IMG/VR virus record: IMGVR_UViG_3300023174_005338
Span: 1-64,000 of that record
Length of the DNA: 64,000 nt
Source of the DNA: a virus
Reading direction: 5' to 3' (one strand)
Shown here: in pieces, positions 1 to 64,000 of the stretch
Numbering within the stretch: the stretch's first letter is position 1
Layout of the letters: each line of letters starts with the position of its first letter
Position numbers and translations under genes: made by a program
Notes under the pieces: model-generated
Databases searched by the model: none
Told to the model about the DNA's origin: nothing
Seen by the model: the letters and a program-made list of their open reading frames with translations, nothing else

Positions 1-38
1 AGGCAACACATAGTAAACTTTAGAAAGGCAACTCAACT

Positions 39-1013
39 ATGGCATCATTAGCAGAAATTCGCGCAAGACTAGCCGCCAGCGAATCCAAACAAGGCGGAAA
101 CTCCACAGGCGGTGACAACTCGATTTATCCACATTGGAACATGGAAGAAGGCCAAAGTGCCACACTCCGTTTCTTGCCTGATGGTAATTCAAAAAACACA
201 TTCTTTTGGCAAGAACGCAGCATGATCCGCTTGCCATTCAATGGCATCAAAGGTGAAGCAGATTCTAAACAAGTCTACGTCCAAGTGCCATGCATGGAGA
301 TGTGGCAAGAGACCTGCCCAGTGCTGACAGAAGTTCGCACCTGGTTCAAGGACAAGAGTCTAGAAGACATGGGTCGCAAGTATTGGAAAAAACGCAGTTA
401 TATTTTCCAAGGTTTTGTTCGCGAGAATCCGCTTGCTGACGACAAGACTCCTGAAAACCCAATCCGCCGTTTCATCATTGGTCCTCAGATCTTTACACTT
501 ATCAAAGGCGCACTCATGGATCCAGAACTGGAAGAATTGCCAACAGACTTGATGCGTGGCCTGGACTTCCGTATCAGCAAGACCAGCAAAGGTGGTTTTG
601 CCGACTACAACAGTAGCAAGTGGGCACGCAAAGAATCGGCCTTGAACGAAGCCGAGCAAGCCGCAGTCGAAAAGCATGGCCTGTTTGATTTGAGCACATT
701 CTTGCCCAAGAAGCCAAGCGAAGCCGAAGTCCGGGTAATCAAAGAAATGTTTGAAGCGTCGGTGGATGGTCAGAGCTATGACACTGAACGTTGGGGTCAG
801 TATTTCCGTCCGGCAGGTGTGACAGCTTCTGCTGGTGCTGTTGCGGCAGATGAAGATACTCCAGCACCTGCAACCAAACCAGCTACAGCCGCAGCAAGTA
901 GTTTTGACGACGAGGATGCTCCAGCGGTAGCAAGTGCTCCGGTGGCCGCCAAGCCAACGACTCAAAAGGCCGAAGATATTTTGGCCATGATTCGTAGCCG
1001 TCAAAAGCAGTAA
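39..1013 (+). CDS. 32: gp32-like single-stranded DNA-binding protein
   Basis: This 324-residue protein looks like the T4 gp32 family, which coats single-stranded DNA in replication, recombination and repair. A basic, polar N-terminus is followed by an OB-like core rich in aromatic residues (about 30-250). The tail (about 265-310) is Ala/Pro/Asp/Glu-rich, like the acidic protein-interaction tail of gp32, and ends in a short basic stretch. The usual gp32 zinc site has one His and three Cys. Here only C85 and C93 are evident in that region, so zinc binding is probably lost or altered. An AAAGG box lies 10 nt before the ATG. It leads a replication cluster with UvsX. Confidence 0.85.
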   Translation: MASLAEIRARLAASESKQGGNSTGGDNSIYPHWNMEEGQSATLRFLPDGNSKNTFFWQERSMIRLPFNGIKGEADSKQVYVQVPCMEMWQETCPVLTEVRTWFKDKSLEDMGRKYWKKRSYIFQGFVRENPLADDKTPENPIRRFIIGPQIFTLIKGALMDPELEELPTDLMRGLDFRISKTSKGGFADYNSSKWARKESALNEAEQAAVEKHGLFDLSTFLPKKPSEAEVRVIKEMFEASVDGQSYDTERWGQYFRPAGVTASAGAVAADEDTPAPATKPATAAASSFDDEDAPAVASAPVAAKPTTQKAEDILAMIRSRQKQ

Positions 1014-1834
1014 TGGAATTAACAGTTGTGCTGGGTGCCTCTAAGGAGGCATCTTTTGACATCCACTTAAATGACAACTCTTTTGTCCGCAAATGGACAA
1101 AAGAGTTACAGTGGTGCACAGAAAATTGTGAATTTAATCAACAAGAAGCATTTTGGTCGTTGTTAACATTAGATGAATCATCTAACATATTAACTAATGC
1201 TTGCTTGACCATTAATCAATATTTAAAAAATTTTATTGAAATTCGTAATGATTTAGCTAATCAACCACAGGAATATTTCAACTATCTACACACAAAATTT
1301 GAAACTTTAAGTGGTGAGTATGGAAAACCCACTCGATTGTTTGCATTGGCAAATACTGAATTAAAAACAGCCATACGAAATCTAAACTTTTTTATACATA
1401 GAGTAGAAACAAAACAAGACCCAGATGCTAACTTATACATAAGTTTTAATAAAGATCAATATAGACGACACCCTTTAGAACAGGACGACTACCAGTATGC
1501 AGAATATACGATACCGCCGGGAACATTATTTTTACATTATGTTGAATTAGGTAAAAATTTGTTTGACCTTTATAAAGATGGGTTAGATTTATCATATCCG
1601 GGATTTAAAAATTTACATTATTTTAGCGGTGAAGCAACACTTACACTGGCAGGCATTAATCAGTTTGATCACAAAGACTATATTAATTGGTTGACTAATC
1701 AGGGATTAGACCCGTATAATAAACACATGGGTCATGTAACAATCCCACTGGGCAATGTAATCGATATAGAAACCGTAAAAGACAAATTAAGTAAGTATAA
1801 ACATATTAACCAAATTTTAATTAAGGAAGACTAG
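1013..1834 (+). CDS. Hypothetical protein, AT-rich, paralogue of the 12407-13273 product
   Basis: I do not recognise the function. The 273-residue product overlaps the SSB stop codon by 1 nt. It shares several blocks in the same order with the protein at 12407-13273: an N-Y-L-H-x3-F block near residue 90, L-N-x3-H-R near 125, an L-x-Y-x-E-x-G-K-x-L block near 175, and a C-terminal helix ending I-x-Q-I/V-x-L. Codons are strongly A/T-ending (TTA, AAT, AAA), unlike the flanking ssb and uvsX genes. That suggests later acquisition into the replication cluster. No signal peptide or membrane helix is visible. Confidence 0.7.
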   Translation: MELTVVLGASKEASFDIHLNDNSFVRKWTKELQWCTENCEFNQQEAFWSLLTLDESSNILTNACLTINQYLKNFIEIRNDLANQPQEYFNYLHTKFETLSGEYGKPTRLFALANTELKTAIRNLNFFIHRVETKQDPDANLYISFNKDQYRRHPLEQDDYQYAEYTIPPGTLFLHYVELGKNLFDLYKDGLDLSYPGFKNLHYFSGEATLTLAGINQFDHKDYINWLTNQGLDPYNKHMGHVTIPLGNVIDIETVKDKLSKYKHINQILIKED

Positions 1835-1835
1835 C

Positions 1836-2894
1836 ATGGCAAAACCATTCGACGTAAGCAAGTTCCGCAAGGAAATCACCAAGAGTATTGATGGATTGTC
1901 CATCGGTTTCAACGATCCTACTGACTGGATCAGCACAGGCAACTTTGCACTAAACTATTTGATCTCAGGAGACTTCAACAAAGGTATTCCGCTGGGCAAG
2001 GTCACTGTGTTTGCCGGCGAGTCTGGTGCAGGCAAATCATACATCTGCTCAGGCAACATTGCCAGAAATGCACAAGAGCAAGGCATCTTTGTTGTGTTGA
2101 TTGACAGTGAAAACGCCCTAGACGAAGACTGGCTCAAAGCACTGGGTGTAGACACATCGGAAAGCAAACTGTTAAAATTAAGCATGGCCATGATCGACGA
2201 TGTGGCCAAAACCATCAGCACATTCATGGCCGACTATAAAGCCTTGCCTGATGGCGAGCGACCCAAGGTCATGTTTATCATTGACAGCTTGGGCATGTTG
2301 TTGACCCCTACTGATGTAAATCAGTTTGATGCCGGTGAAATGAAAGGTGACCTGGGTCGTAAACCCAAAGCTCTCACAGCACTTGTCCGTAACTGTGTCA
2401 ACATGTTTGGTAGTTACAATGTGGGCCTGGTATGTACCAATCATACCTATGCGTCACAGGACATGTTTGATCCCGATGACAAGATTTCAGGCGGCCAAGG
2501 CTTTATCTATGCAAGTTCTATTGTAGTTGCCATGAAGAAGATGAAACTCAAAGAAGACGAAGACGGCAACAAGATTTCGGAAGTCATGGGCATCCGTGCT
2601 GGCTGTAAGGTAATGAAAACACGCTATGCCAAACCTTTTGAAGGTGTGCAAGTCAAGATTCCTTATGAAACAGGTATGAATCCCTACAGCGGTCTGACAG
2701 ATCTGGCCGAAAAGAAAGGACTACTCAAGAAAGATGGTAATCGACTCATGTTTGTGACCAGCGATGGCGAGATCATCAAACAGTTCCGCAAGGCCTGGGA
2801 AAGCAACGAAGATGGTTGCTTGGACAAGGTCATGGCCGATTTTGCAAATCAGAAGGAAACGGTAAGTACTGAAGACACAATCACGGAGGAATAA
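1836..2894 (+). CDS. uvsX: UvsX/RecA-like recombinase
   Basis: RecA-family strand-exchange ATPase that forms filaments on single-stranded DNA for recombination-dependent replication. The Walker A motif GESGAGKS is at residues 61-68 and the Walker B strand ends at D150 (V-M-F-I-I-D-S). The 352-residue length is close to T4 UvsX (about 390) and the C-terminus is acidic. The gene starts 1 nt after the preceding stop and is followed 3 nt later by a small acidic gene, so it is probably co-transcribed with ssb. Confidence 0.92.
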   Translation: MAKPFDVSKFRKEITKSIDGLSIGFNDPTDWISTGNFALNYLISGDFNKGIPLGKVTVFAGESGAGKSYICSGNIARNAQEQGIFVVLIDSENALDEDWLKALGVDTSESKLLKLSMAMIDDVAKTISTFMADYKALPDGERPKVMFIIDSLGMLLTPTDVNQFDAGEMKGDLGRKPKALTALVRNCVNMFGSYNVGLVCTNHTYASQDMFDPDDKISGGQGFIYASSIVVAMKKMKLKEDEDGNKISEVMGIRAGCKVMKTRYAKPFEGVQVKIPYETGMNPYSGLTDLAEKKGLLKKDGNRLMFVTSDGEIIKQFRKAWESNEDGCLDKVMADFANQKETVSTEDTITEE

Positions 2895-2897
2895 CGG

Positions 2898-3149
2898 ATG
2901 TCAGTGGAATTAAGCAAAGAAATTTGGGACGAACTCAAACGCTACGTAAACACAGTGGATCGTGACGAAGCGGCAGAAACCTTGGTCAGTGTGTTGATCG
3001 ACAACGACGCAGATGCCGATGAAATTAAAACAGCATTTAAAAGCGATACGGAAGTAAAACGTGCCTTGGCACACTATCTCAAAGATCATGAAGAAGAGGA
3101 AGAAGATTTCCAAGATGACGACGATGGTGATGATGACGAGGATTATTAA
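2898..3149 (+). CDS. Small acidic protein downstream of uvsX
   Basis: 83 residues with an alpha-helical N-terminal half and a C-terminal third made almost entirely of Asp and Glu. Short proteins with this layout occur next to replication genes in T4-like phages, but I cannot name a function. The acidic tail could mimic DNA or bind a basic partner such as UvsX. The stop codon overlaps the next ATG by 1 nt. Confidence 0.7.
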   Translation: MSVELSKEIWDELKRYVNTVDRDEAAETLVSVLIDNDADADEIKTAFKSDTEVKRALAHYLKDHEEEEEDFQDDDDGDDDEDY

Positions 3150-3601
3150 TGTGGTATAGCAAGGTTGTAGCCAATCTTGGTGCTATTCCAGATTTTATAG
3201 CATATTACGAAACTGAGCTAGAATCAGCCAAGTTTGAATGCCGCATTGGTGGACTGGTGGAAAAAAATATCACGGCCTTGCCGGGCATCACCGAACACAG
3301 ATTCAATCAACTTCAAGAAATAGAAGCAGTGTTAAACTATCTCAACATACAACTGCGTAAGATCCGTCGCCGACACTTCCAAAAATATCTAGAAGGTTAT
3401 GCTCGTGCTTTGACCAGCAGAGATGCTGAAAAATATGTAGATGGCGAGGACGAAGTGATCGACTTCGAAACTATCATAAACGAAGTGGCCTTGTTGCGCA
3501 ATCGCTGGTTGGGCATTATGAAAGGGCTAGACACCAAACAGTGGCAAATGGGGCATGTGGTTAGGCTACGCACCGCCGGCATGGAAGACATACAAGTATG
3601 A
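3149..3601 (+). CDS. Conserved T4-like phage protein, possible recombination accessory factor
   Basis: The 150-residue, helix-rich protein has a basic centre (K-I-R-R-R-H near residue 74) and an acidic segment (Y-V-D-G-E-D-E-V) near 97. From memory, very similar proteins are encoded beside uvsX in T4-like cyanophages. The position raises the idea of a UvsY-like recombination mediator, but the match to T4 UvsY is not convincing. The gene is translationally coupled on both sides: its ATG overlaps the previous stop by 1 nt and its stop overlaps the next start. Confidence 0.65.
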   Translation: MWYSKVVANLGAIPDFIAYYETELESAKFECRIGGLVEKNITALPGITEHRFNQLQEIEAVLNYLNIQLRKIRRRHFQKYLEGYARALTSRDAEKYVDGEDEVIDFETIINEVALLRNRWLGIMKGLDTKQWQMGHVVRLRTAGMEDIQV

Positions 3602-4353
3602 AATTTGTACATCCTGGCGATAGCCATGCACATAGTCTACAAACTCTGAACCAACTATATGAGTATGATGATTTCATGGCCAGCATTCGCAGCATGGTAG
3701 ATCTTGGTTGCGGATCGGGTGAGGACTTGATCTGGTGGGCCACTAGAACTACTCGAGATGACAAGCCTGAGCCCTTACACATCAGATGCACAGGCATAGA
3801 TCTGCAACCAAAAATACAGTTAGGTGCGCAATATCCAAACATTGCGATTACACCTGGCGATTTCGAACAACCCATAACACCTCACCCAGGCGGATTTGAT
3901 GTGCTATGGTGTCACGACGCATTTCAATATGCTTTGAATCCTGTACAAACTCTCAGCAATTGGTGGCACATTGCCAGTCCGGGCGCCATGCTGGCACTTG
4001 CCGTACCAATCTCACAACGCATACATCATCGACAACTGGCTTATGAATTGCCCAGTGGTTGCTATTATCATCATACCATGGTCAGCCTGATGTACATGCT
4101 GGCCACCGCAGGTTGGGACTGCGGCTCAGGTTTTTTCAAACAAACTGTTGGTGAACCCTGGATACATGCCGTGGTCTATCGTAGCCAACATCCACCCATT
4201 GATCCTCGCCAGGCTACTTGGCACCACTTGGTTGAACTGAATCTTTTACCAGAATCTGCGGCTGCAAGCATATATGCCCACAGTGCCTTGCGCCAGCAGG
4301 ATTTGATTGTGCCTTGGATTGATCATAGTCTGGCCAGCATGGCCACTTTGTAA
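3598..4353 (+). CDS. Class I SAM-dependent methyltransferase
   Basis: A 251-residue Rossmann-fold methyltransferase. Motif I is V-D-L-G-C-G-S-G near residue 35, an acidic motif II residue sits in G-I-D-L near 67, and a motif IV-like D-V-L-W-C-H-D near 100 is followed by post-motif helices. The substrate is not evident. It opens the run of sugar-related genes, so methylation of a sugar or surface glycan is a reasonable guess. It overlaps the preceding gene by 4 nt (ATGA). Confidence 0.8.
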   Translation: MKFVHPGDSHAHSLQTLNQLYEYDDFMASIRSMVDLGCGSGEDLIWWATRTTRDDKPEPLHIRCTGIDLQPKIQLGAQYPNIAITPGDFEQPITPHPGGFDVLWCHDAFQYALNPVQTLSNWWHIASPGAMLALAVPISQRIHHRQLAYELPSGCYYHHTMVSLMYMLATAGWDCGSGFFKQTVGEPWIHAVVYRSQHPPIDPRQATWHHLVELNLLPESAAASIYAHSALRQQDLIVPWIDHSLASMATL

Positions 4354-4377
4354 ATTAGATCAGACAATTTATGGGCC

Positions 4378-4385
4378 TATAAATA
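4378..4385 (+). promoter_or_regulatory. T4-type late promoter TATAAATA
   Basis: A perfect TATAAATA octamer lies between the methyltransferase stop and the ATG at 4391. Only 5 nt separate the motif from the ATG. With normal late-promoter spacing the transcript would start at, or within a nucleotide of, the initiation codon. Confidence 0.75.
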
Positions 4386-4390
4386 TCCAC

Positions 4391-5149
4391 ATGAATACTA
4401 TTGTGGTTGTATCAGGTGGGTTTGATCCCATACACTCTGGACACATAAAACTAATCAAAGAAGCACGAACTCTAGGCGATTATCTAATTGTGGGCATCAA
4501 CAGTGACGAATGGTTGGCCCGCAAAAAAGGCCGTGCATTCATGCCCTGGCAAGAGCGCCTGTGTGTGCTAAACAACCTGTCCATGGTAGACGAGGTTTAC
4601 ACCTTTGACGACGACGACGGCACTGCTTGTCATCTTTTACAACAGGTCCGCGCACACTATCCTGATGCACGCATTGTATTTGCCAACGGTGGTGATCGTA
4701 CTGCAAAAAATATTCCAGAAATGACAGTGCCTGACATAGAATTTGTGTTTGGCGTGGGCGGGTCGGACAAGTCCAATTCCAGTTCGTGGATACTTGAAGA
4801 GTGGCGAGCACCTAGAACACATCGTGTCTGGGGGTCCTACCGTGTGTTGTATGAAGCAGGCGCCGGAGTCAAGGTCAAAGAACTCACGGTAGAGCCTGGC
4901 CAACGACTCAGCATGCAACGCCATAAGTCGCGTGCTGAGCATTGGTTTGTGACCGAAGGTCAGGCCACAGTTTACACTATCAACAGGAAAAGCGACGCTG
5001 AACTCATGGGAGAATTTACCAAACATCAACACATACACATTGATCGTGAAGAATGGCATCAACTGTGCAACGAAACTGATCAACCTCTGCGGGTGGTAGA
5101 GATACAATATGGCGTGAATTGTGTAGAAGAAGACATAGAACGACTATGA
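4391..5149 (+). CDS. Cytidylyltransferase-cupin fusion (sugar activation/modification)
   Basis: 252 residues with two domains. Residues 1-140 are a nucleotidyltransferase of the RfaE/glycerol-phosphate cytidylyltransferase type, with the HxGH signature at H14-S-G-H17 and a conserved G-I-N-S-D. Residues about 150-250 form a cupin barrel like the C-terminal domain of type II mannose-6-phosphate isomerase/GDP-mannose pyrophosphorylase (S-M-Q-R-H-K-S-R-A-E-H-W block). The fusion suggests production of an activated sugar for the glycosyltransferases downstream. The ATG at 4391 is preferred because the late promoter ends 5 nt upstream; an in-frame ATG at 4307 lies inside the previous gene. Confidence 0.8.
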   Translation: MNTIVVVSGGFDPIHSGHIKLIKEARTLGDYLIVGINSDEWLARKKGRAFMPWQERLCVLNNLSMVDEVYTFDDDDGTACHLLQQVRAHYPDARIVFANGGDRTAKNIPEMTVPDIEFVFGVGGSDKSNSSSWILEEWRAPRTHRVWGSYRVLYEAGAGVKVKELTVEPGQRLSMQRHKSRAEHWFVTEGQATVYTINRKSDAELMGEFTKHQHIHIDREEWHQLCNETDQPLRVVEIQYGVNCVEEDIERL

Positions 5150-5829
5150 CACCAATTCCAATTTTTATCGGCTACGATCCCAGAGAAGCCATAGCATATC
5201 ATGTGTGCGTAAACAGCATCATCCGACATGCCACACAACCAGTGGCCATTGTGCCCGTGGCACTAAATCTGTTCCAAGACTACGAAGAAACACACGGCGA
5301 CAACAGCAATCATTTTGTGTACACCAGATTCCTAGTTCCACATCTCATGGGTTATCAAGGATGGGCCATATTCATCGATGGTGACATGGTGCTTAGAGAT
5401 GACATTGTCAAACTATGGAGCCTGCGTGAATATGACAAAGACGTCATGGTAGTCAAGCACGATTATAAAACAAGGATGGCAGAGAAATACATGGGCGCCA
5501 AAAACGAAGATTATCCCAGAAAGAATTGGTCCAGTGTGATCTTATGGAACTGCTCTAGTTGGCCCAACAGAAAACTCACACCGGACTTCGTTCAAAGTCA
5601 ACCCGGCAGTTACCTACACAGATTTTCGTGGTTGGATGACGCTCGCATTGGCGAACTGCCCATGGAATGGAATTGGTTGCCAGACGAACTTGGAGCCAAC
5701 GCTGATGCAAAACTTTTACATTACACCTTGGGCACACCTTGCTTCACTGAGTTTGCTGATACACCACAAGGCGAAGAGTGGCACAGAGAACGCATACTCA
5801 CCGAATACTGCCAACAAAGGATCTTATGA
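5146..5829 (+). CDS. GT-A fold glycosyltransferase (GT8-like)
   Basis: 227 residues. A GT-A nucleotide-sugar fold is indicated by the metal-binding DxD motif D78-G-D80, preceded by hydrophobic strand W-A-I-F-I, and a late H-Y-T-L-G-T block typical of GT8-like enzymes. It probably transfers a hexose to a glycan or protein acceptor. The ATG overlaps the previous stop (ATGA), and it ends in an ATGA overlap with the next gene, so the cassette is tightly coupled. Confidence 0.75.
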   Translation: MTPIPIFIGYDPREAIAYHVCVNSIIRHATQPVAIVPVALNLFQDYEETHGDNSNHFVYTRFLVPHLMGYQGWAIFIDGDMVLRDDIVKLWSLREYDKDVMVVKHDYKTRMAEKYMGAKNEDYPRKNWSSVILWNCSSWPNRKLTPDFVQSQPGSYLHRFSWLDDARIGELPMEWNWLPDELGANADAKLLHYTLGTPCFTEFADTPQGEEWHRERILTEYCQQRIL

Positions 5830-6878
5830 CCTTGCCCATAGCCGTGGTCGAACGATGGCCCATGGAAGAATACAAGGTGCTGTACCCAGATCAGTGCATT
5901 GCGCTCAAGCACAGCGTGGCAGACACCTTGAAATTATACAATGAACTCCAACTGTTGCGACAGTTATTCCGGTTCGAAGATGACAAAGAGAGCAAACGTC
6001 TAGATAAAAATCTTGAACTGCTGATCAGAGAAAAAGAAGAACGGTATTTTAGACTGACCAAGTTTAGTGACTATCCAGCCATGACCATGGCTGCTTTCCC
6101 ACAAAGCAGTTTCATGACCAGTCACGATTATAAACGTGCCAAAGATGCAATCACAGATCCGATCTTGGTGCGTGGTATCAGCGCAGGCGCATACATCAAA
6201 CATGCTGAACAAAATGGCCGCGATTACTACTTTATGGAAACTGGTTATTTAGGTAACTATCGCAGCGAAAACAACAGAACTGGTAGAAAAATATATCACA
6301 GGATTGAAAAAAATGCCATGCAACAGCGTAGGTTTTTGGATGTGCCCGATGATCGGTGGCAAGCACTCTGCAGATACAATCCCGCACTGAGCTATCAAGG
6401 CTGGCGCAAAGATCCTGGATCAAAAATCCTGTTGATCATGAGCACAGAAAAACCTTTTCAGTTCTATGGTGCAGATAGAGACACTTGGATCAAAAACACC
6501 ATTGATACTATAAAACAACACACAGATCGACCCATAGTAATCAAGGACAAGCCCGGACGTGCTGAAAGAAACACCACAGACAACATATATGATATTCTGG
6601 AACAAGACATATGGGCCGTGGTCACTTACAACAGCATAGCAGCCGTAGAAGCCGTGCAGGTTGGTATTCCCAGCTTCAGTCTGGCTCCCACTGCAGCCAG
6701 TCTTGTCACCACCGACGATCTCAGTCTTATTGCTTGCCCGCCTCGAACCGATGAACAGGTGATCTACAAATGGTTGTGCAGTTTGGCCTATGGTCAATTC
6801 AGCATAGACGAAATCATAACCGGCCAAGCCTGGAATCTGGTACAAGAAAATGAGCACCGAACGACCTTTGATTATTAA
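5826..6878 (+). CDS. Capsule-type glycosyltransferase-like protein, paralogue 1
   Basis: 350 residues. The C-terminal half carries a GT-B-like signature found in capsular polysaccharide transferases: R-P-I-V-I-K-D-K-P-G near 240, then Y-N-S-I-A-A-V-E-A-V-Q-V-G-I-P-S-F near 275. The proteins at 6850 and 9285 share the same pattern (R-P-I followed by an N-S and G-x-P block), so the three are paralogues. The acceptor is unknown. Start chosen at the ATGA overlap (5826) rather than at the in-frame ATG 48 nt upstream. Confidence 0.65.
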   Translation: MTLPIAVVERWPMEEYKVLYPDQCIALKHSVADTLKLYNELQLLRQLFRFEDDKESKRLDKNLELLIREKEERYFRLTKFSDYPAMTMAAFPQSSFMTSHDYKRAKDAITDPILVRGISAGAYIKHAEQNGRDYYFMETGYLGNYRSENNRTGRKIYHRIEKNAMQQRRFLDVPDDRWQALCRYNPALSYQGWRKDPGSKILLIMSTEKPFQFYGADRDTWIKNTIDTIKQHTDRPIVIKDKPGRAERNTTDNIYDILEQDIWAVVTYNSIAAVEAVQVGIPSFSLAPTAASLVTTDDLSLIACPPRTDEQVIYKWLCSLAYGQFSIDEIITGQAWNLVQENEHRTTFDY

Positions 6879-7800
6879 AAGCTATCTCGGCAGTCTACCC
6901 AGACACATCAATGGCACCGAAAAGATCAACGCATTGACTTATTTTGCCGAAGGTGCTGCCAGGTGTGGAGATCAAGCCCAGGTAACACACAGCCAGACCT
7001 ACGAGGACTGTGATGTTGGTGCCATAATCGGCAATGCGTTTGATTCTAATCCCAGCAAAACCAAAATGGCACACTATCAGGTGCGCAAAATGGTTATGGA
7101 GACGCAACAACAACTGGGAAGATATTGGCTTAGTATCGATAGTAATGTGTTTATCTACAAAGATCCTGCAAATCCACAACGTTATCTGCGCTACAGCTTC
7201 AACGGTGTATTTCCTAAAACAGGAATATATTGCAATGAAACTCCTGGAGAGGAAAATTGGAACAACATCCGGCGGCATTACAACATGGATTTAAAACCTT
7301 GGCGGACCACAGGCAATCATATTCTTATCACATTACAACGTCCGTTGGGCTGGAGCATGCGTGGATTTGATTTGATGGCCTGGTTGCAGAACACAGTCAC
7401 ACAAATCAAACAACACAGTGATAGACCTATCTTGATAAGATGGCATCCTGGTGATTGGAAGGCTTATCCACGCTATGTGGAATTGTTGAAAAAACACAAT
7501 GTTACCATCAGTCCACAAGGACGACACATCATCCAAGACTTGGTCAACTGCTGGGCACTGGTATGTCATAACAGCACCCCCAGTGCTGTGGCACCCATAG
7601 AAGGTATTCCCAGTTTTATTACCGATGATCCAGGCTACAGCCAAGCAGGATCCATAGCCAACACTGATCTTAGTCAAATTGAAACACCGGTTATGCCTGA
7701 TCGTGAACACTGGATTAGACAACTAGCTCAATGCCATTGGAATTTTGAAGATCTCAGATCTGGTCGTTGTTGGGCACACATGAGACAATGGGTCAGATAG
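6850..7800 (+). CDS. Capsule-type glycosyltransferase-like protein, paralogue 2
   Basis: 316 residues. The C-terminal domain contains R-P-I-L-I-R-W-H-P-G-D near 198 and C-H-N-S-T-P-S-A-V-A-P-I-E-G-I-P-S-F near 250, matching paralogues 1 and 3. The N-terminal half has a phosphate/nucleotide-like D-V-G-A-I-I-G-N-A-F region. The gene overlaps paralogue 1 by 29 nt. Probably a GT-B sugar transferase; donor and acceptor are unknown. Confidence 0.65.
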   Translation: MSTERPLIIKSYLGSLPRHINGTEKINALTYFAEGAARCGDQAQVTHSQTYEDCDVGAIIGNAFDSNPSKTKMAHYQVRKMVMETQQQLGRYWLSIDSNVFIYKDPANPQRYLRYSFNGVFPKTGIYCNETPGEENWNNIRRHYNMDLKPWRTTGNHILITLQRPLGWSMRGFDLMAWLQNTVTQIKQHSDRPILIRWHPGDWKAYPRYVELLKKHNVTISPQGRHIIQDLVNCWALVCHNSTPSAVAPIEGIPSFITDDPGYSQAGSIANTDLSQIETPVMPDREHWIRQLAQCHWNFEDLRSGRCWAHMRQWVR

Positions 7801-8483
7801 TGTTAGTGACAGTGTTATTGCCCACTCGTTGCCGTACATCATTGATCACACGCACAGTTGAATCATTGCTGAGTCTGGCCGATGATCCTGCACAGATTGA
7901 AATAGCAGTGGCCTACGATGAAGATGACGCCGAGAGCCATGATTTTTTTTCTTCTCCGGCCTGGGTCGACCTGGTCAGCAAATATGGCACCGCAACACAG
8001 GTGCACAAAACTCCAATCTGGGGATATGTTGAACTGCATAGATATTACAATTTACTGGCTCAACATGCTCGTGGCCAATGGCTGTTGATTTGGAACGATG
8101 ATGCCTTGATGAAATCCACTGGATGGGACAGTATGATCAAACGCGAGCAGGATCACATGGGCATGTTGCACATGATCACTGAAAACTATCGACCAAAATT
8201 CGCACTGTTTCCTTTGATTCCGCGAAAGTGGATTGACATTTTTGGATCGGTGAGTTTGTCAAACTCCAACGATTCTTGGATACATCACATCTGTCTGGAA
8301 GCCAATGCAATCAAACTGATTGATGCTGTGGTATTCCATGATCGCGCAGACCTCACAGGCAACAATCTGGATCAAACCTATCTAAATAGAACCAATCAAA
8401 AGAAACTTTACAAATCAGAAGCCATGCGTCGTCTCAGACACGAATGGGCACAACGACTCATTGAGTATCGCAAACGCCTATAG
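7788..8483 (+). CDS. GT2-like glycosyltransferase
   Basis: 231 residues. The N-terminus reads V-T-V-L-L-P-T-R with a following R-T-V-E-S-L-L helix, and a V-A-Y-D-E-D-D segment ends the second strand, as in GT-A family 2 enzymes. The metal site is probably W-N-D-D at residues 102-105. A conserved H-D-R-A-D near 190 could be the C-terminal His ligand. An in-frame ATG at 7767 is possible, but 7788 overlaps the previous gene less. Confidence 0.72.
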   Translation: MGQIVLVTVLLPTRCRTSLITRTVESLLSLADDPAQIEIAVAYDEDDAESHDFFSSPAWVDLVSKYGTATQVHKTPIWGYVELHRYYNLLAQHARGQWLLIWNDDALMKSTGWDSMIKREQDHMGMLHMITENYRPKFALFPLIPRKWIDIFGSVSLSNSNDSWIHHICLEANAIKLIDAVVFHDRADLTGNNLDQTYLNRTNQKKLYKSEAMRRLRHEWAQRLIEYRKRL

Positions 8484-9266
8484 ATATTTTTGTTGTTCTT
8501 GTTTGAATATAGCTAATTCTTTGCGTTTGCCTTTGGCCGACCATATTGCACTTTCGGGACGCATGGCCCAGTCAATGTAGCTCATGGGCAAGATTCCTTT
8601 GCGGTATTTGGGTACCAATTGATCTAAAACTACCTGATCCAGGAACCAGTAGATATCATTGCGTTCAATGTTTTCTCGCATGGCCTGGCCATAGGCCTGT
8701 AAAAAATCATGTGATCCTGTTTGTCCGTTAAACAAGATAGCCCCGGCTAGATGTGTGCCATCTTTGGGTTTTTCGTACAGGTAAAAATCACACTGTCCAA
8801 GATCAATGTTGAAAGTTGCACGAACCAGTCCATCTACATCAATTTCTAAACAGCGTTGTCCAGGTTGTAGAATTTCTGCCAATCTCACGAATCGCATGCA
8901 AGCAAAATAGGTTTGCCGGATCAATTTTATCAATTCGTCACGGCCGCCTACATGTCCCCTTTTCCACATTTGACGTTGACGATCATTGGCAAACTGTGTG
9001 CGATTTTGCCACTCAGTGGCGCAGTTTTCAAATTCCAAAGGATCAGTGATTTCCCAGGTGACACTGACTTGAGCATGTTGCTGACAATAAGCCAATTGTT
9101 CCTCGGTAGGATCATAGATGTGTATGTGAATGCCCAAGTTTGGGGTGTTTGCAAGTACGCTACGAATCAAAGCACGACCGTGGATGTCAAAATACACACG
9201 ATCTGCGGCTGCGTACACAAAAAATCCAGATTGATTGATAGTTCCTTGAATGGGAGATAGGTTCAT
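8478..9266 (-). CDS. GT-A fold glycosyltransferase on the opposite strand
   Basis: 262 residues. The DxD motif is D143-V-D145 (E-I-D-V-D-G-L-V-R), followed by a G-A-I-L-F-N block and a long helical C-terminus, consistent with a nucleotide-sugar transferase. It runs against all its neighbours. Its stop overlaps the 3' end of the GT2-like gene by 6 nt, and its start is separated from the divergent gene by only 18 nt containing a palindromic late promoter. The ATG at 9266 is chosen because the upstream in-frame ATG lies inside the divergent gene. Confidence 0.72.
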   Translation of the reverse strand: MNLSPIQGTINQSGFFVYAAADRVYFDIHGRALIRSVLANTPNLGIHIHIYDPTEEQLAYCQQHAQVSVTWEITDPLEFENCATEWQNRTQFANDRQRQMWKRGHVGGRDELIKLIRQTYFACMRFVRLAEILQPGQRCLEIDVDGLVRATFNIDLGQCDFYLYEKPKDGTHLAGAILFNGQTGSHDFLQAYGQAMRENIERNDIYWFLDQVVLDQLVPKYRKGILPMSYIDWAMRPESAIWSAKGKRKELAIFKQEQQKYL

Positions 9267-9282
9267 GGTTAAATATTTAACC
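9267..9282. promoter_or_regulatory. Palindromic bidirectional late promoter
   Basis: GGTTAAATATTTAACC is a perfect 16-nt palindrome filling nearly all of the 18-nt gap between two divergent glycosyltransferase genes. Each strand reads TTAAATA. The plus-strand motif (9270-9275) ends 9 nt before ATG 9285, and the minus-strand motif ends 7 nt before ATG 9266. Confidence 0.65.
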
Positions 9283-9284
9283 TT

Positions 9285-10136
9285 ATGCGTGTGGCCTACT
9301 TTCCAAATCAGTGTGCTCAAAACAGCGGTCCTGTCGTGAAGGCCCTGCTGACCAGTTTGTACAACGCTGGGCACAAAGTTGTAGAAAATGATTTCGATGC
9401 TGATGCAGCCATCATATGGAGTGTGCTATGGTCCGGGCGCATGGCCGCCAATCAGGCAGTGTGGAGCCATTATAAAACACATAACAAACCATTGATTGTG
9501 GTTGATGTTGGGGCTCTTTATCGTGGCGAAACTTGGAAGATAGCCTTGAACTCAGTCACTTCCAATGGGTATTACGGGCACACAGAAAATCTAGATTGGG
9601 ACCGTCCAAGAAAATTGGGCATCAGTTTGGCCCTCAATTTCTCTAGAAATCCACGAATCGTGATAGCCGCACAACATGCCCGCAGTCTACAGACAGTGGG
9701 GTTGACCAGCATGGAAGGTTGGGTGATACAGCAGGTAGAACAGTTGCGCAAGGTCACAGACCGTCCTATCGTGGTACGCCCACATCCACGTAGTCCTTTG
9801 AACCGGTCCGGACTTGTGCATTTGCCCGCGGACGTGGTCATAGAACAACCAGCCCGAGTGGCCAATACCTATGACAGCTATAACTTGGCTTTTGAGTGTC
9901 ATGCCATGGTCAACCACAACTCGGGTCCGGGCATACAGGCGGCCTTGGCAGGAACCAGACCCATAGTAGATCGATCCAGCCTGGCCTATCCTGTGAGTAT
10001 AAAATTAGAAGACATTGAACAACCTTACACCGTGGACAGAGATCAGTGGCTGGTAGAAATTTGTCATACCGAATACACCGTGAATGAAATAAGTCGCGGC
10101 GTTTGGCTACAACGACTGGAATCACGTCTTGGATAA
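9285..10136 (+). CDS. Capsule-type glycosyltransferase-like protein, paralogue 3
   Basis: 283 residues. The central and C-terminal parts contain R-P-I-V-V-R-P-H-P-R-S near 165 and V-N-H-N-S-G-P-G-I-Q-A-A-L-A-G-T-R-P near 212, the same architecture as the products at 5826 and 6850. The N-terminus is a Rossmann-like strand (M-R-V-A-Y-F-P-N). Likely a GT-B sugar transferase acting with the neighbouring GT-A enzymes. Confidence 0.65.
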   Translation: MRVAYFPNQCAQNSGPVVKALLTSLYNAGHKVVENDFDADAAIIWSVLWSGRMAANQAVWSHYKTHNKPLIVVDVGALYRGETWKIALNSVTSNGYYGHTENLDWDRPRKLGISLALNFSRNPRIVIAAQHARSLQTVGLTSMEGWVIQQVEQLRKVTDRPIVVRPHPRSPLNRSGLVHLPADVVIEQPARVANTYDSYNLAFECHAMVNHNSGPGIQAALAGTRPIVDRSSLAYPVSIKLEDIEQPYTVDRDQWLVEICHTEYTVNEISRGVWLQRLESRLG

Positions 10137-10908
10137 AGCTACCAAACGAGCACACAAATTGGCACACCAGCAGACCACAGTCGTTGAGCCAATGATCACA
10201 GGACCCATAGATTGTGCTTGCGTGATTCACGGCAATGCCTATGACTGGAGCTATGTTGAACGCCTGTACAACATGCTGAGTCGCCACATTACCGCGGGCA
10301 TACGATTACATGTTTATACCGAAGCAGAAAGAACAGTACCTGCACCCATGATCAAGCACGAGCTGATACCGTGGCAACTGAAACGTGCCAATCGCGGATG
10401 GTGGTACAAGATGCAGCTGTTCAATACCCAACATCATTCAGGGCCCTTGCTGTATTTTGATCTGGACACTGTCATAGTCAGTAACATAGATTGGATTTGG
10501 CATCAGTCGCCCACACATTTCTGGACCGTGAGAGACTTCAAGTACTTGTGGCGTGCCAATCATGTGGGCATAAATTCCAGTGTCATGTGGTGGAATACCA
10601 AAAATTATCAGTATGTTTGGGACAGTTTTTGTGCGCAGGATCTGGACAACATGGTTCGACGCCATCACGGAGATCAGGACTTTTTGACTGCCACGATACC
10701 TCACAACCAGTGTAGATATCTGGATGTTAACCGAGTGCAAAGCTGGCGCTGGCAGTGCGTAGACGGCGGCTACGATTTTCGCCGCAAGCGTCACAGATCT
10801 ACAGGCACCGGCACACAGATCTTAAACAATGCCAGCATACTGGTATTTCACGGAAATCCAAAACCACATCAGGTCACAGATCAATTGATTTGCGAGCACT
10901 GGCAATAA
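10129..10908 (+). CDS. GT-A fold glycosyltransferase
   Basis: 259 residues starting from a probable TTG that overlaps the preceding gene by 8 nt. D111-L-D113 in L-L-Y-F-D-L-D-T-V-I-V is a clear DxD metal site. G-I-N-S-S-V-M-W-W and H-G-D-Q-D follow, and a C-terminal F-H-G-N-P-K-P-H supplies a His. This is the pattern of GT8/GT32-like transferases. The stop codon lies within the stem of a strong terminator that closes the cassette. Confidence 0.75.
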   Translation: MDKATKRAHKLAHQQTTVVEPMITGPIDCACVIHGNAYDWSYVERLYNMLSRHITAGIRLHVYTEAERTVPAPMIKHELIPWQLKRANRGWWYKMQLFNTQHHSGPLLYFDLDTVIVSNIDWIWHQSPTHFWTVRDFKYLWRANHVGINSSVMWWNTKNYQYVWDSFCAQDLDNMVRRHHGDQDFLTATIPHNQCRYLDVNRVQSWRWQCVDGGYDFRRKRHRSTGTGTQILNNASILVFHGNPKPHQVTDQLICEHWQ

Positions 10909-10931
10909 CCCTACTAAAAGTAGGGTTTTTT
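10907..10931 (+). terminator. Rho-independent terminator closing the sugar cassette
   Basis: An 8-bp perfect stem (AACCCTAC at 10907-10914 with GTAGGGTT at 10920-10927), a 5-nt loop and a run of T. It overlaps the TAA of the upstream gene. Confidence 0.88.
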
Positions 10932-10936
10932 ATGGC

Positions 10937-10965
10937 TTGACCTCAAATTGCTCAGGTGCTATAAT
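10937..10965 (+). promoter_or_regulatory. Sigma70-like promoter (TTGACC-17-TATAAT)
   Basis: TTGACC at 10937-10942, a 17-nt spacer and a consensus TATAAT at 10960-10965, immediately after the terminator. It should drive the small membrane gene at 11014. Confidence 0.85.
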
Positions 10966-11013
10966 AGTAACATAATGTAGTTTTTACGCAACACTTTTTG
11001 AGAAAGGCAAAGT

Positions 11014-11238
11014 ATGAATCAACATTTAAGAGCAACAGCAATGACCGCAGGCATGATGGCCATTGTGTTGGCAACCACAGCATTTTTCCATTTTTTAAGC
11101 ACAGTCGTTACCGCCGACATGGTTCCTACGATCGTGATTGGGTTGGGTATCACGTCTTGCGTTTTTCTTATATACACCGTTTTCCTGGCCCAAATACGCT
11201 ACGAAGACTCACTGAAAAGCATGGTTGACAAGAAATAA
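11014..11238 (+). CDS. Small two-helix membrane protein
   Basis: 74 residues with two hydrophobic stretches (about 10-32 and 38-60) separated by a short polar turn and ending in a charged tail. GAGAAAGG lies upstream of the ATG. It is the first gene after an early-type promoter. Function unknown; host-membrane modification early in infection is one possibility. The next promoter's -35 box lies inside its last codons. Confidence 0.7.
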   Translation: MNQHLRATAMTAGMMAIVLATTAFFHFLSTVVTADMVPTIVIGLGITSCVFLIYTVFLAQIRYEDSLKSMVDKK

Positions 11239-11253
11239 CCAATTTAGTATAAT
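11225..11253 (+). promoter_or_regulatory. Sigma70 promoter (TTGACA-17-TATAAT)
   Basis: Consensus TTGACA at 11225-11230, inside the end of the upstream coding region, a 17-nt spacer and TATAAT at 11248-11253. It precedes the ATPase gene, which has an AAGGAG ribosome-binding site at 11275-11280. Confidence 0.88.
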
Positions 11254-11288
11254 AGTATTATTAAAACAATCAAGAAGGAGCTAGAAGT

Positions 11289-12308
11289 ATGTCAACTATT
11301 CTCGTTAAAAACGGATCATATCGCAATCAACCCGTGAACGGCATGATCTTTAATCTTGTCAAGGGTTTTCAAACTGGTGCCAAGGGAGGCTATGTGACAG
11401 TTCAAGCAGATGGCTATTTTGGCCCAGATGTTCCAGATGTGGTTCGAGTCAAAGTCGACAGCATTGAAGATGTAGAGTTTACCACTGAGTCAGTGACTGC
11501 TGATCGCCCGGTAGTGGTTCAGGCCCCAGAGGAGACTGATGATCAAGTCATGGATCGTATTGAACAACGATTTGACATCCTGGATCAAATGACCAAGGCC
11601 ACCATAGCCGGTGATGTTCGTGCCATGATCGTGGTTGGTCCTCCTGGAGTAGGCAAGAGCTATGGTGTGGAAAAACAACTGGAGAAGTCAGGTCTGTTTG
11701 ACAAGCTCAGTGGTCGCAAGATCAAGTATGAAGTGATCAAAGGTGCCATGACTCCCATCGGTCTCTACTGTACCTTGTACAAACATTCAGATCCCAACAA
11801 CGTGTTGGTGTTTGACGACTGTGACAGCGTGTTCCAAGATGACTTGAGTTTGAACATTCTCAAGGCCGCCCTGGATTCGGGCAAGAAGCGTAGGATCTAC
11901 TGGAACTCAGACTCGGCCATGTTGCGCAGAGAAGGTGTGCCTGACTGCTTTGACTTCAAAGGTGCCTGTATCTTCATCACTAATTTGCAGTTCAGCAATC
12001 TCAAAAGCAAGAAATTGCAAGACCATTTAGAGGCCTTACAAAGTCGTTGCCACTTCTTGGACCTGACTCTCAATACCATGCGTGATCGTTTCTTGCGTAT
12101 CAAGCAGATCTTCCGCCAAGGACAACTGTTCAATGACTATGATTTCAGCCCAGAACAAGGTGACGAGATCCTAAACTTCATGGATGCCAACAAGGACCGA
12201 CTCCGTGAAATGAGCCTGCGTATGGCCTTGAAGATTGCGGACTTGACCAAGGTCAGCGCCGACAACTGGAAGGCCTTGGCCGCAAGCACTTGCATGAAAA
12301 ACTCCTAA
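11289..12308 (+). CDS. AAA+ ATPase of unknown target
   Basis: 339 residues. The Walker A motif is GPPGVGKS (117-124), the Walker B strand is V-L-V-F-D-D-C-D (172-179), and a sensor-1-like F-I-T-N lies near 230. The N-terminal 80 residues are not ATPase-like and may bind a partner. The C-terminus is helical. It lacks the sequence features of the gp44 clamp loader. It has its own consensus promoter, a strong AAGGAG site and a terminator, so it is probably a well-expressed stand-alone gene. The role cannot be named. Confidence 0.78.
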   Translation: MSTILVKNGSYRNQPVNGMIFNLVKGFQTGAKGGYVTVQADGYFGPDVPDVVRVKVDSIEDVEFTTESVTADRPVVVQAPEETDDQVMDRIEQRFDILDQMTKATIAGDVRAMIVVGPPGVGKSYGVEKQLEKSGLFDKLSGRKIKYEVIKGAMTPIGLYCTLYKHSDPNNVLVFDDCDSVFQDDLSLNILKAALDSGKKRRIYWNSDSAMLRREGVPDCFDFKGACIFITNLQFSNLKSKKLQDHLEALQSRCHFLDLTLNTMRDRFLRIKQIFRQGQLFNDYDFSPEQGDEILNFMDANKDRLREMSLRMALKIADLTKVSADNWKALAASTCMKNS

Positions 12309-12320
12309 TCGGTAGCTCCT

Positions 12321-12340
12321 GGGCAGTGGCAACACTGCCC
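12321..12340 (+). other. 8-bp hairpin with GCAA tetraloop
   Basis: GGGCAGTG (12321-12328), GCAA, CACTGCCC (12333-12340). This is a perfect stem closed by a GNRA tetraloop, with no following T-run, directly ahead of the terminator at 12348. It may protect the 3' end of the mRNA or be a protein/RNA docking site. Confidence 0.6.
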
Positions 12341-12347
12341 ATTTCAC

Positions 12348-12374
12348 AACAGGCACTTTGGTGCCTGTTTTTTT
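12348..12374 (+). terminator. Rho-independent terminator after the ATPase gene
   Basis: A 9-bp stem (AACAGGCAC with GTGCCTGTT), TTTG loop and a T5 run. Confidence 0.88.
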
Positions 12375-12386
12375 GATCTTGAACAG

Positions 12387-12392
12387 TAAATA
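12387..12392 (+). promoter_or_regulatory. Late-type promoter element TAAATA
   Basis: TAAATA between the terminator and the ATG at 12407, leaving a leader of roughly 9 nt. The gene would otherwise have no promoter after the terminator. Confidence 0.5.
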
Positions 12393-12406
12393 TGTTACAC
12401 TAGCAC

Positions 12407-13273
12407 ATGATCTTGACCATTGATCTCAGAGATTTGTCACTAAAATTTCGGGTATTGAAAACGCCCATAGCCCAATTATGGATTGAACGCATGAATCAGA
12501 GACATTCGTGGCCCATGGATGATCCCAAAAGATTTTACGGATTTAATACCCAAGAACAAGATGAACGAATTGCCTTGGCAAAGATACAGGAATGCATACA
12601 AGGAATTAATGCCTGGCAGCCGTTGATTACTAGATCGTTGTCTACAGTTTACGATCAAGATACATTAAACTATCTACACAACGTTTTTGAACAGTGGCAC
12701 GGTTTGTTAGATCAACATCCGATGCATCCAGAATATGGTCTTATACCTTCGGAAGTAAGACAACATTTGGCCAATTTAAATGTTGATGTTCACAGGTGCG
12801 AAAGTGCAGCACGTGGCAATCGCGCTAGATTTGTTTGCACTTGGTTTGGCATGCCCAAGACCAAAACGTTGCCGGTAGAAGTCATGCACAAATATGGAAC
12901 CTTAAATCCCAAGTTTGGTAGCGTGTGTTTGAACTATGCTGAGGTCGGCAAAACTCTGGAGGACCTCACACAAGATCGTGATAACTACATCAGTAACGAT
13001 GCGTTTTTACCGTTCAACCACTATTCAGCAGACTTCAATGTTCGCATGCACGAGGAAACTGCGGATTGTGTTGCTGACAAATTGGTCAGGATGCAGGCAT
13101 ACTACAACAAACACAGAGAGTTTTTCTTTGATCAAGGCTTTACCACATTCCAGGATCCTAGACTGTTGCCTTTGCGTTTTCCAGTGGCCGAACTCGTTGA
13201 AACTCAACCTAGAGATCAGTTAATAGAAACGATTAAGCAACATCAATACATCACACAAGTTACCCTACAATGA
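12407..13273 (+). CDS. Hypothetical protein, paralogue of the 1013-1834 product
   Basis: 288 residues, function not recognised. It shares collinear blocks with the protein at 1013: N-Y-L-H-N-x-F near 86, L-x-N-L-N-x-D-V-H-R near 120, L-N-Y-A-E-V-G-K near 170, and a C-terminal helix ending Y-I-T-Q-V-T-L. Both paralogues sit directly before a recombination/helicase gene (uvsX or uvsW) and are stop/start coupled to it or nearly so, which hints at a role linked to recombination. The stop overlaps the uvsW ATG (ATGA). Confidence 0.7.
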   Translation: MILTIDLRDLSLKFRVLKTPIAQLWIERMNQRHSWPMDDPKRFYGFNTQEQDERIALAKIQECIQGINAWQPLITRSLSTVYDQDTLNYLHNVFEQWHGLLDQHPMHPEYGLIPSEVRQHLANLNVDVHRCESAARGNRARFVCTWFGMPKTKTLPVEVMHKYGTLNPKFGSVCLNYAEVGKTLEDLTQDRDNYISNDAFLPFNHYSADFNVRMHEETADCVADKLVRMQAYYNKHREFFFDQGFTTFQDPRLLPLRFPVAELVETQPRDQLIETIKQHQYITQVTLQ

Positions 13274-14730
13274 GAACAGCCACAATCGTAATCCGAGACG
13301 AAGTAAACATCAAGATCGAAGGACTTGAACTTGATGCTCGCCGTAGTTTAGTAAATGCTTTCAAATATGATGTTCCTGGTGCTAGATACTTACCTGCGGT
13401 CAGACTAGGACGTTGGGACGGCAAAGTCAGCTATTTCCAATTAGGTGGTAGCACCTATGTAAACTTGTTACCTGAGATTATTCCTATCCTGGAAAAGTTT
13501 AACTATGACGTTGAGCTAGATGATCAACGTGATTACTCTACCACGTTTACTTTTGAACAAGTAACCGAACAAACGTTCAGTCATATTGAGTGGGGCAAAG
13601 GGCATCCCCTAGAAGGTCAGCCAATGGAACTGCGTGATTACCAAGTTGACATCATCAACAATTTTCTTGAGAACCCACAGTGTATCCAGGAGATTGCCAC
13701 AGGTGCCGGCAAGACAGTTATTACAGCCGCATTATCAAATGCCGTGGCCCCCTATGGTCGAACCATTGTTATTGTTCCTAACAAAAGTCTTGTAACGCAG
13801 ACAGAAAAAGATTACATCAACATGCAACAGGATGTGGGGGTTTACTTTGGTGATAGAAAGGAGTGGGGTCGTCAACATACTATTTGCACTTGGCAAAGTT
13901 TGAATGTGCTGTTAAAGAATACAAAAAATAGTGTAGGCGATGTTACTATTGGTGAGTTCCTTGAGGATGTGGTGTGTGTGATTGTGGACGAAGTACACAT
14001 GGCCAAGGCCGACGCACTCAAGAGCCTGCTCACAGGTGTAATGAGTCGCATACCTTTGCGTTGGGGACTCACAGGAACCATACCTAAAGAACTCTTTGAG
14101 TCGCAGGCATTGAAGTGTAGTCTTGGTCCGGTAATAGGTCGACTCAGCGCCAGTGAACTACAAAGCCAAGGTGTGCTGGCACAATGTCATGTAAACATTG
14201 TTCAACTGGTTGATCATGCAGAGTTTACCAACTATCAAAGCGAACTAAAGTTCTTGCTAGAAGAACCAGATAGGTTAGATACTATTGCCAACTTGATCCG
14301 GCAGGTCAATGAGACCGGTAACACACTGGTCCTGGTTGATCGAATTGCAGCCGGACAGGGCATTATAGAACGCCTGGGTGACAATGCAGTCATGGTAAGT
14401 GGCGCAACCAAAGCCAAGGACAGACAAGATGAATATGATGAAGTGGCTGATGCAACAGGCAAGATCATCGTGGCCACGTATGGCGTGGCTGCGGTGGGTA
14501 TCAATATACCTAGGATTTTCAATCTGGTTCTTGTGGAACCTGGCAAGAGTTTTGTGCGAGTGATACAAAGCATAGGACGTGGTATTCGCAAGGCCGAAGA
14601 CAAAGACCATGTGCAGATTTGGGACGTTACATCAACCTGTAGATTTGCCAAACGGCACTTGACCAAACGCAAACAGTTCTACCGAGAAGCCAACTATCCT
14701 TTCACACAAGAGAAACTAGAATGGAAATAA
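13270..14730 (+). CDS. uvsW: UvsW-like superfamily 2 helicase
   Basis: 486 residues. It is a T4 UvsW-type RNA-DNA and DNA-DNA branch-migration helicase that processes R-loops and stalled forks. An N-terminal recognition region (1-115) is followed by a Q-like motif E-L-R-D-Y-Q, motif I A-T-G-A-G-K-T (143-149), DEVH box (240-243), motif III L-T-G-T (267-270) and motif VI Q-S-I-G-R-G-I-R-K near 432. Full length for the family. It completes the recombination set together with uvsX. Confidence 0.92.
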   Translation: MRTATIVIRDEVNIKIEGLELDARRSLVNAFKYDVPGARYLPAVRLGRWDGKVSYFQLGGSTYVNLLPEIIPILEKFNYDVELDDQRDYSTTFTFEQVTEQTFSHIEWGKGHPLEGQPMELRDYQVDIINNFLENPQCIQEIATGAGKTVITAALSNAVAPYGRTIVIVPNKSLVTQTEKDYINMQQDVGVYFGDRKEWGRQHTICTWQSLNVLLKNTKNSVGDVTIGEFLEDVVCVIVDEVHMAKADALKSLLTGVMSRIPLRWGLTGTIPKELFESQALKCSLGPVIGRLSASELQSQGVLAQCHVNIVQLVDHAEFTNYQSELKFLLEEPDRLDTIANLIRQVNETGNTLVLVDRIAAGQGIIERLGDNAVMVSGATKAKDRQDEYDEVADATGKIIVATYGVAAVGINIPRIFNLVLVEPGKSFVRVIQSIGRGIRKAEDKDHVQIWDVTSTCRFAKRHLTKRKQFYREANYPFTQEKLEWK

Positions 14731-14733
14731 AGG

Positions 14734-14761
14734 TTGCACTTGTGACAAAATATGTTATAAT
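14734..14761 (+). promoter_or_regulatory. Sigma70-like promoter with no room for a leader
   Basis: TTGCAC (14734-14739), a 16-nt spacer and TATAAT (14756-14761). The ATG at 14768 falls where transcription should start, so the mRNA would be leaderless. No Shine-Dalgarno sequence is present. Confidence 0.7.
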
Positions 14762-14767
14762 CAATTT

Positions 14768-15268
14768 ATGAGAATACTAACACTGGACAACGAGCCATTT
14801 GAACTAGATCATCTTCCAGAGGAAGTTGATGACATGCGTTTTGCTATATTTGACAACAGCGATCCCAAAGATCCTGACTATCATTACATACCCTTGATCT
14901 TCCTAGAAAGCTTCACTGCGCCAGCCTTGGTGTTGCGTATAGGAGACCATAGGATCAAAATGCCAGTGGATTGGCAGATCCTGATCGGAGAACCTGACTT
15001 GGGCGACCTGGAAGTGTTGCCACTCACCAGCATAAACGATCGTGGATTCAAAGCCTTTCAGTTCAATCCACTCACGAGTTTTAGGCCCAGTTTCCTGGAT
15101 GTGGAAATCATCGATGTGTACCAAGAGGTCACCTGGTATTCTCCTAAACTAAAAAATGGCCAGATGCTGTGCGTGCCTGTAAGCGAAGGTGAGAAACCAG
15201 ACTGTGTGTACTTTGTCAAAGACATCAGTCGCAATTGTGAAGTGGTAAACTATAATCTGGCCTGGTAA
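14768..15268 (+). CDS. Conserved T4-like phage protein of unknown function
   Basis: 166 residues. From memory, this resembles a strongly conserved protein encoded near uvsW in T4-like cyanophages. Features include an N-terminal L-D-N-E-P-F-E-L motif, a beta-rich core with I-K-M-P-V-D-W, and a C-terminal F-V-K-D-I-S-R. It looks globular and cytoplasmic. Its position between uvsW and a putative clamp-loader gene suggests a replication or transcription accessory role. No catalytic motif is evident. Confidence 0.8.
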   Translation: MRILTLDNEPFELDHLPEEVDDMRFAIFDNSDPKDPDYHYIPLIFLESFTAPALVLRIGDHRIKMPVDWQILIGEPDLGDLEVLPLTSINDRGFKAFQFNPLTSFRPSFLDVEIIDVYQEVTWYSPKLKNGQMLCVPVSEGEKPDCVYFVKDISRNCEVVNYNLAW

Positions 15269-15714
15269 TGGACAAACTCAGTATACAAAATGAGATGACA
15301 CAGTTTGATAGAAAGAATCGAAAATTCTATGACGAACTCACCGACGAAGAACGTAAAAAGTTTAGTAACTATCTCATGATCCGCTGGGGCAGTGCTGTGC
15401 AAGGTTCGCAAGAACTGCAGGAGTTTTATTTGATTGCTACCAACGAAAGATTGAACAAACATTTCTTTGCTATCAATCGACATCCCCGATTGCAATGGTT
15501 ATCGGCTACCACAGTGAGTCCTGGTATGGGCTCACATAGACATCAGTGGATAGCTCCTAAGAAACGAGAAGCAGGAGCCACGGGTATTCGTAAACAGTTA
15601 TCAGAACTATACCCACATCTCAAGGATGATGAACTAGAGTTGATGGCCAAAATTACCACAAAGAAAGACATCGATGCTTATTTAAAAGCCGGTGGGCAAG
15701 AGGTCAAAAAATGA
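15268..15714 (+). CDS. Putative clamp-loader small subunit (gp62-like) or related replication protein
   Basis: 148 residues, starting 1 nt inside the previous stop. The central region (Y-L-M-I-R-W-G-S, Y-L-I-A-T-N-E-R-L-N-K, H-P-R-L-Q-W-L, then P-G-M-G-S-H-R-H-Q-W) resembles the short gp62-type clamp-loader A subunit of T4-like phages, which partners gp44. The resemblance is from memory and gp44 itself is not in the window. The C-terminus is a charged helix. Confidence 0.6.
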   Translation: MDKLSIQNEMTQFDRKNRKFYDELTDEERKKFSNYLMIRWGSAVQGSQELQEFYLIATNERLNKHFFAINRHPRLQWLSATTVSPGMGSHRHQWIAPKKREAGATGIRKQLSELYPHLKDDELELMAKITTKKDIDAYLKAGGQEVKK

Positions 15715-16799
15715 TTAAGATTAATGCAACCCCAGACACATACGTTGCCAATTATATAATTTCACATCAACAATTACGAGACAATATACGACTTTATGAA
15801 ACTGGTGAAAATATTATCGATTTGCAGATTGGGCCCGGAGATATAGATTTTCATGATTCTGTTACTGGTGGTCCTCAGAACGATCTGTTACACCAGTGTG
15901 ATCAAGATATTGTTGCAGTATGGATTGAGGGTTTGCATTCGATCCTCGACGATATATCTATTTTTCCAAAAAATAAAAAATATATTTTTTTCTGCCCCTA
16001 TAGTTGGGATTGTGCCCTGTATCAGTTTCCATTCGAATATACAGTTGTAGAATGTAATTTTCACTGCTGGGATCGATTATTTTCGTATTTTAACCTTTAT
16101 AATTTCAATTTTTTTACTCCATTGCAGTATGAATTTGAGTCACCAAAACCCTATAAATTTTATGCACCTATAGGGGCGCGCCGTCCTGTAAGAAACATAT
16201 TTGTACAACATCTACTAGATAATATTGAGTTTGATGATTTTGTGCTTTCTTATCAAGGGCATAACCTAGGAAAAACTGATTATTATCGATTGGCAGTCGA
16301 AGACAGCAAAACCAACGGTCATTATGATTGTTTGAGCCCGTTTGCTGATTACGAAAAATACTATGTTGGGCTGGCCGAGCTGGTTCCAATAAAGACCATG
16401 AGTCAGGCTCGATTAACTTTGGTAGTAGAAACACAAATAAATTATTTAGGTAGTTTTTTTTACACTGAAAAAACAATGAAATGTATAGTGACCGGAACAC
16501 CTTTTGTGTGTTATGCAAACCAATATCATTTAAAAAATCTCAGAGAAAAAGTAGGGTTCCAAACCTATTCTTCACTGTGGGATGAATCATATGACAATAT
16601 CCAAGACCCCTACGAAAGATCTGTAGCCATAGTAAAGCTATTAAATCAACTACAAAATTTTGATTGGGAATCAGCCCGGCCGGAACTGTTGCGCATAGCT
16701 CAACATAACATGTACAATATATTTCAATTCCGAAACAAAGAACGGTCAATATTCATACAAAATTCAAACAATTTAAAAAAGTTTTTAGGTCGTGAGTGA
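15711..16799 (+). CDS. AT-rich glycosyltransferase-like protein, paralogue of the 61405-62694 product
   Basis: 362 residues. The C-terminal half carries T-E-K-T-M-K-C-I-V-T-G-T-P-F near 250, then a V-G-F-Q-T-Y block and W-D-E-S-Y-D-N-I-x-D-P-Y-x-R near 290. The minus-strand gene at 61405 has the same blocks. The T-E-K and P-F pattern recalls fucosyltransferase/exostosin-like GT-B enzymes. Codon use is strongly A/T-biased compared with the neighbours, suggesting separate acquisition. Coupled to both neighbours by overlaps. Confidence 0.62.
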   Translation: MIKINATPDTYVANYIISHQQLRDNIRLYETGENIIDLQIGPGDIDFHDSVTGGPQNDLLHQCDQDIVAVWIEGLHSILDDISIFPKNKKYIFFCPYSWDCALYQFPFEYTVVECNFHCWDRLFSYFNLYNFNFFTPLQYEFESPKPYKFYAPIGARRPVRNIFVQHLLDNIEFDDFVLSYQGHNLGKTDYYRLAVEDSKTNGHYDCLSPFADYEKYYVGLAELVPIKTMSQARLTLVVETQINYLGSFFYTEKTMKCIVTGTPFVCYANQYHLKNLREKVGFQTYSSLWDESYDNIQDPYERSVAIVKLLNQLQNFDWESARPELLRIAQHNMYNIFQFRNKERSIFIQNSNNLKKFLGRE

Positions 16800-17475
16800 T
16801 TCCAAATATATCTGCCAGTATTGCAAGAAAGACTTTATCAAGGAGTCCAGTCTTGCGGTGCATTCATGCGAACCGCGTCGTCGTCGCATGGAAAAAGACG
16901 AAGCAGGTGTACGTTTAGGATTCCACGCATACCTAAGGTTTTATGAATTGACACAAGGTTCGGCAAAGTTAAAAACATTTGAAGACTTTGCCGATAGTCC
17001 GTACTACAAGGCCTTTGTAAAGTTTGGTAGGTACTGTGTGGACATCCGGGCTATAAATCCAGCACGGTTTGTTGAGTGGGTGTTGAAACAAAACAAGAAG
17101 ATTGATCACTGGGCCAAAGACACAGTGTATACAGAATATCTCATTGACTATCTGCGTGTGGAAAATGTCAACGATGCTCTGGCTCGGGCCATGGAGTTTG
17201 GCATAGACTGGTCAGAACAAAGTCAGCACCCAGCCGAAGATTGTCTGCGCTATGGCAACACCAATGCCATGGTCTATGCTGTAACTGCTGGCCGTGTCAG
17301 TCCTTGGATAGTGTATAACTGTGAATCAGGTCAGAAGTTTTTGAGTGAACTTGATGCTACACAAGTAGCCATGGTGTGGCCCTACATTGATAGTGAAGTG
17401 TGGATGAAAAAATTCTCAGACTATGTGGCTGATCAGGAATACGTCAAAGAGATGCTACAGAAAGCAGGTTGGTAA
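16792..17475 (+). CDS. Zinc-finger conserved T4-like phage protein
   Basis: 227 residues from a GTG start that overlaps the previous gene by 8 nt. The N-terminus is a zinc-finger motif, C-Q-Y-C-x12-H-x-C (residues 8-26). A helical domain with F-V-K-F-G-R-Y-C and a conserved W-V-L-K-Q-N-K-K follows. Similar proteins are conserved in T4-like cyanophages, function unknown. It may bind DNA or the adjacent DnaE-like protein, to which it is coupled by a 1-nt TAATG overlap. Confidence 0.78.
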   Translation: MSDSKYICQYCKKDFIKESSLAVHSCEPRRRRMEKDEAGVRLGFHAYLRFYELTQGSAKLKTFEDFADSPYYKAFVKFGRYCVDIRAINPARFVEWVLKQNKKIDHWAKDTVYTEYLIDYLRVENVNDALARAMEFGIDWSEQSQHPAEDCLRYGNTNAMVYAVTAGRVSPWIVYNCESGQKFLSELDATQVAMVWPYIDSEVWMKKFSDYVADQEYVKEMLQKAGW

Positions 17476-18053
17476 TGAGCGCAGACATTGATATTGACCT
17501 AGCCCATAGAGAACAATTATTAAAATTGATCCAAGCAACGCCAGCACGACAACTGTATCAAGGACAAGTGCGTAGACACAACAGCGGAGTATATCCAACT
17601 GACATGCCGTATGATCCTGTCAATGCCTGCGCGGCCATTGACTATGAAACCGCTGAACAGTTGGGATACTTCAAGATAGATCTACTCAACATGACAGTGT
17701 ATCAACTGATACAGGATCAAGCACATTATGATCGCATGCTGGTTGCTGATCCGCCATGGTCCAAATTGTGGACCGACAGTGAATGGGCCCAGCAACTAGT
17801 GCATGTGGGAAACTATACAGAATTGTTGAAAACCATGCGTCCTGACAGCATACCCAGGATGGCAGCATTTATCAGTATTATTCGTCCAGGCAAAACACAC
17901 TTGCAAAACCAACCCTGGGACCGGGTTTTTGCTTCAGTATGGGATGGCGACGACAGCCGCGGTTTTGTGTTCAAACAAAGCCATGCTGTCAGTTACGCAG
18001 CCTTGGTGGCCCTGCACATGAATCTACTCAACTCGTCGTACCAGAGTAATTGA
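17475..18053 (+). CDS. Miniature DnaE-like (family C polymerase) palm protein
   Basis: 192 residues. Four blocks line up in order with bacterial Pol III alpha. (1) D4-I-D6-I-D8 followed by R-E-Q-L-L matches the DFDVDF block with two catalytic Asp. (2) H-N-S-G-V then G-Y-F-K-I-D69-L-L-N matches HAGGV and VKFDFLG, the third catalytic Asp. (3) M-R-P-D-S-I then I-I-R-P-G-K (135-140) matches LQPDCF and LFRPGP. (4) K-Q-S-H-A-V-S-Y-A (167-175) matches NKSHSAAYA. The PHP, thumb and C-terminal domains and most of the fingers are absent. Polymerase activity is unproven; it could be a regulatory decoy or nucleotide binder. Confidence 0.75.
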   Translation: MSADIDIDLAHREQLLKLIQATPARQLYQGQVRRHNSGVYPTDMPYDPVNACAAIDYETAEQLGYFKIDLLNMTVYQLIQDQAHYDRMLVADPPWSKLWTDSEWAQQLVHVGNYTELLKTMRPDSIPRMAAFISIIRPGKTHLQNQPWDRVFASVWDGDDSRGFVFKQSHAVSYAALVALHMNLLNSSYQSN

Positions 18054-18401
18054 TTTTCTCTTGCTTTTTTTGCGGCTTATTTCGCTGAGACTGCATATGG
18101 GCCCGTGTAGTATTTCCAGATCCTTGTTGGTAAAGGTGCGCAGATAAGGACGAAAAATGTCCCACTCGCCTTTTAAGAATATGTTGATAGGCACAGTTCT
18201 GTTGCTTTCCCACCACCACACATTGGCCAGTTCAAGGAATCTGCGTTTGATTTCTATGTCTTGGATCGCTCCAAAATCATAGATCGTGGTTATGGCATCG
18301 TCTTGATTTTGAATGATACCCACATATTCCGTGGTAGCATACACACACAAGGTGATAAACGGATATTTCTCCGCTAGTTGGGCAAAAAAGTCTGTGCTCA
18401 T
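18024..18401 (-). CDS. Conserved small phage protein, convergent with the DnaE-like gene
   Basis: 125 residues on the minus strand, overlapping the 3' end of the DnaE-like gene by 30 nt. The sequence is compact, with W-W-W-E-S-N-R-x-V-P-I-N-I-F-L-K near 62 and a basic C-terminal tail (R-K-K-S-K-R-K). Similar proteins occur in T4-like phages, but no function is known to me. The basic end suggests nucleic-acid contact. Confidence 0.68.
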   Translation of the reverse strand: MSTDFFAQLAEKYPFITLCVYATTEYVGIIQNQDDAITTIYDFGAIQDIEIKRRFLELANVWWWESNRTVPINIFLKGEWDIFRPYLRTFTNKDLEILHGPICSLSEISRKKSKRKSITLVRRVE

Positions 18402-18450
18402 AAGTCTAGGATATTTACCAAACCCTTTTTGTACCCTGTGCAGATCACGC

Positions 18451-18456
18451 TAAATA
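18451..18456 (+). promoter_or_regulatory. Late-type promoter element TAAATA
   Basis: GCTAAATA with 6 nt between the motif and ATG 18463. A late start at the usual distance would give a leaderless mRNA. Confidence 0.65.
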
Positions 18457-18462
18457 CTCTGT

Positions 18463-19608
18463 ATGTATTCAACCCAAGTCTATATCTATCAGCAGATCAC
18501 CAGAGTCCTGCTCATGGACACAGGTGCGGGCGAAACTTTTATCTATAGGTATGATCCTGTGTACGCAAAACAACTGACAATTAACAAAGGTGTAGACAAT
18601 GTGCTGTTGTTTGAATTTATCAATCAACAAGAAAAGCCTGTAAACATCACGGGTAGCACGTTCCTGTTCCGGGTGATCAGCACCGCCGGCGACGAATTAT
18701 TGCTGGAAAAACCCATGGTCACGTTGAATGCGGCCACCGGGCGTGCCAAGGTCACTTTGACCAGTGCTGAACTGCTGGAGGTCCTAGCACAGCCGGCCAA
18801 CTACAGCATACAACGCAGCAGTGGCAATCTGGTAGAAGCAGTGTTTACCAATGCACAGGCCGGCGCCCGTGCTCCTGCGAATATCGTAGACAGCATACTG
18901 CCACAGTATGTTCCAAGTGCACCACTCACAATACCCACTATCAAGCTCAGTGCTCAGGGCAGCCCAGATGGTATTGGGTGGACTCAATGGCCCAGCAATC
19001 CATATTATTCTGGAAATCCCAATGGTGGAAATTATTACAACAGTTTTTTAAACACTGAATATTTTAGTAGTTTTATTGAACCCACAAAAGGCATTACCAC
19101 AGTGCAGATGACCTTGGTAGGGTACACCGGCACAATCAAGGCACAGGCCGCAGAAAACTATCAAAGCATATTTTACAATGTCACAGAGAGTACTACCTAC
19201 TACGACGAAACCAGAACCATATACATGAACATTGTAGGATGGCATCCTATAATTAGATTGTGTTTCAACAACAGCATTTTTGCTGTGCCAGATCAACCTG
19301 GCACTCCGGCCATAGCCACAGCCATTACAGAAAACGGTGTGGTCACTGCCATCAACGTGGTCAACGGTGGAAATGGTTATCTGGCACCACCCAAGATCAA
19401 CATCATAGGCAGCGGTTCTGGAGCCACAGCCGAAGCCACCATCTCGGGTGGTGTGGTCACAGGTATCACAGTGACCAATGGCGGCAGTGGTTATTGGTAT
19501 CTACCCAATGCAGGTTCGACCAGCGTGGTCAGTCCTGCTCCTCCGTCGACATCCAGTGCTGCTGTGGTAATCAGCACCGGTTATGTGGTTGATCTATTGT
19601 ATAGATAA
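18463..19608 (+). CDS. Probable virion structural protein
   Basis: 381 residues, beta-rich and low in charged residues. The N-terminal part (residues 35-135) resembles baseplate/fibre upper-protein domains (F-x-F-I-N-Q-Q-E-K-P-V-N-I-T-G-S-T-F). The C-terminal third holds two G-N/S-G-Y repeats (V-V-N-G-G-N-G-Y and V-T-N-G-G-S-G-Y) typical of phage adhesin or fibre domains. The late promoter 6 nt before the ATG supports a virion role. Exact location in the particle is unknown. Confidence 0.65.
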   Translation: MYSTQVYIYQQITRVLLMDTGAGETFIYRYDPVYAKQLTINKGVDNVLLFEFINQQEKPVNITGSTFLFRVISTAGDELLLEKPMVTLNAATGRAKVTLTSAELLEVLAQPANYSIQRSSGNLVEAVFTNAQAGARAPANIVDSILPQYVPSAPLTIPTIKLSAQGSPDGIGWTQWPSNPYYSGNPNGGNYYNSFLNTEYFSSFIEPTKGITTVQMTLVGYTGTIKAQAAENYQSIFYNVTESTTYYDETRTIYMNIVGWHPIIRLCFNNSIFAVPDQPGTPAIATAITENGVVTAINVVNGGNGYLAPPKINIIGSGSGATAEATISGGVVTGITVTNGGSGYWYLPNAGSTSVVSPAPPSTSSAAVVISTGYVVDLLYR

Positions 19609-19620
19609 TACCAAACACTG

Positions 19621-19649
19621 TTGAATTTTACCAAAAATCATGTTAAAAT
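19621..19649 (+). promoter_or_regulatory. Sigma70-like promoter of the primase gene, leaderless geometry
   Basis: TTGAAT (19621-19626), 17-nt spacer and TAAAAT (19644-19649). The ATG at 19656 is 6 nt downstream of the -10 box, at the expected transcription start. No Shine-Dalgarno sequence is visible. Confidence 0.62.
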
Positions 19650-19655
19650 AACAAC

Positions 19656-20660
19656 ATGATCGATGTGATTTCTTACTTGCCCGCACGACGCAAGCCCAGT
19701 GCTTCGGGTTGGATCAGTTTCAATGCACCCTGCTGTATACACAACAGTGAAAGTGCGGATCGTCGCAGTAGGGGTGGTATCAAAACTTCAGATGCAGGGT
19801 GGAGTTATCACTGTTTCAACTGTGGCTACACTGCTAGTTTTATCTTAGGTCGCAATCTCAGTTTCAAGGCACGCAAGCTGATGTCATGGTTGGGGGTACC
19901 AGCAGAAGAAATAGAACGCATCAACTTAGAAAGTCTACGCCATCGTAGCATGGAAGGTCTACTTTCTGATCGTCAAAGGTTGAGCAATACCTTGCAAGGC
20001 ATAGAGTTTGAAGAACGTGACCTGCCACCAGCTGCAGAACTGGTCACTACAAAACATAATCTGCACTGGAATTACTTGCGTGGCCGTGCCGTACCAGAAA
20101 GCTATCCTGTGATGACTGTGTTAGAAAATGACAGTGTGCATTGGACACGTCCACAGGTCATAGTGCCATTTACCTATGACGATCGCGTGGTAGGTTACAG
20201 TAGCCGCATGCTGGACAATCGTCAGCCTCGGTACATACATGACACACAGCCTGGCTATGTGTTTGGCACAGACTTACAAGGTGCTGACTGGCGTTATGCC
20301 ATAGTGGTTGAAGGTGTGTTTGATGCACTTGGCATTGGAGGCTTGGCTGTGTTGCATGCCGAGATCAATGACGCACAGGTCAGACTCATACGCAGTCTAG
20401 ATCGTGAAGTCATAGTGGTACCTGATCAAGACGCGGCAGGCATGAAGTTAGTAGACCGTGCAGTAGAACTAGGCTGGAGTGTAAGCATGCCTGCATGGCC
20501 CGCGGATGTCAAAGATGTCAATGATGCTGTGATTCGTTGGGGAAAGGTAGCAACTTTGATAACTATCATGCAGTCCAGAGAAACCAGTAAAATTAAAATA
20601 GAACTAAGGAAGAAAGCACTCTTAAAAAGACTTAAACAATCAAAGATTGTAACTTCTTAA
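19656..20660 (+). CDS. 61: gp61-like DNA primase
   Basis: 334 residues. The zinc-binding head has C26/C27/H29 and C53-F-N-C56. The TOPRIM catalytic core has the glutamate at E219 (V-V-E-G-V-F-D-A-L) and the Asp pair D258/D260 (V-P-D-Q-D-A-A-G). It makes RNA primers for the lagging strand together with the gp41-type helicase encoded just downstream. Its last 29 nt overlap the convergent homing-endonuclease gene, so the basic C-terminal tail may have been shaped by that insertion. Confidence 0.9.
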
Positions 20661-21261
20661 GTCTCCATGTTTCTTTTTGTTTTTCAATTTGTTCTGCTGA
20701 CCTTTTTCTTCCTTTCAAGGCCGCACTTACTTTAGCATTCCATTCTTTTGAGTGTTCAACTTTTTTAAGTGCCATTCGTCTTTTCTCTATGGTGTCTTTA
20801 GTTTGTTTTAGACCTGTGTGTGATATGCTATTCTTTTTCCTACGTTCTAAACTATGTTTTACCCCAGTGAGAGATTTCTGGATTTTTTCTTTTGTTTTTG
20901 TTGTTCTTGTTTTACCGCGGTTTGAATTGGCTCTTTTCAATTTGGTTTCTGCAGATTGAATAGCACCAATTGACCCTTCTCCGCCATCGGTACGGTTATG
21001 AAGAATTCCTGTATTGTTATTTTGCCTTCCATACCATCTTATTAATTTTCGTTCCAAAATAAATGCACCTATTTCAAGCAAGTCATGAGAAATAATTATA
21101 ATACGACCAGGCGGTGGAGTATGCACACCCTGATTGTTTTGTCTGTGCTGAATCCAAGCTCGTGGGCCAGAACCTTTACCTATATAATATGGTGTTCCAG
21201 AATTGCGTAGGTAGGCATACACATAAAAGCTATTGGGTGGAGATAATTTTGTAAATATCAT
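20632..21261 (-). CDS. Free-standing GIY-YIG homing endonuclease
   Basis: 209 residues. The nuclease head has V-Y-A-Y-L near residue 14 and P-Y-Y-I-G-K-G near 25, the GIY-YIG signature, with a catalytic-type Glu in the L-E-R-K-L-I region. Two or more NUMOD3-like DNA-binding repeats (G-x-K-H-S and [10 protein letters not shown]) follow in a Lys-rich tail. It is inserted in reverse between primase and helicase, like T4 seg genes. Start set at 21261 because AAAGGAG lies 8 nt upstream; an upstream in-frame ATG would place that site inside the coding sequence. Confidence 0.88.
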
Positions 21262-21322
21262 TGCTGGTGCTCCTTTCAAGCATTAGAGTAGTTGGACATT
21301 GGCGTGTCGCGAACTACACCTT

Positions 21323-21328
21323 TATTTA
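21323..21328 (-). promoter_or_regulatory. Minus-strand late-type element TAAATA
   Basis: TATTTA on the plus strand reads TAAATA upstream of the homing endonuclease, giving a predicted leader of about 55 nt that contains the AAAGGAG site. Confidence 0.45.
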
Positions 21329-21338
21329 GTCAATTGAG

Positions 21339-21367
21339 TTGTTTTGTCTATAGTATTCTGTTATACT
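21339..21367 (+). promoter_or_regulatory. Sigma70-like promoter of the helicase gene
   Basis: TTGTTT (21339-21344), 17-nt spacer and TATACT (21362-21367), ahead of the ATG at 21390. Confidence 0.55.
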
Positions 21368-21389
21368 CTTAAAATAGCTGATAGAAAAT

Positions 21390-22787
21390 ATGATTACAGA
21401 TTATAATTTGGCAGTGCAACGTCTCTTTTTAGAGATGATGATTTCTGACGCAGAATTGTTCGTCAGAGTTCAAAATATTTACAATCCCGAAAACTTTGAT
21501 CGCAGTCTGCGACCGGTTGCAGAATTTTTGAAACAACATTGTAATGAATATAAAACACTACCTACGCCAGAACAAATAAATGCCGCAACAGGAATCAAAC
21601 TTGAGCCAATACTTGATCTAAATGAAGGTCACTGTGATTGGGCGTTAAACACATTCGAAGGATTTACTCGACGTCAAGAACTAGAGCGGGCAATCTTGAA
21701 GTCAGCAGACCTGCTGGAAAAAGGTGAGTATGATCCTGTGGAGAAGTTGATCAAGGATGCGGTACAGATCAGCTTGACCAAGGACATGGGCACAGACTAC
21801 TGGTCTGATCCCAAAGCTCGTATCAACAAATACTTTAATAGCGGTGGACAAGTTTCAACAGGTTGGCCACAGATGGACAAGATCTTGTATGGTGGATTCA
21901 GCAGAGGCGAACTCAACATTTTTGCAGGTGGATCAGGTTCTGGTAAATCCTTGGTCATGATGAACATTGCTTTGAGCTGGTTGCAGGCTGGCTTGTCGGG
22001 GGTGTATATCAGTTTGGAACTCAGTGAAGAACTGTGTGCCCTGAGAACTGATGCCATGTTGGCCGGAATGAGCACCAAAGAAATACGCAAGGACATTGAT
22101 CAGACCGAGCTCAAGGTCAAACTTGTGAGCAAGAAAGCCGGACAATATCGTATCAAGGCCCTGCCGGCGCAAAGCAACATCAATGACATACGAAGCTACA
22201 TCAAAGAAGTACAAGTGCAAACAGGATTGAAAGTGGACTTTGTCATGTGTGATTACTTGGACTTGTTGATGCCTGTGAGCGCCAAGGTCAGTCCCAATGA
22301 TCTGTTTGTCAAAGACAAGTATGTTTCAGAAGAACTGCGTAACTTGGCCAAAGAGCTCAATGTGTTGTTTGTGACAGCCAGCCAGTTGAATAGATCGGCC
22401 GTGGAAGAAATTGAGTTCGACCACAGTCATATTTCGGGCGGTATCTCAAAGATCAACACAGCAGACAATGTGTTTGGCATCTTTACCAGCCGAGCCATGC
22501 GTGAACGTGGCAAGTATCAGATACAGTGTATGAAAAGTCGTAGTAGCACAGGTGTAGGACAAAAGATTGACTTGGACTACAACATTGAAACCATGCGTAT
22601 CACTGATCCAGGTGAAGAAGCAGGGCCAGTTAACTCTTTCAAGAAACCTGATATTTTAACCAGCATCAAAACACAAAGTCGTATGACCACACCTGCAGAA
22701 GAAGAAATTGTAGAATCTGGCAAAATAACCGCTGATGTTCAGAGCGCAAAACTAAAACAGTTGTTGGGAAAGATAAAGACCACATGA
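21390..22787 (+). CDS. 41: Replicative DNA helicase, DnaB/gp41-like
   Basis: 465 residues. The N-terminal helical domain (1-130) is joined to a RecA-like ATPase with Walker A G-G-S-G-S-G-K-S (180-187) and Walker B F-V-M-C-D-Y-L-D-L. H3-like T-A-S-Q-L-N-R-S and a C-terminal R-S-S-T-G-V-G region follow, as in DnaB-family hexameric helicases. It unwinds the fork and stimulates the primase. An A/K-rich tail could contact gp32 or gp61. It ends in an ATGA overlap with the oxygenase gene. Confidence 0.92.
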   Translation: MITDYNLAVQRLFLEMMISDAELFVRVQNIYNPENFDRSLRPVAEFLKQHCNEYKTLPTPEQINAATGIKLEPILDLNEGHCDWALNTFEGFTRRQELERAILKSADLLEKGEYDPVEKLIKDAVQISLTKDMGTDYWSDPKARINKYFNSGGQVSTGWPQMDKILYGGFSRGELNIFAGGSGSGKSLVMMNIALSWLQAGLSGVYISLELSEELCALRTDAMLAGMSTKEIRKDIDQTELKVKLVSKKAGQYRIKALPAQSNINDIRSYIKEVQVQTGLKVDFVMCDYLDLLMPVSAKVSPNDLFVKDKYVSEELRNLAKELNVLFVTASQLNRSAVEEIEFDHSHISGGISKINTADNVFGIFTSRAMRERGKYQIQCMKSRSSTGVGQKIDLDYNIETMRITDPGEEAGPVNSFKKPDILTSIKTQSRMTTPAEEEIVESGKITADVQSAKLKQLLGKIKTT

Positions 22788-23296
22788 ACCAACAAGCCTT
22801 GGATACTGCCATTCAACTCAGACCGGATTTATGGTCTATCAAAGAAATCTTGTTTGAGGATGAATTAAATTATCTGTTGTCTACCATTGAAAATGAAACA
22901 GATTGGATCAAAATTGATGGACAACAAACTCTCAACAGAGAACAAGTCGCTTGGAAACCGGATGGAATATGTGATTGGCTCTGGTGTAAGTTATCTGAAT
23001 TAGATTTTTCAAGACTTGGTTTAAAATTTCGCACTGCGATGATCTGGAAAGATCAAGCCAGGTATAAAATCGATAATCATTTTGACAACGATCAAGTCAC
23101 GGCTGCCATGCAAATTTATCTTAGCGAAGACCGTGCCGATCTAGGAACTTGGTTTGAAAATTCCGTGGAAATAGCTTTCAAACAAAATACCGGTTATATC
23201 ATGCATAATAGAAACAGATTGATCCATGGCATGAAGAAATCTGTGCCTGACAATTACTCACGCCTGAGTTTTTATGCTCTATTTGATCGCCTTTGA
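22784..23296 (+). CDS. 2-oxoglutarate/Fe(II)-dependent oxygenase-like protein
   Basis: 170 residues. The double-stranded beta-helix iron site is H99-F-D101 and H148, with R160 (S-R-L-S-F-Y) as the likely 2-oxoglutarate ligand. The protein is short but contains the full facial triad. Substrates in this family include proline, lysine, sugars and nucleotides; none can be assigned here. It follows the helicase with a 4-nt overlap and precedes a radical SAM gene, so the two may form a modification pair. Confidence 0.72.
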   Translation: MNQQALDTAIQLRPDLWSIKEILFEDELNYLLSTIENETDWIKIDGQQTLNREQVAWKPDGICDWLWCKLSELDFSRLGLKFRTAMIWKDQARYKIDNHFDNDQVTAAMQIYLSEDRADLGTWFENSVEIAFKQNTGYIMHNRNRLIHGMKKSVPDNYSRLSFYALFDRL

Positions 23297-23320
23297 TCAC
23301 GACAAAAACAAAGGTTAAAA

Positions 23321-24331
23321 ATGATTGCGTATAAAGACATCAGAGATGTTCATTTAGAAATCTCTAGCCTTTGCAACGCCAGTTGTCCTTGGTGTCCTAG
23401 AACATTCTGGGGGTATCCCTACAACGGCGGGTATCCTGAAACCAATCTCAGTTTAACACAAGCACGACATATATTTCGCCCTGAGTTTTTACAACAGTTG
23501 ACCAGTATTCGTATCAACGGCAATTTTGGTGACATCGTTATGAATCCAGAAGGGCCGGCAATAGTAGACTATTTTTTCTCTCACAATCCAGACCTTGAAG
23601 TAACTATCAGTACCAATGGCGGTGCTAGAAACAAAGATTTTTGGACTAGACTGGCACATACACCAGCTACCGTGCAATTTTGTTTAGATGGGCTCAAGGA
23701 CACACATCATCTTTACCGACAAAACACACAATGGTCCACGGTTATTAAGAATGCCAAAGAATTTATCAGTGCAGGCGGATACGCTGTTTGGAGTATGATT
23801 CCATTTGATCACAATAGACATCAAATTGATGCCTGCAAAAAAATAAGCCAAGACCTAGGATTCAAAGAGTTTGAATTAAAAAATGATGGACGTGATACTG
23901 CGCCGGTGTTTAATCAGCATGGTCATTTAGTTCATGTCATGGGCAACTACACAGGTGAACTCAACTTTGAGACTTTGTTGCACAAGAAAAAAACAGACAC
24001 TGTTTTACTACAAGACATCACAACTAATCGAGTTCCTGCCGCATCTATCAGCTGTGAAACAAAAAATCTTAAATCCATTTATGTCTCAGCTGCTGGTGAT
24101 GTTAGCCCATGTTGCTACACAGGTTTTTATCCTAAGACATATGGTGCAGGACAATATCATCAAGCGGCCAATGCACAGTTGATTCCACTAATAGTTAAAA
24201 ACAATGCTTTAGAATACTCCTTGCAAGAATGCGTAGAATGGTTTAAATCTGTTGAAAAATCGTGGAAAATACCAAACTATGAGCAAGGACGTTTGATTAT
24301 TTGTGATGACAACTGTGGCCAAAACCAATAA
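23321..24331 (+). CDS. Radical SAM enzyme with SPASM-like C-terminus
   Basis: 336 residues. The [4Fe-4S]/SAM site is C18-x3-C22-x2-C25 and a substrate-barrel region (T-N-G-G near 93) follows. A C-terminal Cys set (C-E-T-K, S-P-C-C-Y, and C-D-D-N-C-G at the end) suggests auxiliary iron-sulfur clusters, as in SPASM proteins that modify peptides. Target unknown. Rather A/T-rich, like the preceding oxygenase. A phage IscU/IscA pair at 30.4 kb could help mature its clusters. Confidence 0.85.
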   Translation: MIAYKDIRDVHLEISSLCNASCPWCPRTFWGYPYNGGYPETNLSLTQARHIFRPEFLQQLTSIRINGNFGDIVMNPEGPAIVDYFFSHNPDLEVTISTNGGARNKDFWTRLAHTPATVQFCLDGLKDTHHLYRQNTQWSTVIKNAKEFISAGGYAVWSMIPFDHNRHQIDACKKISQDLGFKEFELKNDGRDTAPVFNQHGHLVHVMGNYTGELNFETLLHKKKTDTVLLQDITTNRVPAASISCETKNLKSIYVSAAGDVSPCCYTGFYPKTYGAGQYHQAANAQLIPLIVKNNALEYSLQECVEWFKSVEKSWKIPNYEQGRLIICDDNCGQNQ

Positions 24332-24334
24332 ATA
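24329..24334 (+). promoter_or_regulatory. Late-type promoter element ATAAATA
   Basis: The element overlaps the radical SAM stop codon and precedes the structural-region gene at 24356 by 21 nt. Confidence 0.5.
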
Positions 24335-24355
24335 ATAAAAAGGTCCTGGCCCAAA

Positions 24356-24604
24356 ATGCAGAAAAAAACAAAAAGTCTATTAGAAGAATTAGATGCCATG
24401 TACATTCAGCGCGATCAGCGCCATGTCATAGAAAACCGTGCCAGCAACGTGATTGCCAGTGCCATACGTTTGATGGAGCAGATTGATGATTCTTATCCTG
24501 CTGAACAGGCAGAAAATCTCAAACGCAAATTGCTCAATGCTATAAATCAGCGTGATCCCAACAAGTTTACTCGAACAGTGAGACGCACCGATGCAAATTC
24601 ATGA
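24356..24604 (+). CDS. Small helical protein, start of the virion gene block
   Basis: 82 residues, almost wholly helical and basic at the end (T-V-R-R-T). No motif is recognised. It overlaps the next gene by 14 nt and follows a late-type promoter, so it is probably expressed with structural genes. Confidence 0.65.
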   Translation: MQKKTKSLLEELDAMYIQRDQRHVIENRASNVIASAIRLMEQIDDSYPAEQAENLKRKLLNAINQRDPNKFTRTVRRTDANS

Positions 24605-25313
24605 AATAACACAATGTAAGTTAGACGAAGGCTTGGGCAACTTGTTGGGCAAAGCTGCCGGCGGAATCGCCAAAGGAGCCAATTGGCTGGCACAGAAAAC
24701 ATCTCCTGTGGGCGATTTCAAACGTGCCTACACTGGATCAATGGCGTCGCAACAAACGGCCATGCTAGGGAAAAAAGTTGCTGACATCTGGGCTCGCTAT
24801 GATCAGCAACTACGAGCTGCCACACCTGATCCAACCCAGTATGCTGATCTATATCCCAAATCACTGGCAGCGTTTGTACAAAAAAATCTCCTGGGCGGTC
24901 AGTCTTTGTCCTATGCTACCAACAAACAACAAATCAACCAGCTTATCAGTGACATTACCAACAACAGAGACAATCCACAAAAGGTGGCACAAGGCATGGC
25001 CAAACTGGTGCAACAGGCCGCGGTCAGTCAACAAGATGTGAATCAGACACAAGGTCTGGCCAAGGTGGTCAGCGTGCAACCGGCTGTGATACAATACAGG
25101 AATGTCAACTATGCCATTGACAACAATGGTCAATGGGCCAATCAAACCACAGGTCGTGTGCCCGATGAAAGTTTCCAAGCATTCCTAGATCAGGAACTGA
25201 TCAAAGCTGGCGGATCAGCACCAACCGGATCTACTGTTGCGTCTGCTCCGTCGACATCGCCGCTGGGTCAGAATGTCAGACGTTCGACACGTAAACGTCC
25301 AGGTACAGTTTGA
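24591..25313 (+). CDS. Hypothetical late protein
   Basis: 240 residues. A short N-terminal leader (M-Q-I-H-E-I-T-Q) resembles those seen on several cyanophage virion-block proteins. It is followed by a Gly/Ala helix, a Gln/Asn-rich helical body and a low-complexity Ser/Thr/Pro tail ending in basic residues. Function unknown. It is stop/start coupled to the large nucleotidyltransferase-ligase gene. Confidence 0.62.
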   Translation: MQIHEITQCKLDEGLGNLLGKAAGGIAKGANWLAQKTSPVGDFKRAYTGSMASQQTAMLGKKVADIWARYDQQLRAATPDPTQYADLYPKSLAAFVQKNLLGGQSLSYATNKQQINQLISDITNNRDNPQKVAQGMAKLVQQAAVSQQDVNQTQGLAKVVSVQPAVIQYRNVNYAIDNNGQWANQTTGRVPDESFQAFLDQELIKAGGSAPTGSTVASAPSTSPLGQNVRRSTRKRPGTV

Positions 25314-25315
25314 TC

Positions 25316-27202
25316 ATGCATTTGCTCGAAGGTGGCAACGTATTCAAAGATGCCGATGGTCGTGCCCTGACCCAACGCATAAATCAGACCGATGTCAAGC
25401 CAACTCTGGCCTGGTTAGAAGAATTGGTGCCAGGTCTGGATCTACAAAACAACACCTTGGGCAGCACTGGTATCCGAGACACCAGTGGTGATCTTGACAT
25501 TGCCGTAGACAGCAAGCAGGTTACCAAAGAACAGATGGTAGCCCAACTCACACGTTGGGCACAGAGCCACGGGTTCAAGCCCGAAGAATGGGTGCGCAAG
25601 TCAGGCACCGCGGTGCACTTCAAGACACCCATCAATGGTCGCCCTGATTCAGGATTTGTGCAAACCGACTTTATGTTTTTACAGAATGTGCCTTGGTCAA
25701 AGTTTGTGCTGGGCGCCATGCCCACAGATAGCCGATACAAAGGCCGTGAGCGCAACGTGCTGATCAACAGCATAGCTAAAAGCAAGGGCTACAAGTTGAA
25801 TCAAATCGCAGGCATACAACGCAGAGATGACCCCACAAATAAGGTAATAACCGACGATCCAGATCAAGTTGCCAAGATTCTTCTTAACAAAACAGCCACA
25901 CGGCAAGATTTGGCTAGTGTAGAAACCATATTACAAGCTCTCAGCACAGATCCTGAACGTGAAGCCAAGTTGGCCGACTTCCGTGAACACATGAAGCGCG
26001 AAGGCCTGCCATTTATGGAAAGCGAAACACCTGCAGTAACCGGATACACAGAAGTAAATTTCCTGGCCAAGTTGCGTGATCGTATTGTTAAACAAGGCAT
26101 GCAACCTTTGATTGAGCAGACTTTGATGGAAGCCGAAGCTCGTATACCACACATCGAAGATCTGGTGTTTGATCGTGGCACACGTGGCATCGAAGAAGCC
26201 ATGGCCATCATACGTGCAGCCGCCGAGGATACTAGAAAAACAACCACAGTCAAATGGGATGGCAAACCTGCCATTATCTGGGGTAGAGATGAACAGGGCG
26301 ATTTTGTACTCACAGACAAGAGTGGCTTTGGTGCCAAAGGATATCAAGGCCGTGCCACCAGCATGGCGCAACTGGCCGGTATCATGAGTCAGCGTAGCGG
26401 TGAACGCGGTGAGCTGATTGGCATATATCAAAAACTATGGCCCATGCTGGAAGCAGCTACACCTGAAAAGTTCCGAGGATACGTGCAGGGCGACCTGCTG
26501 TATACCGAAACTCCGCCCGAAGTGTCGGGCAACTATGAATTCAAACCCAACTTTGTGGAATATCGTATTCCGGTTTCCAGCAAGTTGGGACAGGCCATTG
26601 GAGCCAGTGAAGTGGGCATAGCCGTGCATACCCGATACAAAACTGCCGACGCCACAGCCGAACCCATAAGAAGTGCAAATCTAGATCCAGTGCCAGGCCT
26701 GCTGATCATTGAGCCCACGGTCAAAGACATCCGGAATGTCACACCCAACAAAAAACTCGTAGATCAACTGCGTGCAGTCATCAGCTCGCACGGTGCTGAC
26801 ATCAACAGCTTGTTCAATCCCGTCGAGCTCAGAGCCGCACAGCTCAGCGACTTGCCGGCGCTGTGCAAACGCTACATCAACAGCAGAATCACCACTGACT
26901 ATGAAAATCTCCTGCCGGACTTTGGTGCTTGGTTGCAGAAAAACGTAACTCCAAGAAAATACAACAACATAGTGGAATACCTGCAGAGCCCTAGAAGCAA
27001 CATGTCGGGCATCACAGCCGCATTCACAGCATTCTTGCTGTTGCATGAAATCAAGATGGACATGCTGGCGCAGCTGGATCGCCAACAGCCCGGACAAGAA
27101 GGCTGGGTCTTGGCCACCGATGCCGGTCGTGCCAAGTTGGTCAATCGCTTTGGGTTCAGTGCCGGAAATAGGATCTTAAACAACCCCAATTTGGTCACCT
27201 AA
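25316..27202 (+). CDS. Fusion of a pol-beta-type nucleotidyltransferase and a ligase-like (KxDG) domain
   Basis: 628 residues. Domain 1 (about 40-130) has the nucleotidyltransferase signature G49-S50 then D59-L-D61, with a third Asp at D118 (V-Q-T-D-F-M-F). Domain 2 (about 270-500) has a nucleotidyl-lysine motif K313-W-D-G-K-P-A-I followed by beta strands and a Y-V-Q-G-D-L-L-Y block, like the ATP-dependent ligase/capping superfamily. Proteins with the second domain exist in T4-like phages. RNA or tRNA end repair is possible; nothing shows the substrate. An in-frame TTG at 25310 is an alternative start. Confidence 0.7.
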   Translation: MHLLEGGNVFKDADGRALTQRINQTDVKPTLAWLEELVPGLDLQNNTLGSTGIRDTSGDLDIAVDSKQVTKEQMVAQLTRWAQSHGFKPEEWVRKSGTAVHFKTPINGRPDSGFVQTDFMFLQNVPWSKFVLGAMPTDSRYKGRERNVLINSIAKSKGYKLNQIAGIQRRDDPTNKVITDDPDQVAKILLNKTATRQDLASVETILQALSTDPEREAKLADFREHMKREGLPFMESETPAVTGYTEVNFLAKLRDRIVKQGMQPLIEQTLMEAEARIPHIEDLVFDRGTRGIEEAMAIIRAAAEDTRKTTTVKWDGKPAIIWGRDEQGDFVLTDKSGFGAKGYQGRATSMAQLAGIMSQRSGERGELIGIYQKLWPMLEAATPEKFRGYVQGDLLYTETPPEVSGNYEFKPNFVEYRIPVSSKLGQAIGASEVGIAVHTRYKTADATAEPIRSANLDPVPGLLIIEPTVKDIRNVTPNKKLVDQLRAVISSHGADINSLFNPVELRAAQLSDLPALCKRYINSRITTDYENLLPDFGAWLQKNVTPRKYNNIVEYLQSPRSNMSGITAAFTAFLLLHEIKMDMLAQLDRQQPGQEGWVLATDAGRAKLVNRFGFSAGNRILNNPNLVT

Positions 27203-27223
27203 CTCCTGATTTTTACCAAAAGG

Positions 27224-27231
27224 TATAAATA
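27224..27231 (+). promoter_or_regulatory. Consensus T4-type late promoter TATAAATA
   Basis: A perfect octamer 40 nt upstream of a gene with a strong AAGGAG ribosome-binding site. This is the most canonical late unit in the window. Confidence 0.82.
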
Positions 27232-27271
27232 AAAGTAGGCCCATTGAGGCCATATATTAAGGAGATTTAAA

Positions 27272-27670
27272 ATGGCATTTATTACTAAAGTTTCTGGTGG
27301 CTCACAACCAGTATTTGCATCTGACGTATTAAACGGTCCAGTTGCTCAAGGTGCAAACATTGTTGCACAAGGTCCTGTTCAAGTAGCCGGTCCCAAGTTA
27401 GACTTTTACACTTTCACAGCTAACGCAACTCTAGTTGCTCAAGGTGGTGTAAATGGTTTTGTTGCCAACGTTATCCAAGCGTTGCAACAGACAACCACGG
27501 TTGCTATGTATCAAGTTCCAACAACAACAACCATTGCAGTTGCTACATATCCAGATGGCGCATTTGGTAACGTTGCTCTTGCTTTGGCTGCTGCGCAAGG
27601 TGCGAATGCTACAATCGGTATCAGCTCTGCCACTGGCACAGCTGCATTCACAAACTTGGATAATCTATAA
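27272..27670 (+). CDS. Abundant late virion protein candidate
   Basis: 132 residues, rich in Ala, Val, Thr, Gly and Gln, with almost no charge and no motif I recognise. The single gene is flanked by a consensus late promoter, an AAGGAG ribosome-binding site and a strong terminator. It also uses a favoured codon set (GCT, GTT, CAA). That layout is typical of a highly expressed structural protein such as a decoration or fibre-associated protein. Confidence 0.6.
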   Translation: MAFITKVSGGSQPVFASDVLNGPVAQGANIVAQGPVQVAGPKLDFYTFTANATLVAQGGVNGFVANVIQALQQTTTVAMYQVPTTTTIAVATYPDGAFGNVALALAAAQGANATIGISSATGTAAFTNLDNL

Positions 27671-27693
27671 TTAGTCAAATTTGTAACCACACT

Positions 27694-27716
27694 AAACCCG
27701 CTCCGGCGGGTTTTTT
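27694..27716 (+). terminator. Rho-independent terminator
   Basis: An AAACCCGC / GCGGGTTT stem with a TCCG loop and a T-run, after the abundant late gene. Confidence 0.9.
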
Positions 27717-27717
27717 G

Positions 27718-27754
27718 TTGACTTTATTGATCATCGTGCTACAATAGTTAAATA
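27718..27754 (+). promoter_or_regulatory. Overlapping sigma70-like and late promoter elements
   Basis: TTGACT (27718-27723), 16 nt, TACAAT (27740-27745), then TTAAATA (27748-27754) with only 4 nt to ATG 27759. Either element would give a leaderless or almost leaderless transcript. Confidence 0.6.
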
Positions 27755-27758
27755 CATC

Positions 27759-28013
27759 ATGCAGGTCAGCAAAATCACAGAACTCACAGTGTTTGAAAGT
27801 CCCGACGGTGGACGCACGGTGTACGCTAGAAAACCCGGGGACTCCAAGCGAGAGTTGCATTGGCAAGATCCCAACCTGCAACAAGAGCTCAAAGAACTGG
27901 AACAACAAAAACGTTGGGTAGACATATTTTCAGCACGTCGAGACAATGTGGAACTGGATCGCCTGTGTGAACAGGTTGAAATTATCTATGAACTGGCCAG
28001 GAAGGACTCATGA
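27759..28013 (+). CDS. Small conserved late protein
   Basis: 84 residues. The N-terminal half is beta-like with G-G-R-T-V-Y-A-R-K-P-G-D, and the C-terminal half is a charged helix. No function is recognised. It is coupled to the next gene by ATGA. Confidence 0.62.
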   Translation: MQVSKITELTVFESPDGGRTVYARKPGDSKRELHWQDPNLQQELKELEQQKRWVDIFSARRDNVELDRLCEQVEIIYELARKDS

Positions 28014-28438
28014 GATTTGCCTGCCAGACCCTGTTTGATATCACGGCCACGGGTACCACGGGGCACTGCAAGTCTGTACGCATGCCTTACAGTGATGCGG
28101 CTGGACAGGTTATACGTGACCAAGTTACCTGGAATCGCAGCCGCAACCAACAACGCAACTGGGAGACCCTGCAACAGATCCTGAGCCTACGCACACAAAT
28201 CATGCAGATCACCGTGCCTGTGACCGACCAAACTGGCACACGCTGGATGTTTGAATTTGAAACTGACACAGCCGGAGCTTTTGGGCCCGACGAGGATGCC
28301 ACCGTGATTCTTCGCCAAGATGCTGCGGGTGTGCCCATGTTGGGAGAACTTGACAACAAGCCTGACCTAGACCCTTATCTAGTGACCACTGGCCCGCGTC
28401 AGAATATCTGGTTTGCCTCTGTAGGCATAAATACATAA
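28010..28438 (+). CDS. Conserved phage protein of unknown function
   Basis: 142 residues. Conserved-looking features are the N-terminal F-D-I-T-x-T-G-T-T-G, an R-N-Q-Q-R-N-W-E-T-L-x-Q-I-L-S-L-R helix near 45-60, and a C-terminal aromatic F-E-F-E block. Similar short proteins occur in structural regions of T4-like phages. No catalytic motif is evident. Confidence 0.62.
   Translation: MRFACQTLFDITATGTTGHCKSVRMPYSDAAGQVIRDQVTWNRSRNQQRNWETLQQILSLRTQIMQITVPVTDQTGTRWMFEFETDTAGAFGPDEDATVILRQDAAGVPMLGELDNKPDLDPYLVTTGPRQNIWFASVGINT
28428..28433 (+). promoter_or_regulatory. Late-type promoter element ATAAATA
   Basis: The element lies at the end of the upstream coding region, 17 nt before the ATG at 28451. 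Confidence 0.45.
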
Positions 28439-28450
28439 TGGAGACACAGC

Positions 28451-28714
28451 ATGGTTGAGCCCACTGACATAGAAAAGAAAAGTCTGGAAGCACACGTGGA
28501 ACTTTGTGCTGAACGCTACAATGCCCTGGAAAACAGACTGGATCACGTGGACGCCAAGATCTCCAGTCTGTCTGATGTGATTCGCGAAGTGCATGACATG
28601 GTTCAACGCATGAGCGAAAAACGCACAGATCAACTCATTGGCTGGGGCGTGGGCCTGATAGGCGCTCTGTCAGCCACTGTGATATATCTGGTCACACACT
28701 ACGTATTGAAATGA
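28451..28714 (+). CDS. Coiled-coil protein with C-terminal membrane anchor
   Basis: 87 residues: an amphipathic coiled coil (about 8-58) followed by one transmembrane helix (63-84) and a short end. Small tail-anchored proteins of this sort in T4-like phages are sometimes proposed as holin or lysis accessory proteins. No proof here. It ends in an ATGA overlap. Confidence 0.65.
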   Translation: MVEPTDIEKKSLEAHVELCAERYNALENRLDHVDAKISSLSDVIREVHDMVQRMSEKRTDQLIGWGVGLIGALSATVIYLVTHYVLK

Positions 28715-29208
28715 TCAGCGAACGTGAAGTAGAACGGGTATTCCGCCAGGAATTCCGAGATCTCATGCCCAATGTGATCTGGCAAAACGACGACGGCGTG
28801 TACGAAGTTTTTGGACGCTACAGGATACAGCCGGAATCTCGAGGATTCCGGGTGTTTTGTAGTGCCACAGATGTGGGTGTGTTTGCCACCACAAGAACAG
28901 CACTCAGCTGGTGCATAGCCGACAAAAATCAGGCCTACAACACAGCCCGAGAACTTTTGACCACTGACAACAAGTTGGCCGCGCTGACTGCCGACATAGC
29001 CACCCGTGCTGGCATAGGTGATCGCAGCCGAGATCCTGCGCTACGTGAAATCATTTTAACCAAGCTGGAAAGCAAGATCATACACAAAAAACACCTGGAA
29101 AATCAGCTGACCAAATATGTGAACTGGGCTAAATATTCGCAACAACGAGGATTTGAAGATGAAACTGCAAGAACTGGCCGTGGCCAACCCAATAAAACAA
29201 GCCGCTAA
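28711..29208 (+). CDS. Hypothetical late protein
   Basis: 165 residues. The N-terminal domain has alternating strands with G-R-Y-R-I and A-T-T-R-T-A-L-S-W-C, and a Lys/Gln-rich helical C-terminus follows. No recognised function. The 3' end overlaps the scaffold-like gene by 50 nt, an unusually long overlap for this window. Confidence 0.6.
   Translation: MISEREVERVFRQEFRDLMPNVIWQNDDGVYEVFGRYRIQPESRGFRVFCSATDVGVFATTRTALSWCIADKNQAYNTARELLTTDNKLAALTADIATRAGIGDRSRDPALREIILTKLESKIIHKKHLENQLTKYVNWAKYSQQRGFEDETARTGRGQPNKTSR
29130..29135 (+). promoter_or_regulatory. Late-type promoter element TAAATA
   Basis: GCTAAATA inside the preceding coding region, 23 nt before ATG 29159, with a CGAGGA ribosome-binding site between. 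Confidence 0.5.
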
Positions 29209-30016
29209 GGTATTTGAAAGTTACTTTGGACAAGGCGTCAACTTTGGTGATCTGACCTCTCAACAGGCCAGCCACATGCTGAAACGTGTGCGGAGCATGA
29301 TTGCCGAACACCGCAGAACTCCAGAATTCCATAGTAGCGAGCAAAATCCTGCCTATTTGAAACTGGTGGTCATGGAACAGGCCTTGGCCGCCACAGCTTC
29401 AGCACCACAGCAAACTCCTCAGCAAGCACAAGCCGCTATGACTCTTAAACGTCAGCAAGATCAGCGTGCCCTAGACGACGAAGACAAACAATTAACACAA
29501 CAGGCTCAGGCTATCACAGCCAGAAAAGCTGCCATACAAAAACAAAAAGCCATGTTGGAAGGACGTCGCAGTCTCAAACAACGTCTCAAAGAAGCTAGTG
29601 AAGTCCAACAAGCTCAGGTAGTGTTGGCCAGCCAAGACATGGTTGACCAAGTACAGGGCATGAGCGAAGACATCAGCGCCATGCAATTCAAAGACCTTCC
29701 AGCCTTGGTGGATCAGATCAAGAACGAAGTTGGTGTGGATCAGGCCATGCAGTTCAACACAGATGCCACAGCAGCCTTGAGTGGACTGTTGCAAAATCTG
29801 CAAACAGCCAAGACACAACTGGAAGCAGCCTTGGGAGTGGTCACAGGACAAGCTCCAATAGTACCCGGTGCTGACATGACCGCAGGAATGGCACCTGCTG
29901 GCGAAATGCCAGCTGAGTTACCAGCACCTGGCGAAGAAGAAATTGATGTCACTGATGTAGACATTGAAGAACCTGTTACAGAACCTGCTTCTACTCTGGG
30001 TCGTGCTCGCAGATAA
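29159..30016 (+). CDS. Helical virion-associated or scaffold-like protein
   Basis: 285 residues. The N-terminus (K-L-Q-E-L-A-V-A-N-P-I-K-Q-A-A-K-V-F-E-S-Y) resembles leaders of cyanophage structural-region proteins. A long Gln/Ala/Lys coiled coil (70-150), a second helical domain (Q-D-M-V-D-Q-V-Q-G-M near 160) and an Ala/Pro/Glu-rich acidic tail follow. The layout suits an assembly scaffold or tape-like protein; I cannot assign it exactly. ATG 29159 is chosen because the ribosome-binding site fits; a TTG lies 6 nt upstream. Confidence 0.62.
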   Translation: MKLQELAVANPIKQAAKVFESYFGQGVNFGDLTSQQASHMLKRVRSMIAEHRRTPEFHSSEQNPAYLKLVVMEQALAATASAPQQTPQQAQAAMTLKRQQDQRALDDEDKQLTQQAQAITARKAAIQKQKAMLEGRRSLKQRLKEASEVQQAQVVLASQDMVDQVQGMSEDISAMQFKDLPALVDQIKNEVGVDQAMQFNTDATAALSGLLQNLQTAKTQLEAALGVVTGQAPIVPGADMTAGMAPAGEMPAELPAPGEEEIDVTDVDIEEPVTEPASTLGRARR

Positions 30017-30363
30017 TGTTGATCCGTGAGTTTGCTCTAGACAAAAACGTCAACGACCCGGTCAAGCTCCTGGCCCTGGCCACCTTTCTCAAAGACCGTG
30101 CCCAAGATGAAAATGCACAGGCACAAATCAGTCAGGATGCTTTTATTGAAGCTGCCAAAAGTCTTGATATTACGATAACTCCAGAAAGCCTGGCTGAACT
30201 TATTTCAAAAGATCCACTTAAAAATGTGCTAGAACCCCTGGAGCCCAATTCTGGCGTGGTCAGATTCAAAGGCAACACCGAAGAGGTCACAGGTATGACG
30301 GTGGATCAAGCTCGTGCTGTGGTAGATGCCAATGCCAAGTCCGCAATGCGGCGCCGCCAATAA
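30016..30363 (+). CDS. Conserved small protein of T4-like phages
   Basis: 115 residues. It has a short N-terminal leader, an A-x-F-L-K-D-R-A helix, and S-Q-D-A-F-I-E-A-A-K-S-L-D-I-T-I-T-P near 40, with G-S/N-G-V-V-R-F-K-G-N near 80. It is close to a family I remember from cyanophages, function unknown. Its start overlaps the preceding stop by 1 nt, and it may work with the scaffold-like protein. Confidence 0.68.
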   Translation: MLIREFALDKNVNDPVKLLALATFLKDRAQDENAQAQISQDAFIEAAKSLDITITPESLAELISKDPLKNVLEPLEPNSGVVRFKGNTEEVTGMTVDQARAVVDANAKSAMRRRQ

Positions 30364-30373
30364 CCAAAATCAG

Positions 30374-30402
30374 TTGTAAATACCTAGGCAGTGTGTTACA
30401 AT
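30374..30402 (+). promoter_or_regulatory. Sigma70-like promoter of the iscU-iscA operon
   Basis: TTGTAA (30374-30379), 17-nt spacer and TACAAT (30397-30402), followed by an AAGGAG site before ATG 30420. A TAAATA also overlaps the -35 region, so late expression is possible too. Confidence 0.65.
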
Positions 30403-30419
30403 AACTCAAGGAGTGTGAA

Positions 30420-30803
30420 ATGGCCTATTCTGAAAAAGTAATCGATCATTATGAAAACCCACGCAATGTGGGCAAGATGGACGTGGGCGATGTCAATGTA
30501 GGTACCGGCATGGTTGGTGCGCCGGCCTGCGGTGATGTAATGAAACTACAAATTCGAGTAGAAGATGGAATCATACAAGATGCGAAATTTAAGACTTACG
30601 GTTGCGGCTCTGCTATTGCGTCGAGTTCGTTGCTCACGGAATGGGTCAAGGGTAAAACTCTGGAGCAAGCAGGAGCGATTAAGAACTCACAGATTGCAGA
30701 AGAGCTCGCATTACCGCCGGTCAAGATCCATTGCTCGATCCTGGCTGAGGACGCGATCAAAGCTGCTATCGAAGATTACAAGAGAAAACATCTAGATGAT
30801 TGA
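30420..30803 (+). CDS. iscU: IscU-type iron-sulfur cluster scaffold
   Basis: 127 residues, full length. It carries the three cluster Cys C37, C62 and C105, the assembly Asp D39, H104, and the L-P-P-V-K (98-102) loop recognised by the HscA chaperone. It would assemble [2Fe-2S] clusters using sulfur from a host IscS. It overlaps the iscA-like gene by 8 nt. Clients in this phage could include the radical SAM enzyme and the CDGSH-like protein; that is inference. Confidence 0.95.
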   Translation: MAYSEKVIDHYENPRNVGKMDVGDVNVGTGMVGAPACGDVMKLQIRVEDGIIQDAKFKTYGCGSAIASSSLLTEWVKGKTLEQAGAIKNSQIAEELALPPVKIHCSILAEDAIKAAIEDYKRKHLDD

Positions 30804-31116
30804 AGTAACTGATGCAGCCAGTAAGAAAATCCAACAGAATCTTGCTCGTAGAGGCAACGGTATTGGCATACGCATAGGAACTAGAACCACGGGTTGTTCG
30901 GGTCTGGCCTATGTGTTAGAATATGTAGACCAACCAGCTGACACTGATCAGGTATTTGAGGCTGACAAATTTAAAATTGTAGTAGATCCCAAGAGTTTGC
31001 CTATTGTGGACGGCATCACGGTGGATTATGTGCGTCAAGGACTCAACGAAGGCTTTGAATTTATTAACCAAAAAGAACGAGACCGCTGTGGGTGCGGGGA
31101 AAGTTTCCGAGTCTAA
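30796..31116 (+). CDS. iscA: IscA/ErpA-type iron-sulfur carrier
   Basis: 106 residues with the A-type carrier Cys triad C34, C98 and C100 (C-G-C-G-E-S-F), and the T-T-G-C-S-G-L-A-Y motif. It would pass clusters from IscU to apo-proteins. Encoded directly after iscU with an 8-nt overlap. Whether it is closer to IscA or ErpA cannot be settled by eye. Confidence 0.93.
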   Translation: MIEVTDAASKKIQQNLARRGNGIGIRIGTRTTGCSGLAYVLEYVDQPADTDQVFEADKFKIVVDPKSLPIVDGITVDYVRQGLNEGFEFINQKERDRCGCGESFRV

Positions 31117-31117
31117 T

Positions 31118-31828
31118 TTGTACAATCCACGATTTGATTATCAACCCTTGAACCGGGTCACCGAAGACGGCCGCAGGCTTTATGATACTCCAGGCGGCAA
31201 GTTGCCCAGTGTCACTACAATCCTAGAAAAAACCAAGCCCGAAGAAAAGAAACAAGCACTCCAAGAGTGGCGCAATCGTGTGGGGCATGCACAGGCACAG
31301 GCCATAACCACAGAAGCTGCCAATCGTGGCACTAGAATGCACACCTATCTTGAGCACTATGTAAAAACAGGCGAGTTGAAAGAACAAGGATCAAATCCGT
31401 TTGGCTGGGCCAGCCATGCCATGGCACAAACTGTGATTGAAGATGGGCTCAAAAATGTCACGGAGTTTTGGGGAGTAGAAATACCCTTGTATTTTCCCAA
31501 ACTGTATGCTGGAACCAGCGATGGCGCAGGAATACATCTCCGTGAGGAAAGTATTCTAGACTACAAGCAAACAAATAAACCCAAGCGTAGAGAATGGATT
31601 GAAGATTACTTTCTACAACTAGCAGCCTATGCTCTTGCACACAACGAAGTATATGGTACAAATATTCGCAGGGGTGTAGTGCTGATGTGCGTGAAACCTC
31701 CAGTGGACACCCAGGGGCGTCCCACAGCCCGCCCAGAATATCAGGAATTTGTGTTGGAAACTGCGGATTTTGACCATTGGGCTGACGCATGGTGGCGCAG
31801 ACTTGAGCAATACTACCTGCTGACCTAA
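31118..31828 (+). CDS. PD-(D/E)XK nuclease, RecB/Cas4-like
   Basis: 236 residues. Motif blocks are P-S-V-T-T-I-L (near 26), R-G-T-R-M-H-T-Y-L-E (near 70), A-G-T-S-D-G-A-G-I-H and S-I-L-D-Y-K-Q-T-N-K near 145, giving the catalytic D, D/E-x-K set, with a downstream Q-L-A-A-Y-A helix. It fits the exonuclease family found in T4-like cyanophages. The start is uncertain: TTG 31118 directly after the iscA stop is preferred, with GTG 31088 as an alternative. Confidence 0.8.
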   Translation: MYNPRFDYQPLNRVTEDGRRLYDTPGGKLPSVTTILEKTKPEEKKQALQEWRNRVGHAQAQAITTEAANRGTRMHTYLEHYVKTGELKEQGSNPFGWASHAMAQTVIEDGLKNVTEFWGVEIPLYFPKLYAGTSDGAGIHLREESILDYKQTNKPKRREWIEDYFLQLAAYALAHNEVYGTNIRRGVVLMCVKPPVDTQGRPTARPEYQEFVLETADFDHWADAWWRRLEQYYLLT

Positions 31829-31833
31829 ACAGC

Positions 31834-31839
31834 TAAATA
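31834..31839 (+). promoter_or_regulatory. Late-type promoter element TAAATA
   Basis: GCTAAATA 26 nt upstream of the tail-fibre start, with an AAGGA box in between. Confidence 0.6.
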
Positions 31840-31865
31840 CTGGATAGAATTCAAGGACAACTCAA

Positions 31866-33458
31866 GTGGCCATTGTACAAATATCACAGATAACAAACCG
31901 AAAAGGTTTACAAGAAAATCTACCACAACTAGCTGGTGCAGAACTGGGCTGGAGTGTTGATACTAGGCAATTGTACATCGGCAATGGTACCTTGGAAGAA
32001 GGTGCTCCTGTAATTGGTAATACTGAGATACTGACAGAATTCTCGGACATCCTAAATTTTACCAATACCTATACCTACAAAGGCGAAGCAGCCGGCTACA
32101 CAGTACAAACAGGACCAACTGCTGGCACACCTGTCACACAGAGTTTGCAGTCATGGCTGGATCAGTTTGCCACGGTCAAAGATTTTGGCGCCACTGGCGA
32201 TGGAGTTACCGACGATACTGCGGCCATTAATCGCGCCCTGTATCAGCTGTTTTGCAGAGAAGTCAATCCACAAATACGTCGCAGTCTATTCTTTCCAGCT
32301 GGGGTGTATCGTGTGACCAGTGCCATCAAGATTCCGCCATATGCCACCTTGTATGGCGAAGGCAACGACAATTCTGTGATAGCCATGGATGATGGCGTGG
32401 CCGACTATGTGGCCCGCACTGCAGACAGTTTACAAAATATTGGAGTCAACATTGGTGATGCTGGAGCCACTGCTCCAGAATACATCACCATTACCAACAT
32501 GGGATTCACACACTCCGATCCTGAACAAGATGTGTTCCTAGTACAAGACGCCACCAACTGTCGCTTTCAAAATGTAGGATTCCGTGGCACATCAACCACG
32601 GCCGACTTAGATTCTGATGCAAATGGATCTATTGGTGTGAGTTTTGCCAGCACCAGTGCCTTGGTCTGTGAACAGATCACCTTTGATGGTTGCGTGTTTA
32701 GTGGACTGGTCTGGGGTATCAACACCAACCAGCAAACCAAGGCTGTGACCATCACGACCTCACTGTTTGATACCTTGTATCGAGGCATTGTGTTGGGCAC
32801 GGCCGCAGTGACCAACGGTGGGCCCACTGGCACTCGCATCATAGGCAACATGTTTGACAACATCTATGCAGAAGGCATCATATTTGGCTCCAATCTTGTG
32901 TTGGCCATCAATGCCAGCGGTCACAACATTTTCTATGATGTGGGCAATCATTTTACAGGTGCTACTGGCACACCGGCCACCAGCATCATCAGCATACAAA
33001 GCAACAACAATGTCAGCATCAGTGACCTGTTTGCCAGAACAGATGCATTTGCCACTGCCTATCCTAGAATTGATCTCAACAACACTGTGAGCATAGCCAC
33101 CACCAATGGCGGCCAGTTGGCCATGGGCTCATACACACGCGAAAGTGGCGGCACTGCCACATTGACCGACAATGACACAGGCACAGTATTTGATCTTGAT
33201 GCTACCGTAATCCGTGCATTCAGCGTAAATTATACCATTGTACGGAATTTTTCATATCGTACTGGCACCATCATGGTGGCATCTGATGTGGGTGATTCCA
33301 GTTTAGGAATCAGCAGCAGTGATGACTATGTAGAAAACAACAATACCGGTATTACTTTAACAGTTGATCAAGCAGGTGATACAGTCAGTCTGACCTACTC
33401 TGCTACCAATGCTGGCACCAATGCCACAATGACCTATAGTATCACGTACCTAGCTTGA
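31866..33458 (+). CDS. Tail fibre/tailspike with pectate-lyase-like beta-helix
   Basis: 530 residues from a GTG start. Residues 1-60 are the attachment module seen on cyanophage fibres (R-K-G-L-Q-E-N-L-P-Q-L-A-G-A-E-L-G-W-S). Residues about 100-380 start with V-K-D-F-G-A-T-G-D-G-V-T-D-D-T-A-A-I, the classic entry to a pectate-lyase-type right-handed beta-helix that may bind or cut host polysaccharide. The C-terminal 150 residues are Thr/Ser/Asn-rich and may trimerise. Probably decides host range. Confidence 0.85.
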   Translation: MAIVQISQITNRKGLQENLPQLAGAELGWSVDTRQLYIGNGTLEEGAPVIGNTEILTEFSDILNFTNTYTYKGEAAGYTVQTGPTAGTPVTQSLQSWLDQFATVKDFGATGDGVTDDTAAINRALYQLFCREVNPQIRRSLFFPAGVYRVTSAIKIPPYATLYGEGNDNSVIAMDDGVADYVARTADSLQNIGVNIGDAGATAPEYITITNMGFTHSDPEQDVFLVQDATNCRFQNVGFRGTSTTADLDSDANGSIGVSFASTSALVCEQITFDGCVFSGLVWGINTNQQTKAVTITTSLFDTLYRGIVLGTAAVTNGGPTGTRIIGNMFDNIYAEGIIFGSNLVLAINASGHNIFYDVGNHFTGATGTPATSIISIQSNNNVSISDLFARTDAFATAYPRIDLNNTVSIATTNGGQLAMGSYTRESGGTATLTDNDTGTVFDLDATVIRAFSVNYTIVRNFSYRTGTIMVASDVGDSSLGISSSDDYVENNNTGITLTVDQAGDTVSLTYSATNAGTNATMTYSITYLA

Positions 33459-33871
33459 TCTGGCCTGCCACATTTTCTGCCCGGCTGGAGAGCTGGAATC
33501 TCCTGCGTGACCAATGTCAAAATCTTCCTGCACAAACCGCTCTTGAAGACATCAATGCCTGGTGGTTTCGGGCACCCTGGCGACCTTACTACCTACACTG
33601 GGATGATCAACTAACTTGGCCCGATCCCTGGCAACTTTTGAGCGATGACATCTACTGTGAACTTGCAAGAGGCCTAGGAATCCTGTATACTATTACTTTG
33701 CTAGACCGTGCAGATTTGGCACCGGCCGAATTGGTTTTGACCCAAGATGATGTGAATTTAGTCCTGGTAGCCAAAGAAAAATATATACTTAATTGGGCCG
33801 CTGACACGGTAGTAAATACCATCCAAGCAACAACGATCAAACGGCAATACCAGCAACACCAAATAGCATAG
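33455..33871 (+). CDS. Conserved phage protein downstream of the tail fibre
   Basis: 138 residues starting at TTG within a TTGA overlap with the fibre stop. It is Trp-rich (A-W-W-F-R-A-P-W-R-P-Y-Y-L-H-W). Similar proteins follow fibre genes in T4-like cyanophages. It may be a fibre chaperone or an attachment protein, which is inference from position. Confidence 0.65.
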   Translation: MIWPATFSARLESWNLLRDQCQNLPAQTALEDINAWWFRAPWRPYYLHWDDQLTWPDPWQLLSDDIYCELARGLGILYTITLLDRADLAPAELVLTQDDVNLVLVAKEKYILNWAADTVVNTIQATTIKRQYQQHQIA

Positions 33872-33898
33872 CAATAAAACAATTTAGAACGAGAGAAA

Positions 33899-36226
33899 AT
33901 GACGCAGATCACAGTTGTAAAAAGAAGCGGACGCAAAGAGCCACTACAGATTGACAAGTGGCAGGCACAGGTTGCCAAAGTCTGTCAAGGCATCGCTGAC
34001 GTAAGTCAGAGCATGATAGAAATCAAAGCTCAGTTGCATTTTTATGATGGTATTACCACCAAAGAGATTGATGGTATCACCTTGCGTGCCATTGTGGACT
34101 TGATTGATGTAGAAGCAAATCCTGATGTGGGCCACACCAACTATCAATTTGTGGCTGGCAAGCAAAGACTCAGCATGTTGAGAAAAGATGTGTATGGTAG
34201 CTATACTCCTCCGCATTTGTATGACATAGTAAAAAAGAATGTAGCCACTGGTCTTTACACCGCGGATTTGTTGGAATGGTACACTGAAGAAGACTGGAAT
34301 CGCATGAACGACATGATCGATCATGAAAAAGACGAACAGTATAGTTACGCAGCCATTGAACAGTTGATTGAAAAATATTTGGTACGCAATCGTGCCACCA
34401 AGGAAATCTATGAGACGCCGCAGGTCAGATACATGGTGGCAGCGGCCACGGTGTTTCACGAAGAAGAACCCAACACTGCAAGGATGCGTTACATCAAAGA
34501 ATATTATAATTGTGCCAGTGATGGCCTGTTCACTCTGGCTACACCTGTGTTGGCTGGTCTAGGTACTCCCACCAAACAATTTAGTTCCTGTGTTCTTATT
34601 CGCGCCGACGACGATCTGGACAGTATATTTGCTTCAGGAGAAATGATGGCCAAGTATGCGGCCAAGCGTGCCGGCATTGGCCTGGAGGTTGGTCGTTTGC
34701 GTCCACTAGGTGCCGCCATTCGCGGTGGTGAAGTCATGCACACTGGCATGATTCCATTCTTGAAAAAATGGTTTGGAGATTTGCGTAGTTGTAGTCAAGG
34801 AGGTATTCGTAATGCAAGTGCTACTGTGTTCTATCCTATCTGGCATTATCAATTTGATGATCTCATCGTGCTCAAAAACAATCAAGGCACTGAAGAAACA
34901 CGAGTCCGACACATGGATTACGGAGTGGTGTTATCATCGTTCTTTTGGCGGCGTTTTAAGAACAAGGAATCGATTACGTTCTTTGATCCTAACGAAGTGC
35001 CAGACCTGTATGAAGCATTTTACAAAGACACAGCGAGATTTGAAGAGTTGTATGTCAAATATGAAAAAAGAAAAGACCTTCGCAAGAAGGTAATCGCGGC
35101 CGAAGAAGTATTCAAAGGTGGTATATTAAAGGAGAGAACTGACACAGGTCGTATCTACTTGGTGTTTATTGACAATGTTATAAACCAGGGACCTTTTGAT
35201 CCTGAGTATCATGCCATCTATCAAAGTAACCTCTGCTGTGAAATCTTGTTGCCCACCAAGCCATTCAAACGACTTGACGACGATGCTGGGCGTATTGCCT
35301 TGTGCACCTTGGGCAGCATCAACTGGGGTGCGTTCCGCAATCCTGAAGACATGCGCAGGGCCTGCCGTATACTGCAACGCAGTCTATGTAACATACTTGA
35401 CTATCAAGACTATTTAAGCATCCAGAGCATGCTGAGCAACCAAGAGATCCAACCCTTGGGCATTGGTATCACTAACCTAGCATACTGGCACGCAAAACGC
35501 GGCCTGCTGTACGGTGAGAAAGATGCCTTGCAAGAAGTCAAGTCGTGGATGGAACATCAAGCCTACTACTTGACAGAAGCCACAGTGGAGTTGGCCAAAG
35601 AACGTGGACCATGCAGTCACAGCGGTCTTACACGTTATGGTCAAGGCGAGTTTCCATGGGAGCGTCGCGCCCGGGCGGTCAACGAATTGGCCAACTTCCG
35701 GCCAGAACTTGATTGGGAATCACTGCGTGAGAAGATGAAGATCCATGGTGTGCGCAATGCCACACTCATGGCAGTGGCTCCGGTTGAGTCGTCATCGGTT
35801 GTGATCAACTCAACCAATGGCATCGAAATGCCCATGAGTTTGATCACGGTCAAAGAATCCAAAGCAGGAAGTTTGATCCAAGTGGCTCCCGAATACAACA
35901 AGTTGAAGAACCGATATCAACTCATGTGGGAACAACGAGACTGTGCAAATTACTTGAAGACAGCAGCTGTGATTGCTGCCTACGTGGATCAAAGTATCAG
36001 CACAAACACATTCTACAATCCTGCACACTTTGCGGATCGCAAGGTGCCAACTACCTTGATCGCCACCAACCTCATGCAGGCACATCGTTGGGGACTGAAA
36101 ACATTCTACTACAGCCTGATCAACAAACAAGGATCAAAAGGTCAAGACGAAGCACCACAGGTCTTGCACACACAAGAACCCGACAGCGACCTCTTAGAGG
36201 AAGATTGTCTGGCCTGCAAATTATAA
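33899..36226 (+). CDS. nrdA: Ribonucleoside-diphosphate reductase class I, alpha subunit
   Basis: 775 residues. It has an N-terminal ATP-cone (V-K-R-S-G-R-K-E-P region), the catalytic barrel with N-L-C-C-E-I-L-L-P and L-C-T-L-G-S-I-N, and a C-terminal redox pair C-L-A-C in the last five residues, reduced by glutaredoxin. It makes dNDPs for phage DNA synthesis. The ATG follows GAGAGAAA. nrdB and a glutaredoxin gene follow at once, a standard T4-like set. Confidence 0.95.
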   Translation: MTQITVVKRSGRKEPLQIDKWQAQVAKVCQGIADVSQSMIEIKAQLHFYDGITTKEIDGITLRAIVDLIDVEANPDVGHTNYQFVAGKQRLSMLRKDVYGSYTPPHLYDIVKKNVATGLYTADLLEWYTEEDWNRMNDMIDHEKDEQYSYAAIEQLIEKYLVRNRATKEIYETPQVRYMVAAATVFHEEEPNTARMRYIKEYYNCASDGLFTLATPVLAGLGTPTKQFSSCVLIRADDDLDSIFASGEMMAKYAAKRAGIGLEVGRLRPLGAAIRGGEVMHTGMIPFLKKWFGDLRSCSQGGIRNASATVFYPIWHYQFDDLIVLKNNQGTEETRVRHMDYGVVLSSFFWRRFKNKESITFFDPNEVPDLYEAFYKDTARFEELYVKYEKRKDLRKKVIAAEEVFKGGILKERTDTGRIYLVFIDNVINQGPFDPEYHAIYQSNLCCEILLPTKPFKRLDDDAGRIALCTLGSINWGAFRNPEDMRRACRILQRSLCNILDYQDYLSIQSMLSNQEIQPLGIGITNLAYWHAKRGLLYGEKDALQEVKSWMEHQAYYLTEATVELAKERGPCSHSGLTRYGQGEFPWERRARAVNELANFRPELDWESLREKMKIHGVRNATLMAVAPVESSSVVINSTNGIEMPMSLITVKESKAGSLIQVAPEYNKLKNRYQLMWEQRDCANYLKTAAVIAAYVDQSISTNTFYNPAHFADRKVPTTLIATNLMQAHRWGLKTFYYSLINKQGSKGQDEAPQVLHTQEPDSDLLEEDCLACKL

Positions 36227-36236
36227 AGAGAACATC

Positions 36237-37337
36237 ATGAGCCAAGCACAATACAATTTACGCACACGAACAGATTACCTTAACCGCAAGATGTTTTTGG
36301 ATCCTGCAGGTCCGGTGACCATACAACGCTTTGAAGAAGTCAAATACAACAAAATTGTAAAGTTTGAACAAGAAGCCCGAGGATTCTTTTGGGTACCCGA
36401 AGAGATCAGTCTAACCAAAGATGCCGGAGACTTTAAAGAAGCCAGTGACACAGTGCGTCATATCTTTACCAGCAATCTGTTGCGTCAAACGGCCCTTGAT
36501 AGCCTGCAAGGGCGCGGCCCCACACAGGTATTCACGCCTGTGGTCAGCATTCCAGAACTAGAAGCACTGATGTACAACTGGGGATTCTTTGAAACCAACA
36601 TCCACAGCCGTAGTTACAGCCACATCATACGCAACATCTACAATGTGCCCAAGGAAGAGTTCAACAAGATCCATAACACCGCAGAAATTGTGGACATGGC
36701 ATCGACCATTGGACTTTATTACGATCGTCTACACATGATCAACTGCCGCAAAGAGTTGCAGGAAGAGTTCGATGAGTACGAACACATCCGGGCCATATGG
36801 CTGGCACTCAATGCCAGTTATGGTCTAGAGGCCTTTCGTTTTATGGTCAGCTTTGCCACCAGCTTGGCCATGGTTGAGAATCGAATATTCATCGGCAACG
36901 GCAATATTATACAACTGATCTTACAAGACGAGATCCTGCACAAGGACTGGACTGCTTGGATCATCAACCAAGTGGTCAAAGAAGACCCAAGATTTGCCCG
37001 AGCCAAACAGGAATGTGAAGCCGAAGTGTATGCCATGTATCAAGATGTGATCCGTGAAGAAAAAGCCTGGGCTGATTACCTGTTCAAGAAAGGGCCAGTG
37101 ATTGGCCTCAATGCCAACATTCTGCGTGATTTTGTGGACTATACCGCAGTTGCAGCACTCAAAGAAATTGGTGTCAAATATCAAGGTGTGGCTCCCAAGA
37201 CCACTCCTATACCTTGGTTCAACAAGCATGTGAACACTTCAAACAAACAAACAGCGTTGCAAGAAAATGAAAGCACCAACTATGTAATTGGAGCTATGAG
37301 TGACACCATTGACTACAACGCATTACCCAGCTTATAA
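36237..37337 (+). CDS. nrdB: Ribonucleoside-diphosphate reductase class I, beta subunit
   Basis: 366 residues. The radical-generating subunit has E119, H123 and radical Tyr Y127 in E-T-N-I-H-S-R-S-Y-S-H-I-I-R-N, E48/E55-region iron ligands near the N-terminus and later E-x-x-H ligands. It supplies the tyrosyl radical to NrdA. A 10-nt gap from nrdA contains AGAGAAC. Confidence 0.95.
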   Translation: MSQAQYNLRTRTDYLNRKMFLDPAGPVTIQRFEEVKYNKIVKFEQEARGFFWVPEEISLTKDAGDFKEASDTVRHIFTSNLLRQTALDSLQGRGPTQVFTPVVSIPELEALMYNWGFFETNIHSRSYSHIIRNIYNVPKEEFNKIHNTAEIVDMASTIGLYYDRLHMINCRKELQEEFDEYEHIRAIWLALNASYGLEAFRFMVSFATSLAMVENRIFIGNGNIIQLILQDEILHKDWTAWIINQVVKEDPRFARAKQECEAEVYAMYQDVIREEKAWADYLFKKGPVIGLNANILRDFVDYTAVAALKEIGVKYQGVAPKTTPIPWFNKHVNTSNKQTALQENESTNYVIGAMSDTIDYNALPSL

Positions 37338-37357
37338 TAACAATCAAGGAGACGAAT

Positions 37358-37582
37358 ATGAAAGCCATAGTATGGAGCAAAAACGCCTGTCCATTTTGTG
37401 ATCAGGCCAAAAATTTACTCAAGTTGAAAGGTATCGAGTTTGAAGAACGCAACATCAGCACAGATTGGACACGTGAACAGTTGCTGGAAGCGGTACCCGA
37501 TGCCCGCACGGTACCGCAGATATTTTTAGACAAGCAGTTGATCGGCGGGTTTACAGAATTACGCAAACATTTACAAGGATAA
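37358..37582 (+). CDS. nrdC: Glutaredoxin
   Basis: 74 residues with the dithiol active site C-P-F-C near residue 10, T-V-P-Q-I-F (cis-Pro loop) near 50 and the G-G-F-T-E-L glutathione-binding end. It probably re-reduces NrdA. An AAGGAG site is present. Followed one base later by the next gene. Confidence 0.9.
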   Translation: MKAIVWSKNACPFCDQAKNLLKLKGIEFEERNISTDWTREQLLEAVPDARTVPQIFLDKQLIGGFTELRKHLQG

Positions 37583-37583
37583 C

Positions 37584-37886
37584 ATGAAAGTAGAATTAGA
37601 TCAGGTTTACACAATGAAAATTGCCAATGGTGACGAACTGGTGGCAAAAATCACCGCAGAGAATGACACGAGTTTTACTGTGACACGCCCACTCACAGTG
37701 GTACCCGGGCGCGAAGGCATACAGATGATTTTTAGTCTTTTTACATCAAACCCTGACAAATCTGTGACTATAAATAAAGCACAAGTAGCCCTGATTGCAC
37801 CAGCACGTGACGAAGTGCAAGACAGCTATGTAGAAGCCACAACCGGTATCAAACCGGTAAGAAACAGCAAAATACTTATGGGATAG
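37584..37886 (+). CDS. Small beta-rich protein, possibly Sm-like
   Basis: 100 residues. The N-terminal half (Y-T-M-K-I-A-N-G-D-E-L-V-A-K-I) looks like an Sm/LSm-type first strand pair, and V-T-R-P-L-T-V-V-P-G-R follows. Sm-like phage proteins near nrd or structural genes occur in T4-like genomes. RNA binding is possible but not shown. It sits between the glutaredoxin and PAAR genes. Confidence 0.6.
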   Translation: MKVELDQVYTMKIANGDELVAKITAENDTSFTVTRPLTVVPGREGIQMIFSLFTSNPDKSVTINKAQVALIAPARDEVQDSYVEATTGIKPVRNSKILMG

Positions 37887-37889
37887 GCC

Positions 37890-38177
37890 ATGCCAGCAGT
37901 ACAACGAGTAGGTGATCAAAACAGCGCCGGTGGAGTCATACTCAATGGCGACAGCTCGGTGTTGGTAAATGGACGAGCTGTGGCTGTTCAAGGAGCATCG
38001 GTCAGCGCCCATCCTTGTTGTGGACGCAGAGGTTGCCCTCCTACACATTGTAATGCAAAAACCCAGGCCAGTGGCGGCGCAGTGTTGGTCAACGGTATAC
38101 CTTTGATACTGGGCGGTGATGTGGACACCTGTGGTCATGCGAGAACTGGTGGCAGCAACAATGTCACGGTGAATTGA
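37890..38177 (+). CDS. PAAR-domain spike-tip protein
   Basis: 95 residues. It has the PAAR pattern: N-terminal R-V-G-D, S-A-G-G-V-I-L-N-G, repeated V-L-V-N-G, and clustered metal ligands H and C (A-H-P-C-C-G-R-R-G-C-P-P-T-H-C, D-T-C-G-H-A). Such proteins cap the central spike and sharpen the tail tip for outer-membrane penetration. It is followed by two baseplate-like genes. Confidence 0.9.
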   Translation: MPAVQRVGDQNSAGGVILNGDSSVLVNGRAVAVQGASVSAHPCCGRRGCPPTHCNAKTQASGGAVLVNGIPLILGGDVDTCGHARTGGSNNVTVN

Positions 38178-39124
38178 TCGTGTCCGACGGACAACTCACA
38201 GCTCTACAACTCAATGCCGCTGCTGGTTTATTGCAGAATCAAGGCATTGCAATCAATGCCAATCTGGTCACTGCCATATCGGACTACGAAAACACAGCTC
38301 TGCTGACACCATTTCTAGACACAGTCAGCAGTGGTAATATCACTGCCAATGTGGTTGCGGATCTTGAAACCCTGGCGGCCAACACCTGTGCTGCTTTCAG
38401 CAACAGTGTGCCCACAGACTACAGTGCGCTGGGCAACCAACTATCCACAGTGGTTGTGGCACAGGCCGTAAGAGACATCTGCGGCAACAATGTCAGCAAC
38501 ATAGCCCAGGCAGTGAATCAGGCACAAGGTTATGCATCACAGACCACGGTATTTGTCAACAGTGCAGTCAACAGTCAAACTTATCTGGGCAATACCTTTA
38601 CCAACATCAACAACATGATCACTGGTGACGTGACCACCATTAACCTGGCCACTCAGGCCTTTGGTGAGGATCTTGCGGCGTTGGGACGCTTGATCAACCT
38701 GGCAGATTTAAACAACTTTGGCAGCCCCTTAGCCTTGGTGCGACAGGTTTATGCCATTGCAGGTGCTGTTCCTGTGTTGTCCGTGGCCTTCGTTGAAGCC
38801 GGCATTGATCAGGAAGTGGTTGTTAATCTCAGCAATCCTACCATCACAGTGGTAGACAGTGCTCAACGTCTTATGTATCAGGCCATGACACAGATCACTG
38901 GCACGAATCTAGCGCAGATCTTGACGGTGCTCCAGGTCACCACCGTCGGCATAAACACCATGGCTGACCTGCTGAATCCTTTCAAGTTGTTCCCCAACAG
39001 TTTTCTCAGCATGACTGCACCTACAGCACAAGGTCCTCGTGCCATTTATGTCAATGCCCAGGGCGAAATCAACACCGACCTGATTCAGCAGTTGCCACCC
39101 TATGTGATCAGTAGCTTGATATGA
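38174..39124 (+). CDS. Baseplate-like structural protein, first part
   Basis: 316 residues, Asn/Ala/Thr/Val-rich and largely helical. A motif N-P-F-K-L-F-P-N-S-F-L-S-M-T-A-P-T near 270 recalls long cyanophage baseplate proteins near the PAAR gene. Starts at TTG 38174 (overlapping the PAAR stop) or GTG 38180. Its stop overlaps the ATG of the next gene, and the two could be halves of what is one long protein elsewhere. Confidence 0.62.
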   Translation: MIVSDGQLTALQLNAAAGLLQNQGIAINANLVTAISDYENTALLTPFLDTVSSGNITANVVADLETLAANTCAAFSNSVPTDYSALGNQLSTVVVAQAVRDICGNNVSNIAQAVNQAQGYASQTTVFVNSAVNSQTYLGNTFTNINNMITGDVTTINLATQAFGEDLAALGRLINLADLNNFGSPLALVRQVYAIAGAVPVLSVAFVEAGIDQEVVVNLSNPTITVVDSAQRLMYQAMTQITGTNLAQILTVLQVTTVGINTMADLLNPFKLFPNSFLSMTAPTAQGPRAIYVNAQGEINTDLIQQLPPYVISSLI

Positions 39125-40116
39125 TAGCCTACGACCGACTCAGCCAAATAATACCCAGCGATCAAGCTCTGGCTGCTAAAGCCATGTCAGTGGCTCTGCA
39201 ACAGATCAGCGGAATCACCAACATGACCTTGCCGGTGCTGGCCAATGTGGTAGTGGGTCAACAAACCACCAACAATCTTACACTCATAGCCAACCTCACC
39301 CAGGCAGTGCCTGCTTCGGTCAGCACCTATCTGGCTAACATTGGAGGTGCCAATGGACGTCCAGTGGGTGTGTGTGATGTGCTGGGCATAGCAGCAGGAT
39401 ATCTGGTCACCGACGGATTCCAGAACACAGTGTCTACTCTGGCCAATACCAATGTGACCACACTGACAACCATATATCAGACCATGAACAACGTGGTCAC
39501 TGGCATCTACGGCGATACCAGTGCTGGTCCAGTGATCATACCCGGCGGACAACCAGCTGCTGGTACCTACACAGCCGTCACGGATGGCATGGGCAATGTG
39601 CTGACACCAGCCGCAGACGCGGCCATCACAGGTGCTGGTGGTGACACTCCGCCCACCGGCCCTGGATTGATTCCTGTGGCCCAGACTGAAATAGCCAATA
39701 TCGTGACCACGAGCACCGCACAGGTCACGGTGCTGAACAGCACTTTTTCATCTATAGCAGCACAGGTCCAACAAGAACTGACTCTGCAGACTGCTGCCGG
39801 TATAGACTTTGGCAATCTCATAGCTGTGAACAATCCCACGGTGTATGGTTTGGTCTACAACTTGCCCACATATGGTCAAGAAATTGAACAAGGCGGTTTG
39901 GCCCAGTTTTGGGAAGGTGTGGCCAACATCAGTACATTTACCGGGCAGGCCGTGGTGGCTGTGCTGAGAGAAGGACAAAACCGGACCTTGTTGAACAATG
40001 CCGGCATACAAACCAATGCTCTGGTGCCGGACACTGCGGATCCTCCACAGGATCCAGCCAATCTTATACCAGCCACATATACCGAAAGTGCCGCCGCAAA
40101 TCTGGTGATCAAATAG
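39121..40116 (+). CDS. Baseplate-like structural protein, second part
   Basis: 331 residues with the same Asn/Thr/Ala/Val bias, including a Gly/Pro-rich hinge (P-G-G-Q-P-A-A-G-T-Y, then G-A-G-G-D-T-P-P-T-G-P-G) around 140-180. No Cys cluster or enzyme motif. Coupled to the previous gene by ATGA. A virion role is inferred from its neighbours. Confidence 0.62.
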   Translation: MIAYDRLSQIIPSDQALAAKAMSVALQQISGITNMTLPVLANVVVGQQTTNNLTLIANLTQAVPASVSTYLANIGGANGRPVGVCDVLGIAAGYLVTDGFQNTVSTLANTNVTTLTTIYQTMNNVVTGIYGDTSAGPVIIPGGQPAAGTYTAVTDGMGNVLTPAADAAITGAGGDTPPTGPGLIPVAQTEIANIVTTSTAQVTVLNSTFSSIAAQVQQELTLQTAAGIDFGNLIAVNNPTVYGLVYNLPTYGQEIEQGGLAQFWEGVANISTFTGQAVVAVLREGQNRTLLNNAGIQTNALVPDTADPPQDPANLIPATYTESAAANLVIK

Positions 40117-40161
40117 CACCAATTTAGCCAAAAAAATCAACTAGATTCATGGGCAAGGCGT

Positions 40162-40167
40162 TAAATA
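40162..40167 (+). promoter_or_regulatory. Late-type promoter element TTAAATA
   Basis: The element lies 49 nt before the secreted Lys/Ala peptide gene, whose ribosome-binding site is GAAAGGAA. Confidence 0.55.
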
Positions 40168-40216
40168 TACAGCACTGTAAAAAAGTGCAAATTTCAAACT
40201 TTCGAAAGGAAATACC

Positions 40217-40399
40217 ATGAAAGCATTACTCGCAATCGTAGCATCCGTGTTCGCACTTTCCGCTGTTGCTCAAGCTCCTGCCAAGAAGGAAGAAGCCAAG
40301 CCAGCCGCCGCCGCTCCTGCCAAGAAGGAAGAAGCAAAGAAAGCTGAAGCTCCAAAAGCTGATGCAAAGAAAGACGAAAAGAAAGACGCTAAGAAGTAA
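40217..40399 (+). CDS. Exported lysine/alanine-rich peptide
   Basis: 60 residues. Residues 1-19 form a signal peptide (M-K-A-L-L-A-I-V-A-S-V-F-A-L-S-A-V-A-Q). The mature part is repeats of A-P-A-K-K-E-E-A-K and ends D-A-K-K. It is highly cationic and probably unstructured. Similar peptides occur in betaproteobacteria. It has its own late-type promoter, a good ribosome-binding site and a terminator. A periplasmic role is possible (envelope or nucleoid-like binding). Confidence 0.75.
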   Translation: MKALLAIVASVFALSAVAQAPAKKEEAKPAAAAPAKKEEAKKAEAPKADAKKDEKKDAKK

Positions 40400-40424
40400 A
40401 AATCTGTTTGCGCAGTTGAACAGT

Positions 40425-40449
40425 AACCCTGCCTTGTGCAGGGTTTTTT
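40425..40449 (+). terminator. Rho-independent terminator
   Basis: AACCCTGC (40425-40432), a 5-nt loop, GCAGGGTT and a T-run, after the exported peptide gene. Confidence 0.88.
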
Positions 40450-40453
40450 ATGG

Positions 40454-40482
40454 TTGACCAAAAACTCTCCTTTTTGTATAAT
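40454..40482 (+). promoter_or_regulatory. Sigma70-like promoter (TTGACC-17-TATAAT)
   Basis: TTGACC at 40454-40459 and TATAAT at 40477-40482. First of three near-identical early-type promoters in the tiny-gene region. Confidence 0.88.
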
Positions 40483-40513
40483 AGCAGTATAGTTAATCAA
40501 AAGGAGCCACAGT

Positions 40514-40669
40514 ATGTCTAAGAAACATTTTGAACTACTCGCCAAATATATCAACTCGATCATGGATCCCCATGCTCGTCTCCAGGCTGCGATTGCAGTA
40601 GCGTCGGCCTGTAAAGAAGCAAATCAGAGATTCGATCAGGACCGTTTCTTTTCGGCCTGTAACATATAG
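40514..40669 (+). CDS. Small conserved phage protein (51 aa)
   Basis: 51 residues beginning M-S-K-K-H-F-E-L-L and ending F-D-Q-D-R-F-F-S-A-C-N-I. The pattern H-F-x-x-x-A...F-D-x-x-R-F-x-x-A-C is a small-protein family I remember from many phages, function unknown. AAAGGAG lies 8 nt upstream and a consensus sigma70-like promoter precedes it. Confidence 0.82.
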   Translation: MSKKHFELLAKYINSIMDPHARLQAAIAVASACKEANQRFDQDRFFSACNI

Positions 40670-40681
40670 AGTAATCTCCGA

Positions 40682-40737
40682 CCCGGCGCCAACCAGGGTA
40701 GGTTAGTGAACACTAACCCGTAAATCCTAAGTCCGGG
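40682..40737 (+). ncRNA. Structured non-coding element between two small genes
   Basis: Three nested helices can be drawn: CCCGG (40682-40686) with CCGGG (40733-40737), AGG (40695-40697) with CCT (40726-40728), and GGTTAGT (40701-40707) with ACTAACC (40712-40718) around a GAAC loop. There is no T-run and no coding frame. It could be a cis-regulatory leader of the gene at 40768 or a processed small RNA. It does not fit a tRNA. Confidence 0.5.
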
Positions 40738-40767
40738 ACAATGGTTGACCAAACTAATTAACGGTAT

Positions 40768-41118
40768 ATGAGAGAATACTTACTAAGCGAATCGGCACAA
40801 AAAATCTTGGCATTGCACAGGAGTCCTGAATTCCAACAGATGGATTTCAGTGATCAATTGGATTTGAGAACCTTGGACAACGAACTATTAGAGTTGGCGA
40901 GATATTTTGAAAGTCTTGATGAAATCAATGACATCTATAAGGAAATGTGTCATGATTTTTTTTATCGAATGTTTACAACCTGTGACCGCGATGACTCCAT
41001 AGCCTATTTTAGATTGGCGGTAGCTGATTACCGTTTGCATGTTTGGGCCGAAAGTAGTGTGGATGAATTTGTGTACAAGATACAGCCACGTGTAGACCGT
41101 TTATGTGGCAATGGTTGA
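40768..41118 (+). CDS. Small hypothetical acidic protein
   Basis: 116 residues, helical, with an acidic middle and aromatic-rich F-F-Y-R-M-F. Nothing recognised. The ATG lacks a Shine-Dalgarno sequence; a structured element lies just upstream. A TTGACC upstream lacks a -10 box at proper spacing, so it is probably transcribed from 40454. Confidence 0.6.
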   Translation: MREYLLSESAQKILALHRSPEFQQMDFSDQLDLRTLDNELLELARYFESLDEINDIYKEMCHDFFYRMFTTCDRDDSIAYFRLAVADYRLHVWAESSVDEFVYKIQPRVDRLCGNG

Positions 41119-41143
41119 CCAATAATGACAAATCGGTTATAAT
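41115..41143 (+). promoter_or_regulatory. Sigma70-like promoter (TTGACC-17-TATAAT)
   Basis: TTGACC overlaps the stop of the upstream gene; TATAAT is at 41138-41143. Confidence 0.87.
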
Positions 41144-41172
41144 ATATGTATAGTGAAAAATTAGGAGCAACA

Positions 41173-41439
41173 ATGTATATAGGAATGTTAGAACCCACAG
41201 AACAAGAAAAAATCGTTCAGGCCTTGCGTGGCGAACAATTTGATCGCAAACTTCACGGTGCCTTGTTTGATCGTGGCAGTGCAGATTCATATTACGGTCG
41301 TCCCCGCGATCCGCATTACTGGCCCGAAGGCACAGGGCATGGTCAACGAGTCACTGAACTCAATGAAGCTGAAATTGAGGAGTACCTAGCCGGTTACGAC
41401 TACAACGAGCAGTATGGCGACAAAAAAAGCTGGGATTGA
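41173..41439 (+). CDS. Small conserved phage protein
   Basis: 88 residues. It has the conserved block D-R-G-S-A-D-S-Y-Y-G-R-P, then H-Y-W-P-E-G-T-G, known from small early proteins of diverse phages. Function unknown. TTAGGAG precedes ATG 41173, which is preferred over an ATG 27 nt upstream that lies too close to the promoter. Confidence 0.8.
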   Translation: MYIGMLEPTEQEKIVQALRGEQFDRKLHGALFDRGSADSYYGRPRDPHYWPEGTGHGQRVTELNEAEIEEYLAGYDYNEQYGDKKSWD

Positions 41440-41464
41440 CCAAAAAAGGCCCATTTGTTATAAT
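41436..41464 (+). promoter_or_regulatory. Sigma70-like promoter (TTGACC-17-TATAAT)
   Basis: The third copy of the same promoter layout. TTGACC overlaps the stop codon region of the preceding gene, TATAAT is at 41459-41464. Confidence 0.87.
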
Positions 41465-41492
41465 AGTATTATAAACAATAAAGGAGCATAGC

Positions 41493-41804
41493 ATGGCACA
41501 CAGCGATTTTGCAGAGTTAACAGTAGACGACTTGCAGAGCTATTACAGCGACTTTCACAAGGATTTCCACGGTTGGCGTCCACGTGGTGCCACACCTGAG
41601 CAGTGGCGTGATCGTGGCTACTTGGTAGCCCAGATCAACGGTATCCATGACGCACTGGATGCCATGAAGAAGACCGAATCAGGCCGTGCAGAATTACGTC
41701 GGGCGGGTTGGGTCGTTGAAGACGAACCCGAAGTGATTGATCCAATGGAATATGCTGAATGGTCAGCCGATCTGGATGCAGAGTTTTATGGGGAGCGAGT
41801 ATAA
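41493..41804 (+). CDS. Small hypothetical acidic protein
   Basis: 103 residues, mostly helical, with W-R-P-R-G-A-T-P-E-Q-W-R-D-R-G near 28-42 and an acidic end. AAAGGAG precedes the ATG. First of a run of tightly overlapping small genes (to 42746). Function unknown; probably an early host-takeover protein. Confidence 0.72.
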   Translation: MAHSDFAELTVDDLQSYYSDFHKDFHGWRPRGATPEQWRDRGYLVAQINGIHDALDAMKKTESGRAELRRAGWVVEDEPEVIDPMEYAEWSADLDAEFYGERV

Positions 41805-41956
41805 TGGGATTCTACAAAGACATCGAAATAGAAATTATGTCCTGGCAGGCTCGTGGTCGTAGCCAGGATGAAACTTATATCTATTTCAAAGATTATGTGA
41901 CCCAGGAAGATGTGGCCCGTATCTTTGCCAGAGACTGTGATGAGGAGACAGTGTGA
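41804..41956 (+). CDS. Small hypothetical protein (50 aa)
   Basis: Begins M-G-F-Y-K-D-I-E-I-E-I and ends acidic. The start overlaps the preceding stop by 1 nt (TAATG), with GGGAGCGAG upstream as a ribosome-binding site. No function recognised. Confidence 0.68.
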   Translation: MGFYKDIEIEIMSWQARGRSQDETYIYFKDYVTQEDVARIFARDCDEETV

Positions 41957-42090
41957 CCGAACAGCAGATTCGCGAGATTGCCAGACAAGCTGGATTCCAT
42001 ATCATAGACAGTGCTATCTGGCGCGAATTGGCCAAGAGATTTATCGCAGACCTGCTGAAACAGATTGAACAGGAGAAGAACCGTGTTTGA
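41953..42090 (+). CDS. Small hypothetical protein (45 aa)
   Basis: GTG start within a GTGTGA overlap with the preceding stop. It has an amphipathic helix rich in Ile, Arg and Glu ending Q-E-K-N-R-V. GAGGAGA upstream is a good ribosome-binding site. Function unknown. Confidence 0.6.
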   Translation: MTEQQIREIARQAGFHIIDSAIWRELAKRFIADLLKQIEQEKNRV

Positions 42091-42301
42091 AGATGATTAT
42101 GAAGAACAGCCAAGTGCCAATCGCAAACGCCAGATCATGGGCAATATCAAAATGACCTTGACCCGTGATCAGATCATGACCTTTGTGGGCGGCTTGCACG
42201 AAACACAGATGGAACTGATTGAAGCTGTGGTCAGCAGTCGTGAACGTCAAGGCTTTCCCGAAGCCACAGCCGCAATCAAACGCATCATGGAGATGAAATG
42301 A
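42083..42301 (+). CDS. Small hypothetical protein (72 aa)
   Basis: Starts at GTG 42083 with AGGAGAAG 7-12 nt upstream, overlapping the previous gene by 8 nt. It has an acidic N-terminus, then a basic R-K-R-Q-I-M-G-N and a helical region. No recognised function. Confidence 0.66.
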   Translation: MFEDDYEEQPSANRKRQIMGNIKMTLTRDQIMTFVGGLHETQMELIEAVVSSRERQGFPEATAAIKRIMEMK

Positions 42302-42474
42302 CCCGCGATCTAACACCTTTCAAGTTATGGTTGCAACGCATGTACATGGATCACAAAGACGAAGCCAACGCCTATGGTTTTCCTACCTGTGATGCCGCAA
42401 CTTATTTCCGCATGTACAAATATTGGCTCAAAAGAGAATACCGTCATCAACAGCAAACCGCCGCTGAACTATGA
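42298..42474 (+). CDS. Small hypothetical protein (58 aa)
   Basis: An ATGA-coupled gene in the same run. It is basic and aromatic, with M-Y-M-D-H-K-D-E-A and A-T-Y-F-R-M-Y-K-Y-W-L-K-R-E-Y-R. It may bind nucleic acid. It ends in ATGA with the lipoprotein gene. Confidence 0.62.
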   Translation: MTRDLTPFKLWLQRMYMDHKDEANAYGFPTCDAATYFRMYKYWLKREYRHQQQTAAEL

Positions 42475-42746
42475 GACAGTTATTTTTTGTTGCTGTGGTG
42501 TTGTTGGTTGGCTGTGCTTCACAACCCACCAAGCCCGGCTATGACATTTCAGATTTTGACAATCTACGACCCGACTGTGGTCAGGCACAGTCACAGGTGA
42601 TGTACCTAAGGTCACGCATCGACGAGTTCCATGCCTACTTTGGTTCAAGACCCGATCAACTCACCCAACCTTATCGTCAATACTACACTCGTTTGAAAAA
42701 TAACCTATGGAGTCTAAGAGCATCATGCTCCGCACTACAGCGTTGA
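42471..42746 (+). CDS. Small lipoprotein
   Basis: 91 residues. A signal peptide ends in lipobox V-G-C (C15), so the mature protein should be lipid-anchored in the envelope. The mature part is helical with Cys at 36 and 86. It could be an o-spanin-like lysis protein or a superinfection-exclusion protein; the sequence does not decide. Confidence 0.7.
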   Translation: MRQLFFVAVVLLVGCASQPTKPGYDISDFDNLRPDCGQAQSQVMYLRSRIDEFHAYFGSRPDQLTQPYRQYYTRLKNNLWSLRASCSALQR

Positions 42747-43288
42747 TCTTGGGGTTGGCCGTGACCAACTCTGTCATGGCCCAGTGCTATGTGCGTCAGG
42801 CCATGACCACGCAACAACAAGCCAGCATTGCCAGGATCACTGATGTGCAGAATCTGGCTGTGCCGGTATCAAACACCCACCACAAGTGCATAGTCACATT
42901 CAGGGCCTTGATCGACGGAGAATGGATTTCGGGCGAGGGTGAAAAGACTGCACCCAGAACAGTCGCCGAAGCCGAGCTATGCCGCCAGGCCATGGATTCT
43001 GGACGGGTACAGGTTCTGAGTCGAACTACAGCCAAAAATCTCACTGTGGAGACCAACATGGTCTGCGACGAGCGTCCAGAAATACAGGTCCGTAATGTTC
43101 GCATTGGCGACACTGTGCGTGAAAGCGAAGTGCGACCGCATCCAAACTTTCCCAAGACCTTTAGATATCTTGGTGCCCAGTGCCGTTGGTTCATTGAGCC
43201 CACATATCGCAAACAGGATCTTGGACAGTATCAAGGCATCATATGCTTGTCGCATGGTTCACAATGGCGTGTAGTTGACAAATGGTAG
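42725..43288 (+). CDS. Exported cysteine-containing protein
   Basis: 187 residues with a signal peptide (R-T-T-A-L-I-L-G-L-A-V-T-N-S-V-M-A) cleaved before Q-C-Y. The mature part has several Cys and a beta-rich domain, with no recognised family. It overlaps the lipoprotein gene by 22 nt. A periplasmic or outer-membrane role with the neighbouring lipoproteins is likely. Confidence 0.66.
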   Translation: MLRTTALILGLAVTNSVMAQCYVRQAMTTQQQASIARITDVQNLAVPVSNTHHKCIVTFRALIDGEWISGEGEKTAPRTVAEAELCRQAMDSGRVQVLSRTTAKNLTVETNMVCDERPEIQVRNVRIGDTVRESEVRPHPNFPKTFRYLGAQCRWFIEPTYRKQDLGQYQGIICLSHGSQWRVVDKW

Positions 43289-43303
43289 CATTTGTGCTAT
43301 ACT
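43275..43303 (+). promoter_or_regulatory. Sigma70 promoter (TTGACA-17-TATACT)
   Basis: Consensus TTGACA (43275-43280) inside the end of the exported-protein gene, 17-nt spacer, TATACT (43298-43303). It drives the lipoprotein gene at 43336. Confidence 0.85.
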
Positions 43304-43335
43304 TTATTAATCGCAACTCTAAGAAGAGGTAGGAA

Positions 43336-44058
43336 ATGAAAAAATTAGCAATCGTAACCGGTATCACTTTGGCCTTGAGTGCATGTAGCTCAACGCCAAA
43401 CTACAGTAAACAATTCAGTGCAGACAATGGACTCCAGTCGGCACAAATGGCGTCGGCCATCCGAGAAGCACCGGCTTGGATGAGCAAGTTGCCCAAGGCC
43501 GCCGGGTATGTGTTTGAAAACGGCACTGCCACCAGTGGAGACTTTGCGTTCGCCGACATCAAGGCCAAGAGCATGGCCTACGCCAAGATTTGCACAGCCG
43601 CCGGAGGCAAAGTACGTAGCCAGGTCAAAATGTTTAGAAGTGACAGCGGAGACTCCAGCACTGATCAAAGCGAAATGGCCCTGCGTAGCATGTGCCCCGA
43701 CGTGGACATCACTGGTGTAGAAACTGTGGAAATGAAACATGTGTCCGAAGGTAATCGTATCCGTACCTATGTGTTGGTAGCCCTGCCCATAGGTGACAAG
43801 AATGTCATGAAGTCGGCCAAGGATGCTGCGGCTCGTGCGCCTGAAGCATTCCGAGAATTAGACGACGTGACCAAAGAACAAAACCGGGCACCAGCCACAG
43901 ATAAAAAGTCTGAAACAATCAGTGTAGTGGGCCCAGATGGTACTACTCAAAACATTGGACTGGTCCAAGTTGACAACGAAGAATACAAGGCACGCAGAGC
44001 CGAGGCCTTGAAGAAACCGGGTGCTGTAATTGGACAATATACTGTGCAAGCCAACTAA
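43336..44058 (+). CDS. Lipoprotein with LPP20-like domain
   Basis: 240 residues. The lipobox is L-S-A-C (C17). The mature domain has P-A-W-M-S-K-L-P near 46 and an A-x-A-D-I-K-A-K-S-M-A-Y-A-K-I-C helix, resembling LPP20/FlgP-type outer-membrane lipoproteins. The C-terminal third is low-complexity. It has its own promoter and GAGGTAGG site. Host-like origin is possible; the function in infection is unknown. Confidence 0.72.
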   Translation: MKKLAIVTGITLALSACSSTPNYSKQFSADNGLQSAQMASAIREAPAWMSKLPKAAGYVFENGTATSGDFAFADIKAKSMAYAKICTAAGGKVRSQVKMFRSDSGDSSTDQSEMALRSMCPDVDITGVETVEMKHVSEGNRIRTYVLVALPIGDKNVMKSAKDAAARAPEAFRELDDVTKEQNRAPATDKKSETISVVGPDGTTQNIGLVQVDNEEYKARRAEALKKPGAVIGQYTVQAN

Positions 44059-44089
44059 TCTATCAACATTTGTATTGACCGGGAGCTAG

Positions 44090-44095
44090 TAAATA
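44090..44095 (+). promoter_or_regulatory. Late-like TAAATA directly before the ligase ATG
   Basis: AGTAAATA abuts ATG 44096. A GGGAG box at 44081-44085 gives ordinary ribosome binding, so the promoter call is uncertain. Confidence 0.35.
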
Positions 44096-45460
44096 ATGAT
44101 AGACATGCAAGATGTCAAATTCCAAGGATTAAAATTGGCCGCAGACTGGATCCGCGATCTCGAAAGCAGTGACAGCAGAATACACAAAGAGAAGGTGATC
44201 GAAAAGGCACTCATGGCTGCCAAGCTGGGCAGTGCCAATGCTCAATGTTTCTTGTTCAACTGCTATGAAGCCTACAACCCCTTCCATGTGTTTGGTGTGC
44301 GTCAAGTGCCAGAGACCGATGGATTGACCGGCAGGCCTAACCCTTGGCCGGCATTCTGGGGCCTGTTAGAAAGTTTGCGGACCCGAAGTGTCACAGGACA
44401 TGATGCTCGTGATGCCATTATATCCATGAGTGAGCAGTTTGACTCAGAAGAGTGGAATGGCTTGTGCCGCAGAGTCATCATCAAAGACCTACGCTGTGGT
44501 ATTAGTGAAAAGACACTCAACAAGGTGCTGGGCAAGACTGAATGGAAAATACCGGTGTTCACCTGCCAGTTGGCCACAGACAGCAATGATCATGCCAACA
44601 AGATGAAGGGCATCAAACGTATCGAGTGCAAGCTGGATGGTGTGCGTGTGCTGGCCTTGTGCACCAAGAACCGTGTGACCTTGTACAGTCGCAATGGCAA
44701 GATCTTTGAAAACTTTCCTGATATCCAAGAACAACTGAACCGAATTAAACATCGTATCAGTTTAGAAACCAAAGGACCATTTGTGTTGGATGGTGAAATC
44801 GTGGGCGAGAGTTTCCAGGCCTTGATGAAACAGGCACAACGCAAAGACAATGTCCGGACCAAGGACATGACCTACTACATCTTTGATGTGATTCCCTTGG
44901 CGGACTTTGAACGTGGATTCTGGAATGCACAGCAACACAAACGAACTCTACTGTTAGATGTCAATAAACAAGAGATTGAAGCCGAACCAAATCTTAGACT
45001 CATGCCAGGCATGGACGTGGATCTCAGCACTGCCGAAGGACAAGATGTTATGCGCAGATTTGCCGAGGATGCCGTGGCCCAAGGCTTCGAAGGTATCATG
45101 ATTAAATCGGTAGATGCACCCTACGAATGTAAAAGGTCGAGTTTCTGGATGAAATGGAAACCTGTGATGACCGTGGACTTAAATATTGTAGGATTTGAAG
45201 AAGGCACAGGTCGCAACTTGGGCCGGTTGGGTGCTATAATATGCGAAGGAGTAGACAATGATCGTAATATTCGTGTTAATGTGGGCAGTGGCCTTTCCGA
45301 TGCTGATCGTGATGAATATTGGCATTCCCGAGATGACCTACTTGGCCGAGTGGTTGAGGTTGCGGCAGATGCTGTCACCCAAAATCAAGATGGAACCTAT
45401 AGTTTAAGGTTCCCCCGCTTTGTACGATTCCGCGGATTTGAACAAGGAGAGAAACTGTGA
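44096..45460 (+). CDS. 30: ATP-dependent DNA ligase (T4 gp30-like)
   Basis: 454 residues. The adenylated lysine is in motif I, K179-L-D-G-V-R. Motif III is F-V-L-D-G-E-I-V-G-E, motif IV Q-G-F-E-G-I-M-I-K, and motif V F-W-M-K-W-K-P. An N-terminal helical domain and a C-terminal OB fold flank the core. It seals Okazaki fragments and repair nicks. An in-frame ATG at 44105 is an alternative start. Confidence 0.93.
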   Translation: MIDMQDVKFQGLKLAADWIRDLESSDSRIHKEKVIEKALMAAKLGSANAQCFLFNCYEAYNPFHVFGVRQVPETDGLTGRPNPWPAFWGLLESLRTRSVTGHDARDAIISMSEQFDSEEWNGLCRRVIIKDLRCGISEKTLNKVLGKTEWKIPVFTCQLATDSNDHANKMKGIKRIECKLDGVRVLALCTKNRVTLYSRNGKIFENFPDIQEQLNRIKHRISLETKGPFVLDGEIVGESFQALMKQAQRKDNVRTKDMTYYIFDVIPLADFERGFWNAQQHKRTLLLDVNKQEIEAEPNLRLMPGMDVDLSTAEGQDVMRRFAEDAVAQGFEGIMIKSVDAPYECKRSSFWMKWKPVMTVDLNIVGFEEGTGRNLGRLGAIICEGVDNDRNIRVNVGSGLSDADRDEYWHSRDDLLGRVVEVAADAVTQNQDGTYSLRFPRFVRFRGFEQGEKL

Positions 45461-45606
45461 TGTTTGATCAATATGTGAAAATGTTTGATTTGGTGCCTTG
45501 GATAGATGCCTGGTTGATTGAGGCCGTGACCATTATCTTTGGGGCCTTGTTGGTTGGTTATATCGTGACCAAAGCAGTGACAAGATTCAATGGAGATGAA
45601 CAATGA
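45460..45606 (+). CDS. Small membrane protein (48 aa)
   Basis: One strong hydrophobic helix (about 14-37) followed by a polar end. AAGGAGA lies 10 nt upstream, and the start overlaps the ligase stop (GTGATG). Function unknown. Confidence 0.68.
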   Translation: MFDQYVKMFDLVPWIDAWLIEAVTIIFGALLVGYIVTKAVTRFNGDEQ

Positions 45607-45686
45607 TACACCCTCGAGAATGGATCCATTATATAAAATGGCGCATTGAAAAAGCCCTGAAACGCATTAGACAGTTCATGGCATGA
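45603..45686 (+). CDS. Possible 27-aa basic peptide
   Basis: An ATGA-coupled short frame that ends in an ATGA overlap with the next gene. The peptide is strongly basic and aromatic (W-R-I-E-K-A-L-K-R-I-R). Coupling on both sides supports translation, but the size makes the call tentative. Confidence 0.45.
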   Translation: MIHPREWIHYIKWRIEKALKRIRQFMA

Positions 45687-45892
45687 GCGGATATGATTTT
45701 CCTAGCATGGCTCATGCTGCATCCAATACCATAACCTGCTTGGCCGGCGGTGCAGAAATGTTGCGAGTCAGCCCCGAAGGATTTTGGGTGCGTGGTGTCC
45801 GAGTCGATCAGGATGACCGCGAAGCCGAGACAGTGTATAATGCATTCAAGGCCTGGATGACCTGGGCGCAATTAAACAAAGATTACAAGTAA
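45683..45892 (+). CDS. Small conserved phage protein
   Basis: 69 residues with E-M-L-R-V-S-P-E-G-F-W-V-R-G-V-R-V near 28-45 and A-F-K-A-W-M-T-W at the end, a pattern I recognise from short proteins in several phages; function unknown. Confidence 0.72.
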   Translation: MSGYDFPSMAHAASNTITCLAGGAEMLRVSPEGFWVRGVRVDQDDREAETVYNAFKAWMTWAQLNKDYK

Positions 45893-45901
45893 GGAACTAG
45901 C

Positions 45902-47086
45902 ATGGCAACCAAAGAAGAACAGCAACAACTCATAGACACACTCAAGTTTACACCCAGAACCTACAAGATTTCAATGTGGGGCTATGGTGGTGAAAAGGTC
46001 ATGGGCACCGTGGATCCCAAGGTCTGGGACTACTGCATGGAGCACCAGGTTGATCTCAGTGACATAGCCTGGAACTATGATGCCTGTGAAGAAATGGACC
46101 TGGACGAAGACATGCTACCATTCACTCCAGGATCGTGGTACGAATGCGACAGCATGGCACACGTCAACGGTGTGAGCCGCAACGCCGGACACATACAGAT
46201 CGAAGATGAAAATGGGAATAGTGTGTTTGAAAAACAGCTGGAAGACTGCGATGGCGCCCAAGACAGTCCTGAGTGGTGTTGCGATGATGAAACCTACATT
46301 GGTCAGCGCAAGAAAGGTGAAGTGGTGTTCGTTGGAAGCAGCAACGAAAAAGGCACTTTCTTTGAAGGCGACATTGAACTACGAGCACCGTTTGACATCA
46401 CCAAACTGGAATTGCACTATGAAGAAGTGGATGGCGAAGAGATCGTCAACAGTGTGTACTACGATGGCGATGAGATCGACAACAACGGCGGCAGCACCGA
46501 CGGTAAGAGTTCTGACTTTATCATGGTTCGCCTCACCGATGACGAAGGCAATTTTGAACGCTACGAACCCGAAGAAAAAGACTGGGGTCATCCTGAATAT
46601 GGTACCAGCCCCAGCGACTGGGAAAAGAGTTCTAATTTCAAATTCAAAAAACAAAAACCCACCATTCCGGGATATTATAGTTGCAACTATGGATTCGGCA
46701 GCACCTATGGTAGCCTGTACTGGGATGGCAAGAACTTTGGTGAATGGGAATACGGCAAGTTCCATGCCAAAGACGATGATGGCATAGTATCATGGCAGGG
46801 CTACAACTGGGACACAAGCTCATGGGTCAATCAACCTCCCGAGCCACCCAGCCTGATCTGCGACAACAAAAAATGTGGTTGGGTAGGCAGCAGTGATGAT
46901 CGTCGTGAAGATGAAGAATACAACAGCCATTGCCCCAACTGCGATGGCACAGAGTTTTCGTGGATTGACTATGATCCAGACACAGCCACGGGTCGTAAGA
47001 ATCGTGCTAAGTACTGCCGTGAATGGGATCCAAAGGTGGCATTCGAAAGAATCTCAGTTCCAGAATTGGAGGAGCAAGCACAATGA
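45902..47086 (+). CDS. Large acidic protein with C-terminal zinc ribbon
   Basis: 394 residues, very rich in Asp, Glu, Trp and Tyr. Regions rich in D-D-E and W-x-Y suggest a beta-rich acidic protein. The C-terminus has C-D-N-K-K-C and C-P-N-C pairs forming a zinc ribbon near 320-350. AAGGAAC precedes the ATG. Function not recognised; the acidity could mimic nucleic acid. Confidence 0.65.
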   Translation: MATKEEQQQLIDTLKFTPRTYKISMWGYGGEKVMGTVDPKVWDYCMEHQVDLSDIAWNYDACEEMDLDEDMLPFTPGSWYECDSMAHVNGVSRNAGHIQIEDENGNSVFEKQLEDCDGAQDSPEWCCDDETYIGQRKKGEVVFVGSSNEKGTFFEGDIELRAPFDITKLELHYEEVDGEEIVNSVYYDGDEIDNNGGSTDGKSSDFIMVRLTDDEGNFERYEPEEKDWGHPEYGTSPSDWEKSSNFKFKKQKPTIPGYYSCNYGFGSTYGSLYWDGKNFGEWEYGKFHAKDDDGIVSWQGYNWDTSSWVNQPPEPPSLICDNKKCGWVGSSDDRREDEEYNSHCPNCDGTEFSWIDYDPDTATGRKNRAKYCREWDPKVAFERISVPELEEQAQ

Positions 47087-47331
47087 TGCCAAAACCAGAA
47101 GTAGCAGGTCGATGCGGATGCGGTCGTAGCCCAACAGGAAAATGTTGTGGTTGGCATGCCTTGACCGAAGATGCCTACAAACAAAAATTAGCCGAGTATG
47201 AGGATGCCGAACAGCAAAAACAACGGCAGGATGACCTAGAAACCTATCGTGATCAAGCCATGAGTTTATGGTTTGACAACGGCGGTTCGTGTACTGGAGT
47301 CAAAGGTCCAGGCACACCCAATATCAATTAA
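47083..47331 (+). CDS. Small protein with CDGSH-like motif
   Basis: 82 residues. The N-terminus has C-G-C-G-R-S-x3-K-C-C-G-W-H. The CDGSH [2Fe-2S] consensus is C-x-C-x2-S/T-x3-P-x-C-D-G-S/A/T-H. The ligand order C, C, C, H fits, but one spacer is a residue shorter and D is replaced by C. A Glu/Gln-rich helix follows. Could bind an iron-sulfur cluster or zinc. ATGA-coupled to the preceding gene. Confidence 0.65.
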   Translation: MMPKPEVAGRCGCGRSPTGKCCGWHALTEDAYKQKLAEYEDAEQQKQRQDDLETYRDQAMSLWFDNGGSCTGVKGPGTPNIN

Positions 47332-47340
47332 GGAGAAGCA

Positions 47341-48009
47341 ATGAATACCTATGCAAGTGTGAGTGATATCAACAACCGAATGATTTCGGTCTACAACAAC
47401 ATGTTCTTGGCCGTGGTCAACAGCATGTTGGTCAGTTTATTGGTGGCTTCAAGTCCGGGACTCATGGCATTCCTGTTCACTGGTATCATGAAGTGGGTGG
47501 TGATTTTTGCACCACTGGTGATGATCTTGGCCATGACCTGGATCATGGAAAAAGCCACCTACGGCGAAGCACGAGGCATGCTACATATCTTCGCGGCTTT
47601 GATGGGACTCAGCATGAGCACCATATTCATCACGTTTACTACCACCAGTATAGTCACTGCTTTCATGGGCGCAGCCATTTTGTTTGGTACCATGAGCTTG
47701 TGGGGATACTTTACCAAGAAAAGCCTGGAAGGTTGGGGCAGTTTCTTGATGGTGGGTGTGATTGCAGTGGTGATCGCCAGCATCGTCAATGTGTTCTTGG
47801 GTAATTCGACCCTGGCCATGGTTGTATCGGCAGTGGCCATCATTGTGTTCTTGGGTCTCACTGCCTATGACACACAACGCATACGTCAAGAGGTCAGCAT
47901 TCTTGAACCTGATTCAAAGGCCGAGATCCTGGGTGCCTTGAGCCTGTACATGAACTTCATCAACATTTTTGTCAGCCTGTTGCAACTGTTTGGCAATCGT
48001 GATGATTAA
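47341..48009 (+). CDS. Bax inhibitor-1/YccA family membrane protein
   Basis: 222 residues with six or seven hydrophobic helices. Family blocks are F-G-T-M-S-L-W-G-Y-F-T-K-K-S-L near 115, and L-T-A-Y-D-T-Q-R-I-R near 182, followed by A-L-S-L-Y-M-N-F-I-N-I-F. Members are calcium-leak channels or FtsH modulators in bacteria. AAGGAG lies 4-9 nt before the ATG. In a phage it may protect the inner membrane or control proteolysis; unproven. Confidence 0.88.
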   Translation: MNTYASVSDINNRMISVYNNMFLAVVNSMLVSLLVASSPGLMAFLFTGIMKWVVIFAPLVMILAMTWIMEKATYGEARGMLHIFAALMGLSMSTIFITFTTTSIVTAFMGAAILFGTMSLWGYFTKKSLEGWGSFLMVGVIAVVIASIVNVFLGNSTLAMVVSAVAIIVFLGLTAYDTQRIRQEVSILEPDSKAEILGALSLYMNFINIFVSLLQLFGNRDD

Positions 48010-48124
48010 AAGATTCCGGATCTGGTTGGCTAGAAAAATATTAGGCAACTATTGCTCTTGTTATAAAATGGGATATCATGTATTATGTGATTATACCAAA
48101 CATCAAATAGGCAAGAAATCGTGA
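48002..48124 (+). CDS. Small basic protein (40 aa)
   Basis: The ATG overlaps the end of the BI-1 gene by 8 nt, and the TGA overlaps the next GTG (GTGA). It has a basic N-terminus (K-R-F-R-I-W-L-A-R-K) and Cys at 18, 20 and 31. Translational coupling supports it; function unknown. Confidence 0.5.
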   Translation: MIKRFRIWLARKILGNYCSCYKMGYHVLCDYTKHQIGKKS

Positions 48125-48351
48125 ACCCTATTAATCTACTAACCTCGGCCATTGATAGCCTCTGGTGGTGGACCTATGGTATTATTGCCGGTTGGGGGCT
48201 GACTTTCACTCTGGTTGTAACGGCCTTGATCATCTTGTTGATCAGGACCATTAATCTACAACGCAGAGTGGATAGATTAGAAAATCGTATTATAACCAAC
48301 GAACGAGAGTTCAACTTATTTTCCAAAACATGGCCAGGCAAGAAGCAGTAG
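48121..48351 (+). CDS. Small membrane protein with coiled-coil tail
   Basis: 76 residues from a GTG start. It has a hydrophobic segment (15-42) with W-W-W before it, then a coiled coil (R-R-V-D-R-L-E-N-R). Similar in layout to the 28451 and 54761 products. Function unknown; membrane or lysis-related. Confidence 0.65.
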   Translation: MNPINLLTSAIDSLWWWTYGIIAGWGLTFTLVVTALIILLIRTINLQRRVDRLENRIITNEREFNLFSKTWPGKKQ

Positions 48352-48509
48352 ACTCTCATCAATGTTCGGTCTGTAGTTGCGACTACACCGATGACGAAGG
48401 TGGCATCCAAGGTTATTTTGGTATCCTGCCAGTGAGCTTTTGTCCCACCTGCTTCTCGTGCATGTGCGACATGGCCAGCCAGTTCATCCAACCAGAAGAC
48501 ACAGAATAA
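48330..48509 (+). CDS. Cysteine-rich zinc-ribbon protein (59 aa)
   Basis: Seven Cys arranged C12-x2-C15-x-C17 and C38-x2-C41-x2-C44-x-C46, a zinc-ribbon layout, around a G-G-I-Q-G-Y-F-G-I-L-P centre. It overlaps the preceding gene by 22 nt. Short proteins of this kind appear in T4-like phages. It may bind RNA polymerase or nucleic acid. Confidence 0.68.
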   Translation: MARQEAVDSHQCSVCSCDYTDDEGGIQGYFGILPVSFCPTCFSCMCDMASQFIQPEDTE

Positions 48510-48512
48510 ATA
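48507..48512 (+). promoter_or_regulatory. Late-type promoter element ATAAATA
   Basis: Overlaps the stop of the zinc-ribbon gene; 7 nt separate it from ATG 48520, again leaving almost no leader. Confidence 0.55.
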
Positions 48513-48519
48513 TTTGATT

Positions 48520-50118
48520 ATGTGGTTTGGCATACTCACTCTCGCAACCGCACTGATCATATCAGTCAGTGCCGCTTATTACAGCATACTTGGTCTCACA
48601 GCCATATTTGCCGCGGCCTTCTGGCCCATAGTGATCTTGGGTAGCAGCCTGGAAGTGGGCAAGATAGTAAGCACCCTGTGGTTGCACAAGTATTGGCACA
48701 GGGCAGAAATGCAGTACAAGATATATCTCAGTGCGGCCGTGGCCATACTCATGGTCTTGACCAGCATGGGTGTGTTTGGCTTCTTGAGCAAGGCACACTT
48801 GGATCAAGTCGTGCCGTCGGGCGACATACAGGCCCAGGTGCAGATCTATGATGACAAGATCAAGACACAGCGTGACAACATAGAAGCCGCCAGAAAGGCT
48901 CTGCGCCAGATGGACGAAGCCGTGGATCAGACCATGAGTCGTAGCAGTAGCGAACAAGGAGCAGACAAAGCTGCCAACCTGCGCCGCAGCCAGGCCCGTG
49001 AACGTGGCAATCTACAGAACGACATTTCACGAGCACAGAGTGAGATCACCAAACTACAAGAACAACGAGCACCCATAGCCAGCCAGGCTCGCCAGATTGA
49101 AGCCGAAGTGGGTCCTATCAAATACATTGCCGCACTCATATATGGTGACAATCCTGATGCCAATCTGTTAGAAAAAGCAGTTCGCTGGATGATCATACTG
49201 ATTGTCATAGTGTTTGATCCACTAGCCCTGACCCTGTTGCTGGCCGCTACCAAGACCTTTGAATGGGAACGTGAAAATAAACTCAAGGACACGCATGAGG
49301 ATCCAGATCCAGATGTAGGATCTTGGTTTGATCGAGCCCGCGAGCGTGCCAGATTCTGGGACCAACAACAAAAAGAAAAACCAACTCCATGGCCATTTCC
49401 CCGACAGTTTGAAGGCATACGATCAGGTCAAGGCCAATGGATGCAGACCGGTCCTGAACTTGATGTCCCCGACGAGCAAGAACCTGTCAAATCTCAACCT
49501 ACTGTAAAACAATCTGTGTTGGCCGGTCTAGACAGCATGTGGGCCCGTGCCAAAAAACTGGCACGGCGAGATTCCGAAGCCGAACATGCACCATTAGACA
49601 CATCTGCGAACAAGCCATTGCCAACCCCAGTTGCAGAAGAGGACAACGACACATCAGAAAAGTTTGCTGAACGTGCATGGAAATCTGAAAATCCCAACGA
49701 CACTCTCAAACGCCAACGAGATCTATTGGACGCTGGCCTGATCGCAGAACTACCTTGGAATGAAGACCGATTTCAGACTCAGGTTTTGGGTCAACAAAGA
49801 ATTCAAGCCGACAATGTGCCCACTGGTGCCACCGGCGAAGTGCGAGGGTTTGGTACCAGTTTTCCGGCTGATGCCAAAAAAGGTGACATGTTTCTAAGAG
49901 TGGATCGCTTGCCCAGTGGACTTTACAAGTACAACGGCACCATGTGGATCGAGGTAGACAAATCCTTGAGCGACAGCCATGCCTGGGACGATGCCTACAT
50001 TGACCACCTCATAGCCAAGATAGGATCTGGCGAATATGATCCTGACTTGCTGAGTGATGCCGAACGTGATCGTATTGAGGCCAAACTAAAAACTGATCCT
50101 TCGTCGGGCTTGGCATGA
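48520..50118 (+). CDS. Large membrane-anchored coiled-coil protein
   Basis: 532 residues. Transmembrane segments lie near 5-40, 67-88 and 225-245. A long coiled coil (about 105-200) sits between the second and third, and a cytoplasmic Pro/Glu-rich linker leads to a C-terminal domain with K-K-G-D-M-F-L-R-V-D-R-L-P-S-G-L-Y-K-Y near 450. Similar proteins occur in T4-like cyanophages without a known role. May scaffold assembly at the membrane. ATG 48520 is preferred; a TTG lies 6 nt upstream. Confidence 0.7.
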   Translation: MWFGILTLATALIISVSAAYYSILGLTAIFAAAFWPIVILGSSLEVGKIVSTLWLHKYWHRAEMQYKIYLSAAVAILMVLTSMGVFGFLSKAHLDQVVPSGDIQAQVQIYDDKIKTQRDNIEAARKALRQMDEAVDQTMSRSSSEQGADKAANLRRSQARERGNLQNDISRAQSEITKLQEQRAPIASQARQIEAEVGPIKYIAALIYGDNPDANLLEKAVRWMIILIVIVFDPLALTLLLAATKTFEWERENKLKDTHEDPDPDVGSWFDRARERARFWDQQQKEKPTPWPFPRQFEGIRSGQGQWMQTGPELDVPDEQEPVKSQPTVKQSVLAGLDSMWARAKKLARRDSEAEHAPLDTSANKPLPTPVAEEDNDTSEKFAERAWKSENPNDTLKRQRDLLDAGLIAELPWNEDRFQTQVLGQQRIQADNVPTGATGEVRGFGTSFPADAKKGDMFLRVDRLPSGLYKYNGTMWIEVDKSLSDSHAWDDAYIDHLIAKIGSGEYDPDLLSDAERDRIEAKLKTDPSSGLA

Positions 50119-51314
50119 CAAACAAAATTGAACACTGTAGTTTTTGCGACAAACACAAGGATCTGGTTGGCAAATTGATTGTGAGTCAGGCAGTGGCCAT
50201 ATGCAACGAATGTGTGGCCTTGTGTGACAATTTGTTGAAAGACGTCAAACCCTCTACAAAATCCAAATTTAAACAGATTGGTGTGTTGGATCCCTTGGAC
50301 ATATTGATGTACCTTGATGAATACGTGATTGGACAAGATCAAGCCAAACGAGTGCTGGCAGTTGCCATTGCCAATCACTATAAGCGTATCAGCCGACCTG
50401 GCACAGATCTACAAAAGGTCAACATAATGATGCTTGGTCCCACCGGTACCGGAAAAACTTTGTTGGCTCGCACAGTGGCTCGATATTTGCAAGTGCCATT
50501 CGTGATTGCAGATGCAACTTGTTTGACCGAAGCAGGTTATGTAGGCGATGATGTAGAAAGCATGATAGCCAGATTATACACTGCTGCCAATGGAGATGTA
50601 GAAGCCTGTCAGCGTGGCATTGTGTTCCTGGATGAAATAGACAAAATTGCTAGAAAAGGCGAAAGTGCCACAGTCAGCCGAGATGTCAGTGGCGAGGGCG
50701 TGCAACAGGCTTTGCTCAAACTGATTGAAGGCACCCGTTGTAGGATTCCAGCACAAGGCTCTAGAAAAAATTCTGGCACAGAAATGATTGAAATAGACAC
50801 TGCCAATATTCTGTTTATAGCCAGTGGTGCATTTGTGGGTCTGGAGAGAATCATACAGAATCGAGTACAAGGCACTGCCATGGGATTTGGTGCACAGCTT
50901 GACCGCGCCATTGAATCAACCATGGAGAAAATTATACCCGACGATCTGGTCAGATATGGCATGATTCCAGAATTCGTGGGCAGATTTGGTAGTTGTGTGA
51001 ATTTACATGATCTTGACAAGTCTCAGTTGATCAATATATTGACACAGGTCCGGGGAAACTTTGTCAAACAGTATCAATGGCTGTTTGAAGAAGACGGAGT
51101 TGAACTCAACTTTGATGCAGAAAGTCTGGATATCATTGCCGAACGCACACTGAAAAGCCGAACTGGTGCACGTGGCCTGCATAGCGAACTTGAACGAGTG
51201 TTGTTGCCGCACATGTTTGATTTGCCACGCTATCGACGTCAAAATATACTGGCCGTCACGATCAATAAAACCCAGGTAAATACACCCATGACACTGGCAC
51301 AGGAAAATTCGTGA
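50115..51314 (+). CDS. clpX: ClpX-like unfoldase
   Basis: 399 residues, full length. The zinc domain has C8/C11 and C30/C33. The AAA+ core has Walker A G-P-T-G-T-G-K-T (108-115), pore loop G-Y-V-G (141-144), Walker B F-L-D-E-I-D and the M-G-F loop (256-258) at the ClpP-docking IGF position. It could work with host ClpP or as a chaperone. No clpP is in the window. Stop/start overlaps couple it to the membrane gene and the bS21 gene. Confidence 0.95.
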
Positions 51315-51532
51315 GAGAGTACAAGAGATCGGTAGTTGTCAAGGACGACAACGTGGAACGTGCTCTGCGCAAGTTCAAGAAAAAGATACAGGAATCCGGA
51401 CTCTTGGATGAACTGCGAGGTCGCGAAACCTACGAAAAACCCACCACTGAACGCAAACGCAAAAAAGGTGCGGCCCGTGCCCGCTGGCGCAAACGGCTGA
51501 GAGATCAGCAGTTGCCCAAAAAACTCTACTGA
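51311..51532 (+). CDS. rpsU: Ribosomal protein bS21 homologue
   Basis: 73 residues. It matches bS21: [12 protein letters not shown] near 16-27, then [15 protein letters not shown] and a basic end with L-Y. bS21 sits near the anti-Shine-Dalgarno region of the 30S subunit and affects initiation. GTG start overlapping the clpX stop. A phage copy could bias host ribosomes towards phage mRNAs. Confidence 0.92.
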
Positions 51533-51533
51533 T

Positions 51534-51758
51534 GTGTTTGTAGAATTTGCATTGCCGCAGGACGAAAGCTACGGGTTCGTTTTAAATCTCGTTCGTCTTG
51601 ACATTGTAGATTGGGCAACTCGCTACAACATTCCTTACACACAAAAAACAATAAAATATACGCATAGACTGGCCTTTGACCAAGACCGTTTCTATACTGT
51701 GTTTGCCACGACTTGGAATAGCAAATTTGATTATCGACTCATTGACAGACGGTGGTAA
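51534..51758 (+). CDS. Conserved small protein of T4-like phages
   Basis: 74 residues from a GTG start, with M-F-V-E-F-A-L-P, then T-I-K-Y-T-H-R-L-A-F-D near 42 and a final L-I-D-R-R-W. From memory a conserved cyanophage protein, function unknown. Confidence 0.72.
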   Translation: MFVEFALPQDESYGFVLNLVRLDIVDWATRYNIPYTQKTIKYTHRLAFDQDRFYTVFATTWNSKFDYRLIDRRW

Positions 51759-51772
51759 ATGTGTTATAAATA
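51742..51772 (+). promoter_or_regulatory. Overlapping sigma70-like and late promoters of hsp20
   Basis: TTGACA (51742-51747), 17 nt, TATAAA (51765-51770), which is also the start of a perfect TATAAATA (51765-51772). Both polymerase forms could use the same start. Confidence 0.75.
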
Positions 51773-51778
51773 TATTAT

Positions 51779-51802
51779 GTAGATGCCGATGGTCGGGTCT
51801 AC
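51779..51802 (+). other. Hairpin at the 5' end of the hsp20 transcript
   Basis: GTAGA (51779-51783) pairs with TCTAC (51798-51802), and inside it CCGA pairs with TCGG around TGG. The predicted transcript start is at about 51778, so the mRNA would begin with this stem. Confidence 0.6.
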
Positions 51803-51811
51803 ATAATGTCA

Positions 51812-51828
51812 CTTGCTTATTAAAGGAG
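51812..51828 (+). promoter_or_regulatory. Candidate ROSE-like RNA thermometer over the hsp20 ribosome-binding site
   Basis: CTTGCTT (51812-51818) can pair with the Shine-Dalgarno AAAGGAG (51822-51828), allowing a G-G mismatch and one bulged C around a 4-nt loop. The TTGCT facing the ribosome-binding site is the hallmark of ROSE elements, which control ibpA-type small heat-shock genes. Confidence 0.45.
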
Positions 51829-51834
51829 AAAACA

Positions 51835-52275
51835 ATGACAAAAATCACAGCTCTGGACCTCAGTCCATTTTATCGCAACTCAATTGGTGTAGATCGTTTG
51901 TTTGGTCGTATCATGGACCAGATTGATCATGCCAGCACCAACAACTATCCACCCTACAACATACTCAAGACCGGCGAAGATACCTTTGAAATACAGGTAG
52001 CAGTAGCAGGCTTTGGCCAAGGTGAGATTGATGTTGCTGTCAAAGACGGCGAACTTGTTATCACAGGTGAAAAACAACCCGAAGCCATGTTGGTAGGTAC
52101 TGAGTACCTACATCAAGGTATCAGTGCTCGTCGTTTTATACGCACATTTACCATGGCCGATTACGTAGAAGTAGTCTCAGCCGAGTGCAAAGACGGTATC
52201 CTTACAGTGTGTTTAGAACGCCGTGTGCCCGAGGCCATGAAGCCAAAGACCATTGCGATCACCTACGCAAACTAG
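51835..52275 (+). CDS. Hsp20/IbpA-type small heat-shock protein
   Basis: 146 residues. It has an alpha-crystallin domain (about 40-130) with I-Q-V-A-V-A-G-F near 57, K-D-G-E-L-V-I-T-G-E-K near 75 and D-G-I-L-T-V-C-L near 120. The N-terminus has F-Y-R-N-S-I-G-V-D-R-L-F as in IbpA. It binds unfolding proteins for refolding or Clp delivery. AAAGGAG precedes ATG 51835. Followed by a ClpS-like gene and preceded by clpX and rpsU. Confidence 0.93.
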   Translation: MTKITALDLSPFYRNSIGVDRLFGRIMDQIDHASTNNYPPYNILKTGEDTFEIQVAVAGFGQGEIDVAVKDGELVITGEKQPEAMLVGTEYLHQGISARRFIRTFTMADYVEVVSAECKDGILTVCLERRVPEAMKPKTIAITYAN

Positions 52276-52281
52276 TATAAT
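52253..52281 (+). promoter_or_regulatory. Sigma70-like promoter upstream of clpS
   Basis: TTGCGA (52253-52258), 17-nt spacer, TATAAT (52276-52281). Confidence 0.55.
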
Positions 52282-52285
52282 GTAG

Positions 52286-52316
52286 TAAATACAGTGGAGG
52301 GCATGGGCTCTCCACT
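52286..52316 (+). promoter_or_regulatory. Late-type TAAATA followed by a hairpin upstream of clpS
   Basis: TAAATA at 52286-52291. Just downstream AGTGGAG (52293-52299) pairs with CTCCACT (52310-52316), so the late transcript would begin within a stem-loop, as at hsp20. Confidence 0.5.
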
Positions 52317-52333
52317 ACTAACAAGGATCCACG

Positions 52334-52642
52334 ATGTCGCAAGCTGGCACAGTCACAAAAACAAAAATCAATCACGACATGGCAGAACCACCCATGTTCA
52401 AGGTCATTTATCTCAACGACAATGCCACACCCATGGACTTTGTGATAGAAACACTGATAGACAGTTTCAACTACAATCAACAGACAGCAGTGCAGATCAC
52501 ACATGATATACATGAAGCAGGAAGTGCGGTAGTAGCTGTGCTTCCTTATGAAATAGCTGAACAAAAAGGCATAGAAGTCACAGTGCAAGCTCGCAGCAAC
52601 AACTATCCTTTACAGGTCAAACTGGAACCTGAAACAGTCTAA
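52334..52642 (+). CDS. clpS: ClpS-like adaptor
   Basis: 102 residues. The ClpS fold is recognisable from F-K-V-I-Y-L-N-D-N-A-T-P-M-D-F-V near 22-37, A-V-Q-I-T-H-D-I-H-E-A-G-S-A-V-V near 52-67, and Y-P-L-Q-V-K-L-E near the end. ClpS brings N-degron substrates to ClpAP. Here it may redirect the host ClpA protease. AAGGA lies 6-10 nt upstream. The stop abuts the stop of the convergent phosphoesterase gene with no gap. Confidence 0.88.
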   Translation: MSQAGTVTKTKINHDMAEPPMFKVIYLNDNATPMDFVIETLIDSFNYNQQTAVQITHDIHEAGSAVVAVLPYEIAEQKGIEVTVQARSNNYPLQVKLEPETV

Positions 52643-53434
52643 TCAAATTTCTATCACTATTCTTTGTGGGTAATAAGCCTGTTGACACCACGTAGTGTGG
52701 CCACGTCCACGAGGATTGCTAACATATCTGATTCCGTTCAGATCTCGATCCACAGGTCTATGATAGTGCCCAAAACACCAGGTGTGTATTTTGTTTTCCG
52801 TATCTTTGCTCAGCACGCCAGAGATGTAACTATTGCCCATGCCGTTGTATCTCCAGTTGCCTATCAAGTCCGGATCATGTGACACAATCCAAGGAGCAGG
52901 CACAGTATGGCTGACTATGACCATGGCTCTTACTTCTCTGTGTGTTTGCAGTTTGCGTACACTGTTGATCATGTAAGCGGCATCATTGTAGGCCACTCCT
53001 GTTATGTTCGTGGCTGCGGCATTGTCTATTCCATGATGATCTTGTATGGCCTGCACACTGGATTCTACATCCATGCTGGGATCAAAATCATAGGTCCACC
53101 AACCATTGGTTCCTAACAGAGCCACGCCGTTGATTATGATCACATTGTCCTGCATGTAAACTACATTTTTTATGTGTTTGAGATCTGCGTCCAGATCCTT
53201 GTAACTGGCTCCCAGATCATCAAGATAATCTTTGTGTTCTTCGTTGCCGTCCACATAAAACACACCACCTGGATAACATTGACCAAGATGATCCAAAGTA
53301 TCCAACAAGCGTTCGCGGTTGCGGGCCACATCTCCGGCAACCACACAATAAGGACTGGTGGCCTGTCCGGCCCAGTCAAATGTATTCCAGGTTTCCACGT
53401 GTAGATCAGAAATTAAATCAAAGGCAAATTGCAT
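52643..53434 (-). CDS. Calcineurin-like metallophosphoesterase
   Basis: 263 residues. Metal motifs are S-D-L-H (9-12), A-G-D-V-A near 33, D-G-N-E-E-H near 62 (a variant of GNHE), S-H-T-V near 177 and G-H-Y-H-R-P near 227. The substrate could be a nucleotide, nucleic acid or phosphoprotein. It is one of few minus-strand genes. A TAAATA on the minus strand ends 6 nt before its ATG. Confidence 0.88.
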   Translation of the reverse strand: MQFAFDLISDLHVETWNTFDWAGQATSPYCVVAGDVARNRERLLDTLDHLGQCYPGGVFYVDGNEEHKDYLDDLGASYKDLDADLKHIKNVVYMQDNVIIINGVALLGTNGWWTYDFDPSMDVESSVQAIQDHHGIDNAAATNITGVAYNDAAYMINSVRKLQTHREVRAMVIVSHTVPAPWIVSHDPDLIGNWRYNGMGNSYISGVLSKDTENKIHTWCFGHYHRPVDRDLNGIRYVSNPRGRGHTTWCQQAYYPQRIVIEI

Positions 53435-53440
53435 GATAAC

Positions 53441-53446
53441 TATTTA
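53441..53446 (-). promoter_or_regulatory. Minus-strand late promoter TAAATA of the phosphoesterase
   Basis: TATTTA on the plus strand. Six nt separate the element from the ATG at 53434, so the transcript should start at the initiation codon. Confidence 0.62.
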
Positions 53447-53460
53447 CAGAGGATTTGATC

Positions 53461-53811
53461 ATGAACATTATATTCAAAGAAAATTTACCAGCCACCGAGC
53501 AAAAATACACAGTGTTGGATCTGGATACTTTTGCCTTGCCCGACGGGTCATTGCACACTGCCTGTTGCGTGATTGAAAACATACCCATCGTTGAACTGGC
53601 AAGCACTGAAAATTTGAAAGAACTTCATGACAACTTGATCAAAAATTATGCCTTGAAAAACTGGAACTATTGTGAACAGGCCATAGAACATCTCATGGGC
53701 AAATGGGGCGGTGAGGTAGACAGTTTTTATGCTGAATTAAAAACACGCATAGGTCGGTTAAAAACACAGGATCTAGACGATAGTTGGAGCCCGGTTATAC
53801 CAAAAAGCTAA
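53461..53811 (+). CDS. Hypothetical protein
   Basis: 116 residues. The N-terminal half is beta-like (Y-T-V-L-D-L-D-T-F-A-L-P-D-G-S) and the C-terminal half helical with W-N-Y-C-E-Q-A-I-E-H-L. No family recognised. AGAGGA precedes the ATG. Confidence 0.65.
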   Translation: MNIIFKENLPATEQKYTVLDLDTFALPDGSLHTACCVIENIPIVELASTENLKELHDNLIKNYALKNWNYCEQAIEHLMGKWGGEVDSFYAELKTRIGRLKTQDLDDSWSPVIPKS

Positions 53812-53817
53812 TCTAGA

Positions 53818-53823
53818 TAAATA
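53818..53823 (+). promoter_or_regulatory. Late-type promoter element ATAAATA
   Basis: GATAAATA 36 nt before the GTG start of the membrane gene at 53860, which has an AAGGAGC site. Confidence 0.58.
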
Positions 53824-53859
53824 CCCACATAACAACAAGACTCTAAAAAGGAGCTAAAA

Positions 53860-54138
53860 GTGGGTGAATTTTTCAAGCTAGTCGCAGAACTAGGATTTCC
53901 AATAGCGGCAGCAATCGCAGCCGGATACTTTGTATTTCTCACATTGAAGTTTATTCTTGCTGGTGTAACCAGCAGTGTAAAAGGCATGGCCGGCATCATC
54001 GGCGCCTTGGACAAGCGTGTGGCCACCATGAATCATGATGTTATGCGCATTGACACAAAAGTTTCGCATGCGCTGGGTCTACAACCTGACTTGGATCGCA
54101 TAGCTCGAGCTGAACAAAGTGACGCCAGGAGAGACTAA
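53860..54138 (+). CDS. Small membrane protein, paralogue of the 54761 product
   Basis: 92 residues from a GTG start. An N-terminal V-A-E-L-G-F-P-I-A-A-A-I-A-A-G-Y hydrophobic helix extends to about 36, followed by a helix D-x-R-V-x-x-M-x-x-D-V-M-R-I-D-x-K-V. The 54761 protein matches it from G-F-P-I-V-A-A to the D-L-I-R-L-N-Q-K-V helix. Holin-like size and topology, but unproven. Confidence 0.68.
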   Translation: MGEFFKLVAELGFPIAAAIAAGYFVFLTLKFILAGVTSSVKGMAGIIGALDKRVATMNHDVMRIDTKVSHALGLQPDLDRIARAEQSDARRD

Positions 54139-54293
54139 TGAACACTCAAGAGCGCTGGAACTACATTGCCAACAATGAAGAAATTATTCGTCAATACATG
54201 GCCATGCACGATGAAGAAGTCAAAACTCGTCAGCTGGTAAAGTTTTTAGACAAACAACCACCCCGACCAGAGGCACCCGATGAGATACTATGA
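54138..54293 (+). CDS. Small hypothetical protein (51 aa)
   Basis: TAATG-coupled to the membrane gene. Charged helical peptide beginning M-N-T-Q-E-R-W-N-Y-I and ending P-P-R-P-E-A-P-D-E-I-L. Unknown function. Confidence 0.58.
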   Translation: MNTQERWNYIANNEEIIRQYMAMHDEEVKTRQLVKFLDKQPPRPEAPDEIL

Positions 54294-54474
54294 TTACGAG
54301 TGGGATCTGGAACCCAATAGAATTCTACTAGATGCTGAACTCAATGTAGATGCATTGGGCTGGAAAGCCGGCGATTATTTTAAAGTTGCCAATGTTAATG
54401 GTCGTGCCATGTTGGTCAAAGTAGATCCACTGGAAAAATTTTTAAGAGACGGAGTTGGCAATGAAAAGATATGA
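54280..54474 (+). CDS. Small hypothetical protein (64 aa)
   Basis: Overlaps the previous gene by 14 nt. It is beta-rich and acidic, with a G-W-K-A-G-D-Y-F-K-V block like a small barrel protein. Unknown function. Confidence 0.64.
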   Translation: MRYYDYEWDLEPNRILLDAELNVDALGWKAGDYFKVANVNGRAMLVKVDPLEKFLRDGVGNEKI

Positions 54475-54583
54475 TCCTTATCGTTTACCAATCAAACAAA
54501 TCTGGACCGACGGGGATTTGGCCAAGTTTGCCATGATAGCATTTGTAGCTGGTATTGTTGTGGGCGTAGTAGCATGCCTTTAG
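54461..54583 (+). CDS. Small membrane protein (40 aa)
   Basis: A basic N-terminus then one transmembrane helix (about 19-40: F-A-M-I-A-F-V-A-G-I-V-V-G-V-V-A). Overlaps both neighbours. Unknown function. Confidence 0.55.
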   Translation: MKRYDPYRLPIKQIWTDGDLAKFAMIAFVAGIVVGVVACL

Positions 54584-54759
54584 AAGTAACCTACGCATTC
54601 ATTGGTTTTATCCTGGGCGGATCAGCCTTGATCGTCAGCCTGTATGTTTGGCTGACCCTAGATGAAGCATTGGAAAATGGCCGGGACTGGATCAAGCTCA
54701 ATCAAGAGTTAAGACAAAAAATTGAAAGCATGGAACGATCAACACCAGGAAAGAGATAA
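54574..54759 (+). CDS. Small membrane protein (61 aa)
   Basis: One N-terminal transmembrane helix (5-28) followed by a coiled coil (L-N-Q-E-L-R-Q-K-I-E-S-M). Overlaps the previous gene by 10 nt. Possibly spanin- or holin-related, but not shown. Confidence 0.62.
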   Translation: MPLEVTYAFIGFILGGSALIVSLYVWLTLDEALENGRDWIKLNQELRQKIESMERSTPGKR

Positions 54760-54760
54760 C

Positions 54761-55039
54761 ATGGATATTGTAACCTTAATCAACAAATACGGATTTCCCA
54801 TAGTGGCCGCTGGCGGCATGGGCTACTTGATTTTCTACGTGTGGAAATGGGCTACCACTGAAATCAAACCTGTGCTCAGTGAAGCCAACACCACCTTGAT
54901 TGCCCTGATAGATCGTATCCGCATGCTGGACAACGACCTGATCCGTCTCAATCAAAAGGTCAATGTGACCCTGCACCTGCGTGGCCGTAGCATCGAGCAT
55001 GAACGCCTGGCTCAAGACGAAATCATCAACAAGTCGTAA
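54761..55039 (+). CDS. Small membrane protein, paralogue of the 53860 product
   Basis: 92 residues with the hydrophobic helix Y-G-F-P-I-V-A-A-G-G-M-G-Y-L-I-F near 10-28 and the conserved D-N-D-L-I-R-L-N-Q-K-V near 57-67. T4-like cyanophages encode close relatives of unknown role. The start is set at ATG 54761, one base after the upstream stop. Confidence 0.68.
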   Translation: MDIVTLINKYGFPIVAAGGMGYLIFYVWKWATTEIKPVLSEANTTLIALIDRIRMLDNDLIRLNQKVNVTLHLRGRSIEHERLAQDEIINKS

Positions 55040-55070
55040 AACCATCACTTAATAGCAGTATATTTCTAGT

Positions 55071-55076
55071 AAATAC
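55071..55076 (+). promoter_or_regulatory. Late-type promoter element AGTAAATA ahead of the curli-like genes
   Basis: TAAATA 14 nt before ATG 55091 with AGGAGC between. It ties the curli-like genes to phage late transcription. Confidence 0.6.
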
Positions 55077-55090
55077 TACCAGGAGCTAGA

Positions 55091-55531
55091 ATGAAAAAAA
55101 TAATAATAAGTGTTCTGGCCAGCGTCGCTACATCCACGGTCAGCGCACAACTGGTACATCAGTTTAACTCGCCATCCTTTTCAGGATCGGGCTACAGCAG
55201 CCATGTCTTGACCATCGAGCAACTGGAAGCCACACGCCGTAAAGCCATAGCTGATGCACAAAAAGCCGCACAGGAAAAGGCCGAACGCGATGCCAAAAAT
55301 ACCAACTTGGCCAAGTTCTTGGTCAACGTGGAAAGTCGTATCTACGCACAACTTTCAAAACAGTTGGCAGATGCCATGTTTGCCGAAGGCGGTGCCAACT
55401 CTGGCAGTTTTGATTTCCAAGGCACCAACATCAGTTATGTGAAAACTGGCACAGATGTGACCTTGACCATCATTGAGGCCAACGGAAACAGGACCGAAAT
55501 CACTGTGCCCTTGTCGAGTTTTAGTTTCTGA
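55091..55531 (+). CDS. csgF: CsgF-like curli assembly factor
   Basis: 146 residues. The signal peptide ends near residue 19 (S-T-V-S-A). The mature N-terminus Q-L-V-H-Q-F-N-S-P-S-F-S-G-S-G matches the CsgF start (F-x-F-x-N-P-x-F-G-G) that inserts in the CsgG pore. A helical linker and a C-terminal beta domain with T-L-T-I-I-E-A-N-G-N-R-T-E-I-T-V follow. It would anchor nucleated curli at the surface. Its stop overlaps the csgG ATG. Confidence 0.82.
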   Translation: MKKIIISVLASVATSTVSAQLVHQFNSPSFSGSGYSSHVLTIEQLEATRRKAIADAQKAAQEKAERDAKNTNLAKFLVNVESRIYAQLSKQLADAMFAEGGANSGSFDFQGTNISYVKTGTDVTLTIIEANGNRTEITVPLSSFSF

Positions 55532-56592
55532 TGCGTAGACTACTCCTAATCCTTCTTGTTGCTGTGTTGCCTGGCTGTGCTTACATACACATGGAAGTGG
55601 CACAGGAAGAGCCTGTGAAAGTCACGCCCAAACAAAATCTCATGGATCAGTTGCCGGTGTTGGATGGACCGCCCATGACCGTGGCTGTGTACGGATTCAG
55701 AGATCTCACTGGACAGAACAAACCCAATGACAGACTGGCCTTGTTCTCAAAGGCTGTGACACAAGGTGCTGAAGTGTTCTTGATCAAGAGCCTGCAAGAT
55801 TCCAAGAACTGGTTCCGTGTGGTAGAACGTGTGGGCCTGGACAACTTGATCAAAGAACGACAGCTGATCCGCAATCAGCGTGAAGTGTATGAAGGCAAGG
55901 AAGCCAAACCACTCAAGCCTTTGACTGTGGCTGGTATCTTGTTGGAAGGTGGTATTATTGGCTATGATTCAAACATCAGGTCAGGCGGTAATGGTGCCAG
56001 ATTCCTGGGCATAGGTGGTAGCCAGCAGTATCGTGTGGACGAAGTTACTGTAAGTCTTAGATTGATCTCAATCAGTTCAGGTGAGGTCCTGATGACCAAT
56101 GCTGTGACCAAGACCATATACTCAACAGCACACAATGTGGGCGTGTTGAGATTTGTGGATGCTGGAACCAAAGCCCTGGAGTTGGAGAATGGCCAAGCTC
56201 TGAACGAGCCCACTACCTATGCTGTGCGTGTGGCCATTGAACAGGCAGTGTATGAACTGATCACAGAAGGCCAGAAAAAAGGCCTATGGAGTTACAAGCG
56301 TGCTGAGGAGAAACAAAATGATGTCAAGCCTGCTGCAACAAATGCGCCGCCTGCAACAACAAGCGGCACAGAGACAAAAACAGAAACCGCAAAAACCGCC
56401 GCAGTCACAGTAATGCGGCTGCGCGAAGCATCATACATTTATCGCGATCCAGATGAACGCAGTCAACGCACCTGGATGCTGAAGGAAAACACAGATTTGA
56501 CTGTGACACCAGGCCAGAACGGCTGGGTTGCAGTGCAAGACTCAGCCGGTCGTCGGGGCTGGGTCAAAAGCGACAGGTTAATTCAGCCATGA
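55531..56592 (+). CDS. csgG: CsgG-like outer-membrane curli secretion pore with SH3 extension
   Basis: 353 residues. The lipobox is L-P-G-C (C16). The CsgG body (about 40-255) has V-A-V-Y-G-F-R-D-L-T-G-Q, V-V-E-R-V-G-L-D-N-L-I-K-E-R, G-I-I-G-Y-D-S-N and G-x-R-x-x-G-I-G blocks. CsgG is normally about 280 residues; here an Ala/Thr linker and a bacterial SH3-type domain (about 290-350, ending G-W-V-K-S-D-R-L) are added, which may bind peptidoglycan. It would form the nonameric secretion pore. Confidence 0.92.
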   Translation: MRRLLLILLVAVLPGCAYIHMEVAQEEPVKVTPKQNLMDQLPVLDGPPMTVAVYGFRDLTGQNKPNDRLALFSKAVTQGAEVFLIKSLQDSKNWFRVVERVGLDNLIKERQLIRNQREVYEGKEAKPLKPLTVAGILLEGGIIGYDSNIRSGGNGARFLGIGGSQQYRVDEVTVSLRLISISSGEVLMTNAVTKTIYSTAHNVGVLRFVDAGTKALELENGQALNEPTTYAVRVAIEQAVYELITEGQKKGLWSYKRAEEKQNDVKPAATNAPPATTSGTETKTETAKTAAVTVMRLREASYIYRDPDERSQRTWMLKENTDLTVTPGQNGWVAVQDSAGRRGWVKSDRLIQP

Positions 56593-56599
56593 ATGCCTG

Positions 56600-56633
56600 T
56601 AAATATGTAAATGCGGCAATCGCATATTATAAT
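56600..56633 (+). promoter_or_regulatory. Possible promoter elements before the curlin-like gene
   Basis: TAAATA at 56600-56605 and a consensus TATAAT at 56628-56633 with only a weak -35. A GGTC/GACC hairpin (56639-56651) follows. The ribosome-binding site of the curlin gene is weak, and a better AAGGAG at 56652 does not lead to a sensible frame. Confidence 0.4.
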
Positions 56634-56698
56634 AATAAGGTCGCAAAGACCAAGGAGCTGGTTGGAGAATAATAAAAACAAATCCAACCTGAAACAAG

Positions 56699-57325
56699 AT
56701 GGAAAAGAGAACGACAGGCATTGGCGGATTGTCGAGAAAATTATCCGCAATTCTGATGACAGCTGCGATGTGGTCATTGGGTGCTCAGGCTAACGAAGTT
56801 TATATTGAACAGGTAGGTAGCGGTTCGACCATAAACATCACGCAACAGGGCACAGACAATCGTATCGGTGACAGCACCACTCCGGCCTACATAGGATCGG
56901 GATCAAACACAGTGACCATAGATCAGATTGGTTCGACCAACACTCTGGACATGGTGGTCAACGGTGCCGGCACAGATGTGATAGTTACAACCACCGGTGA
57001 CAACAACACTCAAACTATCAACTGTGGAACCACAACATCAGCTGGCTGTAGCGGCAGTTATATCAAACAACAAGTCACTGGAGATTCGAACACTGTGACT
57101 CAGAATCTGGGGTCGGGTGCCAATCATACCAGTGAAATCAATGTGACCGGTGATAGTAACACAGTGACTCACACCAGCACAGCCACAGGTACCACTTCGG
57201 CCAATATTACTGTGACGGGCAATACCAACACAGTGGGCGTTACTCAATCAGGAATGTTGAACAAGAGTGTCACAGTTACCAGCACTGGCAATAGCAATAA
57301 CATTAGCATTACTCAGTCTGACTAG
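56699..57325 (+). CDS. Curlin-repeat (CsgA/CsgB-like) amyloid subunit
   Basis: 208 residues. A signal peptide-like start (hydrophobic 16-31, ending A-Q-A) precedes repeated curlin-type strands: S-G-S-N-T-V-T-I-D-Q-I-G-S-T-N-T, G-D-S-N-T-V-T-Q-N-L-G-S-G, G-D-S-N-T-V-T-H, G-N-T-N-T-V-G-V-T-Q-S-G, G-N-S-N-N-I-S-I-T-Q-S. The spaced N and Q in N-x-V-x-I-x-Q are the amyloid ladder signature. A single C-x9-C pair lies in the middle. Probably the secreted fibre subunit for the adjacent CsgG pore. Confidence 0.82.
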   Translation: MEKRTTGIGGLSRKLSAILMTAAMWSLGAQANEVYIEQVGSGSTINITQQGTDNRIGDSTTPAYIGSGSNTVTIDQIGSTNTLDMVVNGAGTDVIVTTTGDNNTQTINCGTTTSAGCSGSYIKQQVTGDSNTVTQNLGSGANHTSEINVTGDSNTVTHTSTATGTTSANITVTGNTNTVGVTQSGMLNKSVTVTSTGNSNNISITQSD

Positions 57326-58346
57326 TTGGGCCTCAGTGGGTCGCGTGGTTGAACAGACCGGCCCCACTGAAATAGTGCGCAACAAAAAGAGTCTGAGCAG
57401 TAGTGTGAATACTCCTGTGGAGATGCTGGACACCATTGTCACAGCTCGAGCCAAGGCCAAGCTGGAGTTTGTGGACAAGACCACGGTCAACATCACTGAA
57501 CAAAGCAAGATACTCATAGACGATTTCGTGTATGATCCCAAAGCCGGATCAGGCAAGCTGGCCATGAAGATGGTACAAGGCACTGCCAGATATGCGTCAG
57601 GTCAGATAGCCAAGAACTCACCACAGAATGTAAACATAACCACACCCACTGCTGCTGTGGCCGTGCGTGGCACAGACTTTTCCATGACCGTGGATGAACT
57701 GGGTCGTAGCCTTATCATGTTGTTGCCCAGTTGCGATGCTAAAAGTTGTGTGACTGGATCAATCAGTGTCAGCAACGATGCTGGTCTAGTCATTTTAGAT
57801 GTGGCCTATCAAGTCACGGTGGTGGCCAGCTTGTCAGCACCGCCCACAGCACCCACGGTGATACAGATTGATGCCAACAACATCAACAACATGTTGATCG
57901 TGGCACCCCCACCAGCAGTGCGTGAAGCCCTACAACATATACAACAAACAGCCTTGGACATTAATTTTTTAAACAAGGATCTGCTGAAGTTTGATGAACT
58001 GGATGTGAACTATCTTGAAAAGTTCAAAAGATTGGATGTGAACTTTTTGGATTTGGATTTCTTGGTCAATTTGTTGGATCTCAGCAACAAGCAGTTGAGT
58101 GCCAGCCTAGATGCCATGAGTCGTGAAGCCAGCCTGTTACCGGCCTATGATCCTAACTCTGGACTAAGGTATTTTTTCAACGAAGATGAAAGCAAGGTCA
58201 CTGTGAGACTAAACACAGGGCACATGGCCGAAGTCACTGTGGGCGTAGAACATGATGCTGTGGTGACTATAAATCAAGCAGGATGGGCAGTTACACAACA
58301 GATCAACCGTGGCGGAACCAGTATAATTAATATTATACAACGATAA
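57267..58346 (+). CDS. FecR-domain exported protein with LD-N-F-L repeats
   Basis: 359 residues from GTG 57267. The first 59 nt overlap the curlin gene in another frame and encode its signal peptide (A-L-A-I-A-I-T-L-A-L-L-S-L). The FecR domain (about 25-150) has T-T-V-N-I-T-E-Q-S-K-I and T-P-T-A-A-V-A-V-R-G-T-D-F. Residues about 230-275 hold Leu/Asp/Asn repeats of the form L-D-x-N-F/Y-L. FecR proteins often precede CHASE2 cyclases in bacteria, as here, and may pass a periplasmic signal. Confidence 0.85.
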   Translation: MSQLPALAIAITLALLSLTSWASVGRVVEQTGPTEIVRNKKSLSSSVNTPVEMLDTIVTARAKAKLEFVDKTTVNITEQSKILIDDFVYDPKAGSGKLAMKMVQGTARYASGQIAKNSPQNVNITTPTAAVAVRGTDFSMTVDELGRSLIMLLPSCDAKSCVTGSISVSNDAGLVILDVAYQVTVVASLSAPPTAPTVIQIDANNINNMLIVAPPPAVREALQHIQQTALDINFLNKDLLKFDELDVNYLEKFKRLDVNFLDLDFLVNLLDLSNKQLSASLDAMSREASLLPAYDPNSGLRYFFNEDESKVTVRLNTGHMAEVTVGVEHDAVVTINQAGWAVTQQINRGGTSIINIIQR

Positions 58347-58356
58347 GGAGATAATA

Positions 58357-58521
58357 ATGGAAGGAACCACAATCAAGACTCTGGCTGAATATATTGCCAA
58401 ATTGAATCGTGACAATGCTGAATTCTTGAAAGAATACGAAAACGATCAATTTGATACCAATGGCGTTGAACAAGATCACATAGAAACATTCTGGCCACCC
58501 AATGAGCACCCCCGCACCTAA
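58357..58521 (+). CDS. Small acidic protein (54 aa)
   Basis: The ATG is preceded by AAGGAG (58345-58350). It is a helical, acidic peptide ending F-W-P-P-N-E-H-P-R-T. Unknown function. Lies between the FecR-domain gene and the cyclase gene. Confidence 0.66.
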   Translation: MEGTTIKTLAEYIAKLNRDNAEFLKEYENDQFDTNGVEQDHIETFWPPNEHPRT

Positions 58522-58666
58522 TTCTCCAGCACCTTGGTGTTGTTGGCCTGGTTGCACTCGACCTGCACAGATCTACGAAAATAGAAATATCAAAGGAGTA
58601 ACATCATATCTTAAAACCTGTGGCAAACACTGGTTACCAGGTGTTCACTCCAGAGCTAATCCATAA
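58502..58666 (+). CDS. Possible small zinc-finger protein (54 aa)
   Basis: Overlaps the preceding gene by 20 nt. W-C-C-W-P-G-C-T-R-P-A near 12-22 and L-K-T-C-G-K-H-W near 37-44 give a C-x3-C...C-x2-H layout, like short HNH/zinc finger proteins in phages. No clear ribosome-binding site; tentative. Confidence 0.5.
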   Translation: MSTPAPNSPAPWCCWPGCTRPAQIYENRNIKGVTSYLKTCGKHWLPGVHSRANP

Positions 58667-58698
58667 TGTGCGTGTTGATCTTATCCAAGCTCAACCAG

Positions 58699-58704
58699 TA
58701 AATA
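58699..58704 (+). promoter_or_regulatory. Late-type TAAATA upstream of a short non-coding unit
   Basis: AGTAAATA with no gene before the terminator at 58754; see the adjacent RNA candidate. Confidence 0.5.
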
Positions 58705-58708
58705 CTGT

Positions 58709-58776
58709 GTCGATATAAAAACTATAAGGAATCGACCCAGCTACATATTCAAAAGCCCCCGCGAGGGGCTTTTTTT
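58709..58776 (+). ncRNA. Candidate small late RNA
   Basis: A transcript started by the late element at 58699 would begin near 58710 and end at the terminator, about 67 nt. It would open with a GTCGAT/ATCGAC stem (58709-58714 with 58731-58736) whose 16-nt loop exposes TAAGGA, a Shine-Dalgarno-like sequence. No start codon follows. It may be a regulatory RNA or only a leader remnant. Confidence 0.42.
58754..58776 (+). terminator. Strong rho-independent terminator before the cyclase gene
   Basis: AGCCCC / GGGGCT stem with flanking A/T extension, CGCGA loop and a T-run. Confidence 0.92.
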
Positions 58777-58784
58777 ATCTAAGT

Positions 58785-58790
58785 TAAATA
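58785..58790 (+). promoter_or_regulatory. Late-type promoter element TTAAATA of the cyclase gene
   Basis: Four nt separate the motif from ATG 58795, so the mRNA would be leaderless. No Shine-Dalgarno sequence is present. Confidence 0.62.
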
Positions 58791-58794
58791 TAAC

Positions 58795-60810
58795 ATGCTG
58801 AAAAAAATCCTAACTAGCCCCTGGACTGCTCTAATAACATTGGCAGTTATAGTAGCAATACGCATAGCGGATCCTGCATTTGTAGAAAGTGTTCGCTTGC
58901 GTTATTTTGATACCTTGGTGACCAGCAAGCCCGCAGAAGTCACAGGTGTTCATGTTGTAAATATTGATGAAAAGGCTTTAGAACGATATGGTCAGTTTCC
59001 CTTCGCCAGAAATGTATATGCTGGCATCATCCAAGATCTTTATCGCCGCAACGCTGGTCTTGTTGTTTTTAATATTCTTACTCCTGATCGCGATCGCATG
59101 GGTCGCGATGCGGCGTATGTGGCGGCGTTGCAAAAACATGCTACGGTTCTTCCAAGCATAGGCAGCACAGCGACTCGTAACCAACCTAGGAATCCCGGAA
59201 GTGCGGTGATCGGTCCCCTGGATACTAACAATTTTGTGACCTATCCTGGAATCATTGCCAACATACCTGCTGTGGAACGTGCGGCCATAGGCGTAGGTAT
59301 CACTAACACCTTGCCCGAGATAGATGGTGTGGTACGTAGAATGCCCATGGTAGTGGCTGTTGATGGTAAGTTATATCCCAGTCTGGCCATGGAAGTCATG
59401 CGTGTGGCCGCAGGTGACTCGACTTTCCAAGTCAAAGTAAATGAACAGGGCGTGGAAAAAATGCGTATTCCACAGTTTGGCCCAGTGAGTACAGATAGCC
59501 TCAGCAGGATCTGGATTGACTGGAGCCTGACTCCAGAACGTCACGGCTTAACCGACTTGCCCCAGGACTTTGATGGCGAGATAGTTATTGTGGGAGTCAG
59601 TGCCGCAGGCCTGTCCAATCCTGTGGCCACCAGCCTGGGTGAGATGTTGCCACAAGACTTGCAAGCCGCTGTGATATCAACAGTGATAGCCAACAAGATC
59701 AGACCAGCTATTACTCGTCCTGACTGGGCAGATGGTGCAGAGATAATCACCTTGGTCGTGCTTGCGGTGACATTGATATTTTTAGGGAGATGGACCTATG
59801 TTGGTATTGCTGGCAGTGTTGTTGTCATTGGTATTTGTGTTTGGGTTCCTGGTGCTTTGTACTCGAGCCATGCTTGGCTCACTGACGTCACTTTGGTTGT
59901 TGGGGGTCTTGTTGCTGTGCTTCTGCATGCTTATGGAGTACGGTTTGTATCAGAGTATCTTGCTAAACAACAAATAAAGAAACAGTTTGGCACCTACTTG
60001 AGTCCGGCCATGGTCGAGAAACTTCAGAAGAATCCAGAACTGCTGAAGTTGGGCGGTGAAAGCAGAGAGTTGAGTATCATGTTCACTGATGTGCGTGGCT
60101 TTACTACCATCAGCGAACACTACGGTGCCGACGTTCAAGGACTGACCAAGATCATGAACAGATATATGACAGCCATGACCGCCAAAATCATAGAGAACGA
60201 AGGTACCTTGGACAAGTACATAGGTGATGCACAGATGGCATTTTGGAATGCACCCTTGGATGACGCTGATCATGCTGTCAATGCTGTGCGTACTGCTTTA
60301 CAAATGATGGAGAGTTTGGATGAGTTCAATCGTGAAATCAGTGCAGAAGGCATTCCGCCTTTTGGCATGGGCCTTGGCATCAATACTGGTACCGTGGTCG
60401 TTGGTAATATGGGCAGCGATCAGCGTTTTGATTACACCTGCCTTGGTGACAGCGTTAATCTGGCGAGCCGACTCGAAGGCCAGTCAAAACCTTATGGCGT
60501 TCGCATCATACTGGGACCGCGTACTAGTGAGCTTGTCAGAGATTCCTACCCAGTTGCGGAACTAGACTGCATAGCAGTAAAAGGCAAGACCGAAGGCGTC
60601 CGCATATATACACTGGCAGAAGAAACACAGTTGCACAAAGATTTTATCACCTTGTATTACGCTGGCGAATGGAAACAAGCACAGGCCTTGATTCCAGGAT
60701 GCATCAAAGCCTGCCCAGAACTGGAGGCATATTATGGGGCCATGGATGAACGACTTGCGGCAGGTAAGCCAGATGACTGGATGGGAACCTATAAGGCTAC
60801 ATCTAAATGA
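58795..60810 (+). CDS. CHASE2-domain adenylate cyclase (class III)
   Basis: 671 residues. An N-terminal membrane helix (9-25) and an extracytoplasmic CHASE2 sensor (about 30-315, with V-N-I-D-E-K-A-L) are followed by three membrane helices (about 320-395) and a class III cyclase domain. Metal ligands are D432 (F-T-D-V-R-G-F-T-T) and D478 (G-D-A-Q-M-A-F-W). K474 and T548 suit adenine recognition, and N555 and R559 are the transition-state pair. It looks fully active, making cAMP. Bacterial-looking gene paired with the FecR gene upstream. Confidence 0.93.
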   Translation: MLKKILTSPWTALITLAVIVAIRIADPAFVESVRLRYFDTLVTSKPAEVTGVHVVNIDEKALERYGQFPFARNVYAGIIQDLYRRNAGLVVFNILTPDRDRMGRDAAYVAALQKHATVLPSIGSTATRNQPRNPGSAVIGPLDTNNFVTYPGIIANIPAVERAAIGVGITNTLPEIDGVVRRMPMVVAVDGKLYPSLAMEVMRVAAGDSTFQVKVNEQGVEKMRIPQFGPVSTDSLSRIWIDWSLTPERHGLTDLPQDFDGEIVIVGVSAAGLSNPVATSLGEMLPQDLQAAVISTVIANKIRPAITRPDWADGAEIITLVVLAVTLIFLGRWTYVGIAGSVVVIGICVWVPGALYSSHAWLTDVTLVVGGLVAVLLHAYGVRFVSEYLAKQQIKKQFGTYLSPAMVEKLQKNPELLKLGGESRELSIMFTDVRGFTTISEHYGADVQGLTKIMNRYMTAMTAKIIENEGTLDKYIGDAQMAFWNAPLDDADHAVNAVRTALQMMESLDEFNREISAEGIPPFGMGLGINTGTVVVGNMGSDQRFDYTCLGDSVNLASRLEGQSKPYGVRIILGPRTSELVRDSYPVAELDCIAVKGKTEGVRIYTLAEETQLHKDFITLYYAGEWKQAQALIPGCIKACPELEAYYGAMDERLAAGKPDDWMGTYKATSK

Positions 60811-60959
60811 TTATGTCAATTGGTGGGTGGACTGTGCCACCTGGACTTATTTAAACTTGTGGTTCTTGCCACATCGCATGCCAGGGTTGCATTCGGACGT
60901 GGATAAATTTGTAAGCCAATTTACTCTAAATGGAATCAAGGCCTCAAATATCTGCCGAC
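60811..60959 (+). other. Short non-coding gap between convergent genes
   Basis: No supported gene. GGTGG (60826-60830) can pair with CCACC (60837-60841), but no T-run follows. A 77-codon frame (60734-60967) mostly shadows the cyclase gene. Confidence 0.5.
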
Positions 60960-61397
60960 CTAGTTGACAGGTATTCTCAGTCTAAAGCCAATGGCACTGG
61001 CACCTGTGCTGTCAACCCTAGGCAAAATCAAGGTACAGGCCCACTTATAACAGGCTTCAGGAAAGGCCATGGGCAACACTGCGGCACGTTGGTATCCAGT
61101 GACGGCACCCACAGCAATGCCAATATCCCAACCATCCTTTTTATAAACCGCATAACGACCATAGGCATAGGTGCTGCCACTGTATTCTGAATTGCGGTAC
61201 CAGCCTCCGGCTACAGATATCCTGTCGGTGATACCTTGCTCTAGTCCAGCACCCCAGTTGAAACCATTGTATCCAGACCGGTCATGGACACTGATGCCAT
61301 TGACCTGTACATAGGTTTGAGCCGACAAACTATTTGCAACGACAAAAAACAACACACCCAAACAGTATTTTGAATTGTATAGAATTTTTTTTATCAT
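60960..61397 (-). CDS. Small exported outer-membrane-like protein
   Basis: 145 residues. The signal peptide ends S-L-S-A (near 25). The mature part has alternating polar and aromatic strands: G-Y-N-G-F-N-W-G-A-G-L, G-G-W-Y-R-N-S-E-Y, Y-G-R-Y-A-V-Y, G-A-V-T-G-Y and G-F-R-L-R-I. This suits a small beta-barrel. The ATG at 61397 gives a better signal peptide than one at 61430. May alter the host surface, for instance to exclude other phages. Confidence 0.68.
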   Translation of the reverse strand: MIKKILYNSKYCLGVLFFVVANSLSAQTYVQVNGISVHDRSGYNGFNWGAGLEQGITDRISVAGGWYRNSEYSGSTYAYGRYAVYKKDGWDIGIAVGAVTGYQRAAVLPMAFPEACYKWACTLILPRVDSTGASAIGFRLRIPVN

Positions 61398-61404
61398 GTA
61401 GAAA

Positions 61405-62694
61405 TTACTTTTTATCAAAATTATCAACAAAGTGTTGCATTATTTTAGGAAGGTTAGTAGTCGACCAATAATGTTGTAGTTCTGGCATCTTTTGTAGTTC
61501 AGCGAATCTGACAATTTCTTTTTCAAAGTCTGGATACATTTTAAGAGTGTCAAAAGCACAATCAAAGTTTTGCTTTAACTCATCTATCACAAAATTAAAA
61601 AAATTTTCACTAAAAAAATGTGTTTGATTATGAAGAACTATCTGTTCTATCTGTTGCATTTTACTGAATTTTTCTTCGGGGCTCCAGGCATTTATGGTTT
61701 TCATCAGCTGTATTATGGTCAGCATACGATCATAGGGATCCTCAATGCTGTCATAGCTTTCGTCCCAAACCAAGTCAAAGGTCTTGAATCCATATTCTTT
61801 CAAATACTGCAAACTGCCATGTGTGGCAACTAATATAAAAGGTTGACCGCATGCTATAGGACGTAGAATTTTTTCAGTCAAGTGTAATCGATCGTCATCG
61901 AACAAGGTTTCCAACACCACTTCGATTTCAGTGCAGTTATAATCTCTTGAATCAAAATCTCCACTGGCCGTAGACAAAGCAGTGGTCTTGGGCACATGAT
62001 GCTCCAGCACATGTTCTGGTCGCCAAACAGGATTATGAAAGTTATAGTCAGAGTAGTGTATATCTGTGTCGGAATCCACAGGGTTACAGTGGGTCAGGCA
62101 TTGATCAACCAGTTGATGCGTGATCAGTAGATCCGTAAATTTCAGTCTATATTCTCTGGTGCCGGTCCAGGCGCGATTGTATATTAAAAATTTCTTTTTG
62201 CTATTTTTCTTAAAAACTTCGTGTTGCGCATATCTAAACCAATCTCTAGCTATGATTGCATGACTCCAGTAGTAGACCGACAACAATTGACTTTGATGAT
62301 TGGCCGGAGGCTCGAGATATTTTTCTAAATTTTTTGACCTGCGTTCACTGTGCAGTAACAGGCTTTTACCAAATAAATTTTTTCGAAAATTTATGTTAAA
62401 GGCAGGTTTGGCCAAGTTCAGATCATTTAAAATTTGCACCAGTTTTGCGGGTAAAATATCGTCTGATTTTTGTTGTTGATTCAATCGTTCATAATCTAGT
62501 GCTTCTTGGTCGTGGCAAAAAACAATTGGCCATAAAAAATTTGCCAAAAAAGATTCATGTTCTCTCAATGGCAACAATTGATCAATATTTTTTGCACCAT
62601 CTGGATAAAAACGATAAATTAATACACGCCCATCATAGCTGTGACAGGCAATATTGTCAATAAAATGATACAGACTATCTAATGGAACACTCAT
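61405..62694 (-). CDS. AT-rich glycosyltransferase-like protein, paralogue of the 15711-16799 product
   Basis: 429 residues. C-terminal blocks are L-T-E-K-I-L-R-P-I-A-C-G-Q-P-F near 280, Y-G-F-K-T-F and W-D-E-S-Y-D-S-I-E-D-P-Y-D-R near 310, shared with the protein at 15711. Likely GT-B sugar transferase. A/T-rich codons set it apart. The gene runs on the minus strand with an outer-membrane-like gene behind it. Confidence 0.65.
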   Translation of the reverse strand: MSVPLDSLYHFIDNIACHSYDGRVLIYRFYPDGAKNIDQLLPLREHESFLANFLWPIVFCHDQEALDYERLNQQQKSDDILPAKLVQILNDLNLAKPAFNINFRKNLFGKSLLLHSERRSKNLEKYLEPPANHQSQLLSVYYWSHAIIARDWFRYAQHEVFKKNSKKKFLIYNRAWTGTREYRLKFTDLLITHQLVDQCLTHCNPVDSDTDIHYSDYNFHNPVWRPEHVLEHHVPKTTALSTASGDFDSRDYNCTEIEVVLETLFDDDRLHLTEKILRPIACGQPFILVATHGSLQYLKEYGFKTFDLVWDESYDSIEDPYDRMLTIIQLMKTINAWSPEEKFSKMQQIEQIVLHNQTHFFSENFFNFVIDELKQNFDCAFDTLKMYPDFEKEIVRFAELQKMPELQHYWSTTNLPKIMQHFVDNFDKK

Positions 62695-62705
62695 AGCAGA
62701 TTATA

Positions 62706-62711
62706 TATTTA
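62706..62711 (-). promoter_or_regulatory. Minus-strand late-type element TAAATA
   Basis: TATTTA on the plus strand in the 29-nt gap between divergent genes, 11 nt before the ATG at 62694. Confidence 0.5.
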
Positions 62712-62723
62712 CTTGAATGATCA

Positions 62724-63254
62724 ATGTCAAATAAAAATTACTACCTACACAAGTACCAATTGTATCCTTTTTGGGATGATGAATACCAACGACTGAACTA
62801 TGTGAATGAATCATTCAACGATGCCGATCAACTACAGGACTGGCAACAGCTGGGTTACGGTTGCAAGTTTACCGGAGACATGTGTGACATGCGTGATCCG
62901 CAACCGATCTGGAATCAGAGATTTATTGACATATTTTCCGGACAAGGATGGCATGATGTTGGTACCAGCTACTACCGAATGGGCACAGGTACAGTGTTGC
63001 CCACACATCAGGATCGTTATGTCAAATACATTTCCTTGTTTGGTCTGCAGGGTCGAGAACACACCATACGTAGAGCCATTGTATTCCTGGAAGACTGGCA
63101 ACAGGGGCACTATGCTGAATATAAAGGTCGGCCCTATGTAAATTGGCGTGCCGGAGCTGTCATAGAATGGACCTATGACACACCACACATGGCGGCTAAT
63201 CTAGGGCCAACTCCAAGATACACCTTGCAAATAACTGGACATGTACCTGATTAA
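62724..63254 (+). CDS. 2-oxoglutarate/Fe(II)-dependent oxygenase-like protein (second)
   Basis: 176 residues. Iron ligands are H95-Q-D97 and H155, and R165 is the likely 2-oxoglutarate ligand. F-L-E-D-W-Q-Q-G-H-Y and N-W-R-A-G-A-V-I-E-W are typical strand blocks of aspartyl/prolyl hydroxylase-like proteins. Distinct from the oxygenase at 22784. Substrate unknown. It overlaps the amidinotransferase gene by 14 nt, so they probably act in the same pathway. Confidence 0.75.
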   Translation: MSNKNYYLHKYQLYPFWDDEYQRLNYVNESFNDADQLQDWQQLGYGCKFTGDMCDMRDPQPIWNQRFIDIFSGQGWHDVGTSYYRMGTGTVLPTHQDRYVKYISLFGLQGREHTIRRAIVFLEDWQQGHYAEYKGRPYVNWRAGAVIEWTYDTPHMAANLGPTPRYTLQITGHVPD

Positions 63255-64000
63255 TACCTGTAACGAATGGGACCCACTGGAAACTGTAGTAGTGGGTTCG
63301 GCCACCGCGGCCAATTGGCCCTCATCTGATCCGGTATTTGCCGAAGAAGGTCAAAAAACAACCTGGACTGAAACACCTGTGCCACAAGGTCCAGTGCCCA
63401 AATTCATTGTTGATCAAGCCAACAGAGAATTAGACACACTGAGTGAGACCTTGTTACGATATGGCGCCACTGTACATAGACCTCGTCCCATGGACTTTGT
63501 AGAAGAAAAAGGCCTGTACAACTATTGCCCCAGAGACCGACTTTTGGTTTGGGGCAACACCGTGGTTGATGTCAACATGATGTATCCTTGTCGCAATCAA
63601 GAAATTACAAATTATTATCGTGTGTTATCACAGGCTCGAACTATACTGACTATGCCTAGAGATAGTGGCATGGTCCTGGATGCAGCCAATGTGTGTAGAT
63701 TGGGCGATACTTGGTTGTTCCTGGAATCGGCTTCGGGCAATCGTGCAGCCTATGAGTGGCTGTGCGAAAAATTTCCTCAAGTGAACATTGAACTGTGCAA
63801 CTTTTATTCGGGAGTTCATATTGACTCAACCATAGTGCCGTTGCGCGAAGGTTTGGTCATGCTCAACGCCAGTCGTGTCAACAAAGACAACTGTCCTCGA
63901 GCATTTGACTATTGGGAAAAGATCTGGGTCACCGACGACATGATAGTAGCGCACGATTTTTACCAATATCCCTATGCAAGCAAATGGATAGCCATGAACA
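63241..64000 (+). CDS. Amidinotransferase-like protein (partial, runs off the window)
   Basis: The frame is open from ATG 63241 to the window end (253 codons so far). Family blocks are C-N-E-W-D-P-L-E-T-V-V-V-G-S at the N-terminus, Y-C-P-R-D-R-L-L-V-W-G near 98, M-M-Y-P-C-R-N-Q-E near 114 and G-V-H-I-D-S-T near 195. They fit glycine/inosamine amidinotransferases of the guanidino-modifying superfamily. The catalytic Cys region lies beyond the window. May modify an amino acid or aminosugar. Confidence 0.8.
   Translation, partial: MYLINTCNEWDPLETVVVGSATAANWPSSDPVFAEEGQKTTWTETPVPQGPVPKFIVDQANRELDTLSETLLRYGATVHRPRPMDFVEEKGLYNYCPRDRLLVWGNTVVDVNMMYPCRNQEITNYYRVLSQARTILTMPRDSGMVLDAANVCRLGDTWLFLESASGNRAAYEWLCEKFPQVNIELCNFYSGVHIDSTIVPLREGLVMLNASRVNKDNCPRAFDYWEKIWVTDDMIVAHDFYQYPYASKWIAMN

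Follow-up and report, generated by a model that had tools for sequence, protein, structure and literature searches.

A split minimal family C DNA polymerase in an uncultured jumbo phage: the C-terminal half and its probable partner, a distant gene

We analysed a window of 64,000 nucleotides, comprising bases 1 to 64,000 of the 337,119-base virus record IMGVR_UViG_3300023174_005338, a jumbo-phage genome of about 337 kb. At positions 17475 to 18053 of the plus strand lies an open reading frame of 192 codons with an ATG at 17475 and a TGA at 18051 to 18053. Its start codon overlaps the TAA stop of the upstream gene (16792 to 17475, plus strand), which encodes a 227-residue protein of unknown function belonging to PHROG 11058 and having a weak C2H2-like (zinc finger) N terminus. 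The 3' end is in turn overlapped by a convergent gene on the minus strand (18024 to 18401) for a 125-residue PHROG 11637 protein, likewise of unknown function. The frame sits in a primase/helicase cluster. A putative gp61-type DNA primase gene (19656 to 20660, plus strand) and a putative gp41/DnaB-type replicative helicase gene (21390 to 22787, plus strand) were assigned as open reading frames occupying the same positions as the annotated primase of PA5oct, RaK2 and Phosso and the annotated helicase of these phages and Vibrio phage 2.275.O. Between the two, on the opposite strand, an open reading frame for a GIY-YIG-like endonuclease (20632 to 21279) looks like a homing endonuclease insertion.

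The 192-residue protein is a real and conserved relative of the DnaE catalytic core. An earlier note, made from the sequence alone, had proposed a DnaE origin from four collinear motif blocks, and both the frame and all four blocks are present exactly as it described. All lie on the plus strand. D4-I-D6-I-D8 (17484 to 17498) holds the first two catalytic aspartates, equivalent to E. coli D401 and D403, and the DnaE-type D405 position. The second block joins H35-N-S-G38 (17577 to 17588; H511 and G514 of E. coli alpha) and K67-I-D69 (17673 to 17681), in which the lysine and the third catalytic aspartate correspond to K553 and D555. R137-P-G-K140 (17883 to 17894) is the RPG motif of the fingers (R639-P640-G641); these three motifs were aligned to DnaE using hhalign. 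Finally, F166-K-Q-S-H170-AVSYA (17970 to 17999) is an O-helix-like motif with the steric-gate histidine equivalent to H760.

Using a profile search, PHROG 11778 ('DNA polymerase') was found to cover the protein from end to end (E=2e-49). A single-sequence phmmer search of the PDB gave no match, and a profile of the family alignment gave weak Pol III alpha matches (E 0.12). Pfam alone is uninformative since its match to the finger domain is weak (E=0.17), but the link to DnaE is confirmed by profile-profile alignment and an AlphaFold2 model. The family alignment (A1) contained 29 non-redundant members, the most distant being 32% identical to the window protein. Invariant in all 29 were D4, D6, D8, H35, G38, P45, A60, G64, K67, D69 and Y76 as well as W95, A130, I136, R137, P138, K140, W156, F166, K167 and H170. 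All three catalytic aspartates are thus kept at their catalytic positions, as the earlier note had supposed. Its suggestion of a decoy finds no support, since conservation is highest at the active-site residues. Comparison with close relatives gave Nei-Gojobori proportions of 0.09-0.17 for pN and 0.69-0.94 for pS, which point to strong purifying selection. A chance motif match is excluded by the PHROG 11778 match, the relatives, their conservation, the structure and the profile-profile alignment.

When compared with a profile of seven full-length DnaE proteins, the protein aligned with E=7.8e-8 and a probability of 94.5, pairing K67/D69 with E. coli K553/D555 and R137 with R639. The AlphaFold2 model (pLDDT 89.5, pTM 0.76) contains a Pol-III-like palm, on whose presence the earlier note had made its reading depend, with the equivalents of D401, D403 and D555. 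The top Foldseek matches were all Pol III alpha (best E 6.9e-4). VIA-align placed the model on Taq 460-838 (Z 9.5, rmsd 4.3, 189 residues), Geobacillus PolC 970-1296 (3f2b, Z 9.4) and E. coli alpha 399-781 (Z 8.0); it also covers M. tuberculosis 418-808 and PolC 969-1301. All matches above Z 4 were Pol III alpha or PolC chains (Z 6.1-9.5), and the best unrelated chain reached Z 3.9. In the superposition, E. faecium PolC residue ~969 is aligned with residue 1 of the phage protein, which, if ungapped, would put D4 and D6 on D972 and D974, the PolC catalytic residues (PMC12592400). The fold is shared with PolC, yet several features set the two apart. Where every DnaE group has Asp at the E. coli D405 position, PolC has Asn (PMC3919608); the phage protein lacks the PolC-type Asn and has the invariant D8 there, which makes it DnaE-type. 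In addition, it has neither an exonuclease nor a PHP domain. H170 is aligned to E. coli H760, so that the FxKSH-type histidine is kept. As H760 is the proposed steric gate against ribonucleotides in E. coli Pol III alpha (PMC8485763), dNTP substrates would be favoured. The Gly-Ser (GRGS) motif is absent from this chain and is located in a separate protein.

A PF07733 search of the whole phage genome yielded two further places, one of which encodes this second protein. Its gene (genome 117041-117598, plus strand; likely 170 residues) lies 99 kb away from the first and matches PHROG 11127 (E=4e-40) as well as PF07733 at positions 29-94 (E=2.4e-6). The protein bears GVGRGSSVAS, its version of a GxGRGSSxxS motif that is invariant or nearly so across the family, and ends in YNLDISEFLR, the point where an intact DnaE continues into PDIDIDF. 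The start of the window protein holds DIDID, exactly at this read-through point. We refer to the two proteins as the N half and the C half. Profile-profile alignment of the N half to DnaE gave E=6.7e-9 and a probability of 95.8 over E. coli 298-394. The two halves did not align with each other and do not overlap. The N-half model (pLDDT 81.8, pTM 0.59) was made on a 73%-identical homologue and is less certain than the C-half model; it showed Z 10.8-8.7 across the best nine chains, and the family model covers E. coli alpha 271-393, M. tuberculosis 303-413 and PolC 816-964. Taken with the C-half model, this shows that the halves are adjacent, non-overlapping stretches of one domain, with a break between E. 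coli residues 393 and 399. Judged by the known chemistry of the fold, such a break would leave the Gly-Ser and Asp motifs of a Pol-beta-like palm on different chains, neither of which would have a complete active site. The earlier description of the C half as a miniature catalytic core thus stands as far as its family C origin goes, but the protein is not self-contained, the first palm half with GRGS being a separate gene.

Comparison with E. coli alpha, a single chain of 1160 residues, indicates what has been cut away in the phage pair, which has about 362 residues in two chains split after about residue 393. The C half retains the palm strands with the equivalents of D401, D403, D405 and D555, the lysine K553, the RPG motif at 639-641 and the O helix with H170 at the H760 position, whereas GRGS is found in the partner. 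The interval from D405 to H511 spans 24-32 residues in the phage C-half family compared with 95-116 in intact DnaE, which indicates that the thumb is gone. Similarly, the interval P640-F756 (RP to F..SH) is 28-36 residues long compared with 110-159 in DnaE, indicating loss of the index-finger segment (E. coli ~641-755); with it have gone two index-finger residues that never vary in the DnaE set, E688 and R709. There is no room for a PHP domain in either chain, the N half covering only E. coli 271-393. In the C half the chain stops at the position matching E. coli 781, and the HhH/clamp-binding, OB and tau-binding/C-terminal domains are absent. Low processivity is expected from the missing thumb, index finger, PHP and clamp-binding parts. 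Further, loss of the index finger means that the dNTP site must be remodelled, so that activity could be lost or changed.

C-half relatives were detected in at least 594 IMG/VR stretches and at least 67 phage records, among them PA5oct, RaK2, Atu_ph07, Phosso, SCTP-2, XacN1 and Vibrio phage 2.275.O, which have large genomes of 287-490 kb. The SCTP-2 protein, used as bait in IMG/VR, gave no match. We carried out profile searches of 22 records, namely 15 contigs from IMG/VR, six jumbo phages from GenBank and one MAG that includes phage contigs. All 22 gave matches to the N half and to a family B polymerase, and 21 to the C half; the only one lacking a C half is a contig of 235 kb. No fused halves occur in these records, where the open frames reach at most 221 residues when the 1145-residue cellular DnaE of the MAG is set aside. 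Among the 60 listed GenBank records that have a C half, tblastn matched the N half in 58 as well; the two others are XacN1, where a profile recovered it, and PP728206, a 109-kb record. As both halves belong to the core gene set of a single phage group, their co-occurrence alone does not prove a partnership; that they cover complementary parts of one domain carries more weight.

In Vibrio phage 2.275.O the N-half coding sequence (5953-6318 of its stretch) is annotated with 122 residues and a late start relative to other members; a profile search gives an open frame of 179 residues, and the deposited start may be wrong. Twelve C-half matches fell in contigs of cellular genomes, all of them MAGs of unrelated phyla. 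These MAGs are labelled as archaea, Elusimicrobia, Pelagibacter and others, and one 335-kb contig bears both halves. Since the matches are confined to such MAGs, we rejected a cellular origin or presence of the C half; they are likely jumbo-phage contigs misbinned as cellular.

The present genome also encodes a complete family B polymerase (161994-164651, plus strand; PF00136 E=4.9e-32, phrog_262 E=6e-195), in agreement with the coexistence assumed in the earlier note. The same note regarded a family C palm beside such an enzyme as unexpected, yet the arrangement is already described: jumbo phages of group 2.2 have a split minimal Pol III alpha according to Iyer et al. 2021 (PMC7824862). The window protein and its partner (PHROG 11778 and 11127) are this split enzyme, and the window protein is a diverged member of the described family from an uncultured phage. 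The genome has a C half of the ~190-215-residue type with the metal-binding aspartates, a distant N-half gene with GRGS and a family B polymerase, and the gene neighbourhoods are as in Atu_ph07, RaK2, PA5oct and SCTP-2. That the two chains reconstitute an active enzyme was predicted by Iyer et al., who also used the split protein as a hypothetical model for an ancestral Pol III (PMC7824862). Our search of the open-licence literature found no bench test of a split Pol III alpha. Truncated Pol III alpha proteins have been annotated in Pectobacterium phage CBB (CBB_328, 172 residues; PMC5259590) and in Atu_ph07 (gp316; PMC6102473). The latter is an N half and CBB_328 agrees with one by protein size; the N-half match in CBB is annotated as DNA polymerase III alpha. 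As far as the available parts of these two papers go, they name the alpha-like N half only and mention no C half (PMC5259590, PMC6102473).

The genome departs from the published pattern in one respect. The other place found by the PF07733 search (E=1.5e-38) is a 557-residue, PHP-less DnaE encoded outside the window on the minus strand (genome 93749-95422), with palm, thumb and fingers and the motifs WRRAFAKK, RGSAGSS and PDIDLDF; it brings the family C proteins of this genome to three. In a close relative (G011) the protein is 94% identical and lies within a syntenic block; identity falls to 36% in the huge phage LR756508 and to about 27% in Streptomyces phages, and tests of the other jumbo-phage records did not detect it. 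By contrast, the phages with the split enzyme described by Iyer et al. were without other Pol III domains (PMC7824862). An alpha-epsilon arrangement has been raised for Atu_ph07 (PMC6102473). Because a PF00929 search for a DnaQ proofreading partner across the present phage genome found nothing, this idea is not supported here.

The cause of the split was considered as well. In cyanobacteria DnaE is likewise encoded by two genes, with full-length halves that are rejoined by a split intein. The phage halves differ in that they end at a domain boundary and have no extra sequence. Split inteins are cited in PMC3919608. An intein or homing insertion as cause was rejected for the phage genes, as the N-half end and C-half start are clean at the domain break in all members examined and no intein-like tail is visible.

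We propose that jumbo phages have a minimal nucleotidyl transferase of family C (DnaE type) made of two subunits, the C half being the C-terminal one. The C half would supply the Asp triad (D4, D6, D69), the RPG motif and an O helix in which H170 is the steric gate, while the N half would supply the helical palm half with the GVGRGSSVAS motif. The two chains may fold together along the broken chain (E. coli alpha 393/399) into one complete palm, and the heterodimer may add deoxynucleotides to primer ends close to the T4-type fork. With its low processivity it would fill gaps, extend primers or take part in repair alongside the family B replicase. Catalysis by the pair is probable, and we think it rather likely that the two chains come together as a single palm and incorporate deoxynucleotides at low processivity near the fork. 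Only tentatively do we put forward a more far-reaching version: an active enzyme of two chains and about 362 residues, with a Pol-beta fold but neither thumb nor index finger, whose nucleotide site is remodelled and whose task at the fork is distinct from that of the family B replicase next to it, be it primer extension or hand-off, gap filling or lesion bypass.

The severe shortening of the thumb and finger intervals (24-32 and 28-36 residues against 95-116 and 110-159 in DnaE) could also mean that templated synthesis was lost with these parts and that the assembled complex is a non-polymerase nucleotidyl transferase acting in untemplated terminal addition, capping or nucleotide-signal synthesis. 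The palm triad and a GRGS motif are, in principle, enough for a Pol-beta-type transferase. We consider this unlikely, however, since the steric-gate histidine, the RPG motif and the O-helix motif are kept even though an enzyme not using dNTPs has no need for them, and since both genes lie within replication clusters. In distant phages this is also the case, and in the present genome the N-half gene lies next to genes for a GroES-like protein and a gp44-like clamp loader. Loss of most DNA-binding domains, together with the complete family B polymerase, would further fit a catalytically silent structural or regulatory replisome subunit, in which the polymerase fold holds the primer-template or the clamp loader. 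A scaffold would be expected to lose its catalytic aspartates and the NTP-binding GRGS motif, but both are invariant in members down to 32% identity, making such a role quite improbable. Action of the 192-residue protein alone, as a minimal transferase or decoy, ceased to be our main reading with the discovery of the N half. The confident fold predicted for the isolated chain (pLDDT 89.5) speaks for it; yet the GRGS palm half is absent, conserved as a separate gene and non-overlapping in profile-profile comparison. With that palm half encoded elsewhere, the C half is probably no enzyme on its own, and we regard this last alternative as very improbable.

If the proposed two-chain enzyme is active, a family C core would have been cut to about one third of the length of E. 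coli alpha and divided into two pieces, and it would show which parts of the bacterial replicase nucleotide addition needs. To our knowledge, an active pair would be the smallest family C enzyme. The proposal, if true, would further account for the persistence of a bacterial-type active site alongside a T4-type polymerase throughout this group of jumbo phages, and would provide a minimal model of the bacterial replicase core.

The genes directly flanking the C half recur with it. The PHROG 11058 protein was present in 10/10 jumbo-phage records tested, mostly directly upstream of the C half, and could be a third subunit or loader. A convergent gene of ~120-145 residues follows the C half in PA5oct, RaK2, Atu_ph07, Phosso, SCTP-2 and Vibrio phage 2.275.O, and in XacN1 it is placed one gene later.

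Follow-up and report, generated by a model that had tools for sequence, protein, structure and literature searches.

A curli, FecR and CHASE2-cyclase module with two dedicated membrane proteins in a jumbo T4-like phage

A jumbo T4-like phage carries, on one strand and within 5.7 kb, genes for CsgF, an SH3-tailed CsgG, a curlin-repeat protein, a FecR-domain protein and a CHASE2-bearing adenylate cyclase, and two small membrane proteins (TM-A and TM-B) encoded just ahead of them are dedicated partners of this module. We infer that the infected cell would acquire an adhesive surface while its cAMP would be raised by FecR and the CHASE2 cyclase; this is the best-fitting explanation, and we consider its chances evenly balanced. 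The module itself is not new: a pelagiphage version has been described (PMC9599517), and CsgGF had been reported before that (PMC7029224 and PMC9004378). What is new is the jumbo-phage version, in which CsgG has an SH3 tail and there is one curlin gene, the tie of TM-A/TM-B to the module, the autotransporter-like proteins found between FecR and cyclase in related phages, and the finding that a single CHASE2 sensor type comes with either of two catalytic domains.

Gene order and integrity of the module

The window, that is, the whole 64-kb stretch of DNA analysed, belongs to virus record IMGVR_UViG_3300023174_005338, which has 337,119 bases. The features under study are the following.

53860..54138, + strand: TM-A, 92 aa, one membrane segment, ending in ...DARRD (phrog_18771)
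54761..55039, + strand: TM-B, paralogue of TM-A, GFPIVAAGGMGYLI...LIALIDRIRMLDNDLIRL
55091..55531, + strand: CsgF, with signal peptide (PF10614, 3.4e-15; phrog_35372)
55531..56592, + strand: CsgG with C-terminal SH3 (PF03783, 9.1e-55; SH3_4, 1.8e-7, residues 303-350)
56699..57325, + strand: curlin-repeat protein (PF07012, 3.3e-9)
57267..58346, + strand: FecR-domain protein, GTG start (PF04773, 1.6e-12)
58795..60810, + strand: CHASE2 and class III adenylate cyclase (PF05226, 1.5e-35; PF00211, 2.1e-21)

The Pfam matches of the five island genes, from CsgF to the cyclase, all exceed the curated cut-offs, which bears out the identities and coordinates given in the initial annotation. That annotation had overlooked that the module was already known in phages and that TM-A and TM-B lie just upstream. 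The CsgF stop and the CsgG start overlap in TGATG, and the start of the FecR gene overlaps the curlin gene. The same gene set, which had been suggested as something to look for in other phage genomes, was found there: every one of the 41 viral loci that were anchored on CsgG and had sufficient flank holds all five genes, where the cyclase gene may be inverted or shifted by as much as 7 kb, yet is retained. Co-inheritance of the module genes is strict, and their dN/dS values of 0.03-0.14 (0.03 for TM-A) show purifying selection.

The late-type promoters reported ahead of the island did not hold up. No copy of TATAAATA stands directly in front of it; the nearest, at 51765, lies upstream of Hsp20/ClpS, at a distance of 3.3 kb from CsgF. 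The 64 kb contain four copies against 1.5 expected, a number reached by 10 of 100 shuffles. A late promoter at the island is not supported. Riboswitch control as in Melnitz was sought by an Rfam scan of the window and rejected, as no match was returned.

The carrier phage

The location of the island in a T4-like phage was confirmed. A T4-type gp23 capsid gene lies at 291.8 kb on the same contig, and the window also encodes T4-like gp32, UvsX, UvsW-type and gp41-type helicases, and NrdA/B. With a genome of at least 337 kb, the T4-like carrier is a jumbo phage, and the module is an accessory cassette. A search for PmoC, which bears on the idea of a methanotroph phage, gave no match, the control being equally silent.

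Curli export parts

All four envelope proteins begin with a lipobox or a signal peptide. CsgG is predicted to be an outer-membrane pore lipoprotein (lipobox LPGC); it can be aligned along its length to solved E. coli CsgG (6lqh, 1.4e-51), and the constriction residues are only partly kept (KPYPASNF in E. coli, KPNDRLALF in the window). The curlin protein has a signal peptide, two curlin-repeat stretches and, in an alignment of 31 homologues, two invariant Cys, and is presumed to be the fibre subunit. CsgE and a separate CsgA/CsgB pair are absent from the window, as the initial annotation had noted, and the absence extends to the 337-kb record. CsgE (PF10627) had no match in that record or in 9 related records, with a positive E. 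coli control, and no second curlin or CsgB-like nucleator was found in the 337-kb record, in which the curlin-repeat protein is the only one of its kind, although a diverged copy could escape detection. A CsgG match (42.7%) in 'Salmonella phage S.Kent 1-2-1' comes from a 1.5-kb unannotated record and was excluded from comparisons.

FecR-domain protein and CHASE2 cyclase

The FecR protein is exported and consists of a signal-peptide-like helix followed directly by the FecR domain, an Asp-rich linker and a C-terminal beta domain; a cytoplasmic N-terminal anti-sigma part and a membrane anchor were sought in it and are absent. PF04773 was found in 30/30 homologues, and an AlphaFold2 model (pLDDT 76.7) matched the PupR signalling domain 6ovk (7.6e-5) and 4m0h (1.8e-4) in Foldseek. 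The idea that its C-terminus is a curlin-like repeat, suggested by an invariant Gln and the pattern VxIxQxG, found no support: hhalign against the curlin alignment was not significant (probability about 2%), the Pfam curlin profile gave no match in the 30 members, and AlphaFold2 modelled the isolated C-terminus poorly (pLDDT 68.8).

In the cyclase, alignment to solved adenylate cyclases places D432, K474, D478, T548, N555 and R559 at the catalytic sites, whose residues were counted in 46 homologues. The protein thus has what characterizes class III, namely two metal Asp, the adenine-specifying Lys and Thr/Asp, Asn and Arg; the catalytic residues are intact, and cAMP formation is predicted. A phage-encoded CRP or other cAMP receptor was sought in the 337-kb record, and none was found. 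The statement that FecR and CHASE2-cyclase pairs occur in bacteria proved correct, with neighbouring genes (FecR within about 9 kb of a CHASE2 class III cyclase) in about 19 of the 75 bacterial relatives found. These bacterial pairs stand without csg genes, whereas the phage pairs are joined to curli export and TM-A/TM-B.

TM-A and TM-B

TM-A and TM-B (about 92 aa, membrane) are strictly tied to the module. Among 50,697 phage records searched, TM-A is confined to 6, all with FecR and the full-length cyclase. In viral loci anchored on TM-B, a CHASE2 cyclase lies within 10 kb in 50 of 51, and CsgG is on the contig in 50 of 51. In HTVC008M and Melnitz, CsgF is directly preceded by two small genes homologous to TM-A and TM-B. 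The pair occupies the slot published as 'histidine kinase' (HK), an equation drawn from position and size rather than from comparison with the HK sequences, and the kinase label is unsupported: with E values up to 1 allowed, no kinase domain was matched by any of 35 members. A match to the holin family phrog_4898 was found in 26 of the 35 members (best 1.5e-8), that of the window copy being weak (0.00069).

Comparison with known systems

Wittmers et al. 2022 (PMC9599517) described the T8SS module in podoviral and myoviral pelagiphages, in the order CsgF-CsgG-curlin-FecR and then adenylate cyclase, also without CsgE. One or two 'histidine kinases' precede CsgF in those modules and a second curlin gene is frequent, whereas the window has a jumbo T4-like carrier, an SH3-tailed CsgG, one curlin gene and genes without a kinase domain in the 'HK' slot. 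Melnitz-type OM43 phages (Buchholz et al. 2022, PMC9004378) share CsgF, CsgG (50.8% identity over the pore domain), curlin, FecR, cyclase and the TM-A/TM-B homologues; they differ in genome size (141 kb), in a CsgG without SH3 tail and in a second curlin-repeat gene between FecR and cyclase. HTVC008M and the pelagimyophages (Zaragoza-Solas et al. 2020, PMC7029224) have the same CsgF-CsgG-curlin-FecR-cyclase order, but HTVC008M is a 147-kb phage whose CsgG lacks the SH3 tail and which has a second curlin protein with a PA14 domain. With E. coli curli (csgBAC/csgDEFG) the window shares the CsgG pore alignment and the Pfam families of CsgF and the curlin repeats; it differs in having no CsgE and one curlin gene, and in the addition of FecR, CHASE2 cyclase and TM-A/TM-B. 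Three curli genes have also been reported in a marine virus of T4-like type that was assigned to Bacteroidetes (PMC7198788). Among the papers searched, none was found on jumbo-phage curli or on phage autotransporters near curli genes.

Proposed function and alternatives

In the adhesion and cAMP explanation, CsgG would insert in the outer membrane during infection as a lipoprotein pore, with CsgF at the pore mouth and the SH3 tail perhaps tethering CsgG to the cell wall. The phage curlin protein would leave the cell through it and form an amyloid-type fibre. CHASE2 and the FecR-domain protein would be periplasmic and the cyclase domain cytoplasmic. FecR, with TM-A/TM-B, could keep the CHASE2 cyclase informed about the condition of the envelope or of fibre export. 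As no phage-encoded receptor was found, the cAMP would act via host receptors. The outcome would be an adhesive surface and altered signalling, which may favour contact with new hosts, exclusion of competing phages, or both. In favour of this explanation are the five-gene loci, the low dN/dS, the export signals, the intact cyclase residues and the bacterial FecR/CHASE2 cyclase neighbours. Related phages also have autotransporter-like surface proteins between FecR and cyclase, some with F5/8-type sugar-binding domains, and HTVC008M has its PA14-curlin protein there; these insertions point to surface adhesion, with which the 'sibling capture' idea (PMC7029224) agrees. Against it, CsgE, a CsgB-like nucleator or second curlin, and a cAMP receptor are all missing from the record, the CsgG constriction residues are only partly kept, and Melnitz-infected cells showed no clumping (PMC9004378).

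A broader version is possible, although we regard it as tentative: TM-A/TM-B, FecR and CHASE2 might form an envelope-to-cytoplasm circuit that senses fibre or surface and tunes cAMP via interchangeable catalytic domains. Around this circuit there might be a wider island for surface remodelling, with autotransporter-like adhesins that have sugar-binding domains, a secreted nuclease and lipid-modifying enzymes, by means of which T4-like jumbo phages would give the infected cell a new surface, a proposal that is equally tentative.

Clearly less probable than the adhesion and cAMP explanation is a role in lysis or its timing, by which an ungated CsgGF outer-membrane pore and holin-like TM-A/TM-B in the inner membrane would permeabilise the envelope late in infection, timed by the cyclase. 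The likeness of TM-A/TM-B to the holin family fits such a role and counts against adhesion, the missing CsgE gate fits it too, and CsgGF was discussed as a possible lysis device for Melnitz, where amyloid subunits were stated to be missing (PMC9004378). However, a bare pore needs neither curlin nor FecR, both of which are kept in every one of the 41 loci; TM-A, unlike a general holin, is missing from phages without the curli module; and the surface-protein insertions have no lysis role. Uptake of large nutrients or cofactors through CsgG, with FecR as an iron-linked regulator (PMC7029224, PMC9599517), is unlikely. Without the CsgE gate the pore may open both ways (PMC9599517), and the FecR-domain fold resembles iron-uptake signalling domains; but CsgF and the curlin gene are retained without exception, and a FecR protein with a signal peptide and without the cytoplasmic anti-sigma part makes a FecI-FecR iron circuit improbable. 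The possibilities that host genes were joined to a phage contig as an assembly artefact, or were captured recently without function, are refuted: although the module is patchy (among phages with UvsX 83-99% identical, 13 contigs lack CsgG, most of them fragments) and its parts have bacterial relatives, gp23 on the same contig shows that the island is no chimera, the module recurs with its ClpX-Hsp20-ClpS flank in further contigs (among them L003, L016, L047, L049 and L052), the viral homologues group in PHROG families of their own, the dN/dS is as low as given above, and the cultured phages HTVC008M and Melnitz both carry it.

Significance

Phage-borne curli are among the few cases in which a virus seems to equip its host with an entire new surface organelle; the purpose of the module is under open debate, between sibling capture, superinfection exclusion, uptake and lysis. 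With this record and its relatives, the range of the module grows beyond small pelagiphages to take in jumbo T4-like phages, TM-A and TM-B are identified as two dedicated parts, and the sensor-cyclase proves to be retained despite displacement or inversion, which makes both the cAMP output and surface adhesion directly testable.

Phage setting and gene content

The curli, FecR and CHASE2-cyclase genes lie in a 337,119-base virus record, of which the window covers bases 1-64000. The window encodes a T4-like single-strand-binding protein, UvsX, UvsW-type and gp41-type helicases and NrdA/NrdB, and a T4-type gp23 capsid gene is found at 291.8 kb of the record, which upholds the phage setting proposed in the initial annotation; the five genes named there were also confirmed, in place and all on the + strand. 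They are listed below together with TM-A and TM-B, two paralogous membrane-protein genes upstream of CsgF.

Features of the module (window coordinates)
53860-54138, TM-A, membrane protein of ~92 aa, phrog_18771
54761-55039, TM-B, membrane protein of ~92 aa, paralogue of TM-A, phrog_18771
55091-55531, +, CsgF, signal-peptide-like start
55531-56592, +, CsgG with C-terminal SH3 domain, LPGC lipobox
56699-57325, +, curlin-repeat protein, signal-peptide-like start
57267-58346, +, FecR-domain protein, signal-peptide-like start
58795-60810, +, CHASE2-cyclase: N-terminal membrane segment, CHASE2 domain, further membrane segments, C-terminal cyclase

The CsgF stop and the CsgG start overlap in the sequence TGATG, and the FecR gene overlaps the 3' end of the curlin gene. 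The signal-peptide-like starts, lipobox and membrane segments point to an envelope location for all parts except the catalytic domain. The record, which is classed as linear and may be incomplete, yielded no CsgE, no second curlin protein and no cyclic-nucleotide receptor. Nearby are a PagP-like gene (lipid A acylation; 60960-61430, - strand; phrog_3600, 6.9e-16), which is another possible envelope-modifying gene and whose homologue adjoins TM-B in L003 (L-numbers denote related loci on other contigs or genomes), and, upstream of the module, ClpX-, Hsp20- and ClpS-like genes in a row (50115-52642), an order kept in several related contigs, the latter two being named by sequence reading. IscU-like and IscA-like iron-sulphur scaffold genes (30420-31116) were named in the same way only; in L023 the FecR-cyclase gap holds an IscU-like gene.

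The island did not arise by chimeric joining, because the ClpX-Hsp20-ClpS-...-CsgF-CsgG-curlin-FecR arrangement recurs in other contigs (L003, L016, L047, L049 and L052) and L002, on yet another contig, is 81-92% identical to the window over the five proteins.

Co-inheritance and selection

A viral scan with CsgG gave 87 relatives, of which 80 were kept. Wherever at least 9 kb followed CsgG, all five genes were present (41/41); these loci include near-duplicate contigs and do not represent 41 independent events. The cyclase may immediately adjoin the other genes, lie as much as 7 kb off or be encoded on the opposite strand (4/41), with unrelated genes intervening, so its retention is not explained by simple operon linkage. 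Anchoring viral contigs on TM-B, which is independent of any Csg protein, gave 51 loci with at least 20 kb; within 10 kb of TM-B, a CHASE2 cyclase occurred in 50, FecR in 46 and CsgG in 37, and 13 of the remaining 14 carried CsgG elsewhere on the contig. Among 50,697 phage records, TM-A was confined to the six in which the FecR protein and the full-length cyclase were also present. Pairwise dN/dS against L002 was 0.03-0.14, lowest for TM-A/TM-B (0.03).

The module is accessory, because CsgG is absent from 13 contigs (40-182 kb) whose UvsX is 83-99% identical to that of the window phage; by coordinates about five of these should reach the equivalent position, the others being too short to tell.

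Candidate signalling proteins

Wittmers et al. placed one or two 'histidine kinases' in the TM-A/TM-B slot (PMC9599517). Position and size suggest that these are the same genes; 92 residues are too short for a kinase domain, and none of 35 family members matched one at E up to 1. The holin family phrog_4898 was matched by 26/35.

FecR was matched by 30/30 homologues of the FecR protein. Its predicted structure (pLDDT 76.7) resembles periplasmic domains of the anti-sigma kind, the PupR signalling domain among them, but the protein has no cytoplasmic anti-sigma part. The homologues keep the C153/C158 pair, a linker of the form LDxNxLDxDLL and, at the C-terminus, a beta domain in which Gln 334 and Gln 355 are invariant. 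A curlin-repeat origin for its C-terminal end could not be shown.

The window cyclase aligns with solved adenylate cyclases and has the adenylate-type class III pattern (D432, K474, D478, T548, N555, R559). Across 46 viral homologues, divergence of the CHASE2 part is much the same (mean 51-54% to the window), but the catalytic part falls into two kinds that differ at two active-site positions: T/N in 25 homologues (mean 82%) and D/S in 21 (52%). One CHASE2 sensor type thus bears two alternative catalytic domains. The T/N domain shows far stronger conservation than the sensor attached to it, and recombinational domain exchange is a likely cause; the D/S type lacks the usual Asn and may not be fully active.

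Candidate surface proteins in related phages

In related phages the FecR-cyclase gap holds large proteins (660-1160 aa, 12 distinct ones), all of which begin with a signal-peptide-like segment and end in Phe (L006:13128-15176, L007:13053-15404, L011:13038-16334, L015:13110-16604, L016:12899-14893, L017:12915-15476 and others). Three of six tested match the autotransporter beta-domain, one of them also with an F5/8 type C sugar-binding domain; of the other three, one has F5/8 only and two had no match. The autotransporter family occurred in 5/10 records searched, the window phage's own not among them. These proteins are candidate phage-encoded outer-membrane adhesins. The gap also holds metallophosphoesterases, a fatty-acid desaturase and secreted non-specific endonucleases (DNA/RNA type, L055:2686-3399, PF01223, 2.6e-36; similar in L062, L065 and L069). 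In the cultured Pelagibacter phage HTVC008M it holds a protein annotated as hypothetical (L082:10638-11963), in which curlin repeats come after a PA14 domain, possibly a lectin-tipped fibre subunit.

Origin and novelty

Bacterial FecR relatives have a CHASE2 cyclase nearby in about 19/75 cases, with csg genes absent. CsgF loci are rare in Alphaproteobacteria (5/385 genomes above cut-off), and 0/5 of those examined had FecR or a CHASE2 cyclase beside CsgF. On the simplest view, two separate units, one for curli export and one made of FecR and CHASE2, came together either in phages or in a bacterium not yet sampled. Phage-type modules in bacterial-MAG contigs (L084, L085, L086, L087 and L109; Flavobacteriaceae, Rhodobacteraceae, Pirellulales, Pelagibacter) probably lie on phage contigs, and trees built to trace the module's bacterial origin could go astray if they include such bins.

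The module itself is already published: CsgGF in phages with the 'sibling capture' idea (PMC7029224), the OM43 phage Melnitz with a lysis idea (PMC9004378), and the complete module including FecR and cyclase (PMC9599517); HTVC008M and Melnitz both carry it. As far as the searched literature, which is incomplete, shows, the following are new: a jumbo T4-like phage as carrier; the SH3 tail of CsgG (18/59 distinct viral CsgG have the long form, and Pfam matched SH3 in 4/4 tested, one of them under the cut-off for the family); a TM pair that is dedicated to the module and has no kinase features; the existence of two types of cyclase; and the insertion of surface proteins.

Proposed function

A role in lysis timing is the strongest competitor, at perhaps one chance in several; a role in uptake is improbable, and an artefact can practically be dismissed. 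The adhesin-like, nuclease, lipid-enzyme and PA14-curlin genes in the FecR-cyclase gap favour cell-surface remodelling rather than a bare pore. Beyond the observed parts, motifs, co-inheritance and selection, we infer a fibre, a relay, an effect on cAMP level and a benefit, and give the following scheme, the best supported, about even odds. CsgG-CsgF would export the phage curlin, which would render the infected cell adhesive, and a FecR/TM-A/TM-B/CHASE2 relay would yield cAMP, which would act via host receptors.

Follow-up and report, generated by a model that had tools for sequence, protein, structure and literature searches.

A CHASE2 class III adenylate cyclase gene ends a curli (type VIII secretion) module in a T4-type jumbo phage

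The stretch of DNA analysed here (the window) opens a 337,119-bp IMG/VR virus record, of which it covers positions 1 to 64,000, and carries, on the plus strand, a curli (type VIII secretion) module, a gene set known from phages for the production and export of curli-like surface fibres. Two genes for small membrane proteins of the phrog_18771 family, 92 and 105 aa long, mutually related and up to 98% conserved, lie at positions 53860 to 54138 (small membrane protein 1, with a late-promoter core at 53818) and 54722 to 55039 (small membrane protein 2, which probably starts at the later in-frame ATG of MDIVTLINKYGFP). Searched against Pfam, neither gave a match to a kinase domain, even at an E value of 1. 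They are followed by csgF (55091 to 55531; Pfam CsgF, 3e-15), which has a late-promoter core at 55070, csgG, encoding the outer-membrane pore with a C-terminal SH3 domain (55531 to 56592; Pfam CsgG, 9e-55), a gene for a curlin-repeat protein resembling the CsgA/B fibre subunits (56699 to 57325; Pfam Curlin_rpt, 3e-9), and a gene for a FecR-domain protein with a signal sequence (57267 to 58346; Pfam FecR, 1.6e-12). The curlin gene, too, is preceded by a late-promoter core. An alignment and a structural model showed that, in the FecR protein, a helical linker connects the signal sequence and FecR domain to short strands that form a ladder at the C terminus; the curlin-like sequence of these strands is conserved in the family, and the protein may act as a minor subunit of the fibre or as an anchor. 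An intrinsic terminator (AAAAGCCCCCGCGAGGGGCTTTTTTT; 58751 to 58780, plus strand) then separates the csg genes from the gene for a 671-aa CHASE2 class III adenylate cyclase with an ATG start (58795 to 60810, plus strand), the last member of the module. A 54-aa open reading frame between fecR and the terminator (58357 to 58521) is about 55% conserved in two relatives, L002 and L008. The initial annotation had recognized the cyclase correctly but had missed its curli context, i.e., csgF, csgG, the curlin gene, and fecR.

That the gene is carried by a phage, as originally claimed, follows from the virus record itself, which encodes a T4-type capsid protein gp23 (1e-97) and portal protein gp20 (5e-106). 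The capsid protein is 68 to 71% identical to those of the jumbo phages Phosso (Sinorhizobium), 2.275.O (Vibrio), and PA5oct (Pseudomonas). Contamination of the contig with host DNA was rejected on two grounds, the phage genes present on this record and the occurrence of relatives in phage isolates.

The cyclase has the standard CHASE2 order of an N-terminal transmembrane helix, a periplasmic sensor, three transmembrane helices, and a cytosolic output domain. Hydropathy placed the helices at residues 4 to 25, 311 to 339, 342 to 360, and 362 to 380, leaving a periplasmic CHASE2 region at about 26 to 310 and a cytosolic cyclase domain at about 420 to 610, followed by a helical tail ending in ATSK. 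The sensor was indeed intact, as first proposed, with a Pfam CHASE2 match (1.5e-35) at residues 15 to 326 that covered nearly the whole profile (positions 2 to 254 of 257), and Guanylate_cyc was matched at residues 424 to 607 (2.1e-21). The protein matched phrog_35576 of PHROG along its full length (3e-254), and the NCBIfam search returned no name for it. In an AlphaFold2 model (mean pLDDT of 89), the catalytic domain could be superposed with Foldseek on the structures of CyaC (1wc1) and CyaB (3r5g) with target-normalised TM scores of 0.82 to 0.86, and the top viral structural match, over the full length, was a protein of an uncultured phage.

An alignment with CyaC (1wc1), CyaB (3r5g), and Cya2 identified the metal-binding aspartates D432 and D478, the adenine pair K474/T548, and the transition-state residues N555 and R559, to which we presumptively assign the roles generally known for class III cyclases. 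The catalytic set named in the initial annotation is thus complete. Among 77 full-length phage relatives, D432, K474, D478, and R559 were invariant, and T548 and N555 were kept in 74. The three exceptions (L003, L004, and L045), like the cyclase of Methylophilales phage Melnitz (L177), have a K-D pair in place of K-T and serine in place of asparagine, so activity or specificity may vary within the phage family. In two of them, L003 and L004, the K-D-type cyclase domain is joined to a CHASE2 domain close to that of the window, an apparent domain swap between phages. Comparison with the 87% identical L002 cyclase by the Nei-Gojobori method gave a dN/dS of 0.12 for the whole gene and 0.10 for the cyclase domain, and other close pairs gave about 0.04 to 0.13; at a ratio near 0.1, the gene is under purifying selection. 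A chance or pseudogene reading was rejected on the basis of the invariant active site and this ratio, and a guanylate or pyrimidine cyclase is disfavoured by K474/T548. Judged by its sequence, the enzyme is very likely active, presumably as a homodimer, with cAMP made from ATP as the predicted product.

The predicted late promoter reported 4 nt before the ATG is well supported by its T4-type core. The exact TATAAATA was absent at 58785 even with one mismatch allowed, and the core TAAATA (within TTAAATA; 58785 to 58790, plus strand), the end of which lies 4 nt from the cyclase ATG, was tested in its place. No Shine-Dalgarno sequence precedes the ATG, and no sigma-70 promoter was listed before the gene, the counts of such sites being close to the shuffle mean. 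In the window phage, TAAATA lies 3 to 9 nt before 25 of 346 starts (0.59 expected), only one of which has a Shine-Dalgarno sequence, and a second class of 27 starts has the motif 16 to 30 nt upstream (1.26 expected), 20 of them with a Shine-Dalgarno sequence; since the gene starts were called mechanically, single cases may be wrong. Both classes recur in a 343-kb relative (G254; 23 near-start and 32 farther sites). The near-start arrangement was also found for 11 genes of Pelagibacter phage HTVC008M, ten of the sites being exactly 5 nt away, and for three genes of Melnitz, all at 5 nt; T4 itself has it in only two genes, both with a Shine-Dalgarno sequence. Further backing comes from the related cyclase genes, 19 of 76 of which have TAAATA 3 to 9 nt upstream, none with a Shine-Dalgarno sequence and with flanks that are otherwise unlike. 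Transcription from T4 late promoters, which are recognized by a gp55-type sigma factor, starts about 5 to 6 nt past the element, so mRNAs of the near-start class are predicted to begin at or beside the start codon. The cyclase would accordingly be expressed late in infection, from an mRNA predicted to be leaderless. We found no published description of this geometry in the literature, which was covered in part.

Genes of the near-start class include those for the portal protein, homing endonucleases, radical SAM proteins, and PhoH. The presence of endonuclease genes suggests that a late promoter abutting the start fits mobile, self-contained cassettes. In this phage, individual homing or HNH endonuclease genes with such a promoter lie at L093:8962, L095:440, L095:9539, and L094:10106.

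We then determined how constantly the cyclase accompanies the curli genes. IMG/VR contains at least 591 relatives of the cyclase, and linkage was counted at the 39 cyclase loci that span at least 15 kb. The small-membrane-protein family was present in all 39, and CsgF, CsgG, curlin, and FecR were each present in 38. Anchoring the count in reverse, on 27 small-membrane-protein loci of 12 kb or more, recovered the cyclase in 22 and csgF/csgG in 26, with the small membrane protein in exactly two copies at 26. The cyclase was opposite in strand to csgG in 8 of 60 loci, and the persistence of the linkage despite such reordering speaks for a functional link rather than passive co-transcription. This curli module is widespread among phages, and its conserved cyclase suggests that it is sensed and signalled beyond mere secretion.

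A cellular counterpart was found by a genome scan in Hyphomonas sp. TMED17 (L179), where csgF, csgG, a curlin gene, fecR, and the cyclase gene lie amid ordinary cellular genes on a 705-kb contig. This operon shares five genes and their order with the phage module, with a cyclase 41 to 42% identical, but it is cellular, lacks both small membrane proteins, and has overlapping fecR and cyclase reading frames with no phage-type promoter between them. In the tree, its cyclase falls just outside nearly all phage sequences, on a branch flagged as long. Bacterial type VIII secretion operons have been described as lacking the cyclase and FecR (PMC9599517), a statement to which the Hyphomonas operon is a counter-example. 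The other Hyphomonas-family genomes with CHASE2 had no curli-FecR-cyclase operon and no csg genes; in two of them, FecR lies beside a CHASE2 cyclase. FecR adjoining a CHASE2 sensor recurs in cellular genomes, and in a Burkholderia biofilm operon FecR lies beside a CHASE2 protein that is a histidine kinase (PMC5192318); this recurrent adjacency makes FecR a likely CHASE2 partner. Five further contigs in bacterial metagenome-assembled genomes (L178, L180, L184, L187, and L192), the genomes being assigned to Rhodobacteraceae, Flavobacteriaceae, Pelagibacter, and Pirellulales, bear the module together with small proteins of the phage type and have the look of phage contigs that were binned with bacteria.

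The reading we favour, with moderate confidence, is that a catalytically competent inner-membrane CHASE2 cyclase serves as the signalling member of the phage curli module by sensing FecR or curlin. The CsgG/CsgF pores, the curlin subunits, and the secreted FecR-curlin protein would be made late in infection, the periplasmic CHASE2 domain would read the state of FecR or curlin, and this reading would set cytosolic cAMP synthesis by the homodimeric enzyme in the inner membrane. FecR or curlin is put forward as the CHASE2 input on the evidence of adjacency. With a terminator between it and the csg genes and a promoter of its own, the cyclase need not be co-regulated with them. Its predicted product, cAMP, offers a simple biochemical means of testing the curli module. 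A fuller version, in which a viral outside-in line runs from FecR or curlin through CHASE2 and cAMP to some receptor that is not CRP, in hosts possibly devoid of cAMP signalling, with a small-protein pair peculiar to phages and a cyclase gene forming an autonomous cassette with a leaderless promoter, strikes us as improbable in its entirety, at about one chance in five.

Somewhat less probable still is the view of the initial annotation that cAMP gives the phage a direct handle on host CRP, late cAMP reprogramming CRP/Clr-type regulons independently of curli. The intact active site with its K/T pair and the late promoter before the gene agree with it, as does the frequency of cNMP-binding proteins in bacteria (found in 10 of 14 control genomes), but the tight linkage of cyclase and curli genes does not, and late expression would leave little time to reprogram the host. 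A phage-encoded CRP as the target was also sought, and no cNMP-binding domain was found across the 337-kb record. In the Pelagibacteraceae, the host family of HTVC008M, a relative that carries the same gene, a cNMP-binding domain occurred in 9 of 147 genomes, the two CRP-size proteins among them were FNR-like with an N-terminal cysteine cluster, and no true CRP was present in the 147 genomes sampled, some of which may be incomplete. Action through CRP is unsupported by these results, and the apparent lack of CRP in this family makes what reads the cAMP a concrete question.

A role in lysis timing, in which the small-membrane-protein pair and the CsgG/CsgF pore would act in lysis and the cyclase would time it by reporting the state of the envelope or periplasm, seems distinctly unlikely. 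It extends the proposal of the Melnitz authors that CsgGF acts as a pinholin-like pore (PMC9004378), and it gains from the late promoters in the module, from the absence of the small-protein pair from the chromosomal Hyphomonas operon, and from a weak match of small membrane protein 2 to the holin family phrog_4898 (8e-4). This match, however, spans 19 residues only, and curlin and FecR, needless for a bare lysis pore, are kept in nearly all loci.

We give very little credence to counter-defence or other signalling, in which the cyclase would make another cyclic nucleotide or flood Pycsar-like sensors; its domain does match the PADLOC PycC models (best, 2.6e-27), but these share the class III fold in general, 74 of 77 relatives have the purine-type K/T pair, and no Pycsar-type effector was found among the neighbours examined. 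We know of no Pycsar counterpart for the CHASE2 and transmembrane domains or the curli context. Equally improbable is a non-functional passenger acquired along with the curli genes, since, even though the literature searched held no activity measurement of any phage member, dN/dS is near 0.1, the catalytic residues are invariant across highly diverged phages, and the gene keeps its own promoter in new gene orders. In sum, residues, selection, the structural model, and the promoter all back the original assignment of an apparently active, late-expressed class III adenylate cyclase, and our preferred reading places it as the sensor and signalling arm of the curli module.

Among characterized enzymes, CyaC of Spirulina (1wc1) and CyaB of Pseudomonas aeruginosa (3r5g) share the class III fold and the catalytic residues with the window cyclase; they carry other sensor domains and, to our knowledge, are not linked to curli. 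A cluster of type VIII secretion, FecR, and adenylate cyclase genes, together with a "histidine kinase," was reported in 2022 in pelagiphages of the Podoviridae and Myoviridae, with a proposed alphaproteobacterial origin (PMC9599517), and csgF and csgG have been described in pelagimyophages (PMC7029224) and in Melnitz (PMC9004378). The pelagiphage cluster shares with the window csgF, csgG, csgA/B, fecR, the cyclase, and one or two genes before them. It differs in being carried by pelagiphages, whereas the window belongs to a 337-kb T4-type jumbo phage in which the cyclase has its own terminator and late promoter, and in the "histidine kinase" named where the window has membrane proteins of 92 and 105 aa before csgF. 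The counterparts of these proteins in HTVC008M and Melnitz are each shorter than 120 aa, and the kinase label may refer to these small membrane open reading frames. The cyclases of Melnitz (QZI94833.1; aligned over its full length) and HTVC008M (AGE60353.1; aligned over 90%) are 36 to 37% identical to that of the window, with the same architecture and module order, but in both phages the cyclase directly follows a second curlin gene in one operon, and the Melnitz enzyme has a K-D pair and no asparagine, whereas the window enzyme has K-T with asparagine. The type VIII secretion-FecR-cyclase cluster of pelagiphages (PMC9599517) and the annotated gene in HTVC008M and Melnitz are therefore already known; new here are the jumbo T4-type carrier, the autonomous late promoter predicted to be leaderless, and the chromosomal alphaproteobacterial operon that includes the cyclase.
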